DNA from: Ananas comosus
Lineage: Eukaryota; Streptophyta; Magnoliopsida; Poales; Bromeliaceae
Direction: 5' to 3'
Assembly: GCF_001540865.1 (NCBI RefSeq)
Contig: NC_033622.1
Coordinates: forward strand, 13,832,797-13,896,796
Length of the DNA stretch: 64,000 nucleotides
Below are positions 1-64,000 of this stretch, piece after piece. Under the pieces are notes generated by a model that saw only the letters and a list, made by a program, of their open reading frames with translations, was not told where the DNA came from and searched no databases. Numbering within the stretch: the stretch's first letter is position 1; each line of letters opens with the position of its first letter. A program made the translations under genes and the position numbers.

Positions 1-3000
1 GTCATTAATTCAAAATTTTCGTCAAAATTTTCGACCATCATCACCAACATGGGCTATCTTGGGTCAAAAGAAGAAAAGGTCGGTACTAGACAAGCCTAAA
101 ACTCAAATTAGGAAACAATCACTCAAACTTTGAAAACTCAAATTAGGAAACTATCACCCAAACTTTGAAAATTATTGGTTACAAATATTTTTCGTTACAT
201 AAAAAAAAGGATATATGTATAGTATGATGACGCATTATCGTTACAATTATTAATTTAACCCTACATAGTCACGATCACTTAACTTCGCAAGCATCTCAGT
301 ATTACAACGGGTGTAAGGATAGCTTTTTCCATATTTGCTAGCTAGTACTTTTGAAATTACAGCTCTTCAAGATAGAAAGGGTCATACTCAATTTTTTTAT
401 AAAAAAAAGGACATTTAGGGTTTAAGGGTTAATTAACAAACAGGTAATAAATGATTTTAAAAAGATGTTCATTGGTTCTTTATATAATTACTTATAATTT
501 TATTTGTATACAGTAGGATTATTGTGGCGATAGGAATCAATCATTAGCTAAATGTAAATGTTAGTAATTGAAAGCAACGACAAGTTATAAACTAAAGCAC
601 TTTGTATGAGTGTACACGAACATATGAAATATTAATTTAGACTTCATTTAGAAATACATCATGTATGGTTAAAAAGTACGATTTTAAAATATTTTGTTTA
701 TTTTTGTAAAAGATACTGAGTTGTATAATTCATATGCTTTCATAGAAAAATAAAAAAAAAAAAATTACACTTTTAGCCTAACTATTTTTACTTAATAAGA
801 TTAGATAGTCGTCTAAAGCAAATAGGTCCTTAATATATACATATTTTAAAAAAGCATATTCAGTTTGTGAAGCAAAAAATCATGTATATTAATAGAAATA
901 GATGTGTCATGATTCATGTTGTTTCAATTATATAGCATAAATATATTTAAATTATTTTTAAATTATTTTCTATCAAGAGTTGTCACATGGGGAACATTAT
1001 ACTGAACATAAGCTTTGGTAAAATGCATGGTTCACAAAAATACATAAGTGTCACGTTGGAAATAGGTGTCTCCACGTAGGCGTACTAAATCCAATCTTAT
1101 CCACACTGTGTTGTGGTGCTCCGCGGAGGATATTTGGTGCATACTAAACTGTGCCCAGAAAATATGTAGTGATTTTATGTGGCTGAGAATAGGTCCATGT
1201 TCCTAATTTGTACCAAACTAGTTGCTTGTGTGCTAAAGTACACTCCTGGCTAGTATTGTACTATTGTGGCAATTTTTCCTACATTGATAAGATTCAAACA
1301 AGTTGTGTGATTAAATTATTTGGTTGGTGGTTGGAATCGTTGGATTCTCTTTTTCTTTCTCCTTTTTCTTTTTTTGTCTTTCTAAGTGCATGCGCGTGCG
1401 CGTGCATGTACGTATGTGCGTTCATTTTTATTTTTAAATATTTTTAAGTAAATAAAGATATCTGTTGAAGCGTTTGACACATTAATAAATGCCAAATGCA
1501 TGTTCTGCTCCTTGATAAAAAATTTAATAATTTTAAAAATATAAATAATAGTTTATAAAATAGCACTATAAAAAATTAGAAAAAACTTAATATCCATACA
1601 AAGCCAATGTGAATTGACAGCTCATAATTTCATATAAAGGATGTAATTAAAATTGAAAGCTCAATTTTATTTTTTATATTATTTTGAATTTATATTAAAA
1701 TTATGAGCAATGCTTCAATACACCATAAGTATTAAAATCAAACTCTTAATTAGTAAAAAGTATAGTTGGATTTTACATAAAGTAACCCATTGAACAGGTT
1801 ACCGATTTGAATTAGTTAGTTTGATAATATTGAAAAAAAAATAGTAGTATATACCAAATTTGTTGGCATTCTATAATATTAAGTATCTTATTTAGTTTTG
1901 TTACTTAACAAATTAAATAATACCCAATTTGTTATCCAACTCAAAAAAATTATTGAATTTAAATTTAAGTTTTGAAGTTGGTATTGTAATGTAAAATTTT
2001 AATTTTAAAATTTATATTAAACTTTTAAATTTTGAATCTACATTGCACTTTTAATCTGAAAGCCAAATTAAAGTTTTTGATTTAAATTAAAATTTTGAAT
2101 TTGAACTGAAAATTTTATTTTAAATTTGTGTTTTATATTTAAAAGTTGAATTTGATTTATAATTTAGTTTTTTATTTTGCTTTGTATTTAAATTTATAGT
2201 TTAGTTGTAATTTGAATTCCAACTATTGTTGTAGGTATTTGAGAAGGTTATAATATTCTTAGTTGGATAAAACCAATTTTGTAGGCCAAAATATTTTGCT
2301 AAGACCAAAATATCCTTTAAATAGGTACCTGATGAATGATACCTATGCCAAAATAGTAGGTCGTCTTTAGAATCATATTACATTTCAGCCATCTATTTAA
2401 AAAAATAAATGATCAAAATTTACATGATGTATTGAAGTATTCCTCTAAAATTATACAACTTTTTAATTTGTGTGTACTTTTTTTTTCCCTGGGTATATAT
2501 GTGCCTGTAGAGTTGAATGCATTTTGAGAGAGATTGAGAAAATGGGAAAATTTAATAGAGATACTTTAGATACATGGTGTGATGATAAGAAAAATGCTGT
2601 TTTATATTTTAAGTTTTTCCACTCCTAATCAAAACTCCTCCCCGATATCTGAAAGACATATTTTATATATTATTTAGAGTAGTCGATAGGTATCCCTTTT
2701 ACTGAATAAGAGGTTTCCGCTTTAAATCAATTACACTTGGTGGGAGATAATTAAGAGTGTATAGTATTCATGGTCTCCCCAATATTGGAAACTATACTAA
2801 TTATCGACAATAATTTTTCATCCATGATAAAATAAGTAACAACAATAGAGACAAGCAGGAGAGAGCATAAATATATAAAGAAGCATTCAATTTTCTCAAC
2901 TGAATGACATTGTTAAACACTCAAATTACAATTGACCCTCGAAGAGATTGAAATGGTTACACTTTTAGTTGTGCAACTTCCATGGAATCCAATTACTTTT

Positions 3001-3128
3001 TAATTCCCACGGAAGCCACTCTTTATTGTACCACTTAACCAATGAAAGGGCCCCTTTAAATCCCAAAAGGCCCAAATCCCCATTCATCAATCTCAGATCC
3101 CTAAAAAATAAGGACGCCAATCAATGGA
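1..3128. other. AT-rich intergenic region, no gene seen
   Basis: I see no supportable gene here. The stretch is strongly AT-rich. Between about 1900 and 2230 it becomes a low-complexity run of permuted AAATTT/TTTAAATTT words, and the same texture returns at about 37060-37390 and 37910-38300. A short GCGTGC alternating tract lies near 1390-1410. The right end is downstream (3' flank) of the minus-strand beta-xylosidase gene. Confidence 0.7.
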
Positions 3129-5999
3129 TTAGATCCTCAAAGTTAGTGAATGCTTCAAATTTCCCACGTGAAGAACGTGAGAACCCAAAGCCACCCTCCT
3201 ATTCCCCTCCTCATCCACCAAGCTCAAGTCCTTGCACACGTCCACTCTAAACGCAACGTCCCCCTCCCCTCGGGGCCCCAAGAACACCTTCTCGAACCCT
3301 AGCAGGTGCTTCTTCGGCGCGTTGTGGACCGCCGGCGGGGTCGAGAACAAGAACACGGTGTGGCCCCCGGGCATTCGGCCGGAGTTGCGGACGCGCAGTT
3401 GGACGTCGAAGGCCAGGTTCTCACACCGGCTTCCGGCCAGGTCGACCGACTTGCACCGGGACGAGTAGCACGAGTGGCCTTCTTCGAGGGGGATAGACAC
3501 CAATTTGGGGGCCTGGACGAGGTGGTGAGTGTAGTCGGTGTAGCTCAACCCGTCGCCGAAGGAGTAGACCGTGTCGCCCGTGTAGAACCGGTAGGTCCGG
3601 CCCGGGTAGCCGGTCGACGGGTCCGGACGCATGCGCATGTCGGTCATGGGGACGCTGTCGGCGAACGACTGAGGATACCACGTCACCGGCAGCCTTCCGC
3701 CTGAAGGAAACAAAAACCATTAATTTGATGAGAATACGCGATGACTGATCTTTGCAACGACTACGATTAATTTTGAACAAAATTTAGATAGAGTTTCATA
3801 GGCAAGAGGGAAGCAATATTATTAGAACTTACTAGGATTGTATTGTCCGAAAATGATGTCGGTGAGCGCCGCGCCGCCGGCCTCCCCGGGATATCCGGCC
3901 CAGAGGATTGCGGAGATCTGATCGCTGGATTTCGCGAAGGAAATGTCGAAGGGGCCGCCGGACATGATGACGAGGATCACGGGGCCCTTGGACGCCTTCG
4001 CGACCGCGGTGATCAGCTGGGTCTGCTGGCCGGGGAGGAGGAGGCTCACCCGGTCGAGGCTCTCCCTCTCGATCGACTGGTCGGCCCCGACGATTAGAAC
4101 CGTGACGTCGGCTTGCGCCGCTGCCTGCTTCGCTGGGTCCAACTGCAAGCTGTTGCCGGAGCACCCGACGTCGGCGCAGCCGGGCTGGTAAACCGTGGCG
4201 ACGTTGGCCGTTAGGCCCTGGAGAGGTGTGACGTAACCACACGGAGTGCCTATATATATAATATATAGTTTAACAATCGAATTAATTAGAAACCGAACCG
4301 CTACTATTATTATGCTTTAATGTAAGTGTTAAATGTTAATGACGTGTCCGCAGAACCTTCGTAGTTGCCGATCATGGTCTTGGTGACGTTGGCGTTGGGA
4401 CCGATTACGGCCATTGATTTGATGGAGTTGGGGGAGAGCGGGAGCGCGCCGTTGATGTTCTTCAGCAGCACGATGCCCTGGCGCGCGGCGTCGCGGGCCA
4501 GCTCCTGGTGGGCCGGGGTGCACACGTCCTTTGGGCCCAGCCCGCCGTAGGGGAGCTTGCGCGGATCACCGTCGAAGAAGCCCAGTCGCATCAGCACCAC
4601 GAAGTTGTTGGTGATCGCCTTGTCCACGTCAGCCTCCTTCAGCTTCCCGCCCTGCACCGCCGCCTGAGTGTGCTGGCCCAGGAAGCTTCCGCAGTTTAGG
4701 TCGAGCCCTGCGGTAACAGTTATGGGCCGTTACATCGGCCCGGCCCAGTAAACGTATTTGGCAAAATTGCATGGAGAACCCCCCTCAGTTGTTAGGATTT
4801 TCCAAATTACCATTTTGGGCCATATATGTGAGGATTGAATCAACACTGTTATCAAACGAATAAACTGTGCTGAAGCAAGTTTACCTGCCAAAATAGTTAT
4901 TGCGGCGGCATCTTCCGGCGTTTTTGTGTAATGTTGTTGATTGTAGAGCACATCGACCGAGTCGCAGTCGGAAACAATGTATCTGAAAAACAATGAGAAT
5001 AATATCACTCTCCACCAGTTTTGTGAGGGTTTGTTTGCTCGTACTGTACAATAACATGCTATTTGATGGTATATTAAAGCTTTGTCTGGTATTATTGTCG
5101 GCTCTTCTTTTTTTAAAAAAAATAAAATTTTTACATGAAATAGTATTCTATCCAAAGTGTTTGTTTCACAGGAAAAAAAAAACTTTTACTTTTTTTTAAA
5201 ACAAAATATCATCTATTACTTGGCGGGCGTGTAATGTAATGTAATCAAACAAAATAACAATAGAAAAGTATGCATGCCGGCATATTAAATTATATATAAT
5301 TGGTCTTCAAAAATAAAAATAAAAAAATGACACAATACCGAAAGAGGCCTAAAGTTGCTTCGTGGAGTGAAATTGAAGTTTAATTTACTTTGGAGTTTCT
5401 ATTTTTGAACCCTAATATCTCAATTGTTTTTATTGTTAACAAAAGTTTTTGACTTTTCTCTTGCCAAATACTCTACCGAACATGCTTATTTTGAAAGCAA
5501 AAATATATAAAAGCAAGACCAAATTAACATGCACAAACCATGGCAAACATGATCATGTTAATTACAAACCTACGTTTATATTTCCACTTTGCTAGTTACC
5601 ATAAATTGTGGAGGCCCAACCCAATAGCTGGAAACTCCCTACATACTTAAAATAAGATCAAATTAATTAAATGAGCTAAAAAAAATCGATGATTAATTCA
5701 CCACCAATGGGTTTGGCACTTGATGTAAAACAACTTGTCCCCAGTTATTATTGTTGGCTTTACAGCTACACTTGTACCCTTCTAACGCCATATCAAGTAT
5801 GTAGTTGTTGGTCGTTTTCACCAGAATTTATTGCCACAAAAACGTGGTTTTCAAGCAAACTCAATAGATTGAGACTTTGATTGATTGTGGCATGCACGGC
5901 AAAAATGCCTTATGAAAAGGTAAGCTTCGTCTCGTTTTAAATTACCTAACATTAGAAAAAGAGAGATGACAAATAGAATCCACAATTGATAAATACATA

Positions 6000-6042
<43 letters not shown>

Positions 6043-6843
6043 TAGATAGATATATAAATGCAGCAGGTGTATTGGTCTATTCAATTTTAAAGCAAGGGGC
6101 ACAAGCAAGACTCGCTTATGGGTTGAAATTATTGTCGCAGTCCCTTTCGGTTTTAGTATTTATTCATCATTTAAAGGCGGCAAGAGAGAGTTAGGGGTTG
6201 TTTGGTGAGCAATATCTTATTTTTATTTTAAAAAATATAAAGCAATTAAGTTTCGAATGTGGAATCTCGAGTATCAATCATTAAGTTTTTTGGTGTTTGA
6301 TGAGCAATGCCAGAGTTCTCAATTCTCACGCGAAGTCGAGCGATCGACTCTGAGATCGTGTATAGTTATAAATTATGCATTCAAATGTTGGATTATTTTT
6401 TTTTTTTCACTTTCATTAGTTTGCAAGTTCATCTATTCACTTATTAGAGATAGATTGAAAGACATCATCTAGAGAGAGAGAGAGAGAGGGGGGGAAGGGA
6501 TGGAGAAGAGAATCATATATATAAATATGTATATATATATTACCCATTAAGATTCCACTTTGCTCTTACTGTTCCAGCGAGTAGGTCAGGGTCGGCGCAG
6601 GTGGGGACTCCATTGACTTGGTTGTAGGAGCACATGACGCTCGCCACATTCCCATCTATCACGCAGCTCTTGAACGGGGGCTGGAACGTATCGTCCAAAT
6701 CCTGCTTTGTCACCTGACTCACACACGCACCACCACCGCAACATAAAACAAATTAGCAAAAATTACTAGCAATACTTGTAACATAAATAATTACAACAAC
6801 AAAAAAAAAACAATATTATTTGGAAAGAATATTTTTAATATTC

Positions 6844-6886
<43 letters not shown>

Positions 6887-8685
6887 GAGGAAGGTATAAG
6901 ATGTTGCTATCAGAGGAGATGCCTAAACAAAATTATTGCAAGACAACCAAGCACACATAATTAGAAATTCCGTGTTTATTTAATTATGTGCTCGTTTCCT
7001 GTGCATAATTTGTCCACGTATGGGTTCGGACACGTTTTTTCGAGTTAATTTTATCTATGCTATAACTTTGACATATGTCGTCAACATACGGTCCAATGTT
7101 TTGTATTATTTATTGTCGATACGGATAACACGTACTAATATTAAAATATTATAATATATGGGGACTAGTGTAGCAAATTAAAGTATGTATGGAGTTAAAT
7201 ATTTTGTATAGTAAGGTATAAAGTTTTACAGCAAAATTTTACTTACTATTGCATTGAATGTGTAACGCTGGATCCCCTTCCAATTGTCCAGATCGTAGGC
7301 CGTATAGTGCTTGCAGCACGCGGCGACTTTGAGCTTATCGGCGTCGTCGGCCTGCTGCAGGCCGGTCACGTAACCGGTCGCGTACTTGCTCGAGAGCAGC
7401 GGGTCCTCTCCGGGCGTCTCCTGCCCTCTCCCCCACCGCGGGTCGCGGAATATGTTGATGTTCGGGCTCCAGAACGTTAGCCCGGCGAGGCCGACGTTGT
7501 GCATTGCCCGTGCCTCCGTCGACACCGCCTGTAGAAAAGTCGAACAACATCATTAAAAGCAGGCACACATTAATTATCCAAGATTTTCATTAATTGTTGC
7601 ACGACTTTTAAAGCGGAAGCGTATTATAATTAGGTAATTGAGCTTAGTTAGTTTAATGAAGGCATTTTTTTTTTTGTCACATCAAATGTATTTTTCTATT
7701 TTTCACAAATCTAGGTTGCTCAAAATTTGGGACCAAGTGAAAAGCCCCAATGGGATCAACCTAGATGTGACACCTCAACAAATCGGGGGAGTGGGAACCG
7801 AGGAAACGGGCCACAAAAGATGACCAAAATTACAATTCAATTCCTATTCCTATAAAAGGGGATCACCCAAAAAAATACAACAAAAGATATTATTATTATT
7901 TATTAAATTCATTATTATAAGAAAGGTAATGAAGTAGGAAAAGAAAATTTGACCACATGTCTACATCTCTAAATTTGTATCCCTCTAATTGCAGTAACCA
8001 TCATTAATAAAATTTCAGTGAAAAGCCCTTTAACAACGCCTTAAAAAATAGTTTTCAATTTACTATGGTATATTACTTTTATCTCTATTCACATATTTAT
8101 TAGATATTTTTTAATATTAATTTTTTTAAAAAATTAAATATTAAAAACTATTCAGCATTGAATATACAATGAAAATTCAATAGAAGATTCTTCGGCCATG
8201 CAAGTTAATTAGCAACCAGTACATAGGGGACAAGTAAAAGACACAAAAAATTGGTAAAAATATGGTAAATAAAAGCAACTTTTTGCTGGTCCCAAGTACT
8301 ATGCCCTGCCCAAATTTCGTAATGCCATGAAATGAATACAAATATATCCGTAAAAGAAAAGGAGAACTAATCTATTTCAAATCACATTACACACACACAC
8401 AAAAAAAAAGAAGAAGAAGAAGAATTAGGCATAATTTCCACTTAAAAGGGATGATACTCCGACAAAAGCCTATAAGAAACCTCAATGGGAAAGTAATACC
8501 ACAATGTAGGTAAAACCCGAGAAGTAAAAGTCACCAAATCTCAATTTTCCAACCCCAAAAAAAAAGAAAAAGAAAAACCCAACTCCGGATCCAAGTACAA
8601 AAAACAAACCCATCGACCCACAATAAAAATCGTACCTTTCCAATGCAGGTAAAATCCCAGTTGCAAAATTCACCAAAATCCGGAA

Positions 8686-8720
<35 letters not shown>

Positions 8721-9240
8721 AGTGTAACTCCAAATCCAAATTAAAAAAAAAAAACAGAAAAGAAAAGAGAAAAAAAAAAAAGAAGAAGAAAAAAAGCGTG
8801 ACCTTTCCGATGGCGAGGAAGAGGGAGGCGTTGAAGGAGGCGGCGGTGAGGATGACTTGGGGGAAGCTGGTGGCGGCGGGGACGAGGGAGGAGAAGCCGG
8901 TGCCGGGGCCGACGTAGGAGACGCCGTGCAGGGCCTCGGACCACCACTCGTAGGCGGGGATGCCGAGGCGCGGCACCGCGGCGGCCTTGTTCACCAGGAA
9001 CCCCACCTTCTCCGCCAGCGTCAGCCGCCCCACCAGGTCCGCCGCCCGCGCCGCCGCGCTCCACGACGCGTTGCAGAACCCCAGCCCCGCCACGCTCGGG
9101 TTCGCCGCCGCGTCGCACGCGAACACCGCCTTCTGCGCCATCACCCCGCCGCGCACACACAAGCAGAGGAGGAGGAGGAGGACGACGACGCAGAGCTCCG
9201 CCACCAACCCAAAAAGCTGGGATTTTGATGCTTCTCCCAT
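3129..9240 (-). CDS. BXL4: Beta-D-xylosidase (glycoside hydrolase family 3), BXL4-like, 7 exons, 775 aa
   Basis: Secreted cell-wall enzyme expected to release xylose (possibly also arabinose) from xylan and xylo-oligosaccharides in the apoplast. Exons on the minus strand are 9240-8803, 7528-7247, 6713-6544, 4982-4885, 4707-4357, 4249-3833 and 3700-3129. All introns are GT-AG and phases add up to 775 codons plus TAA, a normal length for plant BXL proteins. Residues about 10-35 are a hydrophobic signal peptide, followed by [10 protein letters not shown]. The GH3 N-terminal domain carries [39 protein letters not shown] and SDCDSV; Asp302 is the expected nucleophile. The second domain has GADQSIERE near 501-509, expected to hold the acid/base Glu. 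GYPGEAGG and the C-terminal Fn3-like part ([19 protein letters not shown]) follow. The AIGK/VSTEAR and VTKQDLDD wording resembles Arabidopsis BXL4 more than BXL1. Exon 1 is GC-rich, unlike the introns. The donor after exon 5 (GAAG|GTTCTG) is weak. Confidence 0.95.
5998..6060. repeat. (TA)n then (GATA)n microsatellite in a BXL intron
   Basis: About 40 bases of alternating TA followed by three GATA units, lying in intron 3 of the beta-xylosidase gene. Likely length-polymorphic. Confidence 0.9.
6845..6887. repeat. (AAT)n microsatellite in a BXL intron
   Basis: About 14 trinucleotide ATA/AAT units in intron 2 of the beta-xylosidase gene, just upstream (in gene sense) of exon 3. Confidence 0.9.
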
Positions 9241-9430
9241 CTCCCTCTCCCTCCCTCTACCCTCTCTCCTTTCGCTTTACCTCACTACTCGTATAATGGC
9301 GCTCTGTGCGTTGTTGTTTTATCCCAAACCCGTGAGAGAGAGAGAGAGAGAGAGAGTGAGAGAGAGTTAGGGAGGAGGGGGTGGGGAGAAGAGGTGGGTT
9401 GGGTTGGGTCTTTTTAAGCCCGTGATGGGG
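9241..9430 (-). promoter_or_regulatory. 5' leader and proximal promoter of the beta-xylosidase gene
   Basis: Immediately before the ATG (gene sense) is a pyrimidine-rich leader with a (CT)n tract, seen as GAGA on the plus strand at 9331-9366. A weak TATA-like CTTAAAAAGA (gene sense) lies at about 9410-9419. No experimental start is visible, so the boundaries are inferred. Confidence 0.4.
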
Positions 9431-12400
9431 ATTTTTGGGGATTGGTTTGTTTTTATTATTATTACTATTATATTATTTTGTTTGATGGGTAACTTGGAAA
9501 AGGGATTGGCGAGGTGGGGGCCAAAGTGCGTTGGATGGCGCAAAGCTGGATTTTTTATCATTTATGCCGCGGCTGGGAGTATTGGGAAACAGAGTTTTAC
9601 AGGGTAAAAACAGGGGAGGGGGGCTCTTGGCGCTGTTTGTGATTCTACTTTTTCAAGTTCACGTGAATTTCTTGTTGATCATCTCAGAGTTCGGTAGGAA
9701 TGTGCATAATTTTCCATACTCTTTTTTTTTTNGGAATGTGCATAATTTTCCATGCTCTTTTTTTTAAAATTTTTTTTATAAATCACATATAGCAACTACT
9801 CTTTCTGATTATTCTACATCTTTTTACTCAGTGAGCTAGCTCATTGATTACATTTAATGCAGTAAGAAAAAAAAAAAATTAGGAACATTTGCAACACTCA
9901 ACCAAAATCGTTGACTTTGAATAATAACGGAAAATAATAATGGTGCTTAACAGAAGAAATTAATAAAAGATATCTCTGATTACAGTAGAAGTTCCAGTAA
10001 ATTAATGAAGATATCTGGAATTACCGTAAAAGCGCCGTAAAAATATCTTAATTTTGATAGTCGAAGAGTGGTTGAGCATTATGTTAGTTTTAAATGCAGT
10101 TAAAACCTGTTAATGTGGTCAAAATATTCACCGTAAAGCCGATAATTAACTCTTTGGTATCCAAAATATTAATCTAGTAGGAAATAATTTTTTATTGGCG
10201 CACATGGCAATTAACTCAAAACTACTTGAAAGAGAGAAACCTTAAAACTAACTTTGGTACGATGTTATTCAAAAAGTTGATTTCATAGAAATCGAAATTT
10301 AAATTAGTTTTATCATCCTTTGCTATTATAGTTAACTTGCTTTCAATCATCTCTACTGAAAATAATATTTTCATTAAGAATGTGAGAAAAAACACAAAGT
10401 TACTAGTATCACACTTTATTATTCAAAAACCAGATCATTTTATTTGAGACTTGATTTTTTTTCTAATCCTTTTTCTTTCATTTCTTCAATCAATGGAAAA
10501 AGGATCAGTAAGAACTAAAGATTCAAGTTTGATTTACACTAATCATTTTGATTGACGATTTTCCAGTCGATAATAAATAAAAAAAGTAATAGGAACTATA
10601 ATAAACTACGTAATAACAATCAATGCGAAATATTGACTACCAAAATAATTTCATTATTTTTTTTTTCTCACAATCGCTTGTAATATAATTCTATAGATGA
10701 GAATTTTAACTCGTGTAATTCTTTGAGAATTATCAAATAAACTAAGAATTGACTGAATAATGAATTTACCCAATAGTTATAATTAACGTGGCACAATTTT
10801 TTATTAAAATAATGAAAAAGATTTTTGAATTGTTACTTTTGAGAGCGGAAAAAAAAAATGTTATTTCAAATTTTCTGCTTGCACTAAATATTTAGCTTTT
10901 ATATTTGTTTGCATTTTGGATCGCGTTAACCTTTTCAAGAGGCCAAATTGAATATGCATTATCTAAAAGAAAAAAATCAAAAGAAAAATAAGAACCTACC
11001 GGCCTTGGATGAAAACTAATAGGATATTATCCAAAAATATCTGTATCTATATTCGATAATATTTGGATCCGGTCGGATACGGATACAGATATAATTTTAG
11101 AGAGTTAAATTTTTTCGAATATTCGAAACAAAGAATATGGATGTGAATATCGAGTATTCGAGAGTTAAATTTTTTCGAATATTCGAGACTTTAGTTTTAA
11201 TATTTTATATTATTTATATTTTCGGATCCGCCCGGTCAAATTTCGCCCGCCCACCTCTGCCCAAATCTCTTTTCTCCAAATTTAATCTTTCTTGTCTATT
11301 CCTCTAATTTATTACTAACCAAGGTACGGAGGGATGATTAATACATATTTTGAAAAATTAAGATAATTTTTTATATTATTCGATTATTTTATAATGAGTT
11401 GTATATTAAAATTATATATTTTATATGTGAAAAAATATAGTTGAAAAATAAGGTAGAAAAATAAAGTACTTTTTTTATATATGTGTATTTTAATATATAT
11501 TATTATTTGAATAAAAATATTTGATTCATATTCGAATTCAAAAAATATCTGAACATCTCCGAATCCATTTCAGCTGATATGGTAATAAAAATTTAGCATC
11601 CGACCTATATCTGTATTTGAATTCGTATTTAAAAAAAAAAGAAGATGCGAATATAATTTCATCAAATATCCGACCATTTTCTATAATGGCCTCTAAAGGA
11701 AAACACTTTAAGTGATAAATATTGGACAGATCAAAACCTCCTATGGCGATGCAATGCTTGAAACATAAATTGTACGGAAGCAGTGCGTACTCTAATGCGA
11801 AAAAAAAAAAAACAAACAAACAAATAAATGAAAAGAAAGAAACAAAAGAGTCAACAAATCGAACGCATCAGCGAATGGGCTCTACGTGAGGAATTGACCG
11901 AGTGTGGCAGAATGTCAGTCCGAGAACACCTCACATGCCGATTCCAGGCTGTAAAACGACATATAAATCCCTAGACCAAGTCTACCATGTCTCACGTGGG
12001 CTATCCAATAACTTACTGTCTATTTTATTAATTTTTATATTATCACCACTTAGAAAAATAAAAAATAAAGGAATGTTTTTAAGTTTTAACAACTAGTTAC
12101 GGCTCATTTGCGAGCACGGAGACAAGCGTGTGGTTCGCATTCTATAAAAACTTTAATTTTGCATTTACAGTGATATAAATATTCAACCGAATATTTACAG
12201 AAAAAATATTATAATAGCTCCTCACACAATGTACCATAGTTACGACATTGAGGTCAGGGATCATCAAACGACTAGGACTCGCCCCATTGCCTTTCTTATT
12301 TATTTATAAATAAAATAGTATGTATTAATGCGGAGGAAATTTTATATTATATGGGATTTGATCCGTGGGTTTGAGCGGTCCACGGCGAACGTGTTGGACC

Positions 12401-13660
12401 AGGTCCAGGCAATAACAACGGGAATCAGGGTGGGCACAAAGTCACTGGGTAAATAAATCCAACGCTTGGGGAAGCAGAGGTGCCCGTGACAAAGCGTTTC
12501 TTCGGTGCGGAGCGGAGCAATTTTTATTTTTTTATAATAATAATTTTATTACTACGTGGGTGCGTGGGCTCGCTCAAGATAACGTTGGGCCCACTCTGGG
12601 TGGGGCCCCCACCACCCCCATTTCTTCTTTCCCGCCAAAGGCCGTGCTGAGTTCCACCGATTCAAATATTTTAGAGAAGGTAAAAAATTTGAAAACATTT
12701 TCTCTTTTCCTTTTCTTCGGGTGCTTTAAAATCATCACTGAAGAAACTTATAATAACGCATTCTTATTTTCTTCATGCGCGGTATCAATGTTGATGTGTA
12801 CTATTAGAACCAAATATTTGCGAACTACGCGGACAAAAGAGACAGAGGGATGATAAATAATGCATTATGTTGATGTTGATACTCAGATTCAATCATGTCA
12901 TAGTTAGTATTAAATGGTTGTTGCTTATTAATTATTGGCTGAAATATTGTAATGATTTTATTATAGACTAATGTGCACATGATTAATGATCAAGAGAATT
13001 AGTTCACTCTACTTAATTAGGTTTGTAATTGATATTTGACAAATGATTATCTCATGTTATTACAACAAATATCGTGGTAAGCTTTCTCCCTTTGTACTAT
13101 TTTATGCAGTAGAAGTAAGAGTTTTAAATCAAAGCTTTGTAATTAAAAAATACAAAATTTTTTACTTTAACGGCGTTCCGCCGTTTTAATAATATAGGCT
13201 TCTATATTCGTCAAACTTTCTACTAGGCCTAATAGATGCTTTATTGTTTTTTTAAGAGTGTGTGAAAATTGAAACATAGCAATCACGGAGGAGCAAATGT
13301 CCATTCGTTTACTTTATTTTCACTATCCAGCGGTGGAATATCGGTACTCTTCAAGAAGATCGAGAAACGAAAAAAAAGGGTGGTCGTCTAAGATTATATG
13401 TTGGTTCACTCTATTGATTCCAATTTAGAGATCGATAAATAATATAATTTGAAATGATTGGTAAAAGGACACCGATTAAGGTTGAATTAAACCTAACGAT
13501 TAAGACTTACTAATTTGAATCTGGTTCGAATGCACATGTCAAACCAGATATTGTAGGTGCGTGCAGTTAGTGTTTCAATTGCAGTTGAAATCGTTGCCCT
13601 CCTAACACTCTTTAGCCTCCCATGCTCACCTCATTTGAAAGCACCCTTTAATTGGTCATA
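9431..13660. other. Intergenic region, no gene seen
   Basis: AT-rich DNA without a supportable gene. It holds a 36-bp direct duplication around a single N at 9732. It also has degenerate CGGATACGGATAC-type sequence at about 11035-11240 and 11510-11680, and a 26-bp repeat (starting AGAGTTAAATTTTTTCG) present twice at about 11100 and 11160. A slightly GC-richer patch at 12370-12660 (GGGCCC and GGGGCCCC words) looks promoter-like, but no coding exon could be attached to it. Confidence 0.6.
9697..9766. repeat. Direct repeat flanking an N (assembly join)
   Basis: The sequence GGAATGTGCATAATTTTCCA plus a following T-tract occurs at 9697-9731 and again at 9733 onward, separated only by the N at 9732. 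The two copies differ by one base. This pattern is typical of an unresolved overlap between two contig ends rather than a biological tandem repeat. Confidence 0.7.
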
Positions 13661-13798
13661 AGATAATAGATACATGCTTTTCATCTCTTCAGAGGCCTTG
13701 TTGTCTCATCCATGTAGCTAAGTTCATATCCTGAATGAATGAAGCGGGTAGCGTGTTACCTTTTTCTCAAAAAAAAAAAAAGATAATAGATACATGCT
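13661..13798 (+). mobile_element. Short SINE insertion (102 bp) with 18-bp target duplication
   Basis: The 3' part matches the local SINE family (GAAGCGGGTAGCGTGTTACC, TTTTTCTC, then a poly-A tail). The insert at 13679-13780 is bounded by perfect copies of AGATAATAGATACATGCT at 13661-13678 and 13781-13798. The 5' part is shorter than in the full-length copies and lacks a clear box B, so this is a truncated or rearranged member. Confidence 0.85.
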
Positions 13799-15183
13799 AA
13801 CTTGGAGGAAGTGCTTTTTGTCAACAGCACTTTTCTTACTCCCAGGGGACTCTTATAAAAGGGAAGGGATAGTTGGTTTCCACTTACAAGGTTTTAGTGG
13901 AGCTGTGGAAAAGCAGAGCATTTGTCTCTGCTACCATTTAACCTTCTCAACCAAGATTCTCACCATCTAATTAGACCACCATGCAGGGGCCCAGTTGATG
14001 GAATTGCCTATCTTGGATGACGATTATCTACTAATTTTCGGAAAAAAAAAATGCCCTTTTACTTTAAAAAGAAACTGCATATATGTTGTTTTCTTTTTAA
14101 AGTTAATAGCTTGATCGGTTCGGTTCGGTTGGTTTATTCGATTTGAATAATCACCTTGTCAAACTAAACTTTTTTACTTTGAACTTAAGTTATCTGACCC
14201 TCATCTAAAATGTCTATTTATTCACCTTATTTATTCAATTTAAGTAATGATAAAATATCAATAAAACAACATTTTGGCTTAATTTGTTGCTTGGTTTAGA
14301 CGTCAACGTAGGGGATAACACACAAGACAATTAGTGGGTGTCGTAGCCTAATAATGCATGTGGTGGCGGTGTATATGTATGTATATCTCCCCGATTCCCA
14401 CCCACCGTTTATGTCACGCAATCGCCCAAGTAATAGGACACCTCGTTACATCTTCTTCTCCGTGACTATGTAGAAGACAACAAGTCGACGTTCACCGAAT
14501 GTTCCACCTTTTGCGTCATTGTAAGGAAAATGGCTCCGACTGATTATTCCTTCTTTTTTTTTTTCGTTTTCTTTTTTCTGGTCAAGAGCGTGTTTGGCAA
14601 CGAAACAGAATACGGTACTTCCTTTTGTTGTTATTTGAAAGAATATATGTATTATTTTTTTTTCAGTAAAAGTAGAAGTTTTAAGTAGATTCGTATTTAG
14701 GTAGAAAACCTCAAAGGAGGAGGAGCTTATTTTTTAGTAGATTCTATCTAAATCTACCATCCAATATAGCGTTGAGATTCGGACATAAAACTTTCATATT
14801 GAAACAAATATTAAAATTCAGGTATAAAGTGAATTTATACGGCTTATTAAGCTCCTCAACGAACCTGCTGTCATCGCCTTACAATTGAAGAAACTCCTGC
14901 TTAATTTTCTCAGTATAAAAATATCATTTGTTTTTTTTTAAAAAAAAATCTATCAATAATTCTATTTAGGAAAAATGTTGTTATTTAATGATAGAAGCAG
15001 ATGTACACTCGGTCAAAGTATGTATGGTTACATTTTTCCTCTATATTTATGGTTTCAAAGAGTAAAACGCTTTTAGGTGGTGGCTCGGCATTTTTTTTCC
15101 ACCATAGAAGGCTTTGGGTTCTTCACTATATATGGATCTTCCACGGTATTTCTGATGTGTTGATATTTATAATACAATTAATA
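13799..15183. other. Intergenic region, nothing supportable
   Basis: AT-rich, with several poly-T runs. I see no splice-consistent coding exon, RNA gene or transposon with clear ends. Confidence 0.6.
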
Positions 15184-15365
15184 TATGTAATTCTAATTTT
15201 TTTTTTTTGAGAAATAGGTAGCACGCTACTGCTTCGTTTATTTTAATTTAGAAATAAACTTAGCTAGAAATGTGAATCAACTAGGATTCGAACTTGGGTC
15301 TCAGATACCAACCATCAAGTCCTTTGTCACTTACTCTAGAGACGGTAGTTTATGTAATTCTAATT
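15184..15365 (-). mobile_element. tRNA-derived SINE, full length, 15-bp target duplication
   Basis: The element at 15199-15350 begins on the plus strand with its poly-T tail, then GAGAAATAGGTAGCACGCTA, CTTCGTTTATTT, the box B complement GGATTCGAAC, and ends with AGAGACGGT. Perfect copies of TATGTAATTCTAATT flank it at 15184-15198 and 15351-15365. The internal GTTCGAATCC (minus strand) is a pol III box B, which marks tRNA ancestry. Confidence 0.92.
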
Positions 15366-16910
15366 ATTGATGTGTTGATATTTATGATACAATATATGTA
15401 ATTCTAATTATTGATGTGTAGACGTTTATGATTCTAATTATTTATGCACGCGGTTTGAGGTCCCATACCTAATATTTATCTTTTTAGTATATTAACAGCA
15501 CATACATGTAACATATTATGGGTTACCTATAACAATGCTGCTTCTATTACAAGAAGGTTTAGGACCATTTGGGGCCGTGGGGCTCGCCGTGGGCCATGGC
15601 TTTTGATTTTTATTGGACAATAAAAAGTGATGCAAAGATAAACATAAAGAGAGTAGCAAAAAGTTTCTACGGTATTTTGTATTTTTTAAAAAAAATTTCT
15701 ATGTTTATAAATAAAGATCTCATATAATTGAATGTGCTGAGGATTGATTTTCTTTTTCCACTTATTTTTACTATTATTGATTGGACTGTTGCGTGACGGA
15801 AAGCATTTCATTAACAAAGACATAAAAAGGTAAAGATCAAAAAATTACTTTTATATTTTCACCTTTTTATCGTCAAAAAGCTAGTTAAATGTACAAAGTG
15901 CAAGGATTCCACCATTCAATCAAATTAAAGATTCATATTTATTATTATATTTTAAGATACCGAAATTGCATCTGCGCATGCATGTTGCATCTGGAAGAAA
16001 AAAGGATTGATCTTTTTGATCCACACAAGCAGGATTTCATTTGAAGATGACAAACTCGCGCACCCACCATGCATGGATTTCCAATTCACAAACATCCCCA
16101 TCATCTAATCCTGCGAATTTGGCGCGGGAATGTGTGCGTCCCAGCAAAGGCGATGATGGTGTAAACTGACCCACCAGGGGGGGGGCGGTTTCTGATATTG
16201 ACATCCACGCTACCATGTTCGCCCATATTTGTCACGACGGCAAAAGGATGCTTTTTAAGTCCTTTTTTTTAAAAAAAAAAAAGGGAAAAAAGAATGGTGG
16301 CTTTTATGTTGCAATGTTGTTGTTCATGCTCCATACTCCTAATGGGTACACGGCTCCACCAGTGAGTTTGCTGTTTCGCCTAATTTTTATATTTTAATTT
16401 TTTTTCTTCTGATTTTAGTTCTAGTCATTTTAGGGATTTTTTTTGTTGCATGTACATTTAAATTTAAATCTTATGTTTGGTTTGACATATTTAATTTAAT
16501 TACTGTAGCTGGAACTGTACGAGCATGCTCAACTGCAAGAGTTGAAGTTATATTCAAATCAGCCGCAGTTCCAACTACAGTAATTAGAGAGAGAAAGTAA
16601 TATAAATAATAAATAAGCTTACCTCTCTAATAACTTTTATTTAGAAAAATATTTATAATTACATCGAAAAGAGATAAAATTTCAAGCCGAAAAACAATAG
16701 TTTCAATTTGAAACTACATTCTTTCTATGAAATTAAGTTATATATAGTAAAATCTGAAACCTCACTACCTCAGTGAAAGGAAAGATAGAATTCTTTAAAA
16801 TATCAGTATAATTTTATATACTATTTAAATAGTTTTTTACCGAGCAACAACACTACAGTTTACACACACATTATGGAAAAGAAGCAGCTAATAAGACTAG
16901 CATAGAGGCT
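15366..16910. other. Intergenic region with a foldback sequence
   Basis: No gene is seen. An E2F-like site TTTGGCGCGGGAA lies at about 16117-16129, and a 90-bp foldback at 16497-16586 is listed separately. A GGGGGGGGG run near 16180 and poly-A near 16270 are low-complexity. Confidence 0.55.
16497..16586. repeat. 90-bp inverted repeat (foldback element)
   Basis: TAATTACTGTAGCTGGAACTG at the left end is almost perfectly complementary to the 21 bases at 16566-16586, with one mismatch, separated by about 48 bases. The sequence to its right (TAATTAGAGAGAG... CTTACCTCTCTAAT, to about 16640) has a diverged relative near 27500-27640, so this may be part of a dispersed MITE-like family. No clear target duplication was found. 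Confidence 0.6.
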
Positions 16911-17102
16911 CGGGCCACTTTGGACCCCGTAAGGTCAAACTAAGTTTAGATAAGGCTAATTGCTATTTAAACGGGCTTGACGGTAGAGATTTTCATTCTA
17001 CCGTTTATGTGACTTTGATATTCGTGCGAGTCATGTGATCAAACGGAAAATGGAATGATCTTATATTGGGCTTAGAGTAAGCATCTCGGCCCTCATGGTC
17101 TC

Positions 17103-17215
17103 GGCCCACAAAATGACATAACCAAAACCATAGCCAGTCACTTTCAATTTTGCATTTTCGGCCACAACGGCCCATTAATAGTAGCTTTTCTCCGTTGGAC
17201 CCTCTCAAAACCCTA
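17103..17215 (+). promoter_or_regulatory. Site II (GGCCCA) and telo-box upstream of the PDCD2 gene
   Basis: GGCCCA occurs at 17103-17108 and 17169-17174, and AAACCCTA at 17208-17215, about 160 bases before the ATG. Telo-box plus site II is the known promoter pairing of plant ribosomal-protein and ribosome-biogenesis genes. PDCD2 proteins act in 40S assembly in other eukaryotes, so the promoter grammar agrees with the predicted job. That these sites are used is inference. Confidence 0.6.
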
Positions 17216-17375
17216 GCCTCCTCCTTCGACCTCCTCTCCATTGATCCCCTCGATTCGAGCCTCGGAGCTTCGTAATCCATCGCCGAGCTCTCCATCCCCT
17301 CGATTCGGAGGAATTTAATCAAGTTTTCATCGTTTTTGGGAGTTATCTTATTTTATTTTATTTTTTTAAAAAAGG

Positions 17376-19834
17376 ATGGGGGATGTTATACTGGGCATGC
17401 CCGGGCGGTGGGCGGAGAACAACCGTGAGAAATCCGATCACTACACCACAAAGATCGGCGGTTTTCCGGTGATTCTTCTTTTATCCTGATTAATTTAGCC
17501 AAAATTTGATGTCGCTTTTATCCAAATTTTGTTCTTTTTTTTTTTGGAAAATTCGGTTGCCTATCCAATTTTTTGATTAGCTATTCAATTTCGCAGGATT
17601 GGCCCATAAAAGATGCGGATATTAAGCTTGATTTAGTTCAATGTAAGTTATGTGGAGGGAAGCTTTGTCTAATTGCACAGGCAAGTTTTGTCCCCCCTCT
17701 TTTTTTTTGTTCGAATATATAATTCAAGTATACCAAAATTTCTTCATTACGTTTTAAACATTCTAATCGGTGTTTAATGCTTTCATATTTAGATTTACGC
17801 GCCTGTTTTGACGCCAAAGTCGAGTATTGAGGATCGTGTGATTTATGTGCTTGGATGCCCATTGCCGGAATGTGGGAGTAACCCTCAAAGGTACGTCCTT
17901 TATACTCGAATTGCACGATTTTTGTTTACATTTGTATTGATCGAGGAATTTACATGTATAGCTGGAGGGCTCTTCGAGTTCAGAAGTGCCAAGATGAGAC
18001 GCAAATTAGCGGTAGCAGTCCAAAAGCAATGCCTTTGGAAGAAGAATGTGCGCCTGCTAAAGAACTCAACGGCACATCCGAGGGGCACTTGTCGACGGAT
18101 TGCACTGAAGAGAATGATGATGAAGGCGATAGTGATTTAGATTTGGAGGATTTGGCTAGAGCGCTCGCAGAAGCTGCTACCCTTGCTTCTCAGTCCAAGA
18201 AGCAAAATGGATCCAAACGCCCTAATTCTACTGCGAAAGGACCCGCTGTTAAGCAAAGAGTAGACAACGCAAATATGCCATGTACTTTTCAACTTCGTGA
18301 ATACGCCACTAATACTTATCCATTAAAAGTGATGTTTGATTTCTCTTTTCTTGATGCAGTTCTGCCTTGTTTTTATGTATATCCGGAGAAGGAGCTGTAT
18401 GCAGGGAAAAGTAATCCAGTTTCTGTTGGCGACTCTGCGATTTCTATAAAAGAAAACCAGAGCAATACGAGTGATCACGAGGATGAGGAAAAGTGGGAAG
18501 GAGAAAATTATGAGTATGATAGAGCTTTAGGGGCCGATCGTACATATTTGAAGTTCAAGAAACAGCTGGATGCATATCCTGAGCAGTGCTTTAGGTATTT
18601 GAGCCGCTTAACTTCCGAATTGCATATCTGCGAATTAATGTAAAGAGAACGAGAAGCTAAATATGAAATATAGCATGGTATTAATGGAAATATGCCAATG
18701 CATAGAGTAGTGAAGTAACACACTGTGTCTATTTTAGGACGTCTTATTTGGCTTCGTTTGCTATTTTCTTACTTATCTTTTTTCCGGGAAAATTAGTGAC
18801 AGAATCTTAAGCATAAATTGGTGTTTTTTTTATGTTAATGAACAATTTGTTGGAAAGTTTGCTTCTTGTTTTTCAGTCTTTTGTGCTGAATTTTCTTGGG
18901 CATGTGCATGTATTTGTTTTTATCGCGCCACTGCCTTTTTCTAGGTATTCCTATGGTGGTAATCCCCTGTTGGCCACACCGAACTTACCAAAGCCAGAGA
19001 CTTGCAAGCTCTGTGGATCATTGCGGCACTACGAATTCCAGTTGATGCCTCCCTTGCTGTATTTTCTGCATCAAGCTGCTGATGATTCATCTGTTTGTTC
19101 ACCGGATGAGTGGACTTGGATGACTCTTATCATATATACATGTTCCAAGGTAAGCTGTTTAACCTCTTAAATTTCCGTTTCCAATCTTAACACTGGCAGC
19201 TGCTTTGCACAATCTAAACTATCTAGAGGCTAGTTAGTGCATATCCTTTTTCATTTATATGATGAGCCGGATGTTCTTCTGACGCACGTCACGAGTCGTG
19301 CACAATCCGAGCTATCTAGAGGCAATACACGGCTCTTTGTGCTGAACCATGTTGAGCCCTGTTGGAGGTTTTGGAATGCCTATTTCCAGTTATCTCACTT
19401 ATATTTGCAAAAGTCGAGTAGCATCTTTAACTTAATTTTCTTTTGAATACTTACCCAGGACGAGATCTTACATCATTTTGTAAAAGAAGAGGTTACAAGG
19501 CCCCGCATAAATGCTTTAGAATTTGAGGCATGCATAATGATGTGTTATCCATCTCTAAAGGGAAAGGAAAACCCTTTTCAGTTCAGAAAATCTGATCTTT
19601 TCATTCTTAGCTTTGCATTCAATTTATTCTCAAAATGTGAAGGGTGACTTTTTTTTCGTTAATTGTGCAAAGAGCTAGTCTTATCACCTAATTTCTAGGT
19701 TGAGTGAATTTCTTATAACACTCGGTCTATATTTTTCATTGTAGAGCTGTTGCCCTTCGTTATGTGCTGAGAAACCTGGGGGCTGTTGCTGGGGAGTTTC
19801 AGAGGAGGAGATCATCATTCAAGATGATTCCTGA
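17376..19834 (+). CDS. PDCD2: PDCD2-family protein (programmed cell death 2, 40S assembly factor type), 6 exons, 400 aa
   Basis: Exons are 17376-17468, 17597-17680, 17793-17890, 17962-18594, 18945-19149 and 19745-19834 (TGA), and phases add up to 400 aa. The N-terminal half has [17 protein letters not shown] and [18 protein letters not shown], then [19 protein letters not shown], which is the PDCD2 N-terminal (TYPP) region with paired cysteines. An acidic, low-complexity linker follows ([16 protein letters not shown]). The C-terminal PDCD2_C domain contains [32 protein letters not shown] and ends ...[14 protein letters not shown]. In animals and yeast this family is a dedicated chaperone of ribosomal protein uS5/RPS2 in 40S biogenesis; the same role here is inferred. 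Intron 2 begins CAG|GCAAGT, a GC-AG intron, which is the only donor that keeps the family sequence LIAQ-IYAP in frame. The ATG is the first in frame and sits directly before the conserved start. Confidence 0.93.
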
Positions 19835-22800
19835 GTTCCTCAAAAAGGTTTTCACATCTGTAAACATAACATTTGGCCATGTTGTTTTCATCTGCTTCTC
19901 TACGCATTATTTTGTATAGGCTATTTTGGTTTTCCTAATGTACAATAATTATATTTTCCGTCAAATGATCATTAATTCATTATAATGTACAATCATCATT
20001 TTATTTAACTTTCTGCGGATGCGTAATCTGAGATTACTGTTTGAAGTAATACTGAATGTGGTCAGCAATTTGATGGTAATAAGTCAACTATGTCCTCATC
20101 TTTTGATTCCTTCACTACTCGTCTCTCTCGATTCTTCGTTGAGCCTTGTACCGAAAGATTAGTAATGCGCTTACCGTAAGGTCGTGGTTTGCGGAGTCTA
20201 CTCCAATATTGGCTTCTTCAACATGGTGGGAGTTCCTTGCCTCACCTTCCAACCTAACTCATAAAAAGTGTATGGTTGTGAACAGTTTGATTAATTACCT
20301 AGTTGTGACTTATTTGCTGTTCTCAACTTGAAAATGATAGTGATAAAGATGCAGACCATAAAAGGTACGAACGCTAGCTTTTAAGCATTAGACGAGTATC
20401 ATTCTTATTCTATCAAGATACTTCTGTTTATTTTTTTGTTCTCTCTGGGCTAGTTATGGTACCATAAATACTGGTTTGCATAACATTAATGATGCGTTGT
20501 TTTGGAAAAATTTAATAAAAAGGAAAGTGTAACTGTCAACTGTTTTAGCAGTTATGATTCTAGTCCTTTCACATGTCCCTCGCTAACAGCGTTGTTTGCC
20601 ACGATTGTTTTCTCACGCAAGCCAATGTGAAAAGTATCTGCAAATTTTGTTAACTTAGATTCATCTCATTTTTGCGTAATCAATTCGCCAATCCGTACTA
20701 AGTTGCTCAATCACTCAATCTATGAACAGAATAGTTCCTTTCAAGTTTGTCAACTTAACTGAAACTATTAATTCTTCTCCTCTTCCTGTTACTACCTCTC
20801 TTATTTCGCATTAACGAGATCAAAATTTCCGGTCATAACAAATAATCAACAAATAAGAGTTTACGCAGCTGATAAATGCTGCAAAGTTTCATGTAGGCTC
20901 AACTTGTAACGTAGTCCGTGGCCGTGGCTTGAGTCCTAAAAGAAGAAATTAACATAAAATAAGAAGATAAAAGTAAAAGAAGATGGTGACCTGGGAACTC
21001 CACATTGCAGTGCATGGGTGATGGAATCAAACTTCATGGCTTGATGATAATGATGCATTTATTTTGGTGAATAAGAAATTCCTATAGTAGGAATAGATTC
21101 TGCATCTTTAGTTTTTAATTGGATTCTCTTTAGTTTTTAATTGGATTCCCTTTTATTTGCTTTAACTTATAGGGAAAGATTAAAAATAGGGTGGATTTTG
21201 TGGGTTAATTGGATCTCGCGCTCTTAGTTTTATATTTTATATCTTATTATTCCTTTAAACTGTCTCAAACATGAATTCTCCTTACAAAGTAGTGGTAAAA
21301 GATAACCTCCCTATTCCACCAAATCCAATGTAGAAGTGAGTTATTCAAATTTAAAATTTCTGTAAAATATATATATATACAAAACTAGGCTACTGTATTT
21401 TTTTTTTTTTTTTTGAGAATAAGGTAACGAACTATCCGCTTCATTCATTAAGGTCATTGGTCCTATTGTATTATTAATAGCACTAAGTCATTGGTCCTAT
21501 TCAAGGAGCCAAATGAAAATAATATGTAGAACTTTTTTTTATTAGAGAATATCTTTTATTATAGAGTAAAAAATTCTCAAACCAAACACAACTAAAGATT
21601 TCGACTCCACATGAAAAGACAAGCAAATCCATTAAATTTCAATAATGGGTAGATGGTACTTTACACTTTCATCGTACTCTGGAATTTTCTTGTGCTTATC
21701 CACTATTAGTACCCAAAAAAAAGGAATAAAGATCATAAACAGGTCTTAAAAAAAAAAAAGAAAAAGAAAATTGCATCATGGAGCCACCATTGTTGACCCC
21801 CTTGATCTTTTACTAGTACATTTTTTTTTTCCCCTTTCGTTACTATTTCTTAATACAGCGAAGTCAAAGGCTCTTATTTTGAATGTAGACCGAAGATTAA
21901 GCTTAATCACCGCTGAACATAGCTAGTAAAGTGAACAAGTCAATTGAATACCTCAATCGATCTACATCTCACCAAGTCATTTGTTTTGGCATTTTAATGC
22001 GGAAATTAAGCGCACCATAAATTGCCCTAAGTGGCTCAAAAAAATAGATCATCTACGGTCTCGGATTCTGAAGCGAAAATAAATATAATTTACTCTTGCG
22101 CGATTGAAAGCTAATATAATGCTTAAAAAATAATGTCGTATTCATTGTGGAAAGTAAATAGAAGCAAAATTTGAGTTAAACTGAGTGATATTTTTAGACA
22201 GCTTGTAGGATCTACCAATATAAATATCTTGGTGATGTAATTTTTAGCGTCAAAATTTTATTCTTTATCTACTTATAAAAAGTGAACATAATGTTAATTT
22301 TTTATACTTTTTAACGAGTCATTTCATGGGAGGCAATGCACAAGATAATATATGGGGGCCAGAACCTGCGTGTGCGCACTTCTTTCCACAGGTTGTTGAT
22401 AATTATGCGATTCATTCTTCTTCTTTTTTAATATATTTGTAGAATATAAAATAGCAAGTTGCCATGGAATCTAAATATTAGTTAATAATAGTTGGATTCT
22501 GATAGGTTGTTTTGGAGCCATTTTGAGAAAAAGATTCACGACAACGTGCACTATTTGTACATACTCGACCTCGTGCCATTTTTTTGGCCACTTTTTGAGG
22601 ATAAAACCGCTTTGTGATGCGGGAAAAATAGATAGTAAAATATATCTCTACTATGGTTTTTTTTTTCTTTTTCTTTTTGTTATTGTACGGGATACATATT
22701 ATGTATATATATATATACATATACCTTGGAAAGAGATCTAAGTGTTGATAAACTGAATCCAGAGAAAAAATAAAAATGTATGGTGTAAGCGTTGCTAAAG

Positions 22801-24257
22801 TGTTGATTAAGTACTCTCAACTGTAGGCTAGATGATCCTAGTTCAAGTACTGTTTCCAACGAAAGTAACAAATGAAATTCATAATTTTCAACCAACTATA
22901 GCAAACCAAATATATGATGGAATTTAACAATCGTTTCAATTTAATCAATAAAAAAACTTAGATTAGAAAGATAAATTAAAAAAATAAAAGTATGCCAAAT
23001 AAAAAAGTTGAGGGGTCTATTTCAAAGTGGCCTATAATTGAAAGGAAAGAAAAGAAAAAAAAGAAAAGAGTAACTCAGGGTAAGTAGTTTATGAATATCA
23101 ACCAAATTCATTTACATGACCAATTAATGTACAATAAAAATAGCAAGTTATTCACATGGACAATAGATAGCAGGATTAATATTTTCAAATATGACTAGTC
23201 CAAGTATTTCCTGTCTCTTGGTGACAATTAACGAGCTAATAATCTTAAAAAATATACACAAAAAGAGCTAATATATATAATCCGCGGTTTAGCACTAAGT
23301 TTCTTAAGCTTTTTCTGGCCCTTGCTTATTAGAAAAGGCAACTTTTAGACTCCCTTGCTAGTGTATAAACATTGGCATATAGTAAACTGTTATAAATAAA
23401 TTATGAGCTATTTATTAATCCCATTGTAATTAATTTACTATAAACTATATCTTGACCTCTTATTATAGATGGCATTTCATGTCAAGGAACAACTTGTTAT
23501 AATTAATAAATTCTGGGCAAATATGGAGAGAATCTTTTTGTTTTTAATTTTTCATACTTTTATTTAAAGGATTAATGGAGTTGCTAATCAAGAGGTAATG
23601 CTCATTTAGGGAAAGCCTTTTGATCAGTCAATTAATGTAGCTAATTAAGAACTATATCTCGATTCCCTGCTTCCCACAGTGTGGCATGTGTAATAACATT
23701 TAATTAGCTTTATTATAACATAAATGCTCTGCTAATCCATGTTTCCAAACCTTATATTTTGTGCGATTTATATCTTACAAAAAGGCAACATGTATATATA
23801 AATAAATAATTTTTATAGTTTATACAACATACAACATCAGTTCAGGGTTGTAATTACAAGATTGATCATTTGTTTGGTTTCTTAGGCACCAATCTCGTAG
23901 CATAGGTCATCGATAGCGCGATGAGTACTTTTGCGTACAAATTTTATATATTTTGGATTAATAGCGACATCTGACTTTGTTTAAACTATTCTATAAACTA
24001 TTACGTGTCATGATGACGTCCCTACCATAATTATTTTTTAAATTTTCTATGAAAATATATAATCATACAAAATACTACGTTATAATAGATTCAAGCCTGG
24101 AATCAACCATACAGGCTTGTAGTTACATGACTTTACCAAAGACAAAAAAAAAAATTTGTCAAAAAAGAGTTAAATTTTTTAAAATAGCAATTTTAATTTT
24201 TTTAAATAATTCACATATTTTTTTCCTTCAACCTTTACGATAATTGTGTATGACAAA
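19835..24257. other. Intergenic region, no gene seen
   Basis: The left end probably holds the 3' UTR of the PDCD2 gene. The rest is AT-rich with a SINE fragment at 21398-21450. Open frames here lack splice logic, codon bias or recognisable motifs. A small hairpin (CAAGCCTG at 24092, CAGGCTTG at 24112) lies near the right end. Confidence 0.6.
21398..21450 (-). mobile_element. SINE 3' fragment
   Basis: Poly-T followed by GAGAATAAGGTAACGAACTA and CCGCTTCATTCATTA, which is the reverse complement of the SINE tail. The tRNA-like head is missing. Confidence 0.7.
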
Positions 24258-24864
24258 ATGAATTTTTGGCCGTCCGTTCCGCTGATCGAAAATCTCGTCC
24301 GTTGGATTACGGCTGATCGGCAAGCGTCCCCATAGAAACTTCTATGCGCGCGATGGGGGCGAGGCCGCGCTCGTCGCGCCCGCAAAGTCGCCGACGCGCA
24401 CCACCCACGCCAATTATAGGTCACGTCCCTTCCCGTTTCCGCCAATAGGAGGTCGAAACGTGTCGCGTGCAGCGAGCCCCGTGGGCCCCCACCCACTTTT
24501 GTCGTTTTGCGCGCCCCCCCCCCGCCCCGGCCCCCGCGCCACCACCGTCCCGCGACGCGACGCGGAAACTCGGGCGCCGAGCCCGAACACCCCCCTCGTT
24601 CGCCTGCACCTCGGGGTTCGCGACGCCACGTGGACCGGGAGACGCGAATAGCGCCGCGCCACGTAGTTCGCCGGGCAATGGGGCCGCGCCACGTGCGAGG
24701 GACTCTGCGAATAGGGTGCGGGGCGCAGCGGAATCGGGGACCGGTAGACGCCGTTACGGCTCCGCCGTTAGCGCCGGCGCCGGCGTTGTCGGCTCCCGCT
24801 TCGAGCCGGCTAGGAGTGAACGGACGGTAGGCGAGGTGTTTAAGCAACCGCTCGTGGCGGGGCC
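24258..24864. other. Isolated GC-rich block with G-boxes, ending at an N
   Basis: About 600 bases of strikingly GC-rich, CpG-rich DNA in a window that is otherwise AT-rich. It contains CACGTG G-boxes at 24627-24632 and 24690-24695, further ACGT cores near 24423 and 24660, a GTGGGCCCCC word near 24481, and a run of C. It stops exactly at the N at 24865 and AT-rich sequence resumes. The long open frames in it run on both strands at once, as expected of GC-rich DNA with few stop codons, and encode Arg/Pro/Ala-rich sequence with no recognisable domain. Most likely it is a promoter or 5' region of a gene truncated at a faulty join, or foreign contig sequence. Confidence 0.6.
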
Positions 24865-25245
24865 NCCTCATTCCCTTTTGTTAAGGGTCAGCATAGATTT
24901 TATAAAGTAAAAGAAGTGATTCTCACATCCCAAACACTATTATTAAAAGTGAACAGAGAGACATGAATTCAGTACATTCATAAAGCAAAAGAGCAATATT
25001 CCCTACCAATTTCTTTCTTTTCTTTTTTAGATGTGTTTCATTTTCTCCTCCTTTGGGTCCTACTTAAGGAGTATCAAAGGCATTAATTGTCTGTATATAC
25101 CTAAAGATCAAAAAAGTGTTTATCTGACAATTAAAAAAAAAAGAAAAGAAAAGATCCAAAGCAGTAACTAACCTATGCAAAAAGGCTATGATGTTAACTG
25201 CTGCTTTTGTGAACATGAAGCTATGTTCTAAAGAATTTCCTATTT

Positions 25246-25278
<33 letters not shown>

Positions 25279-25966
25279 TAGGAAAGGAAAAGAAAAATAA
25301 AAAGAAAAGTTAAAAGCTCAAAGCAGTAATAACGTGCTAATAATTTATGGCGGTAAGCAATTTGCACGTACGCTCATATGCTGTAGCCTCAACGTCAGGG
25401 ATCTTGTCAGAGTCCCTGTCGCGCAAAAAGGTTGATGCAGCGACCAAAAATTAATTAATAGATGCGTGAATGGGAAACAGTACTTGTATGCATGTGACCT
25501 TTTTTTTGTGTTTAGGTTTCTAATCATTGCCCGTAGGCTCTTTCATTTCGGTTTTTTCCAAACTAATTTATTGCACTAATTATTGGGGGAAAAAAAATCA
25601 GAGAATTAAACTCCGTGAATATACATTGGCTCTTCTAAGATTTTATTTTATTTTTTTTTTTTTTTTGTGAAGTTTGAATCTAGCATTTAGGCATTTAGGC
25701 ACCCGAAGGACGTGGATAGGGTTGTGGTCGAATTCGAAACACATTTTTTTTAAAATTTGAATTCGAATCTGACAAATTTTAAAAATTCATATTCAAATCC
25801 GAACGTAACCAAAACTCTGAAATCTCAATAAGAATCTGAATCTGAATCCAAAAATCTGAGCTCGAAATAATTACTTCTCTTTTCAATATTTTAAAATATA
25901 CTATAGTAAATCTAAAATTTTAAAATACAAATTCAAATATATATATATATATATATATATATAATA

Positions 25967-26195
25967 GAACTAGGCTGGAATACTATCAATAGCACCAAGT
26001 TGTTGGTGCTATTAGTTTTTTAGCCTTTGGATTGAGAAATATATGGTTAGGATGATGTGGGCTTCCTAGAGTTGAGTGGGTGGTTGGTTGAATAGTATAA
26101 TATAACGGGTAAAAATAATCAAAGGGGTTAATCTAACGGCAGAAAACTTGATAGCACCAGTGTTTGGTGCTCTTGATAGCATAGCAGCCGGACTC
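25967..26195 (-). mobile_element. MITE copy 1 (229 bp), Mutator-like TIRs
   Basis: Termini GAACTAGGCTGGAATACTAT and (complement) GAGTCCGGCTGCTATGC match those of the 47.2-kb copy, and the interior (GCCTTTGG...GGATGATGTG...GTTGAGTGGGTG) is the reverse complement of that copy. No coding capacity. The flanks are AT repeats, so a target duplication cannot be read. Confidence 0.75.
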
Positions 26196-26572
26196 ATATT
26201 ATATAATATAAAATAAATTCAGGTTCAGATCGAATTCGGATCAGATACAGTCAAACTTCATATCTGAATCCATATTCGTCGGATTTTTATTTTTAATATT
26301 TATATTCGAAACCATATCCGTTTAGTATCTAATAAATTCGCTCTGTTCGGACTTAGTTTCAAATAAAACTTTAGGTATTCATAACCATTGACATCCCGTG
26401 GAGATCGGCGCCTATCGTCCACTCATTGGAGGACATGGAGTGGTCCTGCAGATTTAATTGGTAGGTTGTGTGGGCCGCACTTGAAAAGCAAGATTTTATT
26501 TGGACTGTGCTCATAAAAAAAAAAAAAAAAATTCTCTTCTATCCATTAGCAACACTAATTATGCTTACTTAC

Positions 26573-26680
26573 TTTCACTAGCGTAAGCAGTAAAGAACTT
26601 GATAATTGGTATTCGAGGTTCCAAATTTGAATTCTATTGATTTACATTTAGCCATACTTTTTCGATTTGACATATAGATA
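26573..26680 (+). mobile_element. Degenerate SINE relic
   Basis: ACTAGCGTAAGCAGTAAAGA, GATAATTGGTATTCGAGGTT and AAATTTGAATTCTATTGATT align by eye with the head and box B region of the local SINE family. The 3' tail is lost. Confidence 0.55.
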
Positions 26681-27176
26681 TTTAAAAGTTTGCTTAACCC
26701 TAAAATAGAATATACATCTTATACTTATTCTATTCAAGAGCTATTAATTTTTTACTTGTGACGCGTGGTTTTGTAAATCCTCCGATGAGATATGTAAGAT
26801 CTCAATTCTCTTTCTAGATGTACAAGTAGCTAGAATTTTTCTAATTAAAATTGTATACTGTCAATAATATTTTTTGGGGCTGAGTTTGCAGATGTATTGT
26901 AAAGATTTGTTCTATTTGAAGAATGATTTTCTTTTTTTCAAAAGCAGTATGCTAAAATTGCTTGAGAAACTATAAGAAAAATTGGCTTTCTAAATTTCAC
27001 TAACATCCATCTTCTTTCTAAATTTCACTTAGAAAAATTGGCTTAATTATGAATAATCTCCTTTGACTAATACGAAGCTTTACTTTCTTTTTCTACCATT
27101 TGGTGCAATTTGTGGTATTATTAGAAACAATGGTACATTGAAACCATCAAATCTTGCTCTTAAGTTTAGAATAAAC

Positions 27177-27290
27177 ATACTAACCGTTTCTAGCGCAAAT
27201 AGCAGAGAGCTCGATGGTCGGTATTCAATATTCTAAATTTAAAGTTCAGTTACTTTACGTTTCCAATTAAGTTTATTTAAAAAAACAAAA
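27177..27290 (+). mobile_element. Degenerate SINE relic
   Basis: ACCGTTTCTAGCGCAAATAG, GATGGTCGGTATTC and CCAATTAAGTTTATTT follow the SINE family in order, with many substitutions. An A-rich tract follows. Confidence 0.6.
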
Positions 27291-27781
27291 AATGAATAAC
27301 ATGCTATCTTTATCTCTATCTGAAAAAAGAAAAAAAGATTTTCATCATTAAAATGCCCGATCTTTCCTCAAGTTGACATATTTTTGGTAAGTTTCAATTA
27401 CTAGACAGGTTACAATTAAAATTCCTAAACATAAAAAATTATGACCCCCCAAAAAAGCACTTATTAAAAATACTTACTTTTAATCACTGTAAGAAGGGGA
27501 TGGTGTTAGATTTATTATAGTTAGAACTTAGAACTACTCCCAAATTAGTTGCAATTCTAACTATTATAATAAAAAAAGTAATTTTAAACTGAAGATAATC
27601 TTACTTCTCTAATTAGTTTTTGAATTTTTTTTTTCTATATTAAAAGTAATCTCTCCATTGTACACATAAATTGTTAAATTTAAAAAATACATTTCATAAT
27701 TACATGCAACAAAATAAATTATATATATAATTTTAATACTTTTTATTACATTTAATTAAAATAAACTTAACTAACTATGTA

Positions 27782-27875
27782 TTTTTTTGAGATAAAACTA
27801 GTATGTTACCCGTTTTATTTATTTTTTAAAAAATAAATTGTCACTTGCGCTAGGGGCCATCAATAATTGCGTATA
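27782..27875 (-). mobile_element. Internally deleted SINE relic
   Basis: TTTTTTTGAGATAAAACTAG, TATGTTACCCGTTTTATTTA and CTTGCGCTAGGGGC match the reverse complement of the SINE tail and head, but the box B region between them is missing. Confidence 0.5.
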
Positions 27876-28271
27876 TTTTTAACTACATCTAGTATGATTT
27901 TTTTCTTTTCTTTCAACTAACAGGCCGTAACCGTATTCCACACGTCACCAGCTCACAAGGTAAGCGTCCTGGAAGACGGAGAGAAAATTTTAGAATGCAC
28001 CAGATATATTGATGATGTGCCCGCAATTAGTTAAATAATTTTTTTTAAATTAATCCATTATATCATAATAAAAAATATATTTTTATTATATTTTTTTAAA
28101 AATATATATAATTAATTAATTATTGCTGACGTAGTGTATGTCTGATATAGTAAACTTTTTGGTGACGAGGTTAGAGTGAAACAGTACCAAACGACTACAC
28201 GACAAAACAGCCGACGCCGTCGTCCCGCGCGTGGGACCCACCATCCGCCTACCCCCAGCTCAAGCCGCCAC

Positions 28272-28330
28272 GCTATAAACGGCTCACGGCGTAGGAGCGG
28301 AGCGAGCTGACGCCGTTAGCCAGGTAATAC
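28272..28330 (+). promoter_or_regulatory. TATA box and start region of the WRKY19-like gene
   Basis: CTATAAACGG has TATAAA at 28274-28279 in GC-richer sequence, after a change from AT-rich DNA. CAG|GTAATA at 28321-28326 is a strong first-intron donor, and GTGCAG at 31005-31010 a matching acceptor, giving a leader intron of about 2.7 kb. An alternative donor CTAG|GTGCTT lies near 28568. Transcription start and splicing are inferred. Confidence 0.5.
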
Positions 28331-31300
28331 TCGCCGTTATCTCTCCTAGCTTCGCTCCATCGCCCCCCCTTCTCTCTCCCTCTCTCACAGAGACTTGCAA
28401 ACCCTAATAATAATAATAGCCGCGGCGACGCAAAATTCCAATTAATGCTCGCTCCTTTTAACTCTCTCTCCCCGTGCACATTCGCCCTATCGCCTATACG
28501 ATTTCTCTTCTCGGAACGCTCTTTGGTTCTTCCATGGTTGTGATCTCGATCAGATGACCCCTTCTAGGTGCTTCTTGTCCCCTTCTCCTCGCTAATTTTC
28601 GAATTAAATCCGTTATTTGTGATATTTTTTGGGGCAGTTGTCTTACTTTATGGGGTATATTAGGGTTTTGGATTGGCGTTGTATTCTTCTACTATCGCAC
28701 TTTCTCTTGTAGTTTCTTTGTAATTTTGGGTGGATATATTTGGGTTTTTGGTGTTTAAGCACTATTTCGATGGCTTGCTTTCCAGTGATGAGATTATGTG
28801 TGGTGATTTTGAGTTATTTCGGGTTTGTGGAAATTTTTTTTGACAAAAGCTTAATTTGGATGGTTAACGACGTGTTACAGATCTCGTTTCTCTGTAGATT
28901 TTGATATTTTGGTTATGGTGACAAGTAGGATGAGTCTTTTTGTGTTTGCTCCTTAATTTTGTACTTATAGTTTCATTCGCCTTGTGATCTCTCTTGTTGT
29001 AGTAGTTTGGGAATTAAAATAGGAATTTTTCTTGTTTTCAATTTCTTCAAGTTTATGTCCAGCTATTAACGGAGTTTTCATCGCCAAAACTTATTCATTT
29101 CGAACCCAGTATAAAGCAAATTGCTTTGGTATTTGGGGACTTGGGAGCTTCTATTATGGATGTCCTTTTAGGAACTTTAGTTGTGTTTGCTTGGTGTCTT
29201 GTTAATAGGAACTATGCGAGTATAAACTTATTGAGTTCTTATTAATTGTGTAAATTGTTCTCCATCGGGTAAGAGCATGCATGATGTTTTGATTGAGAAT
29301 TGGCTTCAGATCTTTTTATTTCTTTGGGTTGTCTTAAATTGCTGGAATTTTGAGGTGACCTGGTGTTCGTTGCTGGTTGATGCATTACACATAATTTAAG
29401 TTTTATTCGCTTTTTTACGAACTCAATCACTTGGTGATGGTAAGATGGTAAGATAGGCTGTAACAAAGATGATATAACCCTGTAAATTTCTGTATTATGA
29501 ATGAGCTGAAATATAATTGAGGGACTGCTAATTGTATTGTTAGTATCGATAGAGATACGGAGTTCCATAGAAGTATCTTTTATTTTTGATGGGCAATCTA
29601 CTTGAGATTTAGTCTTTGTATTCAGCATTTATTTTCCATATATTACAACTTCTTTGGACAAAATTATATATAACTATAGCAGTAACCTGTGAAAAACAAG
29701 ATACAGAAGGAAGATAACTTGGGAAGGCACATGAAAACAAGCCCATATTTTTAGTCATTTAGAGAATAAGTGATTTTCTTTCCTAATTTGTCCTTTATTG
29801 ACACTCCTCTATAGTGCTATTTAAACAGAGTATTCTTGGTTATATTATTTTCTGTTCAATTCGGATAGTCTTATCTTATTTTTACTCCTTAAGATATGAG
29901 TTATTTTATTATACTCATTGTAAGATCTGGTTTTATCTTAGAATCTTTTCAAGATATGGTCATATCTTCATTAAGGAATCCCATACCTTCTAAATACTTG
30001 GAAGGTTCTTTTTTTTTTTTTTTTAAAGAACTCTTGTCCACTCTCTCTTCTTCTATATGGACTCATAAAGGATAACAGCAGATGCCACTACTTTTTCTTG
30101 AGAAGGCTAACCAACACCCGAGAAATTGATCTTGTCTTTGACTTCAATAATACGCAGCGTTTTCCTATCATAAGTTGCTAATATATATTATGTAATCTGC
30201 TAATTCTATATTCTCTATAGTCACACTAACGTGCACAGTTATATGAATTTATTTTCTCACGAAAATATAGCTTATGGTAGCTGTTTTTTTTTTTTGAGCT
30301 CATTAGAAATGCTTCCTGCATATCTGTAATATATAATATGATGCTTAGATATGCATGCTTGCTTGGTACTGTGGTACACAGAACATGCATTTGTCTGGAA
30401 ATACTCCTGTAGGTCTGTGCATTTTTTTATTTATTGTATGAAAATAATGTATCTTTTTAATTGTGTCGGGCCCATTAAGCCCCATTCCCTTCATTAACCT
30501 TTCTGTTGTATTATCTTGTCCTTTTACATCTCTTTTGGGAATTATCCATCTGATGTGGCAAAGCTTGTATTACTTGCCATCCGGTTGACTTATCTAGTAT
30601 GATTTCATTGATCATTCATGTATTTTCACTTGAAAACATGGTTGCAGCTTCTGGGCGCTTGATCATTTTTGATCATGAATATTCTGTTGTTTCATTTGTT
30701 TTATGTACTCGCTGAAAATTGCTTCATACTTAAATTGTAGTTTCTGTTAGTTGTTATTTTTCACTCTTGTAGTTGTTTCCTGTGTACTTTTATTTATGAT
30801 TATCCTTAAAGATTGTAAAATTTCTTTTGCTACGGATGCAAATTTTATTATTTGTGGGAATGTGCGCAATGTAATTTTTATTTTCTTGACAGGAAATTAC
30901 GAATTTGTACATCATTAATATGCATCTGGAATAGAAGATTTGATTTGTGCATGCTTTCGCATCATTTTTAGTATACATCTATCATTCCTGATTAAGTTTC
31001 TTGCGTGCAGGTTCAACGAAGTTCTAAGACATTCCTGTGAGAAGTGAAGGGTTAACTTGCTGCTGTTATTACTGTTCAGCATCACACATTCTTCACATAT
31101 GATTTATCCGTTATTGTAGTTTTGTGTATGCTGAGCTCTCGATAGTATTTTGACCTTGGATTCACCATTATAGGCTTGATAATCATGGACCGGGCTGACA
31201 CGTCAGGCTTTGTCAGTGGTGGAGGCTGTGAAATAAGGTTCCGTACATACTTCCATCTCACCTACACTGGGTTCTTACTCTGTAATAAATTTTCGAGAAT

Positions 31301-31389
31301 GCATTTATAGAAAGATATATTAGCTCCCCACCTACCATTCTTCCCAGATCCTCTATAGTTAGTGTCATCCCTTCATATATTAAGCAAGA

Positions 31390-33306
31390 ATGGATCTTAA
31401 CATGGTGGGTGCTTCACTCACGCAAATTGGACGCACGCCAACTGTTTGCAAGAATGACAACTTGGGTGATACTACATTGCGTCTGAACTGCCTAGGCTTT
31501 GGAATGGGTACAGTTTCTCCATATTCACAAACCAATAACAGTTTCCCTGCTCAAGATGATGGTTGCAGGCTGGTCCTTGGATTAGGCCCCACACCAAATC
31601 TGTATTGTGCGGACTATCACAGTTCCGGAACCAGTAAGGCCAAAGAACCTGCAACTTTATTTGGTCAAAGTTTTTCTATGTGTGATCCAGAAATGTTAAA
31701 ACTGGGCCTTCCAAGGGAGACTCCAGAAACAATTCAAGCTGTAACACCAAGCAACTTCCCGACCCAATCTCCATCCCTCGAAAAAGGTCCGTCGTTTCCG
31801 GTTGTTGATGAAGGTTCAACTTCAGCTAAGAGAAAATCAGGTGGATACATGCCGTCTCTTCTTTTTGCGCCAAGACCCCAAACTGTTGGTGGTAATAATG
31901 TATCCCCACCGGAAACTCGGGATTTACTGGAGCCTGATGTTGATGATACCAATCATCAATATTCTATTCAGTATCAGCTTCATCTCAGTCCTGAACCTTC
32001 AGCCACAACAGACTGTTCTTTCGGTGCAAATTCAGATATGGTCATCAGTGCAACTGCCTCTGAGCAGCATAGTCATCACCACCATCCTAAAAAATGTAGA
32101 TTCAAAGGATGCTCTAAAGGTGCTAGAGGTGCGTCAGGACTCTGTATTGCTCATGGAGGCGGCCAGAGGTGTCAGAAGCCTGGCTGCAACAAAGGTGCTG
32201 AAAGCCGAACAGCTTACTGCAAAGCCCATGGAGGAGGGCGGCGGTGCCAGCAGCTTGGGTGCACTAAGAGCGCAGAGGGGAAGACGGACTACTGCATAGC
32301 CCACGGCGGTGGGCGGCGGTGCAGTCACCAAGGTTGCACAAAGGCTGCGCGGGGCAAATCTGGGCTGTGTATCAGGCATGGTGGTGGGAAGCGATGCACG
32401 AGAGAGGGGTGCACCCGGAGCGCTGAGGGGCAGGCCGGACTGTGCATCTCTCATGGCGGGGGCCGCCGGTGCCAGTTTCAAGAGTGCAACAAGGGCGCTC
32501 AGGGTAGCACCCTGTACTGTAAGGCCCATGGTGGGGGGAAGCGATGCATCTTTGAAGGCTGCACTAAGGGGGCTGAGGGGAGCACCCCTTTATGCAAAGG
32601 GCATGGCGGGGGCAAGCGTTGTCTTTTTGAGGGAGGCGGTGTTTGCCCTAAGAGCGTTCATGGTGGCACAAATTTCTGTGTGGCCCATGGAGGAGGGAAG
32701 CGGTGCGTGGTGCCCGGGTGTACCAAGAGTGCCCGTGGGCGTACTGATTGCTGTGTGAGGCATGGTGGTGGGAAGCGGTGCAAGTTTGAGGGGTGTGAGA
32801 AGAGCGCACAGGGGAGCACGGATTTTTGCAAGGCCCATGGGGGAGGAAAGCGGTGTACCTGGAGCACAGGGTGCGAGAAGTTTGCAAGGGGTAAGAGTGG
32901 TCTATGCGCAGCTCATGGGAGTCTGATGATTTCGCAACAGGAGCGCGACAAGTGCGGGAGCATGATAGGACCTGGCCTGTTTAGAGGTATTGTGTCAAGC
33001 TCGACGACAGTAGGGAACAGTACGGAGAATGAGTACTCTTCTTCCGGCATGAGCACCTTATCAGACTGTGTCGAGTCGCAGGAGAGTATGGGGAGGAGGC
33101 AGCTACTTATACCGCCTCAAGTGTTGGTTCCACTCTCTATGAAGTCCTCTTCGTTGTCGGTACCAGCGGGTGGGGGAAGAGAGGGAGGAGGAAGCCAGGA
33201 GCAGAGCTTTGGGTTTGTGGTCCCTGAGGGACGGGTGCACGGCGGCGGGCTAATGTCTTTGCTTGGTGGGAGTCTCAGAAATACAATTGATGGTGGGAAG
33301 GTGTGA
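31390..33306 (+). CDS. WRKY19-like zinc-finger-repeat protein, 638 aa, 11 Cys/His repeats
   Basis: One uninterrupted coding exon. The N-terminal third is Ser/Pro-rich with LRLNCLGFG near residue 30 and LVLGLGP near 61, and a His-rich stretch precedes the repeats. From about residue 236 to 515 there are 11 tandem repeats of about 25 residues with the pattern C-x4-C-x(10-11)-C-x2-H-GGG-(K/R/Q)-R, for example GCTKSAEGKTDYCIAHGGGR. Repeat 8 has a three-residue insertion (LFEGGGVCPKS) and repeat 11 is two residues longer. This matches the plant family often annotated as probable WRKY transcription factor 19, although no WRKYGQK domain is present. A nuclear, zinc-binding regulatory role is presumed; the biochemical function is not established by sequence. 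GC content rises sharply in the repeat part. The start at 31390 is the first ATG of this frame; an alternative 18-codon N-terminal extension through a spliced upstream exon (31185-31237) is described under findings. Confidence 0.9.
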   Translation: MDLNMVGASLTQIGRTPTVCKNDNLGDTTLRLNCLGFGMGTVSPYSQTNNSFPAQDDGCRLVLGLGPTPNLYCADYHSSGTSKAKEPATLFGQSFSMCDPEMLKLGLPRETPETIQAVTPSNFPTQSPSLEKGPSFPVVDEGSTSAKRKSGGYMPSLLFAPRPQTVGGNNVSPPETRDLLEPDVDDTNHQYSIQYQLHLSPEPSATTDCSFGANSDMVISATASEQHSHHHHPKKCRFKGCSKGARGASGLCIAHGGGQRCQKPGCNKGAESRTAYCKAHGGGRRCQQLGCTKSAEGKTDYCIAHGGGRRCSHQGCTKAARGKSGLCIRHGGGKRCTREGCTRSAEGQAGLCISHGGGRRCQFQECNKGAQGSTLYCKAHGGGKRCIFEGCTKGAEGSTPLCKGHGGGKRCLFEGGGVCPKSVHGGTNFCVAHGGGKRCVVPGCTKSARGRTDCCVRHGGGKRCKFEGCEKSAQGSTDFCKAHGGGKRCTWSTGCEKFARGKSGLCAAHGSLMISQQERDKCGSMIGPGLFRGIVSSSTTVGNSTENEYSSSGMSTLSDCVESQESMGRRQLLIPPQVLVPLSMKSSSLSVPAGGGREGGGSQEQSFGFVVPEGRVHGGGLMSLLGGSLRNTIDGGKV

Positions 33307-33661
33307 AATTTATTCAGCTGGGTTTCTCTAGCTCTACTATCCATTTCTCGTCAAGTATCTGGACCTGTTTAGGGACAAATTGTCTATTTCTGCTGGTCTA
33401 TGTCTATTTGATAAACTTTGTTTCTTAATAGTGTCGCTCGGTCGTGTTAGTATTGAAAACAATGTATCATAGAAAAGTAAGGTTTTGTATTCATGTCTAT
33501 GTGATGTAATTGTCTGTAAGTTTTGAACCTCTGAATCTTTCCTAGTCCTAGTTCTTGTGAATAAGCGTTGTTTAAAGATAAATCTGTTGCTTGTATCATT
33601 ACTTTTTATTTATGCTTCTGATTCAAGTTGTTTGTGTTTTCCTAAAAAAAGCTTGAAAAAT
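33307..33661 (+). other. 3' UTR and downstream flank of the WRKY19-like gene
   Basis: T-rich sequence with several TGTAA/TGTATC signals (for example TGATGTAATTGTCTG near 33502), consistent with a 3' UTR. No other feature is seen before the duplicated gene array begins. Confidence 0.5.
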
Positions 33662-33870
33662 TGAGAGGCGCATCGCTGTACAGTATTCAGTTGTGGCTTT
33701 AACGGCGGCCGCCACGCCTTGATCTGCAACTGCTCCTACGTCTGTCTGTCGACGTACGATTCGCTTAATTTCCGGAGCGTTGGAAGCCTGACGTTGATTG
33801 GATTTACCGCTCTGCCATCGTAAACGCGTAAAAAAATATTGTAAGTTGCGTTACGTACGCTACAAAGTTT
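33662..33870 (-). pseudogene. Truncated relic of the local small-gene family
   Basis: On the minus strand, GATGGCAG|AGCGGTAAATCC at 33811 resembles the intron 1 acceptor and exon 2 start of the 36-kb copy. It then translates as SGKSNQRQASNAPEIKR...VADQG..VKATTEYC before a two-base insertion shifts the frame, and sequence similarity ends at CGCCTCTC (33662). The conserved C-terminal half is absent. It sits immediately left of the duplicated flank of unit A, as expected for the tail of a third tandem unit. Confidence 0.75.
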
Positions 33871-35904
33871 CGCCTTAATTTTAAAATATTACTATATTTT
33901 AGATGTCGCTAGTTAGATAATTCAAAAATTAATGATTAGAATGTAACTAATCATTTCTAATCTGTTATTTAAATCGTTATGTGCTTTTGATTCTGATTGG
34001 GTCGTAGGTTTTTTATTCATTAGATATAAAAGATTATTAGGGAATAATTTCGAAAGCTTTAGATTTAGCCATTTAGGTTATTAGAAAAACAAACAAAATT
34101 AAAATTATAATGCTTCTATAGTTGTTTATTTTTTTAACCGTCCATTTTTTTAAGTATGAACAGTCCTGATTTTTTTTTTTTTTACCATTTAATTTTAACC
34201 GGCAATAGTAGGTAATTCTTCCATCGGTAACCGGTTGGCCTGTACATGAAAGATGGGTAGAATTGACTTCCTTCAAAAGAATTAATTTGGATTTCTTTCT
34301 AAACCAGGTTTATTCACAAACTAGTACACCGCTTATCTATGATTTTTTTTATCCTATTTTATTCGTAGATCCAACCATCAAAAATTTAATAAATAAATTT
34401 CTGGAGTTATCTGGACGGCCCAGATTGAAATTTTATATAGAATGAAGGACTAATGAATGAACGGTGTATAAACATCAGATGCACCCGGCATACGCTACTT
34501 TTCTCACGTGGAGAAGGTGACTAGGAAAGAGAAAGATATTGTCTATGTATATATGCTCGCACCTGGTGTATTCTTAAGTCGTGCACCAAACGAAATGCAC
34601 TATGATAAATATCTTTAAATAAAAAATTATATTAATAGATAAAATTTTTTATTTGAATTATTATAATAAAAAATTAGTTAAAAATTTTGCTAAATTGTAT
34701 AGATTTATCAACTGTTAGTTTAACTATTTTAATTTCATTTGCTAAAAATAATTAAAGCTTAGTAATTTTGATATAATTACTAATAAACTTGTAAAATATC
34801 TAACTTATTTGATTAAAATTACTAAAGTATAAAAAATTAAAAGTTAGGAGAGAACTAATAAAAAGATTAAGGTGAAGGGGCGATTTCAAAATTACCCATA
34901 GTTGGGGGGGTCTCCGTATATTTTTGTGGGTAAATAACGGAAAAAAATTATTAACTTTTTTATAGTGTCGACTGATGACCTGATTAATGATTATATGGTA
35001 AATTGTCCTATTTTGTTCTTTAGAGTTCAATATTTAGATGTGATTTTCTTTCTTGTAAAGAATATAGAATGAATATATTTTATGTTGGGTCACATATTAT
35101 TGATTTGTTACTATTTGGTGGTGCGTGAATATATTGTGTTTAAAGGTCGGTTTATATAAAAAAACCTTAAAATTATAATCAATATAAGAAGCCAAAATAA
35201 CAATCTTAAGGTGTCAACAACTAATTAACCTAGTTTAATAGTTGTTATCTGGATTGCTATATTTGAGGTTGGGTCTCAATTCCCGCTTGCATGCGCTTTA
35301 AACTTCAAAAAAATTTAAATTTAAGGCTGGTTTGTTTTGTGGGCTAGATTTATTTCACAATAAAAGAAATTGTTAGATATAAATTGTCGATTTTTAAACT
35401 AATGTATAGTCTATATCAATAAATAAAATTGTTAGTTTTGATACCGCTTGATTAATAAAAAAAATATAATAGAAAAAGCATGAACTTTAGTTTCTAGCAA
35501 CATCAAATACTCTGGAAGGTCTCGAGCGGCACGAATTGTCAATTTAAATGCTCAAACATTGATTTAAAAAATAAATTTGGTCACAAATTGAAAAATCATA
35601 AATACATAAAATCTCAACTTTATTAAATGAATTCCTACCAAAACACATGATTAGCAACCACATTAATTAATTCATGGTAACTCATAGAAGAAACTGCAAC
35701 CAACAAACCAACGTCAACCTTCATTAATACTCCTTAGTTATTAAACCCACCAATTAATCACTCAACACTATCTAATCCGAGGACACTTAACACACTGATC
35801 AATCAAAGTACCAGTAATATGCACTTGGCATATCTTTAATTGTCACCTTTACGTCTAGAGGAGGAAGGGGAGGAAGAGGATCCAAGATGCATGCTATCTA
35901 AGAA

Positions 35905-35933
35905 CGAAACGAAACGAAACGAAACGAAACGAC
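35905..35933. repeat. (ACGAA)n minisatellite
   Basis: Five tandem ACGAA units directly after the stop codon of the 36-kb small gene (gene sense). The equivalent position in unit B (40216-40235) has only two or three irregular units, so this expanded after duplication. Confidence 0.85.
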
Positions 35934-36447
35934 TCAGTCGGGGCAAATGTCCTTGAACACGGGGAGTCTCTTGTGACCTTTGCGGCGACCGTGGAGCACG
36001 GCGTTGATCTGCGCGTTCTCTTCTTCGTTCGGAGGCCATGAGAACGCCTGATTCATCAGTTTGCCGATGTCGAGAGGCGCATCGCTGCAATATTCCGTCG
36101 CAGTTTTCACGGAGGGCACGGCGCATTGATCTGCAAGTGCTCTGGTGTCTGTCGACGATTTGCTTTGTGGAGCGTCAACCTTACGTTGATTGGATTTAAC
36201 GCTCTGCCATCGTAAACATGTAAAAAAAAAAATATATCGTAAGTGGAGTTACACTATAAGAATATGCTTTAGTTTTAAGATATTAATAATCAAATATAGA
36301 GTGCAACCACGACGTACGTATGATGATGAAATTGAGAAAGACTATGATGATGAAGTTGAGAGAGACCCTGAATACCTTCTGTTTAGCAATGTCGCGATTG
36401 ATCGGCCTCTGCGCTTGCGAGTTCTTCGAAGATGATGAGGGCTCCAT
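35934..36447 (-). CDS. Small unrecognised protein, paralog of the 40.2-kb gene, 2 exons, 113 aa
   Basis: I do not recognise the family. Exons 36447-36376 (24 codons) and 36203-35934 (89 codons plus TGA) join in phase 0 through a GT-AG intron. Exon 1 reads MEPSSSSKNSQAQRPIN..., rich in Ser and Gln. Exon 2 starts SVKSNQRK and ends with APLDIGKLMNQAFSWPP, NEEENAQINAVLHG and RRKGHKRLPVFKDICPD. The last 46 residues differ from the 40.2-kb paralog at only a few positions, while the region before them has diverged strongly, which suggests selection on the C-terminal block. The first exon has no counterpart in the paralog, and a CAG directly before the ATG could be an acceptor, so there may be another leader exon. 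It is uncertain whether this copy is expressed. Confidence 0.6.
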
Positions 36448-36480
36448 CTGAATGTGCAGGTTAAAAAAAAAAAGATCGAA

Positions 36481-36511
<31 letters not shown>

Positions 36512-36652
36512 CGAAGCACAAAATAATATCTAGGAGATTTAGTCTTGCAGATTAAAATTAAATATATATATATAGTATATATATTTATATATATATATAG
36601 TGGCCTTTTGATAAAATATCTACTATATATAAAAGAATATATTTCAAACTTT

Positions 36653-36840
36653 GAATTATCGAATGACCACCGACCGTCCCTAGAGCAAGTGGCAAAGGGT
36701 TTGGTGGTTGGTACCCAAGACCCAAGTTCGAATCCTAGTTGATTCATATTTCCAGTTAAGTTTATTTCTAAATGAAATAAACGAATCGGGTAGCGTACTA
36801 CTTTTCTCTTTCTCAAAAAAAAAAGAATTATTGAAAGACC
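36653..36840 (+). mobile_element. tRNA-derived SINE, full length, imperfect 16-bp target duplication
   Basis: The body at 36669-36824 runs CACCGACCGTCCCTAGAGCA, GTGGCAAAGG, GGTGGTTGGTACCC, the box B GTTCGAATCC, GTTTATTTCTAAATGAAATA, GCGTACTACT, TTTCTC and poly-A. GAATTATCGAATGACC precedes it and GAATTATTGAAAGACC follows it (two mismatches). This is the best reference copy of the family in the window. Confidence 0.88.
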
Positions 36841-36989
36841 TATTTTAAAAAATATATAGATAGGAATAAATAAAAATATAAGAATAAGAAATATCTCTCT
36901 CTCAAAAAAAAAAGAATTATTGAAAGACCTATTTTAAAAAATATATAGATAAGAATAAGAATAGAAACCGATGAGAATGGAAACGTAAT
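36812..36989. repeat. 89-bp tandem duplication including a SINE tail
   Basis: The sequence beginning CTCAAAAAAAAAAGAATTAT at 36812 recurs at 36901 and continues through GAAAGACCTATTTTAAAAAA in both. The duplicated unit starts inside the poly-A tail of the SINE, so it arose after that insertion. Confidence 0.85.
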
Positions 36990-39062
36990 AAAATAAACTG
37001 TAAATATCTTTCTGAGGTGAATATTTAAAAATTATTTTAATTCCATATGCTAATATTTAGTTATTTAACTTTTTATTGATTATAATCGGTAACCAAATTT
37101 AAATTTACTTTCAAGTATATATCTAAATTTTAATTTTATCTGATTTTAAATTTTTATTTCATCTGAAATTTAGAGTTGAAATTTAATTATATAATTTCAA
37201 TATAAATTTATAAAATTTTAAATTAAATTTTAATTTTAATTTTAAATCATAATTTATATTTACTTTTGAACTTAAATTTAAATTGTCAATAAAAAATTTG
37301 ATTAAATTGGATCAAAATTTAATTTTAAATTTAAATTAAATGTAAATTAAAATTTGATACTTTTAGTTAAAAACAAATACTTAAATTTTGGATTCATGAC
37401 AATTCGCAAAATATAGAGAAATATTAAATGTACATAATAAGAACACATAAAACTATGTAATTGTTGTTTGTAGCTACTATTCGAATTTAAATTAGAATAC
37501 GACAGTTATTTCGAATAAAGTTTTAATTTTTATTATAATAATTATTTCGAATATAATAGATAAATTTATTTTTTAAAAAGTTTAATTTTTATTATAATTT
37601 TTTAGATAAATATGATGCACAAATTTATGTTAATTTGAAATAACTATTAAAATAGTTGTTGGCTCACCTATTTTTTAGTGAAAAAAAAAATTATATTTCA
37701 TTTGCAAAGAAAAATATTTATAATTATCCAAACTTTTACTAACCTAAGGATATTTAATGTAGAATATTTTTTACATCCGCCCAATAAAAGAATATTCTGT
37801 ATTCATTAAAAAAAAAAAATCTATACGAAACAGTCGTAGAAAATATTCTGAGTATCCATTATCTCTAAAGTAACTAACTAAAAATAAATTAGGTTTAAAA
37901 AATAATTTTAAAATAAGGCTATCAAATTGATTTTAAATTTTAAGTTTGGTTCAAAATTTCTAATGTGAATCTATATTTTAATTCAAAAGTTAAAACTAAT
38001 TTAAAATTTTAAATATTGGATCTATCAATAGACTTTTTCAAATAGAAAATAATTAATCGAAAATAATTAACTAACTTAAAAGTAAATTAAGTTTGAAAGA
38101 TAGATTGGCTAATAAATAGATTCATGTCTCCAATAACTACTTATATTCAAATTATAGATTCAAAATAAAGTTTAAATTTTGATTTTTGTTTATAAATTTA
38201 AATCTAAATTTATTAATTTTAAAATTTAAATTTATTTCAATTTTTAAAATTTAGGTACACAATATAATAAAATATATAAACGTATTTAGAGACAAATTAA
38301 AATTAAAAAATCAATTGATAGGTAGATTCATACCACCAATTAATATTTAATGATTTAGTTTAATAATTAAATGTGACGTACTTCGGACGTCACCTTTAAT
38401 TAAATTTTTATTCTATCATTATATTTTTAAAATCAGTCTATCGACAGATCGAAATTTGAAATACGTGTTTTTATATATAGTATAGATAGATATATTGAGA
38501 GATAAGAGTTTTACTCCAAATTCAGAAGAATCAGAACTAGTACTAAACATATCAATTAATTATGAGATAAGGACATGGATAAATCGAAAACCTCGTATCC
38601 TAATTATTCTAGATGTCGCTAGTTATATAATTTAGATAATTCAAAATTTAATGATTTGAATGTACCTAATCCTCTCTAATCTGTTATTTAAATTGTTATG
38701 TGATTTTGATTCTGATTGGGTCGTAGATTCTTTATTAATTAGACAAAAGATTAGAGGAAATAATTTAGAAAATTTGAGATAGATGTTGTACCATATGTAA
38801 ATTTAGCCATTTATGTTAAATAAAATTAAAATATGTAGAATATGGAAAGAATTTATTTTATATTTTATTGATTTGCTACTATTTGGTGTTGTGTGAATAT
38901 TTGTGTTTAAAGGTTGGTCTATATAAAAAACCTAGAATTTAAAATCAATATAATAAAGCCAAAATAACAATCTTAGTTTAATAGTTGTTACCTGGATTGT
39001 TATATTTCAGGTTGGGTCTCAATTCCCGCTTGCGCTTTAAACTTCAAAAAAAAAAAAAAAAN

Positions 39063-39183
39063 CTAGGTGGCTAGCCAAGGAGGGCAAGGAAGAGCCTCTG
39101 TGGTGTATCCTCTGTGGAAAATGTGTGCCATAGCCCACCATGTAGGACATTTTCAGAGGGTTTTCTCCAAGAATATAGTCCAC
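39063..39183 (-). pseudogene. Fragment of a GH9 endoglucanase exon, cut by an N
   Basis: After TTTTCAG (acceptor) at 39184 the minus strand encodes [19 protein letters not shown] followed by [17 protein letters not shown]. This is the characteristic C-terminal region of plant glycoside hydrolase family 9 endo-beta-1,4-glucanases, with the catalytic-domain HHR motif. It then runs into the N at 39062 and a poly-T tract. No other GH9 exon is nearby, so this is an isolated gene fragment: either captured by a transposon or misplaced by the assembly at the N. Confidence 0.85.
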
Positions 39184-39363
39184 CTGAAAATTTATATTAA
39201 TAGTGAGTAATTGATAGATCGAAGAACTTCGCAAACCTGTAAGAATTTGGTTCACGTGAACGACGCACTAACAAAGTCAGAGCGAGGCCTCAGGTTGACT
39301 CATTCATGAAATAAGAGATTAACAGCCAACCTTGTAGTTGGTTTTAAGCTTTTTTCGGAGCCG

Positions 39364-39365
<2 letters not shown>

Positions 39366-39404
<39 letters not shown>

Positions 39405-39440
39405 AGAAAAAGGTAGCATGCTATTCGCTTCATTCAATTA
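39366..39440 (-). mobile_element. AT microsatellite fused to a SINE 3' fragment
   Basis: About 35 bases of alternating AT at 39366-39400, then TTTGAGAAAAAGGTAGCATG and CTATTCGCTTCATTCAATTA, the reverse complement of the SINE tail. The microsatellite may have grown from the SINE's A/T-rich end. Confidence 0.7.
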
Positions 39441-39789
39441 GACGATGATAATAAAAGAAAATATTAAGTATAGATAGTCAATTATTAAACTAATATATAG
39501 TCTATATCAATAAATAAAATTGTTAATTTTGATACTGCTTGATTAATAAAAAAATAAAATAGAAAAGCATGAATTTTAGTTTCTAGCAACATCAAACACT
39601 CTGGAAGGTCTCAAGCGGCATGAATTGACAATTTAAATGCTCGAACATTAATTTAAAAAATAAATTTTGTCACAAATTGAAAAACCATAAATACATTATA
39701 TCTCAACTTTATTAAATAAATTCCTACCAAAACATTAGCAACCATATTAATATTAATTCATTATAACTCATAGAAAAAATTGCAACCAA

Positions 39790-39977
39790 CAAACCAATTT
39801 CAACACCGACCGTCCCTAAAGCAAGTAGCAAAGGACTTGGTGGTTGGTACCCGAGATCCCAAGTTCGAATCCTAGTTGATTCACATTTTCAGCTAAGTTT
39901 ATTTCTAAATGAAATAAACGAAGCGGATAGCGTACTACCTATTTTTCTCTCAAAAAAAAAAGCAAACCAATTTCAAC
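39790..39977 (+). mobile_element. tRNA-derived SINE, full length, perfect 15-bp target duplication
   Basis: The body at 39805-39962 is nearly identical to the 36.7-kb copy (ACCGACCGTCCCTAAAGCAA, GTTCGAATCC, AAGCGGATAGCGTACTACC, TTTTTCTC, poly-A). CAAACCAATTTCAAC flanks it on both sides at 39790-39804 and 39963-39977. The orthologous site in unit A (about 35700) is empty. Confidence 0.95.
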
Positions 39978-40237
39978 CTTCAATATTCCAAAAAAATCTC
40001 ATCAATCCAACAATATTATCCAACTCAAAACGAACACTTAGTTATTAAACCCACCAATCACTCAACACTTGACACTTGACACACTGTGATCAATCAAAGT
40101 ACCAGTAATATGATATAGAGATTCTGTACGCGCGTATGCACTTGGAATATCTTTAATTGTCACCTATACGTTGAGAGGAGGAAGGGAGAGGAAGAGAATC
40201 CAAGATGCTATCTAAGAACGAAACGACACGAAACGAC

Positions 40238-41023
40238 TCAGTCGGGGCAAATGTCCTTGAACACGGGGAGCCTCTTGTGACCTTTGCGGCGGCCATAGAG
40301 CACGGCGTTGATCTGCGCATTCTCTTTGTCGTTCGGAGGCCACGAAAACGCCCGATTCATCAATTTGCCGATGTCGAGAGGCGCGTCATCAGGTCCTGCT
40401 GCCGCAGTTTCCATAGCTGCAGTTTCCGGGGTGGCCGCCTCCGCTCGACCTGCACCTGCATCCGTCGGCTGTTGGCTCTCGGGCGCGGTCGGCGTCGGAC
40501 CCTCCTGCTGCTTGGATTTGCCACCCTGCCATCAATTTGCGGCGAAATCAGGAAATTGATTCGAAAATTACAACAAACTAGCTCAGCAATCCGGTTCGGG
40601 ACGTGACGTGCATCTAAATATGTAACTTTGGAGGGTTGTGTACGTAAAAATAAAGATTTGAAAGTACAGAATTTGGCGGGCTTGGGACTTTACCGTTGGA
40701 TCGGCTGGGGAGGAAGACGACGCTGGCGCGCCCTCTCTCGAATTGGACTCACCGGCACTGGCACCACCACGGCCGCGACGACCCCGGCCCCGTCCACGGC
40801 CTCCGCGTTTCTTCGGCTTGTAGTAATTCGTCATGTCTAGTGCCGGCCAATGCTCCTCGGATTCCAATAAAGGCGGGCCCGATTCGGAGGCAGCAGCACT
40901 GGCGGGAGCCAAGGCGGAAGCACGCGGCGGTTCTGGGTCGATGTTGGTGTCGGCTGCGGCGGGGGCAGATGGGTTGGGTTGCTGCGGTGGCGCCGAGCCG
41001 CGGCCGAAACTGATGTTTTGCAT
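40238..41023 (-). CDS. Unrecognised Ala/Pro/RGG-rich protein, 2 exons, 205 aa
   Basis: I do not recognise the family. Exon 1 (41023-40694, 110 codons) joins exon 2 (40525-40238, 95 codons plus TGA) in phase 0. Residues 1-60 are Pro/Ala-rich, then SEEHWPALDMTNYYKPKKRG leads into a GRGRGRGRRGRGG tract, an RNA-binding-like RGG box. A low-complexity Ala/Ser/Pro/Thr linker crosses the intron. The C-terminal block APLDIGKLMNRAFSWPP... HKRLPVFKDICPD is shared with the 36-kb paralog and is the only conserved-looking domain. Exon 1 is GC-rich. A CCATAG|GTCGAC acceptor just before the ATG and a CCAAG|GTGCTT donor near 41372 suggest a leader intron. Given the RGG box, an RNA- or ribosome-associated role is possible, but that is inference only. 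Confidence 0.75.
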
Positions 41024-41540
41024 TGTTGTGTCGACCTATGGATCAGAAACTAACCATATAATTGCAAGAATACCATATAACTTGAATTGAACAGAACAAC
41101 TATAGTCAAAATACTCAAATTAGGATTCCTGTAGCAACAATTTGCATTCTTGTGATGCATTAATCACACAATATTAGAAGCAAAGAAACAAGAATACGAA
41201 ACATATCATCATTTCTCAAGAAACCAAGTTCATCTCAATGCACAAATCATAACTTTTTAAACTTCTTTCTTTGGATCACTTAATCAAATCTTAATATAAG
41301 GGTTTCGTTGCATCAAAATAACAAACAAATCAGATGAAAAGAAGGGAAAAAAGAACATAAAATGAATGAAGCACCTTGGAAGGAGATAGCGAATTCTTGG
41401 ACACGAGAGAGATAACCTCACCGAATTTGTTTAAAACACACGAATATACACACTCTTTCTCTCTCTATAATGTTCTCATTGCATGAGCAAGGAATGGTAG
41501 AGGAATTGGACCAACGATAAGGTTTTTATACAGAGTCCTC
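41024..41540 (-). promoter_or_regulatory. 5' leader, leader intron and promoter of the 205-aa gene
   Basis: In gene sense, a CT-rich leader (GAGAGAGAAAGAG seen as its complement near 41455-41468) is followed by CTTCCAAG|GTGCTT near 41372 and CATAG|GTCGACACAACA directly before the ATG. These are plausible donor and acceptor sites of a leader intron of about 340 bases. No definite TATA box was chosen. Confidence 0.4.
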
Positions 41541-42066
41541 TGTTTCTGAGAGTTAACGGTAAACGGTCACCTGTGTGGACGTGGCTGGTTACAATTGGTT
41601 TCAAATATTAAAATATTAAAAGTGTCCGTGAAAATGCATGGAAAGCCATTTTGATATGCGCCCTCAAAATTTTACTTCTAATTTTTCTTATTGACATCAA
41701 TTTAACTACTTTTAATTATTTCAATTTAAGCTATTTTTTTCTCTAAAGTAAATTGTGGGTTTGTAAGAATTGACGGCTTTTGCGAATTAATAGTATTAAA
41801 TATGTTTCTAGACATGTTTTCTATCACCTGTCAATTCCATGATGTGTTACGTGCTAACAAATTGATAGTCAAAACTATCATAGTAATATTTAAGGAAAAT
41901 TAAAAGAAAGTGAATTTTCTAGTATATCTTATATTGCAGTTCAATGATCTCACAGCATATTAGGATTAACAACAACATTACTCTGTTTTTGGTATTACCC
42001 ATGAAAACTATTGTAGAACCAACAAACAGAATTATTAGCACCAAGCTTGTGCTGTACGTATGTATA

Positions 42067-42603
42067 TTAGTATTGTACGCCCATAAGGCATGTGTACAAC
42101 TTAAGTTGAAACCAAAAAGAGCGTGCTTTATACATCATCGTATTGTATATGACATCGCATGAGAGCCCATTAGCTCTCTCTGGGCATTTGTTCGAACTAC
42201 TACATGCCCTTAGCTGAATCTCCGGTGAACATGCACATGGACGGCTACGTCCAATAAAATGCCTTAAGCACTGCATGATCTTAAGGCCCGCCGGAGAAAG
42301 ACGACTCCGCCATCTTGGCTTCACTATGCCTCTTCGTACTCCGAGACATTTCGCGGCAGTACGTTGTTTACGCGGTCGGCGCCTCTGTCGAGCTAATTCA
42401 CTGCCCTGGTTGCGGTGGCCTCGCGCTGGCCCGGCAGGAATCGGACTCGAGTTCGTTGGATCGCCTTGCAATTGCTGCTGCAACAGCTTTATCGGATCCA
42501 TACTGGAGCTCCACTGATCGGGATCTACTGACATGAGCGCTGGCAGTTGCGAACTCGAGTTCTGCTGCTTCTGAGATTTTCCGCTGTCAGGCTTGTTACC
42601 CAT
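42067..42603 (-). CDS. Doubtful open reading frame, 178 aa, Gln/Arg/Ser-rich
   Basis: A continuous ATG-started frame in a locally GC-richer patch (42180-42600). It reads MGNKPDSGKSQKQQNSSSQ, then a Gln-rich segment (KLLQQQLQGDP) and an Arg-rich segment (ARQRRRPRKQRTAAK). The last 60 codons look non-coding. The opening SGKSQKQQ vaguely resembles the exon 2 starts of the neighbouring small-gene family (SGKSNQRQ, GGKSKQQE), so it might be another diverged, broken member, but the conserved C-terminal block was not found. No homology is recognised. Confidence 0.3.
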   Translation of the reverse strand: MGNKPDSGKSQKQQNSSSQLPALMSVDPDQWSSSMDPIKLLQQQLQGDPTNSSPIPAGPARGHRNQGSELARQRRRPRKQRTAAKCLGVRRGIVKPRWRSRLSPAGLKIMQCLRHFIGRSRPCACSPEIQLRACSSSNKCPERANGLSCDVIYNTMMYKARSFWFQLKLYTCLMGVQY

Positions 42604-43579
42604 TCTGAGTAAAACAAGATAAAAAGAAGAACAAAAGTCGAGAAAATGTTAAAGATATGTAATGAAAACTTACATATTATAAGAATTAATGGAAACTAAT
42701 ATGAACAAACCATGAACGCACAGTTTATATATGGTGCGTTCATGTAAATGGAAACGTAGTTTTAAATTTTTTTTTTTGGTTATAGATATATTCTCAATAA
42801 AAGCAATTAAGAAATTTGAGACCATCATAGAACACATCTATACTTCAAGAAAGATTATTAATTATCCCCTTTTTTTTAAAAAAAATCTTTTTTTTTTTTC
42901 TGATACTATATTAAACAATCTTTATTTTAAAAAATAAATAAAAACTATCGAAAAATGATATTTTTATATTTCATATCCGGTAATCTCCTTAATTATAAAG
43001 AGATGGATCAAAATTTCGTTGCTTGGAATTAATTAGGACGATCGGAGACTGAACCCTCTGTTATCTCTTAGTTTAATTTTGTTCAACTTGCATGAGAGTA
43101 ATATTAACAATCGGAACAAATAATTCATGAAAATTAATTAGGAAAATGGAAACAAGAAGAGATTCGATCGAAGACTTAAACACCAGCTTACGGCGCTCAT
43201 GATGATCATGATTACATTGCATGAAAAGTGTTACGGTGGCGGACCTCCAACAAATATCGCATCACGATTCTACACATTTGTTATAATGTATAGACATATC
43301 GTCCCAAAATAATGTAGGAAGAGAGAAAGAAGAATAAACTTTTGTAGTAAAGAGGACACAGTTAATTTATGATTATCAAAAATAAAAAAAAAGTCAATAT
43401 TACTTGCTAAATTTGCACCAGCAGCTCCAAAAATGATCTCTCTTCTCTCACTCTCTGAAACGATACTCATGCACGCAAGAACTGTATATATATATACAAG
43501 AAGTGGGAAAAAATTTATGTGAGAAAACGCCTTGATCTAACGTATTTATATTCGTGGGTTTATGTATTTGTGCATGCAA

Positions 43580-43612
<33 letters not shown>

Positions 43613-44005
43613 CGGCAAGCCTAACAGTAGTGGAGAAGGATGCAATAGTACATATCAAAAGGCTGATCATGAAATTTTATCGTGCTTTGATTGGGTTTTG
43701 ATCAAGATCTAACTTATTTCCATTATAATTTCGGTTCGGATTTATTTTGGGTTAAAAGGTCGCGCTAGATCAAAACTTGATCCAAAAACCATTGAAATTT
43801 AAATCCAACTCAAATTTTAACGAGGCTAACAAAAATGTTTTTACACAAAAAAAAAAGTACACAATAACTTTAGGGCTCCGGAGTACGTAGAATTAACCTC
43901 TGTTAAGTGTAATTTTTGTTGCCGTGTGATTTAAAAATTGCACTCCAATATTCCTATGTATAATTTATTTTTGTTCACCATATATAGGAACTTGCCATTA
44001 AAAAG

Positions 44006-44146
44006 TATACTATAATGACCGACTGTCATTAGTGCAAGTGGCAAAGGATTTAATGGTTGATACCCGATATCTTAAGTTCGAATTTTAGTTGATTTATATT
44101 TTTAGCTAAGTTTATTTCTCAAAAAAAAAAAACATATACTATAATG
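44006..44146 (+). mobile_element. SINE with 12-bp target duplication
   Basis: The body at 44018-44134 has GACTGTCATTAGTGCAAGTG, GCAAAGGATT, box B-like GTTCGAATTT, AGCTAAGTTTATTTCTC and poly-A, so it lacks the GAAGCGGGTAGC segment. TATACTATAATG flanks it at 44006-44017 and 44135-44146. Confidence 0.85.
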
Positions 44147-44757
44147 GTACATCTACAAACTACTTGGCGACAAAATATGATATTTAAGCGTTCTACGATA
44201 AGCAGTACTTCATAATTATCCGTCGTTTCTAAAAAATGCTCAGATTGCTCGCTAGCACTTTGATCCAATCTGCAGATAGACCTGAATGTTGAAAAAATTA
44301 TATTTACGTCGCATGCTTGTAAATTATTTCAATCAGTCATTCATCCAAAATAATCTCTTATGGTCGTTAGCATATGGTTTTTGGATCATGTGATGAAAAG
44401 AAATTGAATGATTTTCACAAAATACAGTCACTATTTGTTTTTTAGTATAGATAATGCTCGCTCCAATATCCCCGTATCGGATGAAAAAATAAAAATAAAA
44501 ATATAAATATAAAAACAAAAAATATTCTAGTAATTGGGCCGGTGGTTTAGATCCAACGAGTTAGTGGTTCTGGTGGGCTTGATTTTTTACATTTACCCCT
44601 ACTAACGAAAGCCCAACCCAACTCAACACATCTAAAACTATTTGGGCCGAATGGATGCGGGACGGGGAGAATTAGTCCGGCCCAACATTCGGGCCAACCT
44701 CTGGTACGCTTCAAAATCGTTCGTGACACCACAGCTCTCTACGCGTGGCAGTTCACC

Positions 44758-44777
44758 ACATTCATTGAACCTGGACA
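44758..44777 (+). promoter_or_regulatory. UPE-box-like sulfur-limitation element, miR395 cluster 1
   Basis: ACATTCATTGAACCTGGACA matches the UPE-box consensus AG(G/A)T(T/A)CATTGAA(T/C)CT(A/G)GAC(A/G), as I recall it, at 19 of 20 positions (C for G at position 2). UPE-boxes are double EIN3-like sites reported to bind SLIM1/EIL3 and drive sulfur-deficiency genes. It lies about 575 bases before the TATA box of miR395 cluster 1. Exactly the same 20 bases lie upstream of cluster 2. Confidence 0.75.
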
Positions 44778-45330
44778 GCTTCCCCAGACACCTTTCATGT
44801 AGAGAGAGAGTCCGAGAATCATCCTTTAATGGCCCAAAAGGCCAATTGTAGCTATCCTCGTATCTCAAGATACCATCTCCACCGATTTAATCCAACACAG
44901 GGGAGGAGCAGTTCGTTAATCCTTCACATCTAATTCTTCTTCTTCTTTTTATCTTTCTTTCTTTTTTCTTTTTTTTCTTTTTTTTTTTTTTTTGCATGGC
45001 TACGATTAGAACAACAGCACGGTAGAGATGAGATGATCAACTAAGGCTCGGTGCATGATAAGGAGGAATACGTACCCACAACGACTTGCGCAGGTTCTTT
45101 GGAATTGGGATGTGTTAATAAAAGCATCTATGAGAGGCTAATTTGACAGAGACAAAAAGGGCGCGATCGATCAGAGGCTCAAGAGCCTCGCCCACGTGGG
45201 ATTCCCTCCCCTTCATTCGGACCGTAAACCCGGCCAGGTGCATGCAATTGTTGCAATTGTCCATTGTCTCATGGTTGCATGTATCTGTACTTCATCGCAA
45301 TAAGGGAGGGTGCTCACTCTGAAACCCTAA

Positions 45331-45338
45331 TATAAATA
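45331..45338 (+). promoter_or_regulatory. TATA box of miR395 cluster 1
   Basis: TATAAATA about 125 bases before the first hairpin, after GTGCTCACTC. The following transcript start region (AATACAAGTT near 45364) is repeated at cluster 2. This fits one pol II promoter driving all three hairpins. Confidence 0.7.
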
Positions 45339-45455
45339 GGACCCATGTGGGAGGTGATCTCCAATACAAGTTGGTGTGCGAAGAGTAAGCTAAAGAGCAT
45401 GGAATTAATGGGCTCATGGATTAAGCTAGTCCCATTTTCTAGGGTTTTTGAGATA

Positions 45456-45575
45456 GTTGGTTGTTCCCTGGAGTTCCCTCAGACACTTCATTAAGTAGGG
45501 TTCTATAATATACACTGAAAATATAAGCCTTATCTCTACTGAAGTGTTTGGGGGAACTCTGGGTGGCACCCAACC
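45456..45575 (+). ncRNA. MIR395: miR395 precursor, cluster 1 hairpin 1
   Basis: Hairpin with GTTGG...CCAAC at the base. The 5' arm GAGTTCCCTCAGACACTTCA (45471-45490) pairs with the 3' arm, which carries the mature miR395 at 45539-45559. That sequence starts CT and continues GAAGTGTTTGGGGGAACTC, identical to the common miR395a form. miR395 targets ATP sulfurylase and a low-affinity sulfate transporter (SULTR2;1) mRNAs and is induced by sulfate starvation. Loop about 45 bases. Confidence 0.96.
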
Positions 45576-45637
45576 TTCGTATCGTTAGTGTTAGGGCTCA
45601 GTTTTGATTATGCATGCAAAAGAGATTATATATATGC

Positions 45638-45646
<9 letters not shown>

Positions 45647-45716
<70 letters not shown>
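45647..45716. repeat. (TG)n(GA)n compound microsatellite inside the miR395 cluster
   Basis: About 20 bases of TG repeats followed by about 48 bases of GA repeats, between hairpins 1 and 2 and therefore within the expected polycistronic precursor. Likely highly length-variable. Confidence 0.95.
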
Positions 45717-45721
<5 letters not shown>

Positions 45722-45731
45722 AATTAATTAA

Positions 45732-45830
45732 GTTGGTTGTTCCCTGGAGTTCCCTTCAGACACTTCATTAGGGCTCATAAGTGTTTGGGCTGTAGTGAAG
45801 TGTTTGGGGGAACTCTGGGTGTCACCCAAC
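45732..45830 (+). ncRNA. MIR395: miR395 precursor, cluster 1 hairpin 2
   Basis: GTTGGTTGTTCCCTGG at the 5' base pairs with the GTCACCCAAC end. Mature miR395 at 45795-45815 begins GT and continues GAAGTGTTTGGGGGAACTC, the form with 5' G that is common in rice. The loop is shorter than in hairpin 1, and its terminal part (GGGCTCATAAGTGTTTGGGC) resembles those of hairpins 5 and 6, so these are closest relatives. Confidence 0.96.
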
Positions 45831-45929
45831 AACTTGATCATGATGATGAGCTGGGCCACAAGGGCTCTGAATTGGTGCATGCATGCAGGGTTTAGTAATA
45901 ACTAGAAACTGCAGGAATATATGCAAGTA

Positions 45930-46050
45930 ATTGGTTGTTCCCTGGAGTTCCCTCATACACTTCATTAGGTAGGGCTTTTTTTTTTTACCTCCCAGGTGCA
46001 AAAGCAAATGCTACTGAAGTGTTTGGGGGAACTCCAGGGTGCTATCCAAT
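45930..46050 (+). ncRNA. MIR395: miR395 precursor, cluster 1 hairpin 3
   Basis: 5' arm TTGGTTGTTCCCTGGAGTTC then CCTCATACACTTCA; mature miR395 at 46014-46034 begins CT and continues GAAGTGTTTGGGGGAACTC. The loop contains a T11 run. It shares its long-loop form and 5' C with hairpin 1. It is the last hairpin of cluster 1. Confidence 0.95.
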
Positions 46051-48091
46051 ATTGGCTACAGAGGTGAAGCCCCTCTCAACGTGCGGCGACAGAGATCCTC
46101 CTCCAGCCGCTTTCTGAGCTCATCGTCGATCGCAGCAACAAAAGTTCCATTCCTGAAAGGTTTAGTTTGGATTTAACCATTGAATTATATTTAGATGGTT
46201 TTCTTAATTTGGTCCAAAATTAAACATATTTTTTTGCACAACAAAGCATTTATGTTCAATGCATTCTCTCCTAATTATGAAGTTGTCAGTACTAAAAGTT
46301 TGCAAAAATATTTTTTTTAAAAAAAAAAATTATTTGTATTGACGAATGATAGCTAAATATCAGTGTCTACATATATATGTGTGTGAATATATATACTCTC
46401 AACTACTTTTGATGTCGTAAACTTAGTAATAAGATAATTTAATTAGTTTCACTTATTATATAAAAATAGTTGATGTTATTGATATTTCATGTCAATTGTG
46501 CTATATTTTCCGTTGTATTAGCTTTTATACAAAACTTTATCCATATTAGGTTTTTGTTACCAAGTTCTATTATTGCAGTATTAGAAAAATTAACTTTACA
46601 TTGACACAAAAACTTCAGACTAAATATACATAAAATTGTGCATAAAAAACTACAAATCAGTTAACATTTCTATATATCTTGTTCAAGCGTTCAGCAAGTT
46701 CGGAAAACGAATTAGGGATTTGGCCTGGTCTAACCTGTTTTCAAACTAAATTTCGAGTAAAATTAATAAAGATATACATTAGCTCAAAATTTTAATTCAA
46801 AATTTATGTATTCATAATTACAATGTCCAAATTTTGGAGATATCTCATCTGTATTCTATACTAATGAGACTTAAACAATAAAAATAATTGAATATAGTTC
46901 AACTTGGCTTTTTAACAATCATCGACTTAGTTAATTTGCTCAAATTATTTGTCTTTCTTGATCTTGTGCACTGCTCGAAATTGATGAGCAATAGAATTTT
47001 TTTTTGAACCAGTCTTGTAATATATAACTAGACAATTTGAGACCTGTTAATTGTCACAAATTCAACACTTGTATGTCAAGGAAAATATTATGCTTACAAT
47101 TATTGATGTCAGAATAAAAGAGAGGCCATTTCTTTTGAAAATTTTCTTTGAATCTAAAAATTTATTATAAGTAATTTATAGGCCCCTGAAATATGCAACA
47201 CAAAAGATAATCTAATAGAGAACTGGATGACAGATGAAAATTTGAGTACGGCTGGGATACTATCGATAGCACCAAGCGTTTGGTGCTATCAAGTTTTCCG
47301 CCGTTAGATTTAACTTTTTGACTATTTTTATCCGTTAAATTATATTATTAAACCAATAACTCACTCAACCTTAGAAAGCTCACATCATCCTAATCGTGCA
47401 TTTTTTCACCCAAAGGCCGAAAACCTAATAACACCAATAACTTAGTGCTATATTGATAGAATTCCAGCTAAGGTCTGAAAATTTAATCCATTAGAATATA
47501 ATGCAAGGATTTAATTAGTGAATATTGAAGATGGGGAATTGAACCTAATTAATTAGAACTTACAGAATAAATTAAGAGGTCTATGATTCAAAAGATGGGT
47601 TTAAATAGGGTACGTATATCCCTGTTTACTCAAAGAAATATGATTTAAAAGATGGGTAGGATAAAAGATAAGTATTTAATTAGATTACATGGTAGAAATT
47701 TAATTCCACGATGTCATAATTAAAATGACGGGAGCTAATGATGGGTTCTCATATTATGTTATTCAAAAGATCGAACAAATAGAAAAACGAGCCCATGAAT
47801 ACATTTAACGAAATCATACTAATCCATGAACCAACAACTATCATATCGTCCGCATACAAGCACAAGAGCGCCGGTGATAATCATAAATATTCGTCCGTGT
47901 CTCGGTGGTGAATTCGGCAAGATTTGTTGTTCCGCGCACCGAATTCGCGATGTGCTTCTCCACGCCACGAAGTCGGCAACGAGAAACTGATCGTCAACGA
48001 CTTCATTAAACTCGGCATTTTCTAGCTGGAGAGGTAGATAGAGAGAGAGAGGGCTAGGGCTTTGAAAACCTGCGCTCCATGTCTCCATTTG
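46051..48091. other. Intergenic region between miR395 cluster 1 and a small gene
   Basis: AT-rich, with a MITE at 47244-47475. The right end (47900-48091) is less AT-rich and contains CT-rich leader sequence of the next gene. No other coding exon is supportable. Confidence 0.55.
47235..47484 (+). mobile_element. MITE copy 2 (232 bp) with 9-bp target duplication, Mutator-like
   Basis: The element at 47244-47475 starts GAGTACGGCTGGGATACTAT and ends with the near-complement (ATTGATAGAATTCCAGCTAA GGTC). TGAAAATTT flanks it at 47235-47243 and 47476-47484. A 9-bp duplication is typical of the Mutator superfamily. A subterminal small inverted repeat (CACCAAGCGTTTGGTG) is also visible. No coding capacity. 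Confidence 0.8.
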
Positions 48092-49658
48092 ATGTCTCCT
48101 CTCGCGTCTCCTCTCTTCTCCTCCTTGGTAACCCTAATTTACAATGCGACGCGATCCTTGAGACGACCTTCGATTTCAAGGCGCTACTCCACGTCCCATT
48201 CGAATCCAACCTGGAGAGATTCGCACAAATTTCTCCTCGAATCTCGCCTCTTCGATCTTCAGAAACGATCTTTTTCCGATGGTAAGGGGGGCAAAAAAAT
48301 CCCTGCTTGGTACGTTGTTCTTGTGAAATTTAGGGTTTTTGTTGTCGAAATCATCGTCGGATTTCTATAAGTTAGCAACAATTTCCTGTTTGATTTAACT
48401 GGAGCATTTCGCGATAGGAAGTAGATATGGGACATACGATGTCTAATGTAAGTAATTTATTCTTCAATTTTTCGATAAATATTTCGAATTGCAATTAGGA
48501 AATCACTTCAATTACTATAAATCTTAATGCTATTTCTAATTCTTGTTTGATATAGTTGTTCACGCAAATTTATATCTTCTAAATTTGCTTGGGTTTCTCG
48601 ACGTTGATTGATACTAACATGATCATGAAGTATCAGGTATTTGTTTGCGTTTTTTTAATAAAAAATTGGTTTTTATCAGTTTTTATGTACTACAATGTGC
48701 TGAATATGTTCTTATCCGTTTTGTCGAGACAAATAGTTCACAATTAAGTTGCTAAACTGGTGTGGGTATGCAGTTTATATTATTCACTTTTAATGCGAGA
48801 AAAAGTCGCATTCATAGTTTCTAACTAGCAGGTAGATCATACATATATGGGCATAAATAAAGTACGGTTTGTGTTTTATGCTTTTAACTCTTTCCTGTAT
48901 ATCACCGACTGTATCTAGCACAGCTGGCTAAAGATTTAATGGTTGGTACTTTAAGTCTCAAGTTTGATCTCTACTTGCTTCACATTTTTGTTGAGTTTTT
49001 TTCGGGAAAAAATTTTTGAATAAAGCGGTAGCTTACTACATTTTTTCTCAAAAAAAAGTGTTCTCTCCTGTATATCTCGCATGCAGCATTCTGGTTATTC
49101 TTCATATTTTTTTTTTTTTTTTTTTTAACTTGTGGTGCTTCAAGCATGATAAAATGTGATTGTGTTGTACTTCTTATCTAGGCAGGAAGCAACTTGAACG
49201 CAGCTCTACTCATGTTTTTATGGGTTTTTATGCAATATCATGGTTGGGCCTAATTGTTTCCAATCGCATTGTTGAAGGTCTGATTCACTGTATCACTAAT
49301 GCTATTCAGTAATTGGGCTTATACAGTTTGATCTAAACATCTTGTTTTCTAACAAATAGATGCTCTCTTCATTTTGGTCATGTAGAGTGTCCACTTTTGT
49401 TTTATGAAGACCTTATGTGATTCTCTTGCAATTGTTTTTTTTTCTCTTTTTTTGAGAGATATTCTCTTGTAATTGTTCATGTGTTTATGTATGAGAAAAG
49501 CATAATGTCTGAAGTTGAGTGCCAAAGCCTCATATTTATGCTGAAATTTTAATGTTATCATCTAATGTTTCATCCTGTGATTTCTATGTATTGCTTCCTC
49601 TGAAGCCTTGAATTTTTCTGTTTTCCATTTTTAAGAACAGAATGAGGATTCCGGGTGA
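48092..49658 (+). CDS. Probable small single-pass membrane protein, possibly mitochondrial, 3 exons, about 102 aa
   Basis: I do not recognise the family. Exons 48092-48281 (63 codons +1), 49182-49277 and 49636-49658 join through GT-AG introns with consistent phases. The N-terminus (MSPLASPLFSSLVTLIYNAT, then RSLRRPSISRRYSTS) is rich in Arg, Ser and hydroxyl residues and nearly free of acidic ones, like a mitochondrial presequence. RSFSDGRKQLERSSTH leads into one hydrophobic segment (VFMGFYAISWLGLIVSN, about residues 75-91) and a short acidic tail (VEEQNEDSG). An ATG in another frame at 48079 would compete for initiation; that frame (68 codons) ends just after the exon 1 donor. Using the CAG acceptor five bases later in exon 3 would stop the protein six residues earlier. 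Further spliced 3' UTR exons may lie at 49960-50520. Confidence 0.55.
48904..49076 (+). mobile_element. SINE in intron 1 of the small membrane-protein gene
   Basis: ACCGACTGTATCTAGCACAG, GGTTGGTACT, box B-like AAGTTTGATCTC, AATAAAGCGGTAGCTTACTA, TTTTTTCTC and poly-A. TCCTGTATATC occurs just before (about 48893-48903) and just after (49066-49076). More diverged than the 36.7- and 39.8-kb copies. Confidence 0.8.
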
Positions 49659-52020
49659 TTGAAGGAAGGTGTATCTCAGCTAAAAGACCTGGACAGTTCC
49701 ACTATCATCACAAACATTTATGAACATCGATTTAGAGTGTTGAGTAAATTTCCTGCCCATAACAGAAGCTTTTTCTGAATGTTTCTTTTATCTTCAGCAT
49801 TGGGATATAATTAATTTCAATGATGATACAAAGTGTAAACCTACGATGTCCTTAGCGACAACTAAATATGATTGCATTTTTTATTTTTTTTTTCTAGTTT
49901 AGCGGTCATCATGATGCACCATAACATGTAATTAAGAATTCCTGTTTTACATCCTGCAGTTGTTGTAAAACTCGTGGCAGTGCACTAGCTAGGATGCCGA
50001 GGAGGTAATGTGAAATCATTTTCCATTAGATATAAAACAGTTATGCAGATCTTGTCCGAGCATGCTTATGGAATCTTTGAACAAGCGCCAACTGAGAGAC
50101 CTTTTTACCTGGTGGATGTCAAGTGCTGATTACTTTATTAGTTTGATAATTTCATTAGACCTTGCAGTCTTTGCTCTCGATGTGACTTAAATGACCCTCA
50201 AACTGTAAGATAGTACTTCCACAACTATCTACTTCTGGTACGCTCAAGCATCTACCAAACAGCAAATTAGTAAGACCAAGTAAATTACTTCCTATTTTGC
50301 TGTCAGAATAGAGTATCTCAGTGTACCCATCTTCTTTTTGTTTAGTTGATATGCTTGTTTCTAACTTGTCAGGTGTAACAATGTCCTTTGGGCCAAGGGA
50401 GAATCCATTTCAACAGTAATTAATTTGCTGGCTTGTTCTTGATGACGTGGTTATCTATCAGTGGTGGACCTCGGCTGCGAACTGCAAGAAGGCGGTTTCG
50501 TACAGGCCGAGCAAGGGTAAGTGGTGGCAAGGCTGGTCAGTAGTCTCCGTTTCTCCTAGACTGCCGCATCCCGAGCATGCGAATTCCTTTCTCTACATAC
50601 AGGCACTCTCGAGAAACAATGTGGTTGTGGTGTTCTTTTGTTTATTTTTCGAGCTTTCGCTTTCTCTGGGCCTGCGCCCCAGGCTTCGGCTGCCTTTATT
50701 CTGTTTTTCGTGTCATGCGGTGTTGGCCTAATGGAGCCATATATGCATATTTGTATATATCTTTTCCATTTCCATTTTAAAAGATTATATATCTTCGCAG
50801 TTGTTGAATATATATATAGAAAGAGAGAGTTGTGCTGGAATACTATCAATAGTATTTGGAGTAATGCGGCACAACACAGGACAAATAGCAAGACACTAGA
50901 AATTATATTCGGCTCGGGTGGTGGAGAAGGCATTAGCGAAACAATGTTTATAGGTCTTATATGAGTTGTACACCTGTAGTATATTTCGAAAATGACTTTG
51001 TCACTTCTTTCGCTTGAATCTTCTTTTCGTTCATTTCAATTATCAAATATATATCATTGGTGAAGCACCTTGTCTACATATCCTATTCGTAGTTAAGCTT
51101 CTTTTATTTATTTATTTATCTATTTATTATAAACATTGAAAAGAACTTTTTCAGCGGACCTCATCTCTTCACCGTGTGTTCATGTAAAGCTAGACCCAAG
51201 CAATTAATGTTTCTACTTTGCACAAAAGCTCTACTCAAGCATTGTTTAATATTCTCTAGAATGTTATTAAAGTACAAATGTAAAAACGTATATGATTTAT
51301 CTATGCTATGGATCATTTGAATCGACTATCTAATTTTTTAAAATTTTAATTTTACTATTTAATCTCTTTTTTAATTTGTTTGATTTAAGTCAGTTAATAA
51401 TATTTTGTTATTGTTGACTTTAAATTTTAAAATAATTATTTATTTTAATAATTTTATAGTTATGAGAATTGTATAAAATATACTAATAAGTGAACTTGTA
51501 AGACAAATTACAGGTTCAAATTTTAAAGACAAAGCACCGTTGATTGATTGAAAGTAAATAAAACTGAAAGGTTGAATAGTAAACTCAAAATTTTTGAAAA
51601 TTAGATAACTAATTCAAAAATATTCATAGTTCAAATAATTTTCTTAATAATAGAAAAATAAAGCAAAACAGAATTAATGAACTAGACAAATCATTTGAAT
51701 CCCAAGTTGATTTGATTCCGAGAGCGCAAAAGCATAACCCAGCTGAGAGCTGCTTGTTATTAATTATATATATTTTCCTTTCTCAATCTCCAACACCGAT
51801 AACAAAGCGGGGAAAACAAAAAAAAAAAAAAAAAAAAAAAAAAAAGAAAAAAGAGCCCCAGTTCTCATAATAGTAAATGCAAAAGATCATTGTTGCAATT
51901 CATAACAACAATACAAGGTTACAAATACTAAACGTAAGCTCTAATTAATTACTTTGAATTAACCATGATCAGGTAGAGGTCTAGATCTCACATATATGAT
52001 ACTTCAAACTTTGGTTTCGC
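49659..52020. other. Intergenic region, possible 3' UTR exons at its left end
   Basis: 49960-50540 has a few splice-like junctions and less AT-rich patches that could be untranslated 3' exons of the preceding gene; no convincing coding exon was found. A solo MITE end (GTGCTGGAATACTATCAATAG) lies at about 50832-50852. 51000-52000 is AT-rich with a poly-A of more than 20 bases near 51820. Confidence 0.5.
50826..50852 (+). mobile_element. Solo end of the MITE family
   Basis: GAGTTGTGCTGGAATACTAT followed by CAATAG matches the terminal inverted repeat of the two full MITE copies. The rest of the element is absent, and unrelated sequence follows. Confidence 0.6.
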
Positions 52021-52047
52021 CCGGAACTCCACTTCCGGATTCAGTAC

Positions 52048-52079
<32 letters not shown>

Positions 52080-52135
52080 TCTTGAGCTGAGAGAGCCCAA
52101 CTGAAGTGAACGGGGGAACTCCGGAAAACATCTCC
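52015..52135 (+). ncRNA. Diverged miR395-like fold (probable relic)
   Basis: CTGAAGTGAACGGGGGAACT plus a C at 52101-52121 is miR395 with AAC in place of TTT at positions 9-11. A 5' arm (CCGGAACTCCACTTCCGGAT then TCAG at 52021-52044) can partly pair with it, and the loop is filled by a GTA trinucleotide repeat at 52048-52079. Pairing is much poorer than in the six good hairpins. The changed positions lie at the AGO cleavage site, so it would not cleave normal miR395 targets well. Confidence 0.5.
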
Positions 52136-52578
52136 CTCTTCTCGGAGGCTACAACTTCTTCTTAAGCTGCTGCTTCTCAATGGCTCTTCTTCTTGTGTCG
52201 GTGAAAATTTATACTGGGAATATTTTGTATCGTACGTGCTACACGGTTATATATATCTCTTGCTTTATGCTGCGGTTAGTAGGAATGTTAACGGATCCGA
52301 ATAATCCAATAACCCGAGCCAAATACGCTTCGGAGCGTGGGGTTTTAGTCCTGCAAATTCATCGATCCGTTAATCTTCTGTGAGTCTATTACTAGCTACT
52401 ATAATCGACAATTCCGGTTCTGTTAGATTTCCGCCACGATTTAACTATCCGAAACCCGTTTTCGGTCGGAGGCAAAGCGGATTCAGATAGATTTATGGTG
52501 ATCCAACACGAGGCCCATTTAACCCTCTCCACGGAAGGGGTGTGATCGCAAATTAAGATACTTTTGGGCTGGCTACAG

Positions 52579-52598
52579 ACATTCATTGAACCTGGACA
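52579..52598 (+). promoter_or_regulatory. UPE-box-like sulfur-limitation element, miR395 cluster 2
   Basis: ACATTCATTGAACCTGGACA, identical over all 20 bases to the element before cluster 1, although the sequence between it and the TATA box has diverged. It lies about 780 bases upstream of the cluster 2 TATA box. Confidence 0.75.
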
Positions 52599-53361
52599 CG
52601 TTCTTTAATTTAGCACTTTTTTTTTTGGTATGGGTGAGACGAGAATCAGTACACCTCAGTGGTCCACAAAGCCAACTAGTGCAGTATCCTTTTGTTGGCT
52701 AAGTCTCTTTCTCCAGTATCTTCAAAGATGCCATTTACACAATCCTTCTCCAAAAGAGCAAAATGAGCTTACTTTGACGCGCTTAATAGAGAACACAGTT
52801 TCTTCTCTCATCTTCCCTTTCCTCTTCTTCAAACCGCGCGTGAATGTCGCCTCTATTAAGTTAGACTGATCTGTTTCGACTCCTAACCTTCTGAATAGTG
52901 GTTGTGTGTTACTGCGAGCTTATGCTGTGTATTTTTCTTATCTCTTTAATGAACTGTACGGAGGATTATTCTGTCTTTTGGCCATGTCGACAACAACTGC
53001 AACATTATTATATGCCACGCATCTGTTGCGATATTCGCGGTGCGTAGACTAATCTTTCTTTGCGGTGAAAGGAATGTGCGTCGCTACAATTTGCGCAACA
53101 GCATGAGAACTATCTTGGTGATAGGGAATTCGATAGCACTAGCTAGTTGCCCCTAGGTTCTCTCATGAGAGATAAAAAGGACGTGATAAGAAGATCATAC
53201 TATTCCTACTCCCACATCGAAGATATATACATATATTCGGATTCCCTCTCCTCCACTTGGGCCGCGAATGCGGCTCGGTACATTAATTGTTTCTTCTCCT
53301 CATGTTGCATTGCATGTTACTTCTTAGCACATTGGAGAAGGAGTTAGTGCTCACTCCTAGC

Positions 53362-53369
53362 TATAAATA
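53362..53369 (+). promoter_or_regulatory. TATA box of miR395 cluster 2
   Basis: TATAAATA after GTGCTCACTCCTAGC, followed by GAGCTTCAATACAAGTTAG, which parallels the cluster 1 promoter (GTGCTCACTC...TATAAATA...CCAATACAAGTTGG). Confidence 0.7.
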
Positions 53370-53409
53370 AGAGTCATAGGAGTTGAGCTTCAATACAAGT
53401 TAGAACATT

Positions 53410-53544
53410 GGATCGATGTCCCCTGGAGTTCCCTCAGACACTTCATTACATAGGGCCTTGTTACCCTAAAGCAGTGGATAAGCCTTTATATATATGTATA
53501 TACTTCTATTGAAGCGTCTAGGGGAACTCTTGGGTGTAACCCAA
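53410..53544 (+). ncRNA. MIR395: miR395 precursor, cluster 2 hairpin 1, diverged mature sequence
   Basis: The 5' arm GAGTTCCCTCAGACACTTCA (53426-53445) is identical to that of cluster 1 hairpin 1. The 3' arm at 53509-53529 reads TTGAAGCGTCTAGGGGAACT plus C: four substitutions from the common miR395 (positions 1, 7, 10, 12). Pairing is kept, because GTCT now pairs fully with AGAC of the 5' arm. This is either a functional variant with altered target choice or a copy drifting under stem constraint only. Confidence 0.85.
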
Positions 53545-53611
53545 CATATGAATAGGGACTAATAAAGTGGCACATTTTAAGGTATGGCTTATTAAAGGAG
53601 GATGAATACAA

Positions 53612-53715
53612 GTTGGTTTTCCCTTGGAGTTCCCTTCAAGCACTTCACTAGGGCTCATGAGAACAAGTACTGGGCTATAGTGAAGTGTTTGGGGGAACTC
53701 TACGTGTTGACCAGC
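53612..53715 (+). ncRNA. MIR395: miR395 precursor, cluster 2 hairpin 2
   Basis: GTTGGTTTTCCCTTGGAGTT 5' arm; mature miR395 at 53680-53700 begins G T and continues GAAGTGTTTGGGGGAACTC. The short loop with GGGCTCATGAGAACAAGTAC is of the hairpin 2 type seen in cluster 1. The base of the stem (TGTTGACCAGC) is a little degraded. Confidence 0.94.
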
Positions 53716-53789
53716 ATGCTAACAGGATTAAGTGGGGTCACTATATATATATATACGTATCCAGGTGTAGCTTGCTCAAGGAGGAATAA

Positions 53790-53889
53790 GTTGGTTGTTC
53801 CCTGGAGTTCCCTTCAGGCACTTCATTAGGGCCCATTAGTGATTTGGGCTGTAGTGAAGTGTTTGGGGGAACTCTTGGTGTCACCCAAC
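53790..53889 (+). ncRNA. MIR395: miR395 precursor, cluster 2 hairpin 3
   Basis: GTTGGTTGTTCCCTGGAGTT 5' arm and GTGTCACCCAAC at the 3' base; mature miR395 at 53854-53874 begins GT and continues GAAGTGTTTGGGGGAACTC. Nearly identical to cluster 1 hairpin 2 across arms and lower stem, so it is probably a recent copy of it. Confidence 0.96.
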
Positions 53890-54055
53890 GTGTTGATTTT
53901 CATGGGCCTCTCATCTACTGAATTGGTAAGCAGTTTTGTGATAGGCTTTGTTGGCAGTTACTTATTTCCTCCTAATTTATTTTATTGAATCTGGTCATTC
54001 CTTATTAACTGAATTTGATCAAATTCAGCAACTGTATGAAAATTATCTGTCAATG

Positions 54056-54231
54056 TCACTTTTAACTTGTTGTCCGTCCTACCACTAGTGACAAAGAATT
54101 TGATAGTCGGTACCCAAAATCCTAATTTCGAAACTTAGTTAATTGCTTCACATTTTCAACTAAATTCTTTTTTACAAAAAATATAGTATACTACCATTCT
54201 CTCTCTCAAAAAAAAAAAAAATCACTTTTAA
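54056..54231 (+). mobile_element. SINE with 10-bp target duplication
   Basis: The body at 54066-54221 has TCCGTCCTACCACTAGTGAC, GATAGTCGGTACCC, box B-like ATTTCGAAAC, TATAGTATACTACC, TCTCTCTCTC and poly-A. TCACTTTTAA lies at 54056-54065 and 54222-54231. Confidence 0.8.
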
Positions 54232-54832
54232 TCTCTCTTAATTTACACCTTTTCTTGTATAGTGATAAATTTATGCACAGTTAATTAGTTTGATTAAGTG
54301 TTTGTTCATCTCATATAGTAGGGCACCAGAATTAGTGCATTTTTCTGTAGAAGGATTAGGAATGATGAGGTTTTTTTTGTAATTTTGATTTCTCTACAAC
54401 ATGGATGAAATTAAAATAGGCAACTTATTATCCTTGAAAAAATTTACATTCATTTGCTCGTTGTACGTATATATATGACAAGCTTGACTACATCTTGCAT
54501 AATTTGATATTTACGTGCTTTAATTATTCTATATATATAATCATCACATAATCGTTTTAATTTTGTTCAAACATGATGATGATTTAAAACATTTAATTCC
54601 GAATTATTTGCTCTCCCTCTCTCTTTCTCTCTCTCTAATATGCATATCTAAGCATAATGTATGCATATTGTATATGCGTAATTCGTAAATATTTGTATGT
54701 GTCTCCCCATTGGAACGTATGTAAATGTTTCTCTATAATTATGAGAATACAGTAATGAAGACTGGCATATATGATTGTATCTCTTGTATGTACAAATAAA
54801 ATAATATATGTTACGGGTGTTCTGATGATATC

Positions 54833-54963
54833 TAGCCCAGCTGGTTAAAAATTTGATGATTCAAATTTGACATTTCAAATTTAAAGTCTTATTGCTTCAT
54901 ATTTCTAGTTAAATTAATTTCTAAAAAATAAACGAAACAGAAACAAAAAGAAAAAAAAAAAGA
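54833..54963 (+). mobile_element. Degenerate SINE
   Basis: ATATCTAGCCCAGCTGGTTA, TTTGATGATTCAAATTTGAC, TTGCTTCATATTTCTAGTTA and AATAAACGAAACAG follow the family order, with an A-rich tail. No target duplication was identified. Confidence 0.6.
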
Positions 54964-55702
54964 GGCAATGATGAACTGGTGTGAGAATGTAAAAGACGAC
55001 TTCCTGTTTACCTCCAGGGAAAAAATAAAATCAAATAAAAACAGTTCATATGCTTATTCAGATTACAATTACACAATACTTCAACTGGGCCCTGCTAATT
55101 TGATTTTAGTCTCAACGCAGCGAGAATTTTAGCAACACAGCCAAAATTCACGTCTCTATTCGGTTCGACGAACAGCTGATCATCCAAAAAAATAGAAACG
55201 AGAAAAAGAAGAGAAAAAAAAAACCGGTCACTGCTTTCAAGGGAAACTACTGCTGCTCGGAGTTTACTCACATGCATGTTGGTCTCGTAAATATAACTTC
55301 GTAAATCAATTGAAGGATAATATACACGGATTTGCCAAATGGAGAACAAATGGACTTCTTTTTGGGTTTTTTCTAAGAGTTCAACTCATAATCTCATATC
55401 CAACCAATAAAGCTTTGTTAAAACACAAAAAAAGAGGGGAAAAAAAAACCAATAAAAACTCTACGTGAAATAATCAACAGTATTTGGGTTCTGAGCAAAG
55501 CAACTCACGATATCCAGCAAGACATAAGACACTACTTCAATACAAGTATACCTGCATCACTTCACAGACCTAATTTTGGTTCCACACATAAAAAGACATG
55601 CCATATAAAAGTTTTGTCTTCCCCTCTTGTCCAACCGCTTTAGTGTCTGAAACCACATTGAAATTTGAATAGATAAGAAGCGACAAAAAGCCAACTGTAT
55701 TA

Positions 55703-58700
55703 CTAGTGCGAGACATGGGTGGTCGCGTTCTTCTTGAAGTCGATCTTATCGACCTTCACCTCTCCATCAATGAGCTCGTAGACATACACCACGACACGGA
55801 GGCCATCGATGTCCATGAGCACGAAGCTCGGGTTGACATCATAAGTGATGCTGCTGTATGCACCAGTTGCTGAGCCAGGGTTTATCACGACGCCACCCTC
55901 GTGCTTGTAGGCTTTGAACTGATGGGTGTGGCCTGTGACGAGAATGTCTACATCCAACTGCCGCTGCAGCATAGCTAATGAATCCAAGTCACCCCATGGG
56001 ATTACCTGTGCATATTGTATCAGAAAAATGAGAAAAACTGTCCAATGTCCATGTAACCATATAATAAGTGGAATGAAATTATAGAAGCAAGGTGGAAGTT
56101 AAGCAAATCTGACAAGAATGTTTCAAAAAAAGCTAACGTCTCTTTGAAGTTAATAGATACAGACAGTGTGGACAACCACCGAGAGAACCAGATACATGAC
56201 GCAAACCTCATTAGTATTAATTAGTTACCATCACAGTTTTAAACAACCACCTCAGTTACTTGTGCAGAGTTGAGAAGAATCATATATTCAACTAACATTA
56301 GGCTTAGTAATAATGATTTACAACATTCCCAATCATGAAAGACATAAGTTACTATGTTGATCTGGCATTACAAATGTTGTAACTAGCAACAAGCAATTAT
56401 GACCCAAGTAAAATTTCAGAAAAAATAATTAAATATATACATTTGATTCGATATTTGCATCATATGTGGATTCAACTAATGTGGCACAAAAGTGTGATAA
56501 CATTACCAATCCCTTTAAGAAGCACTCGAATTTACACGCTTCCTTGCTCAACCTCATGTGTCATTGAATCTTTTGCAAGTATGTTGGGAGTTAGTCACAA
56601 ACCAGACACCTCTTGGCATTTACTGAATTTTTCTAACGGCAGGTTTATATAATAAGAGTGAAATCTACTAGCATTTTCACTATGGCTCCCATGCTTCAGA
56701 AGTAGCCGACAATAAATGTTTCTGTTAACATTTCAATCATTACTCGTGATTATTAGAGACAGAAACACCAAATATTAGCTCAATCTTCAGACCAAGTATT
56801 TCCATGTGGAAAACTACTATAGTGCTATCTGAATAAGACATAACGACAATACCTGCATTTCATACTAACATGAGAAAACTCGAGCAAGGTGTCTCCATAT
56901 GAAAGATTAAACAGTAGAAAAGAGCATTTTACACGGTCATATTCCTATATAAGGCGATTTCAATCAGCTGGTATACACTACAAAGCTTTTTCTAGTTCGC
57001 AATATGTGAAATATAGCATTAGTAGACAAGGTAAACAATTTACAAACACTTTAAACCTTTGTCCACCTAGGAATAAATACAACAAACAAAAGACATAAGT
57101 AGAAAAGGAAGAACAACTAAGAGAGAGAGAGAGAGAGAGAGAGAGAACCTGATGGCCGTGGCATATCCCAAGCTTGAATTGACCAATAGTAAGTGTTTTG
57201 TTCTCTGGATAACGGGCATCTTCATCATATTCACCTCTGGTGACATGCAGATCAGGGCAGAGGCTTTTCAGGTAATCATGGACCTCCTGTCAGAAATAGA
57301 AAGACAGGTGAATTGTAAAACTTGACTTCTATATACTTGAACTACTCTTCAGTTCATTCTTTGCTAAATCCACCCCATCGACAATAACAAGTGCAAAACA
57401 AAGATGATCCGACGAAGAAAAGCAGAACAAACCGCTAACTTAAAGCGTTGTTTGTAAAGACCGCTACTATAAGTTAGAAACTATTTGTCACACACCAAAA
57501 AGCATAAGGTATTTGCAGCAGGTAAGCAATCTAACTAAGAAAGATCAGTATGCACCCAGCATCCGTTTAACATCTTAATAAAAAGAAAAAATAGTACAGA
57601 CTCACAAACTGAAATTGAAAACTGATGCAAGTAACAAAATTCCAAGAAACTGAAGACTAATGCAAGTAACTATAAGATTCGAAAGAATGGAAACTTAGAA
57701 TTGTTGATGCAGTAATAAAATTTCATTCAACAGAACAAATTCTCGATAAGTATATGATATACAACTTTCAAGGGAGAAGCTTAATTATGGTGCAAATCAT
57801 GATTAACCAGAAGATTTTGCACATTTCCAAGCCCATGAGTTGGCTAAGGGCCTAAGGCCATCAAAAGCCCACAAATGGGAGCGATGGTCAACTTATTCAT
57901 GGTTATAGTATGAGATGTTAAGATCAGACTTCTCACTAAATGACTTAATCCATTTCACTGATATGCTTGAGGTATAAAGTATTTCATCCTTAGGTTCAAT
58001 ATTGATAGGAATAAGTTCACACATGAAAACCTAAAAAAATATTATAGCATGGCCTTTACAAAGGTCGCTAAGTGAGAGCCCTCTATTCGTCTTTCCCAGA
58101 AAAACTATTATCAAGGGAGTAATAAAATATATTATAGTTTTAAACCTACAGTTATCACAAAAGCCCCTTCCCTTCTCTTCCCCATGAATCACAGCAACAT
58201 CCCTTTGGAGAAAGGATTTAAGTGTTCATCGACAAAGGTCGTGCTTGGTGTGTCATACTATGCTGACAAGATATTGACACGACGTGAGCCCCGTGCTGAT
58301 AGCACAGTTCAAAACCCTTTTTTTCTTTGAAAATTTGCTAGTTACCTCGATAAAGTACAAGAGATTTGATAAAGATACATAATAAGTAATTAGAAAATAT
58401 TAGCGCCAAAGAAAATAAATATCTCACGTCATAATGTGTCAACACGCATATATTTTTGTGACCAACACACTCAGGCACAACACAATACGCATCGTGCCAT
58501 ACTATGTTAGCAAGTTCTTGGCATAATTCCGTGCCATGACTTTAAAATCCTTTGTTTTGGAGAGAATACATTATGGACCCACAAAAGAAGCCATATTAGA
58601 GATAATTTACTTTCGCCTGTGCATGAATTTTTACGCAAGAGCAGAACATTTCGCATAAACAAACATGATATATTTGTCGACACATACTCTGACCCTGAGT

Positions 58701-59100
58701 CGACCGACAAAAGAACGGCTTTAAGCAACAGTATTTAAAACTAATACACAAGCATAAGGTAATTGCCAAGGTAATTGCCAATTGAAATTCATGGTTAACT
58801 ACGCGGCTACCCCGAATTTGAATGACGCGAAGGTTCTAAATTAGACCGGCTACATGCAAAGATCTTATTCTGCTTTTCTTCATCTTATACCTAAACAAAA
58901 AGAAAGCAAAATCCACCATAAATCTCTTAAGCTAAGAATACAATATAGAAGAGATGATTTGAAGTTACCTTGATGCATAGATTCCCAGTGCATATAATGT
59001 GTTGAATTTTCCCAGGAACAAGCATGGACTTAAACTTAGCAGGGAGATCAGGTGCTCTATGGGGAATATGGAGATCACCCAAAGCTAAAACTAACACCAT
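55703..59100 (-). CDS. VPS29: Vacuolar protein sorting-associated protein 29, retromer subunit, 3 exons, 190 aa
   Basis: Core subunit of the retromer complex (with VPS35 and VPS26) that recycles vacuolar sorting receptors from endosomes; the Arabidopsis ortholog is MAG1. Coding exons are 59100-58969 (44 codons), 57286-57149 (46) and 56005-55703 (100 plus TAG), all introns phase 0. The protein has a metallophosphoesterase fold: LALGDLHIP (residues 5-13), CTGNLC (near 37-42), [20 protein letters not shown] (near 85-96), VTGHTHQF (113-120) and NPGSATGAY. Length equals the usual 190 aa and no key motif is missing. The middle exon's donor (CAG|GTTCTCTC) runs directly into a CT microsatellite. Leader sequence and probably one leader intron lie at 59101-59560 (gene sense donor GG|GTAATT near 59482). 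Confidence 0.97.
57120..57146. repeat. (GA)n microsatellite abutting the VPS29 exon 2 donor
   Basis: A GA tract on the plus strand, (CT)n in gene sense, beginning two to three bases after the GT of the exon 2 splice donor at 57147-57148. Confidence 0.9.
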
Positions 59101-59981
59101 TATTTTTCAATTTTTTTCTTTTTTTTTTTCCCCTCACTAAATGAGATCAATCTCGTCCTTCAAAGCTCGTCCAAACCTAAACCTAAACACACAAGAAAAG
59201 TAAAAATAAAAACTTTTAAAAAAAAATCATAATGCCCCATAAAGATCGCATAAACCCCTCAACAATCACAAGGGTTTCGATGCACAATAGAGAGATTTAG
59301 TACCCTCGTCGCGATCGCCCCGTAGTGAGAGAAAGCTCTTCGATTACAAATCTCTACGAACCTGCTCCGTCGATTAAGAAATACCAAAGCAAAAAAATCA
59401 ATATCGAAAACACAGTAATCGGATTAATTGTTCATAATAAACTGTATAAATTTAGATTTATTGAAGCGAGAAATTAAATTACCCGTGGAGGCGAAAACCT
59501 ATTACCCATGAGGCCCGTGCGGGAGAACGAAGAGGAGGGGGGAGATTCTCAACAAATCGCTCGTTTTCATCTGCACCTTCCGTATGCGTGCATACCGTGA
59601 ACCGCAGCTTCTCATCCGTACACCCCATTTTATGCTCTCAATCGACCCGTCCAATTAGAAAAAGAGTTGGTTGATAGGCGGATGAGATGAAAGTTTGGGT
59701 AGAGGGTGTATGCACCAAGTGCAGGGAATAAGTGGTCCGATTGTGGCTTCGGATTCGATATGCATGGACCAAACAGTGGTCGGTCGGGTTCGATTTTAGG
59801 TTCGAACCCAAATGGGTTCCACTTCGGCCCGTTTAGTAACGTAGGTAGGTTATCTAATGCTATTAGGTAAAACGGATTTAGAATAAAAGTATATATAAAT
59901 ATATTTTTGCGCAGAAAATATCTCATAATTTATTTATTGTGATAAATAAATATGATATATTTCTGTGGTACTCTTTTATCA

Positions 59982-60173
59982 CGAAGCAACCTTTTCTTCT
60001 TTTTTTTTTTTGATAGAAAGGTGGCATGTTATTCACGTTTGATTTATTTCTTTCAGAAAAAAACTTAGTTGGAAATGTGAATCAATTAAAATTTGAACTT
60101 ACGACCGCAGATACCAATCACTAAATTCTTTACTATTTGCGCTAGAGACGGTCAGTCGAAGCAATCTTTTCTT
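59982..60173 (-). mobile_element. SINE with 17-bp target duplication
   Basis: The body at 59999-60156 begins with poly-T, GATAGAAAGGTGGCATGTTA, then AAATGTGAATCAATTAAAAT, GATACCAATCACTAAATTCT and GCTAGAGACGGTCAG. The flanks CGAAGCAACCTTTTCTT and CGAAGCAATCTTTTCTT differ at one base. Confidence 0.88.
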
Positions 60174-60353
60174 AATCCCAAAGAGAACTTTCCGCATTCA
60201 GTTTCCATAAATTATATTTTTTAGAGTTTTGAGAACTTTAGATCTTGTACCAAATTTGATCCCAATATTCATGGAATTCCTTGTGTGAGATTTATAAGTT
60301 TGGCAAGCCAAGTTCAAACCCTGTTGAATCCTCATGCGGAATCCTCATGCGGA

Positions 60354-60482
60354 TAACCGACCGTCTCTAGTGCAAGTGGCAAAAGGCTTGGTGGTTGATA
60401 TCCGAGATCCCAAATTTGAATTCCAGTCGATTCACATTTTCAGCTAAGTTTATTTCTAAATGAAATGAGCGAAGCGGGTAAT
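60354..60482 (+). mobile_element. SINE lacking its 3' tail
   Basis: ATAACCGACCGTCTCTAGTG, CAAGTGGCAAAAGGCTTGGT, GATATCCGAGATCCCAAATT, GCTAAGTTTATTTCTAAATG and GCGAAGCGGGTAATAG. It stops before the CTACCTTTTTCTC and poly-A part, and no target duplication is seen. Confidence 0.75.
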
Positions 60483-60887
60483 AGATTTAGGTACGGCTTT
60501 ATTTGTTACTATACGGGGGATTATTTTTCGTACTTGAATTATTAGATGTTTATAAGAAAACTCCACATATCAAAGAAAATGAGAGGTAGGTAGCATGCCA
60601 AACAAATAAAACATAATAAGATTGACTGACAAAAAGAAAAAACATCCAACTTCTCAATAGTTTCAAGCCAAACTCTTTTTTTTTTTTTTTTTCCAGCTAT
60701 CTTTCTTTAGAAAGTTCTTATTGATCAGCTAGAAATGACCGATGTTTCAGTAGTTCATAGTCATTTATCTATCATATAACTGTGATGAAGATAGACAACA
60801 AGGTAGAAAAAAGTAAGATAGAAAAGTTCGGTAAACGAAATATTGAAGCAGCATATGTAAAGCAAATGATCCATATGAGGCGAATAG

Positions 60888-61090
60888 CTAAAACGGAGCA
60901 GAAGCTACATCTTTCACTGAAACCGCATTTGGAGGAGAAAGTGCTTCTTGATCTTTCGGTGGTTGTTTCCATTCTCTGCCCGACACTGCTAGAGCCACCT
61001 TCTTGACCTTTGCCCCATCAACCAAATCGTCCTTCAACTTCAGACCCTGCTCATCGTCACCAACAAGTCAATTATATGATTATGTAAAGA

Positions 61091-61132
<42 letters not shown>

Positions 61133-62446
61133 TAACATTAATTCAATTTATAGGGATTGTTAATTAAACTAAACTTACGAACATTTACTCTGTGTTTTGG
61201 ATTTTCGGTTAAGCTCGGGCTAAATTTGGGGAAGCTTAGATATGCCCGAAACCATTTTGAACCTACATTTTGAGGCCCAGCTAAAAACAAAGCATGTTTT
61301 GATGTGACTTGAGCCTAAATACGCTACCATGTCTTACCTTAGGATTCCAATAGTTGAAATATTTTACTCAAATTATGTACTTATTTTTGTTCACTTTAGA
61401 AACCTAAAAATGAGATATACGAATTACCTCAGTGAAAATTCTTAGAGCTTCTTCTGGGCTGTTGCTTCTTAATATCTTCAGTGCTTCTTCCTGCAATAAG
61501 TACTCAAAATAGTGTGTGAAAATTAATTTTAAATACAAGGGAATTATAAAGTAATTAAATTAAGTTTTAGTCCTGCACATTATATTAAGTGCTCATCACA
61601 TAAATGTACATGTGTACTTATTATGTACGAAAAGTAATAATTTAATTTNAAATGTACATGTGTACTTATTATGTACGAAAAGTAATAAAGAAAAATAACA
61701 AGCTAGAAAGAGAAAGCTTACATACTTCAATAAAATGCATCAAAGTTAAACTTATGACAATCTTGGTAATTTACGCTGATTAGCTAAAATGTGACTAGTA
61801 ATTAAGCCTGATTAATTTATGCTTGTTATTTTTCTTCATCGATCTCTGTATACTTGTACTCTCTTTCAGCGATGATGTCGAGAGCTAGAACGAAACTTTA
61901 TAACCTCATTACTTCACTATGTAGATCTTGGAGCACGAGTATTCGAAAGTGCGTAGGATTTTGTCGCTTTCGACGATGGCTTGGATACGCAAATACGACA
62001 TTACGTCCAACATCATCTGACGTAATCAAACTAATTTTACGTAACAAATTTGAAACCGTTAACGGTTCCATATACGTTTCTAGGATTGTTATAGAATGAA
62101 ATGAGATATGAGCGGTTTGACATATATAGAATTTCACACAAAAACTCGAAAAAGTGTCCAATTCTCCCGTGATCTAAAATTTGGAAGCGAACCAAAGAGA
62201 CATCTCCACCGTCATCAAGATAAGAGAACCAAAATGTTTGAAACATTTCATACGAAACACGGTGTTACATTTAGATAGCAACTGAGGCAATTAAACAATA
62301 AAATCACATAAATTTTCTAAATTTAGCCTATATACATTTACCCTTGCACGTTTCATTTCCACGGTGGTTAGAGTGGGGGGCTCATTGAACTCCTGCAAAT
62401 TTGGTGGCTCGCTCTCAATTGAGGATTGCCTCTCAATTGATCCCAT
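60888..62446 (-). CDS. Unrecognised small protein, 3 exons, 108 aa
   Basis: I do not recognise a named family. Exons 62446-62342 (35 codons), 61490-61428 (21) and 61046-60888 (52 plus TAG) are joined by three-phase-0, GT-AG introns. The product begins MGSIERQSSIESEPPNLQEF and continues NEPPTLTTVEMKRAR; the middle exon is EEALKILRSNSPEEALRIFT, and the last exon is Lys/Val-rich and charged (LKLKDDLVDGAKVKKVALAV, ending PPNAVSVKDVASAPF). Predicted soluble, with an amphipathic middle helix and no signal peptide or membrane segment. The tidy phases and the codon-complete small exons argue for a real gene. A possible leader exon and promoter lie right of 62450. Confidence 0.65.
61092..61128. repeat. 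(AT)n microsatellite in an intron of the 108-aa gene
   Basis: About 18 AT units close to exon 3, on the intron side. Confidence 0.9.
61602..61688. repeat. Direct repeat flanking an N (assembly join)
   Basis: AAATGTACATGTGTACTTAT followed by TATGTACGAAAAGTAATAA occurs at 61602-61640 and again at 61650-61688, either side of the N at 61649. The identical copies suggest overlapping contig ends were not merged. Confidence 0.75.
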
Positions 62447-63423
62447 TCCAACACCCAAATTTATTTATTTTTTTTTCAAAAAAAGGAAAAAAAATAGAAA
62501 TTAAGATGTACACAAATGGGCCTCGTTAATCGTTTTCTATATATGGTTATATATAAATTTAGTAGTTATTAGTGAGAGGTAATAATAAGCAGTGACTCGT
62601 GCTCGGCGTGTGTACGTGTGAATGGGAAGTGACACGTTGCAGGGAATAGAAGCCCAAGGCCCCAAGTTGTGAGCACATTTTGTCATTTTGCTTGTTTCCG
62701 TTACTAGGGTATTGACTTTAATTTGAAATTGGGGTGAGAATTTGGTAACGAATCGTTTTGAATTTTAATCTAAAATTATATAATTTTTTAAAAAAATTTT
62801 ATAAAAAACTTATATGAATTTTTAATTTGTTATATAGTTAGCCACTTGACTATTTTTTTTGGTTGAGTAATTAACCTTTCAGAATTAACGCGCATGAACC
62901 TTTTAAGAAGCAAATGACGAGTACGAGTTATAATTAGATACAAAATTTCATAAAAATAAACTATAATTTGGTCAAAATTTAGAAAGATTTGACATTACTT
63001 TTTCCATTTGACACTCTGGTCGAACTATATGGTCGCCGGTATAATCATATTGTCGAATTTTGTAATGAGCGATATCAATACTTGCTAAACATTAATTACA
63101 AGTTACAATTTTAAATTGCTTTGTACAAATGCCTTTTCTTTTTTTTCTTTTTTCTTTTTTTTGAGAAGTGGTAGCTTTCTACTGTTTTATTCAATAAGAA
63201 TATGAACTTAGGTACAAAAGTACGACAACAAGACCACGTAAAAATAAAAAGAAAAATAAAAGGAAAAAGATATAAAAAAAAGAGAAAAGAAGAAAAAGAG
63301 CAAACCAAGCTACAACAATAAAATTATGTACTGATCCCAAAGCCTTCTTGAGCTCTCTAATCTCCAACAACAACTAGTATGATTTTTTTTTTTTTTTATT
63401 CACGAATCACATATATGAAAATA
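62447..63423. other. Upstream region of the 108-aa gene, SINE relic, no other gene
   Basis: AT-rich sequence with poly-A/T runs. The only element is a SINE tail at about 63137-63230. Confidence 0.55.
63137..63230 (-). mobile_element. SINE 3' part, head replaced
   Basis: T-rich tract, TTGAGAAGTGGTAGCTTTCT, ACTGTTTTATTCAATAAGAA, TATGAACTTAGGTAC, matching the reverse-complement SINE tail. The box B and head are not recognisable. Confidence 0.55.
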
Positions 63424-63856
63424 TGTTAAATATGTCTCGAATTTTAATACCGTAAGGTCTTCTAACTATATTCTATTTTAATTATCCCGTTAAGTTAAGT
63501 TTAGATTATACCTAATTTATCGAGATATTCCTAATCTTAGTGGGTTTGTATTCCTAATCGTATTAGGATTTAGCCACTATTATAAATATACTATTTCTGC
63601 TATTAATTTAGTGCGAAAGATAAGAGAGAGAATATGGGTGTATTTTTGGGATTAGGGTTTTGTGAGAGAGGCATATTTTGTACGCCACTTTGATTCTAAT
63701 GAAGATTTCCGTTCCGTCTTCGCCCGTAGACGTAGGCCGTTGGCCGAACCACGTAAATATTGTGTGCTTTATTTTTTCTTCTCTCTTTCTCGAATCTCTT
63801 TTGGTATTTTCGCATCCGACGAACTAGATCTTCTCGATTTTAGTTCTAACAAAATA
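63419..63856 (+). mobile_element. Solo LTR (428 bp) with 5-bp target duplication
   Basis: 63424-63851 begins TGTTAAATATG and ends TTCTAACA, so it has TGTTA/TAACA inverted ends. AAATA flanks it on both sides (63419-63423 and 63852-63856). Inside are TATAAATATA near 63581 (promoter), GGATTAGGGTTTTG, and GACGTAGGCCGTTGGCCGAA then CCACGTAAATATTGTGTGC, wording common in plant Ty1/copia LTRs. No internal retrotransposon domain, primer-binding site or second LTR lies next to it, so it is a solo LTR left by recombination. Confidence 0.85.
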
Positions 63857-64000
63857 TGTTGAGAAATTTATGAATTTTAATTTCACGGGCCAATGTAAAA
63901 GTTCTATAATAAGCAGGACAATGGTTTTATCTAGACAGTTAGTTGGTATTAAAGAAAATAATCAAAGCGGATAACTTGTCATCTTTAATGATCTCTCTCT
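63857..64000. other. Window end, nothing recognised
   Basis: AT-rich sequence to the right of the solo LTR; no feature. Confidence 0.5.

Follow-up and report, generated by a model that had tools for sequence, protein, structure and literature searches.

A UPE-box-like element shared by two miR395 clusters in pineapple suggests a direct route from the sulfur-starvation regulator to miR395

The question raised by this locus is whether the regulator of the sulfur-starvation response acts on miR395 directly or through intermediates. In Arabidopsis, miR395 is induced by sulfur limitation, and a review has SLIM1 controlling it 'directly or indirectly' (PMC4206189); the sequence-only reading of the pineapple (Ananas comosus) locus, which took this induction to be SLIM1-dependent, agrees with that source, where the choice between direct and indirect is left undecided. 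It had also pointed to an identical 20-mer upstream of two miR395 clusters, and we find both copies of ACATTCATTGAACCTGGACA on the + strand of the 64-kb stretch of DNA analyzed here (the window, whose numbering we use below).

44758-44777, + strand: UPE-box-like element of miR395 cluster 1, ACATTCATTGAACCTGGACA, 19/20 to the UPE consensus
52579-52598, + strand: UPE-box-like element of miR395 cluster 2, letter-identical to the cluster 1 copy

There is no third site at up to 3 mismatches within the 64-kb window, and 100 shuffles of the window gave a mean of 0.01 matches at this tolerance, with two matches in 0 of 100. The copies start 573 bp (cluster 1) and 783 bp (cluster 2) ahead of their TATA boxes, in keeping with the several hundred bases first estimated. 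The UPE-box is reportedly an element of tobacco UP9C and Arabidopsis LSU1-3, APR1 and APR3, a description said to go back to Wawrzynska 2010. Like the boxes of those genes, the miR395 element is 20 nt long, has inverted EIL half-sites and a GGACA tail, and stands upstream of a family known elsewhere to be induced by sulfur starvation; it differs from them in having C at position 2, and the literature consulted does not name MIR395 as a UPE-box gene. Against the consensus AG[GA]T[TA]CATTGAA[TC]CT[AG]GAC[AG] (PMC9229004), both sites score 19/20, the miss being C for G at position 2, and the sequence-only reading had given the same score. Against AGATACATTGAACCTGGACA, given as the UPE-box for SLIM1 binding in PMC9573389, the score is 18/20 with the last 15 letters identical. 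The C at position 2 breaks the left half-site for tebs (the TEIL/EIN3 binding site, AYGWAYCT) by one base, which counts against the UPE-box reading. A UPE-box is described as a pair of oppositely oriented, overlapping tebs. Each arm of the element resembles tebs at a distance of one mismatch, but the element contains no exact AYGWAYCT, and its two arms and tail are conserved as a unit; by our own comparison, the right arm of the UPE consensus is itself one base off tebs. The only exact AYGWAYCT seen near the clusters belongs to one of them:

45279-45286, + strand: exact tebs octamer ATGTATCT, proximal promoter, cluster 1 only

SURE, with its GAGAC core, is likewise a cis-element of sulfur-starvation genes but is unrelated in sequence to the miR395 element; two GAGAC cores lie upstream of each miR395 cluster, which we estimate to be about chance for a 5-mer.

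The features downstream of the two copies are MIR395 hairpins, and five in the window match the Rfam family above its cut-off of 56 bits.

45461-45569, + strand: MIR395 hairpin 1, cluster 1 (Rfam 70.5 bits)
45737-45825, + strand: MIR395 hairpin 2, cluster 1 (Rfam 74.5 bits)
45935-46044, + strand: MIR395 hairpin 3, cluster 1 (Rfam 63.9 bits)
53416-53539, + strand: apparently decaying MIR395 hairpin, cluster 2 (Rfam 50.4 bits, below cut-off; fold z -3.1)
53617-53710, + strand: MIR395 hairpin 2, cluster 2 (Rfam 67.6 bits)
53795-53884, + strand: MIR395 hairpin 3, cluster 2 (Rfam 74.5 bits)

Three hairpins had been proposed for each cluster, and this holds for cluster 1 (three Rfam matches) but not fully for cluster 2, which has two and one below the cut-off. 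The five above-cut-off hairpins fold with z-scores of -6.4 to -8.4, and these matches and folds fit hairpins whose 3' arm carries the conserved miR395. The sixth, which scores 50.4 bits on the + strand and 53.3 on the opposite strand, looks to be decaying because, on our reading, its mature arm has four substitutions and its fold is poorer (-3.1). All five above-cut-off MIR395 matches returned by a genome search fall in these two clusters. Beyond the window, one weak Rfam match (L007, 39 bits) seems from its letters to be an AT-rich inverted repeat, and a miR395-like fragment at 52098-52139 has no hairpin fold (z +1.0). The two clusters are paralogs, and hence are not independent cases.

Whether the 20-mer belongs with sulfur genes can be asked of the whole 382-Mb assembly, in which RTWCATTGAAYCTRGACR, a UPE-box shortened by its first two bases, is found 14 times without mismatch, compared with about 0.6 expected for a GC content assumed to be 38% and 0 for the reversed control. 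Nine of these copies precede members of sulfur-response gene families, namely miR395 (2), LSU (2), an LSU-like ORF (1), DUF506/PDDEXK_6 (3, at 2 genes) and a SULTR1;2-like gene (1); the other five, which count against the UPE-box reading, lie away from sulfur genes, at a copia gene (1), in a single repeat family (3) and elsewhere (1). At up to one mismatch there are 70 matches, and, as a further point against it, 48 of them are in two repeat families to which they were assigned by their letters, with one member (L054) examined; the 22 outside these families comprise the nine sulfur loci and 13 others, of which eight were examined.

C4: site at up to one mismatch, copia
C10:10236969: site at up to one mismatch, five ORFs without a Pfam match
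C16: site at up to one mismatch, copia
C14:3254362: site at up to one mismatch, adjoining a cytokinin dehydrogenase exon
C18: site at up to one mismatch, GILT ORF pointing toward the site
C22: site at up to one mismatch, three ORFs without a Pfam match
C1:2125494: site at up to one mismatch, two ORFs without a Pfam match
C19:9351404: site at up to one mismatch, no ORF obtained

The near-identical pair of LSU copies (C24/C789) carries a perfect UPE-box that shares 19/20 letters with the miR395 element but has G at position 2, and in both copies it stands 11 nt before the TATA box, compared with 573-783 bp at miR395, a disparity that counts against the UPE-box reading. The LSU-like ORF, reached via the UPE pattern, scores below the Pfam cut-off and is absent from the LSU family search result. 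Two DUF506 genes have three copies between them, of which two match the miR395 element letter for letter, and at the gene on C17 the second copy lies 2.6 kb farther upstream than the first; in PMC8566312, AT1G12030, a DUF506 gene of Arabidopsis, appears in a list of the strongest sulfur-deprivation genes. Across the assembly, the full 20-mer with C at position 2 has four exact copies, two at miR395 and two ahead of a single DUF506 gene, and the data suggest that C is an accepted UPE-box variant. The site of the SULTR1;2-like gene is about 2 kb from the ATG, and two APR-like genes have weaker UPE versions beginning 143 and 180 bp ahead of the putative start codon. The long distances at SULTR1;2 and C17 and the low score of the LSU-like ORF count against the UPE-box reading.

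We consider it highly probable that the repeated 20-mer is a UPE-box, acting as a distal activator of both MIR395 units and as a putative site for the EIN3-like factors of the sulfur-starvation branch, EIL3/SLIM1 (EIL2 in tobacco). Because both clusters carry a rare 20-mer that also precedes other genes of sulfur-starvation families, our results suggest that the sulfur-starvation regulator may turn on miR395 directly. This was the proposal of the sequence-only reading, and the element shared by sulfur genes, together with the existence of an EIL3-like gene, supports it as a sequence-level hypothesis. We found four EIL genes in pineapple: one is EIL3-like (C20:10609236-10609979), being closer to AtEIL3 (228 vs 200 bits), and for the other three EIN3 is the closer of the two. 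We infer EIL3 binding at the element, activation, and the direction of that activation. According to one review, the prime binding sequence of SLIM1 cannot be equated with the UPE-box, since SLIM1-independent APR genes carry it too (PMC4212615). SLIM1 DAP-seq data for Arabidopsis are mentioned in PMC10988502.

The alternative that fares best, though we regard it as unlikely, is that the element is an EIL site for EIN3/EIL1-type factors and not for EIL3, so that miR395 would answer to ethylene instead of sulfur. In its favor, the core of the element consists of EIL half-sites in inverted orientation, and EIN3 binding is governed by how many sites there are and by how they are oriented and spaced (PMC4564277). 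Of the four EIL genes found in pineapple, three are nearer EIN3, and EIN3 is reported to heterodimerise with SLIM1 and keep it from binding the UPE-box (PMC10243980). However, the identity between the two clusters extends through the 3' GGACA tail, a stretch that belongs to the UPE-box but falls outside tebs, and nine of the 14 genome copies stand at sulfur-response gene families.

A second alternative is that the identity is a neutral leftover, or the product of gene conversion, of duplicated clusters, as their paralogy and common proximal promoter might lead one to expect. Before the element (44600-44757 vs 52420-52578) the two promoters are 45.4% identical (44.6 +/- 4.0% in 40 shuffles), and after it (44778-45190 vs 52599-53230) 43.4% identical (shuffles 44.7 +/- 2.9%); the upstream regions had been described as much diverged, which was too mild, given that the distal flanks are at shuffle level. 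The element is thus a lone conserved island. Identity between the copies covers the 20 nt of the UPE-box and not a letter more, the second-longest block common to both promoters is 11 nt, and when 778 ungapped columns (those of the 20-mer included) were permuted 20,000 times, a run of at least 20 arose in 23. These flanks and limits, and the two further exact copies at an unrelated gene, speak against a leftover or conversion, which we judge very improbable. The only clearly homologous part is the proximal promoter (62.8%; shuffles 45.8 +/- 4.4%):

45199-45243, + strand: proximal promoter block, cluster 1, 45 nt, 73% to 53239-53283 (family D14)
53239-53283, + strand: proximal promoter block, cluster 2, 45 nt, 73% to 45199-45243 (family D14)
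45310-45319, + strand: common 10-mer GTGCTCACTC directly before the TATA box, cluster 1
53347-53356, + strand: common 10-mer GTGCTCACTC directly before the TATA box, cluster 2
45331-45338, + strand: TATA box TATAAATAG, cluster 1
53362-53369, + strand: TATA box TATAAATA, cluster 2
45362-45372, + strand: common 11-mer CAATACAAGTT, 31 nt past the TATA start, cluster 1
53391-53401, + strand: common 11-mer CAATACAAGTT, 29 nt past the TATA start, cluster 2

The CAATACAAGTT 11-mer is likely the transcription start of each cluster. There is likewise very little chance that the element works for some other transcript next to each cluster: its core, being palindromic, does not impose a direction, and the window's transcripts are only partly annotated, but miR395 is the sole recognized feature downstream of both copies, and an unsystematic look revealed no second gene common to the two loci. 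Least probable of all is a transposon-borne element with no role at miR395, for although repeat families with near-UPE sequences are present in the pineapple genome, they depart from the miR395 element in several letters, the two sites have nothing in common in their flanks, and a 75-nt query around site 1 finds only itself in the assembly (bases 6-75, in a search that skips very common words), which argues against such an origin.

If the repeated 20-mer is indeed a UPE-box, the pineapple EIL3-like protein would bind it under low sulfate and would turn on LSU, DUF506 and SULTR1;2 along with the two miR395 transcripts, both polycistronic; the mRNAs of ATP-sulfurylase and of SULTR2-type transporters would in turn be cleaved by miR395. 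Complementary sites are present at both kinds of gene, with a 19/19 match before a SULTR gene and, in two ATP-sulfurylase genes, sites that deviate from the search pattern by one letter and from the miR395 complement by two; since the reversed control gave 3 matches, what the one-mismatch sites are worth depends on the genes that host them. In the pineapple genome, a SULTR2-type transporter gene is divergent to, and adjoins, SULTR1;2. We lean, with little better than even confidence, toward a broader model in which MIR395 is a primary direct target of EIL3/SLIM1 through a UPE-box that predates the cluster duplication and was kept letter for letter as the remaining distal promoter was replaced. 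One word would then join SULTR1;2 uptake, LSU, DUF506 and miR395 in one regulon, with EIL3 opening uptake and, through miR395, closing ATP-sulfurylase and the SULTR2-type transporter that adjoins SULTR1;2.

In the literature searched, we found no report of a UPE-box in a MIR395 promoter. A 20-nt site at two MIR395 clusters of one genome makes the direct SLIM1 route testable with one mutated promoter, and the genome-wide list of copies outlines a small candidate regulon for sulfur in a monocot.

The 20-mer ACATTCATTGAACCTGGACA occurs in exactly two copies in the 64-kb window, with no third site anywhere in it at three or fewer mismatches, and each copy precedes a cluster of miR395 hairpins:

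44758-44777: copy 1 of the 20-mer, upstream of the TATA box at 45331 and miR395 cluster 1
52579-52598: copy 2 of the 20-mer, upstream of the TATA box at 53362 and miR395 cluster 2

The sequence-only reading had placed the 20-mer at these two starts, with the TATA boxes between it and the hairpins, and both placements are borne out. Its count of three hairpins per cluster holds in part: five pass the Rfam cut-off, and the first of cluster 2 (53416-53539) is degenerate and falls below it (50.4 bits against 56), with a weaker fold and four changes in the mature arm, as read by eye. This hairpin looks to be decaying; its star arm reads like that of its sister hairpins. Upstream of cluster 2, a miR395-like fragment without a hairpin fold (52098-52139) may be a relic. 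Among the best 46 of 55,218 candidates scored in the 382-Mb assembly (3128 contigs), the MIR395 matches above the Rfam cut-off are five, all inside the window, which is no proof against further clusters because the assembly falls short of the full size of the pineapple genome. The window also holds an open frame of 640 codons in which WRKY19-type zinc fingers match nine times (31384-33303) and, on the minus strand at 3129-5185, open frames of which two of three tested match glycosyl hydrolase family 3 C-terminal and fibronectin III-like domains.

Excerpts of two papers give the UPE-box, one as the consensus AG[GA]T[TA]CATTGAA[TC]CT[AG]GAC[AG] (PMC9229004) and the other as AGATACATTGAACCTGGACA, a reported target of the N-terminal part of SLIM1 (PMC9573389). 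Against the former our 20-mer agrees at 19 of 20 letters, the figure already given in the sequence-only reading, and against the latter at 18 of 20, the final 15 being identical. The sole mismatch to the consensus is a C at position 2, within the left half-site, and no exact tebs octamer (AYGWAYCT, the TEIL/EIN3 binding site) is left inside the element. The cluster 1 proximal promoter has one (45279-45286); none was seen around cluster 2.

Does conservation of the 20-mer exceed that of the DNA around it? Between the two upstream regions (44600-45460 and 52420-53420) overall identity is 53%, against 42% in 60 dinucleotide shuffles, in which identical runs reached 10 at most. The overall figure is owed to the proximal promoters, at 62.8% (45.8 +/- 4.4% in shuffles), whereas the stretches before the 20-mer (45.4% against 44.6 +/- 4.0%) and after it (43.4% against 44.7 +/- 2.9%; 40 shuffles each) are at shuffle level. 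The strong divergence earlier ascribed to the remainder of these regions is thus found in the flanks, with the proximal promoter as the exception. Identity stops exactly at the UPE-box limits, and the second-longest shared block is 11 nt, about 30 nt downstream of the TATA box start, presumably at the expected transcription start position. Since the flanks are at shuffle level and the next block is only this proximal one, the 20-mer is the sole conserved distal feature. A 45-nt proximal block (45199-45243 and 53239-53283), 73% alike, starts 132 and 123 bp upstream of the TATA boxes.

Across the assembly, the consensus minus its first two letters, RTWCATTGAAYCTRGACR, has 14 exact matches, with none for the reversed pattern and about 0.6 expected from base composition (assuming 38% GC). 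Nine of the 14 fall at miR395 clusters or at LSU, LSU-like, PDDEXK_6 or SULTR1;2-like loci.

Exact matches to the shortened UPE-box consensus in the pineapple assembly, by contig (C)
miR395 clusters 1 and 2: one each
LSU genes, C24 and C789: one each
LSU-like open reading frame, C9: a perfect UPE-box immediately upstream of its TATA box
PDDEXK_6 gene, C17: two copies of the exact miR395 20-mer, the second 2.6 kb farther upstream
Second PDDEXK_6 gene, C6: one UPE-box plus four three-mismatch sites, all inside a 460-bp promoter stretch (extracted locus L033, 4916-5372)
SULTR1;2-like gene, C15: one, about 2 kb upstream of the ATG
Outside sulfur loci, C4: a copia gene
Outside sulfur loci, C7, C442 and C528: one repeat family with common surrounding letters
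Outside sulfur loci, C10: a place without a recognised gene

The two LSU genes count as one case, their promoters being almost the same (mean column identity 97%). The LSU-like frame scores 23 bits against a Pfam LSU cut-off of 30 and was not among the matches returned by the LSU family search. PDDEXK_6 (PF04720) was formerly named DUF506. AT1G12030, an Arabidopsis DUF506 member, appears in a list of the strongest responders to sulfur deprivation (PMC8566312, in excerpt). Two APR-like genes, so assigned by a PF01507 match, have weaker, mutually similar versions (2-3 mismatches), whose starts are 143 and 180 bp upstream of the putative ATG.

Allowing one mismatch to the full consensus gives 70 matches, against 2 for the reversed control; 48 belong to two repeat families, assigned by letters alone. 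Nine of the other 22 are the sulfur loci, and eight of the remaining 13 were inspected, with a sulfur gene found at none of these eight. Under an even spread of the 68 non-miR395 matches, both clusters would have one in the 1 kb upstream with a probability of about 3e-8, a figure that overstates independence because the clusters are paralogs. One repeat (L054, C19:4438400-4440600) comes as a near-identical pair spaced by about 1.56 kb, and both copies carry the near-UPE AGATACAATGAACCTAGACA, which occurs 28 times in the assembly; repeats of this type could spread EIL-type sites. Another family (L034, L039, L040) has consecutive near-UPE motifs of the CATTGAAYGTGGACAAC type.

A candidate regulator and plausible targets are also present. 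Four EIN3-family genes were found, one of which (C20:10609236-10609979) is nearer AtEIL3 (1wij, 228 bits) than AtEIN3 (4zds, 200 bits), the remaining three being nearer AtEIN3. The miR395 complement has nine matches at up to one mismatch (reversed control, three), five of them the mature arms of the hairpins themselves and four elsewhere; the weight of the imperfect sites among these four lies in gene identity, because the reversed control gives as many. The sole perfect site outside the clusters (19/19) is found 8 nt upstream of the putative ATG of a second sulfate transporter (C15:1358555), which this site suggests to be of SULTR2 type. That gene is divergent to the SULTR1;2-like gene, with the UPE-box in between (L037/L055, C15:1351500-1358600). 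A protein spliced from this assembly matches 'sulfate transporter 1.2-like [Ananas comosus]'. Two further sites lie inside ATP-sulfurylase genes, which exceed the Pfam PUA_2 cut-off and, as partial pieces, score about 93 bits for NCBIfam sulfate adenylyltransferase, under a cut-off set for whole proteins; each site departs from the complement twice, and by eye the two positions would form G:U pairs. The fourth (C16) is within no recognised ORF.

The best-supported reading, at the level of sequence, is that the pineapple EIL3-like factor would bind the 20-mer and, once bound, activate both miR395 units under low sulfate; the suggestion that the sulfur-starvation regulator may switch miR395 on directly gains support to that extent, and binding, activation and timing are what we infer. 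In a rice sulfite-reductase promoter, as excerpted, an EIL3 motif lies within -588 to -539 and its deletion lowered expression (PMC12314071), an indication that an EIL site this far upstream can function in a monocot. Rice miR395 genes are described as clustered, with likely shared promoters (PMC2812943), and in tomato the sulfate-responsive microRNAs, taken as a group, are reported to have promoters enriched in SLIM1/EIN3 motifs (PMC12428225), both in excerpt. Among the listed literature matches on UPE-box, miR395, SLIM1 and EIL, a set mostly outside subscription papers, none gave a UPE-box in a MIR395 promoter, and one may have been published. We would place the 20-mer, on its letters and setting, among elements of the UPE-box kind, with MIR395 as a locus added to those known. 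The SLIM1 dependence of Arabidopsis miR395 induction, which the sequence-only reading had invoked, agrees with a review excerpt that words it as 'directly or indirectly' (PMC4206189), and a UPE-box at MIR395 would answer that stated question.
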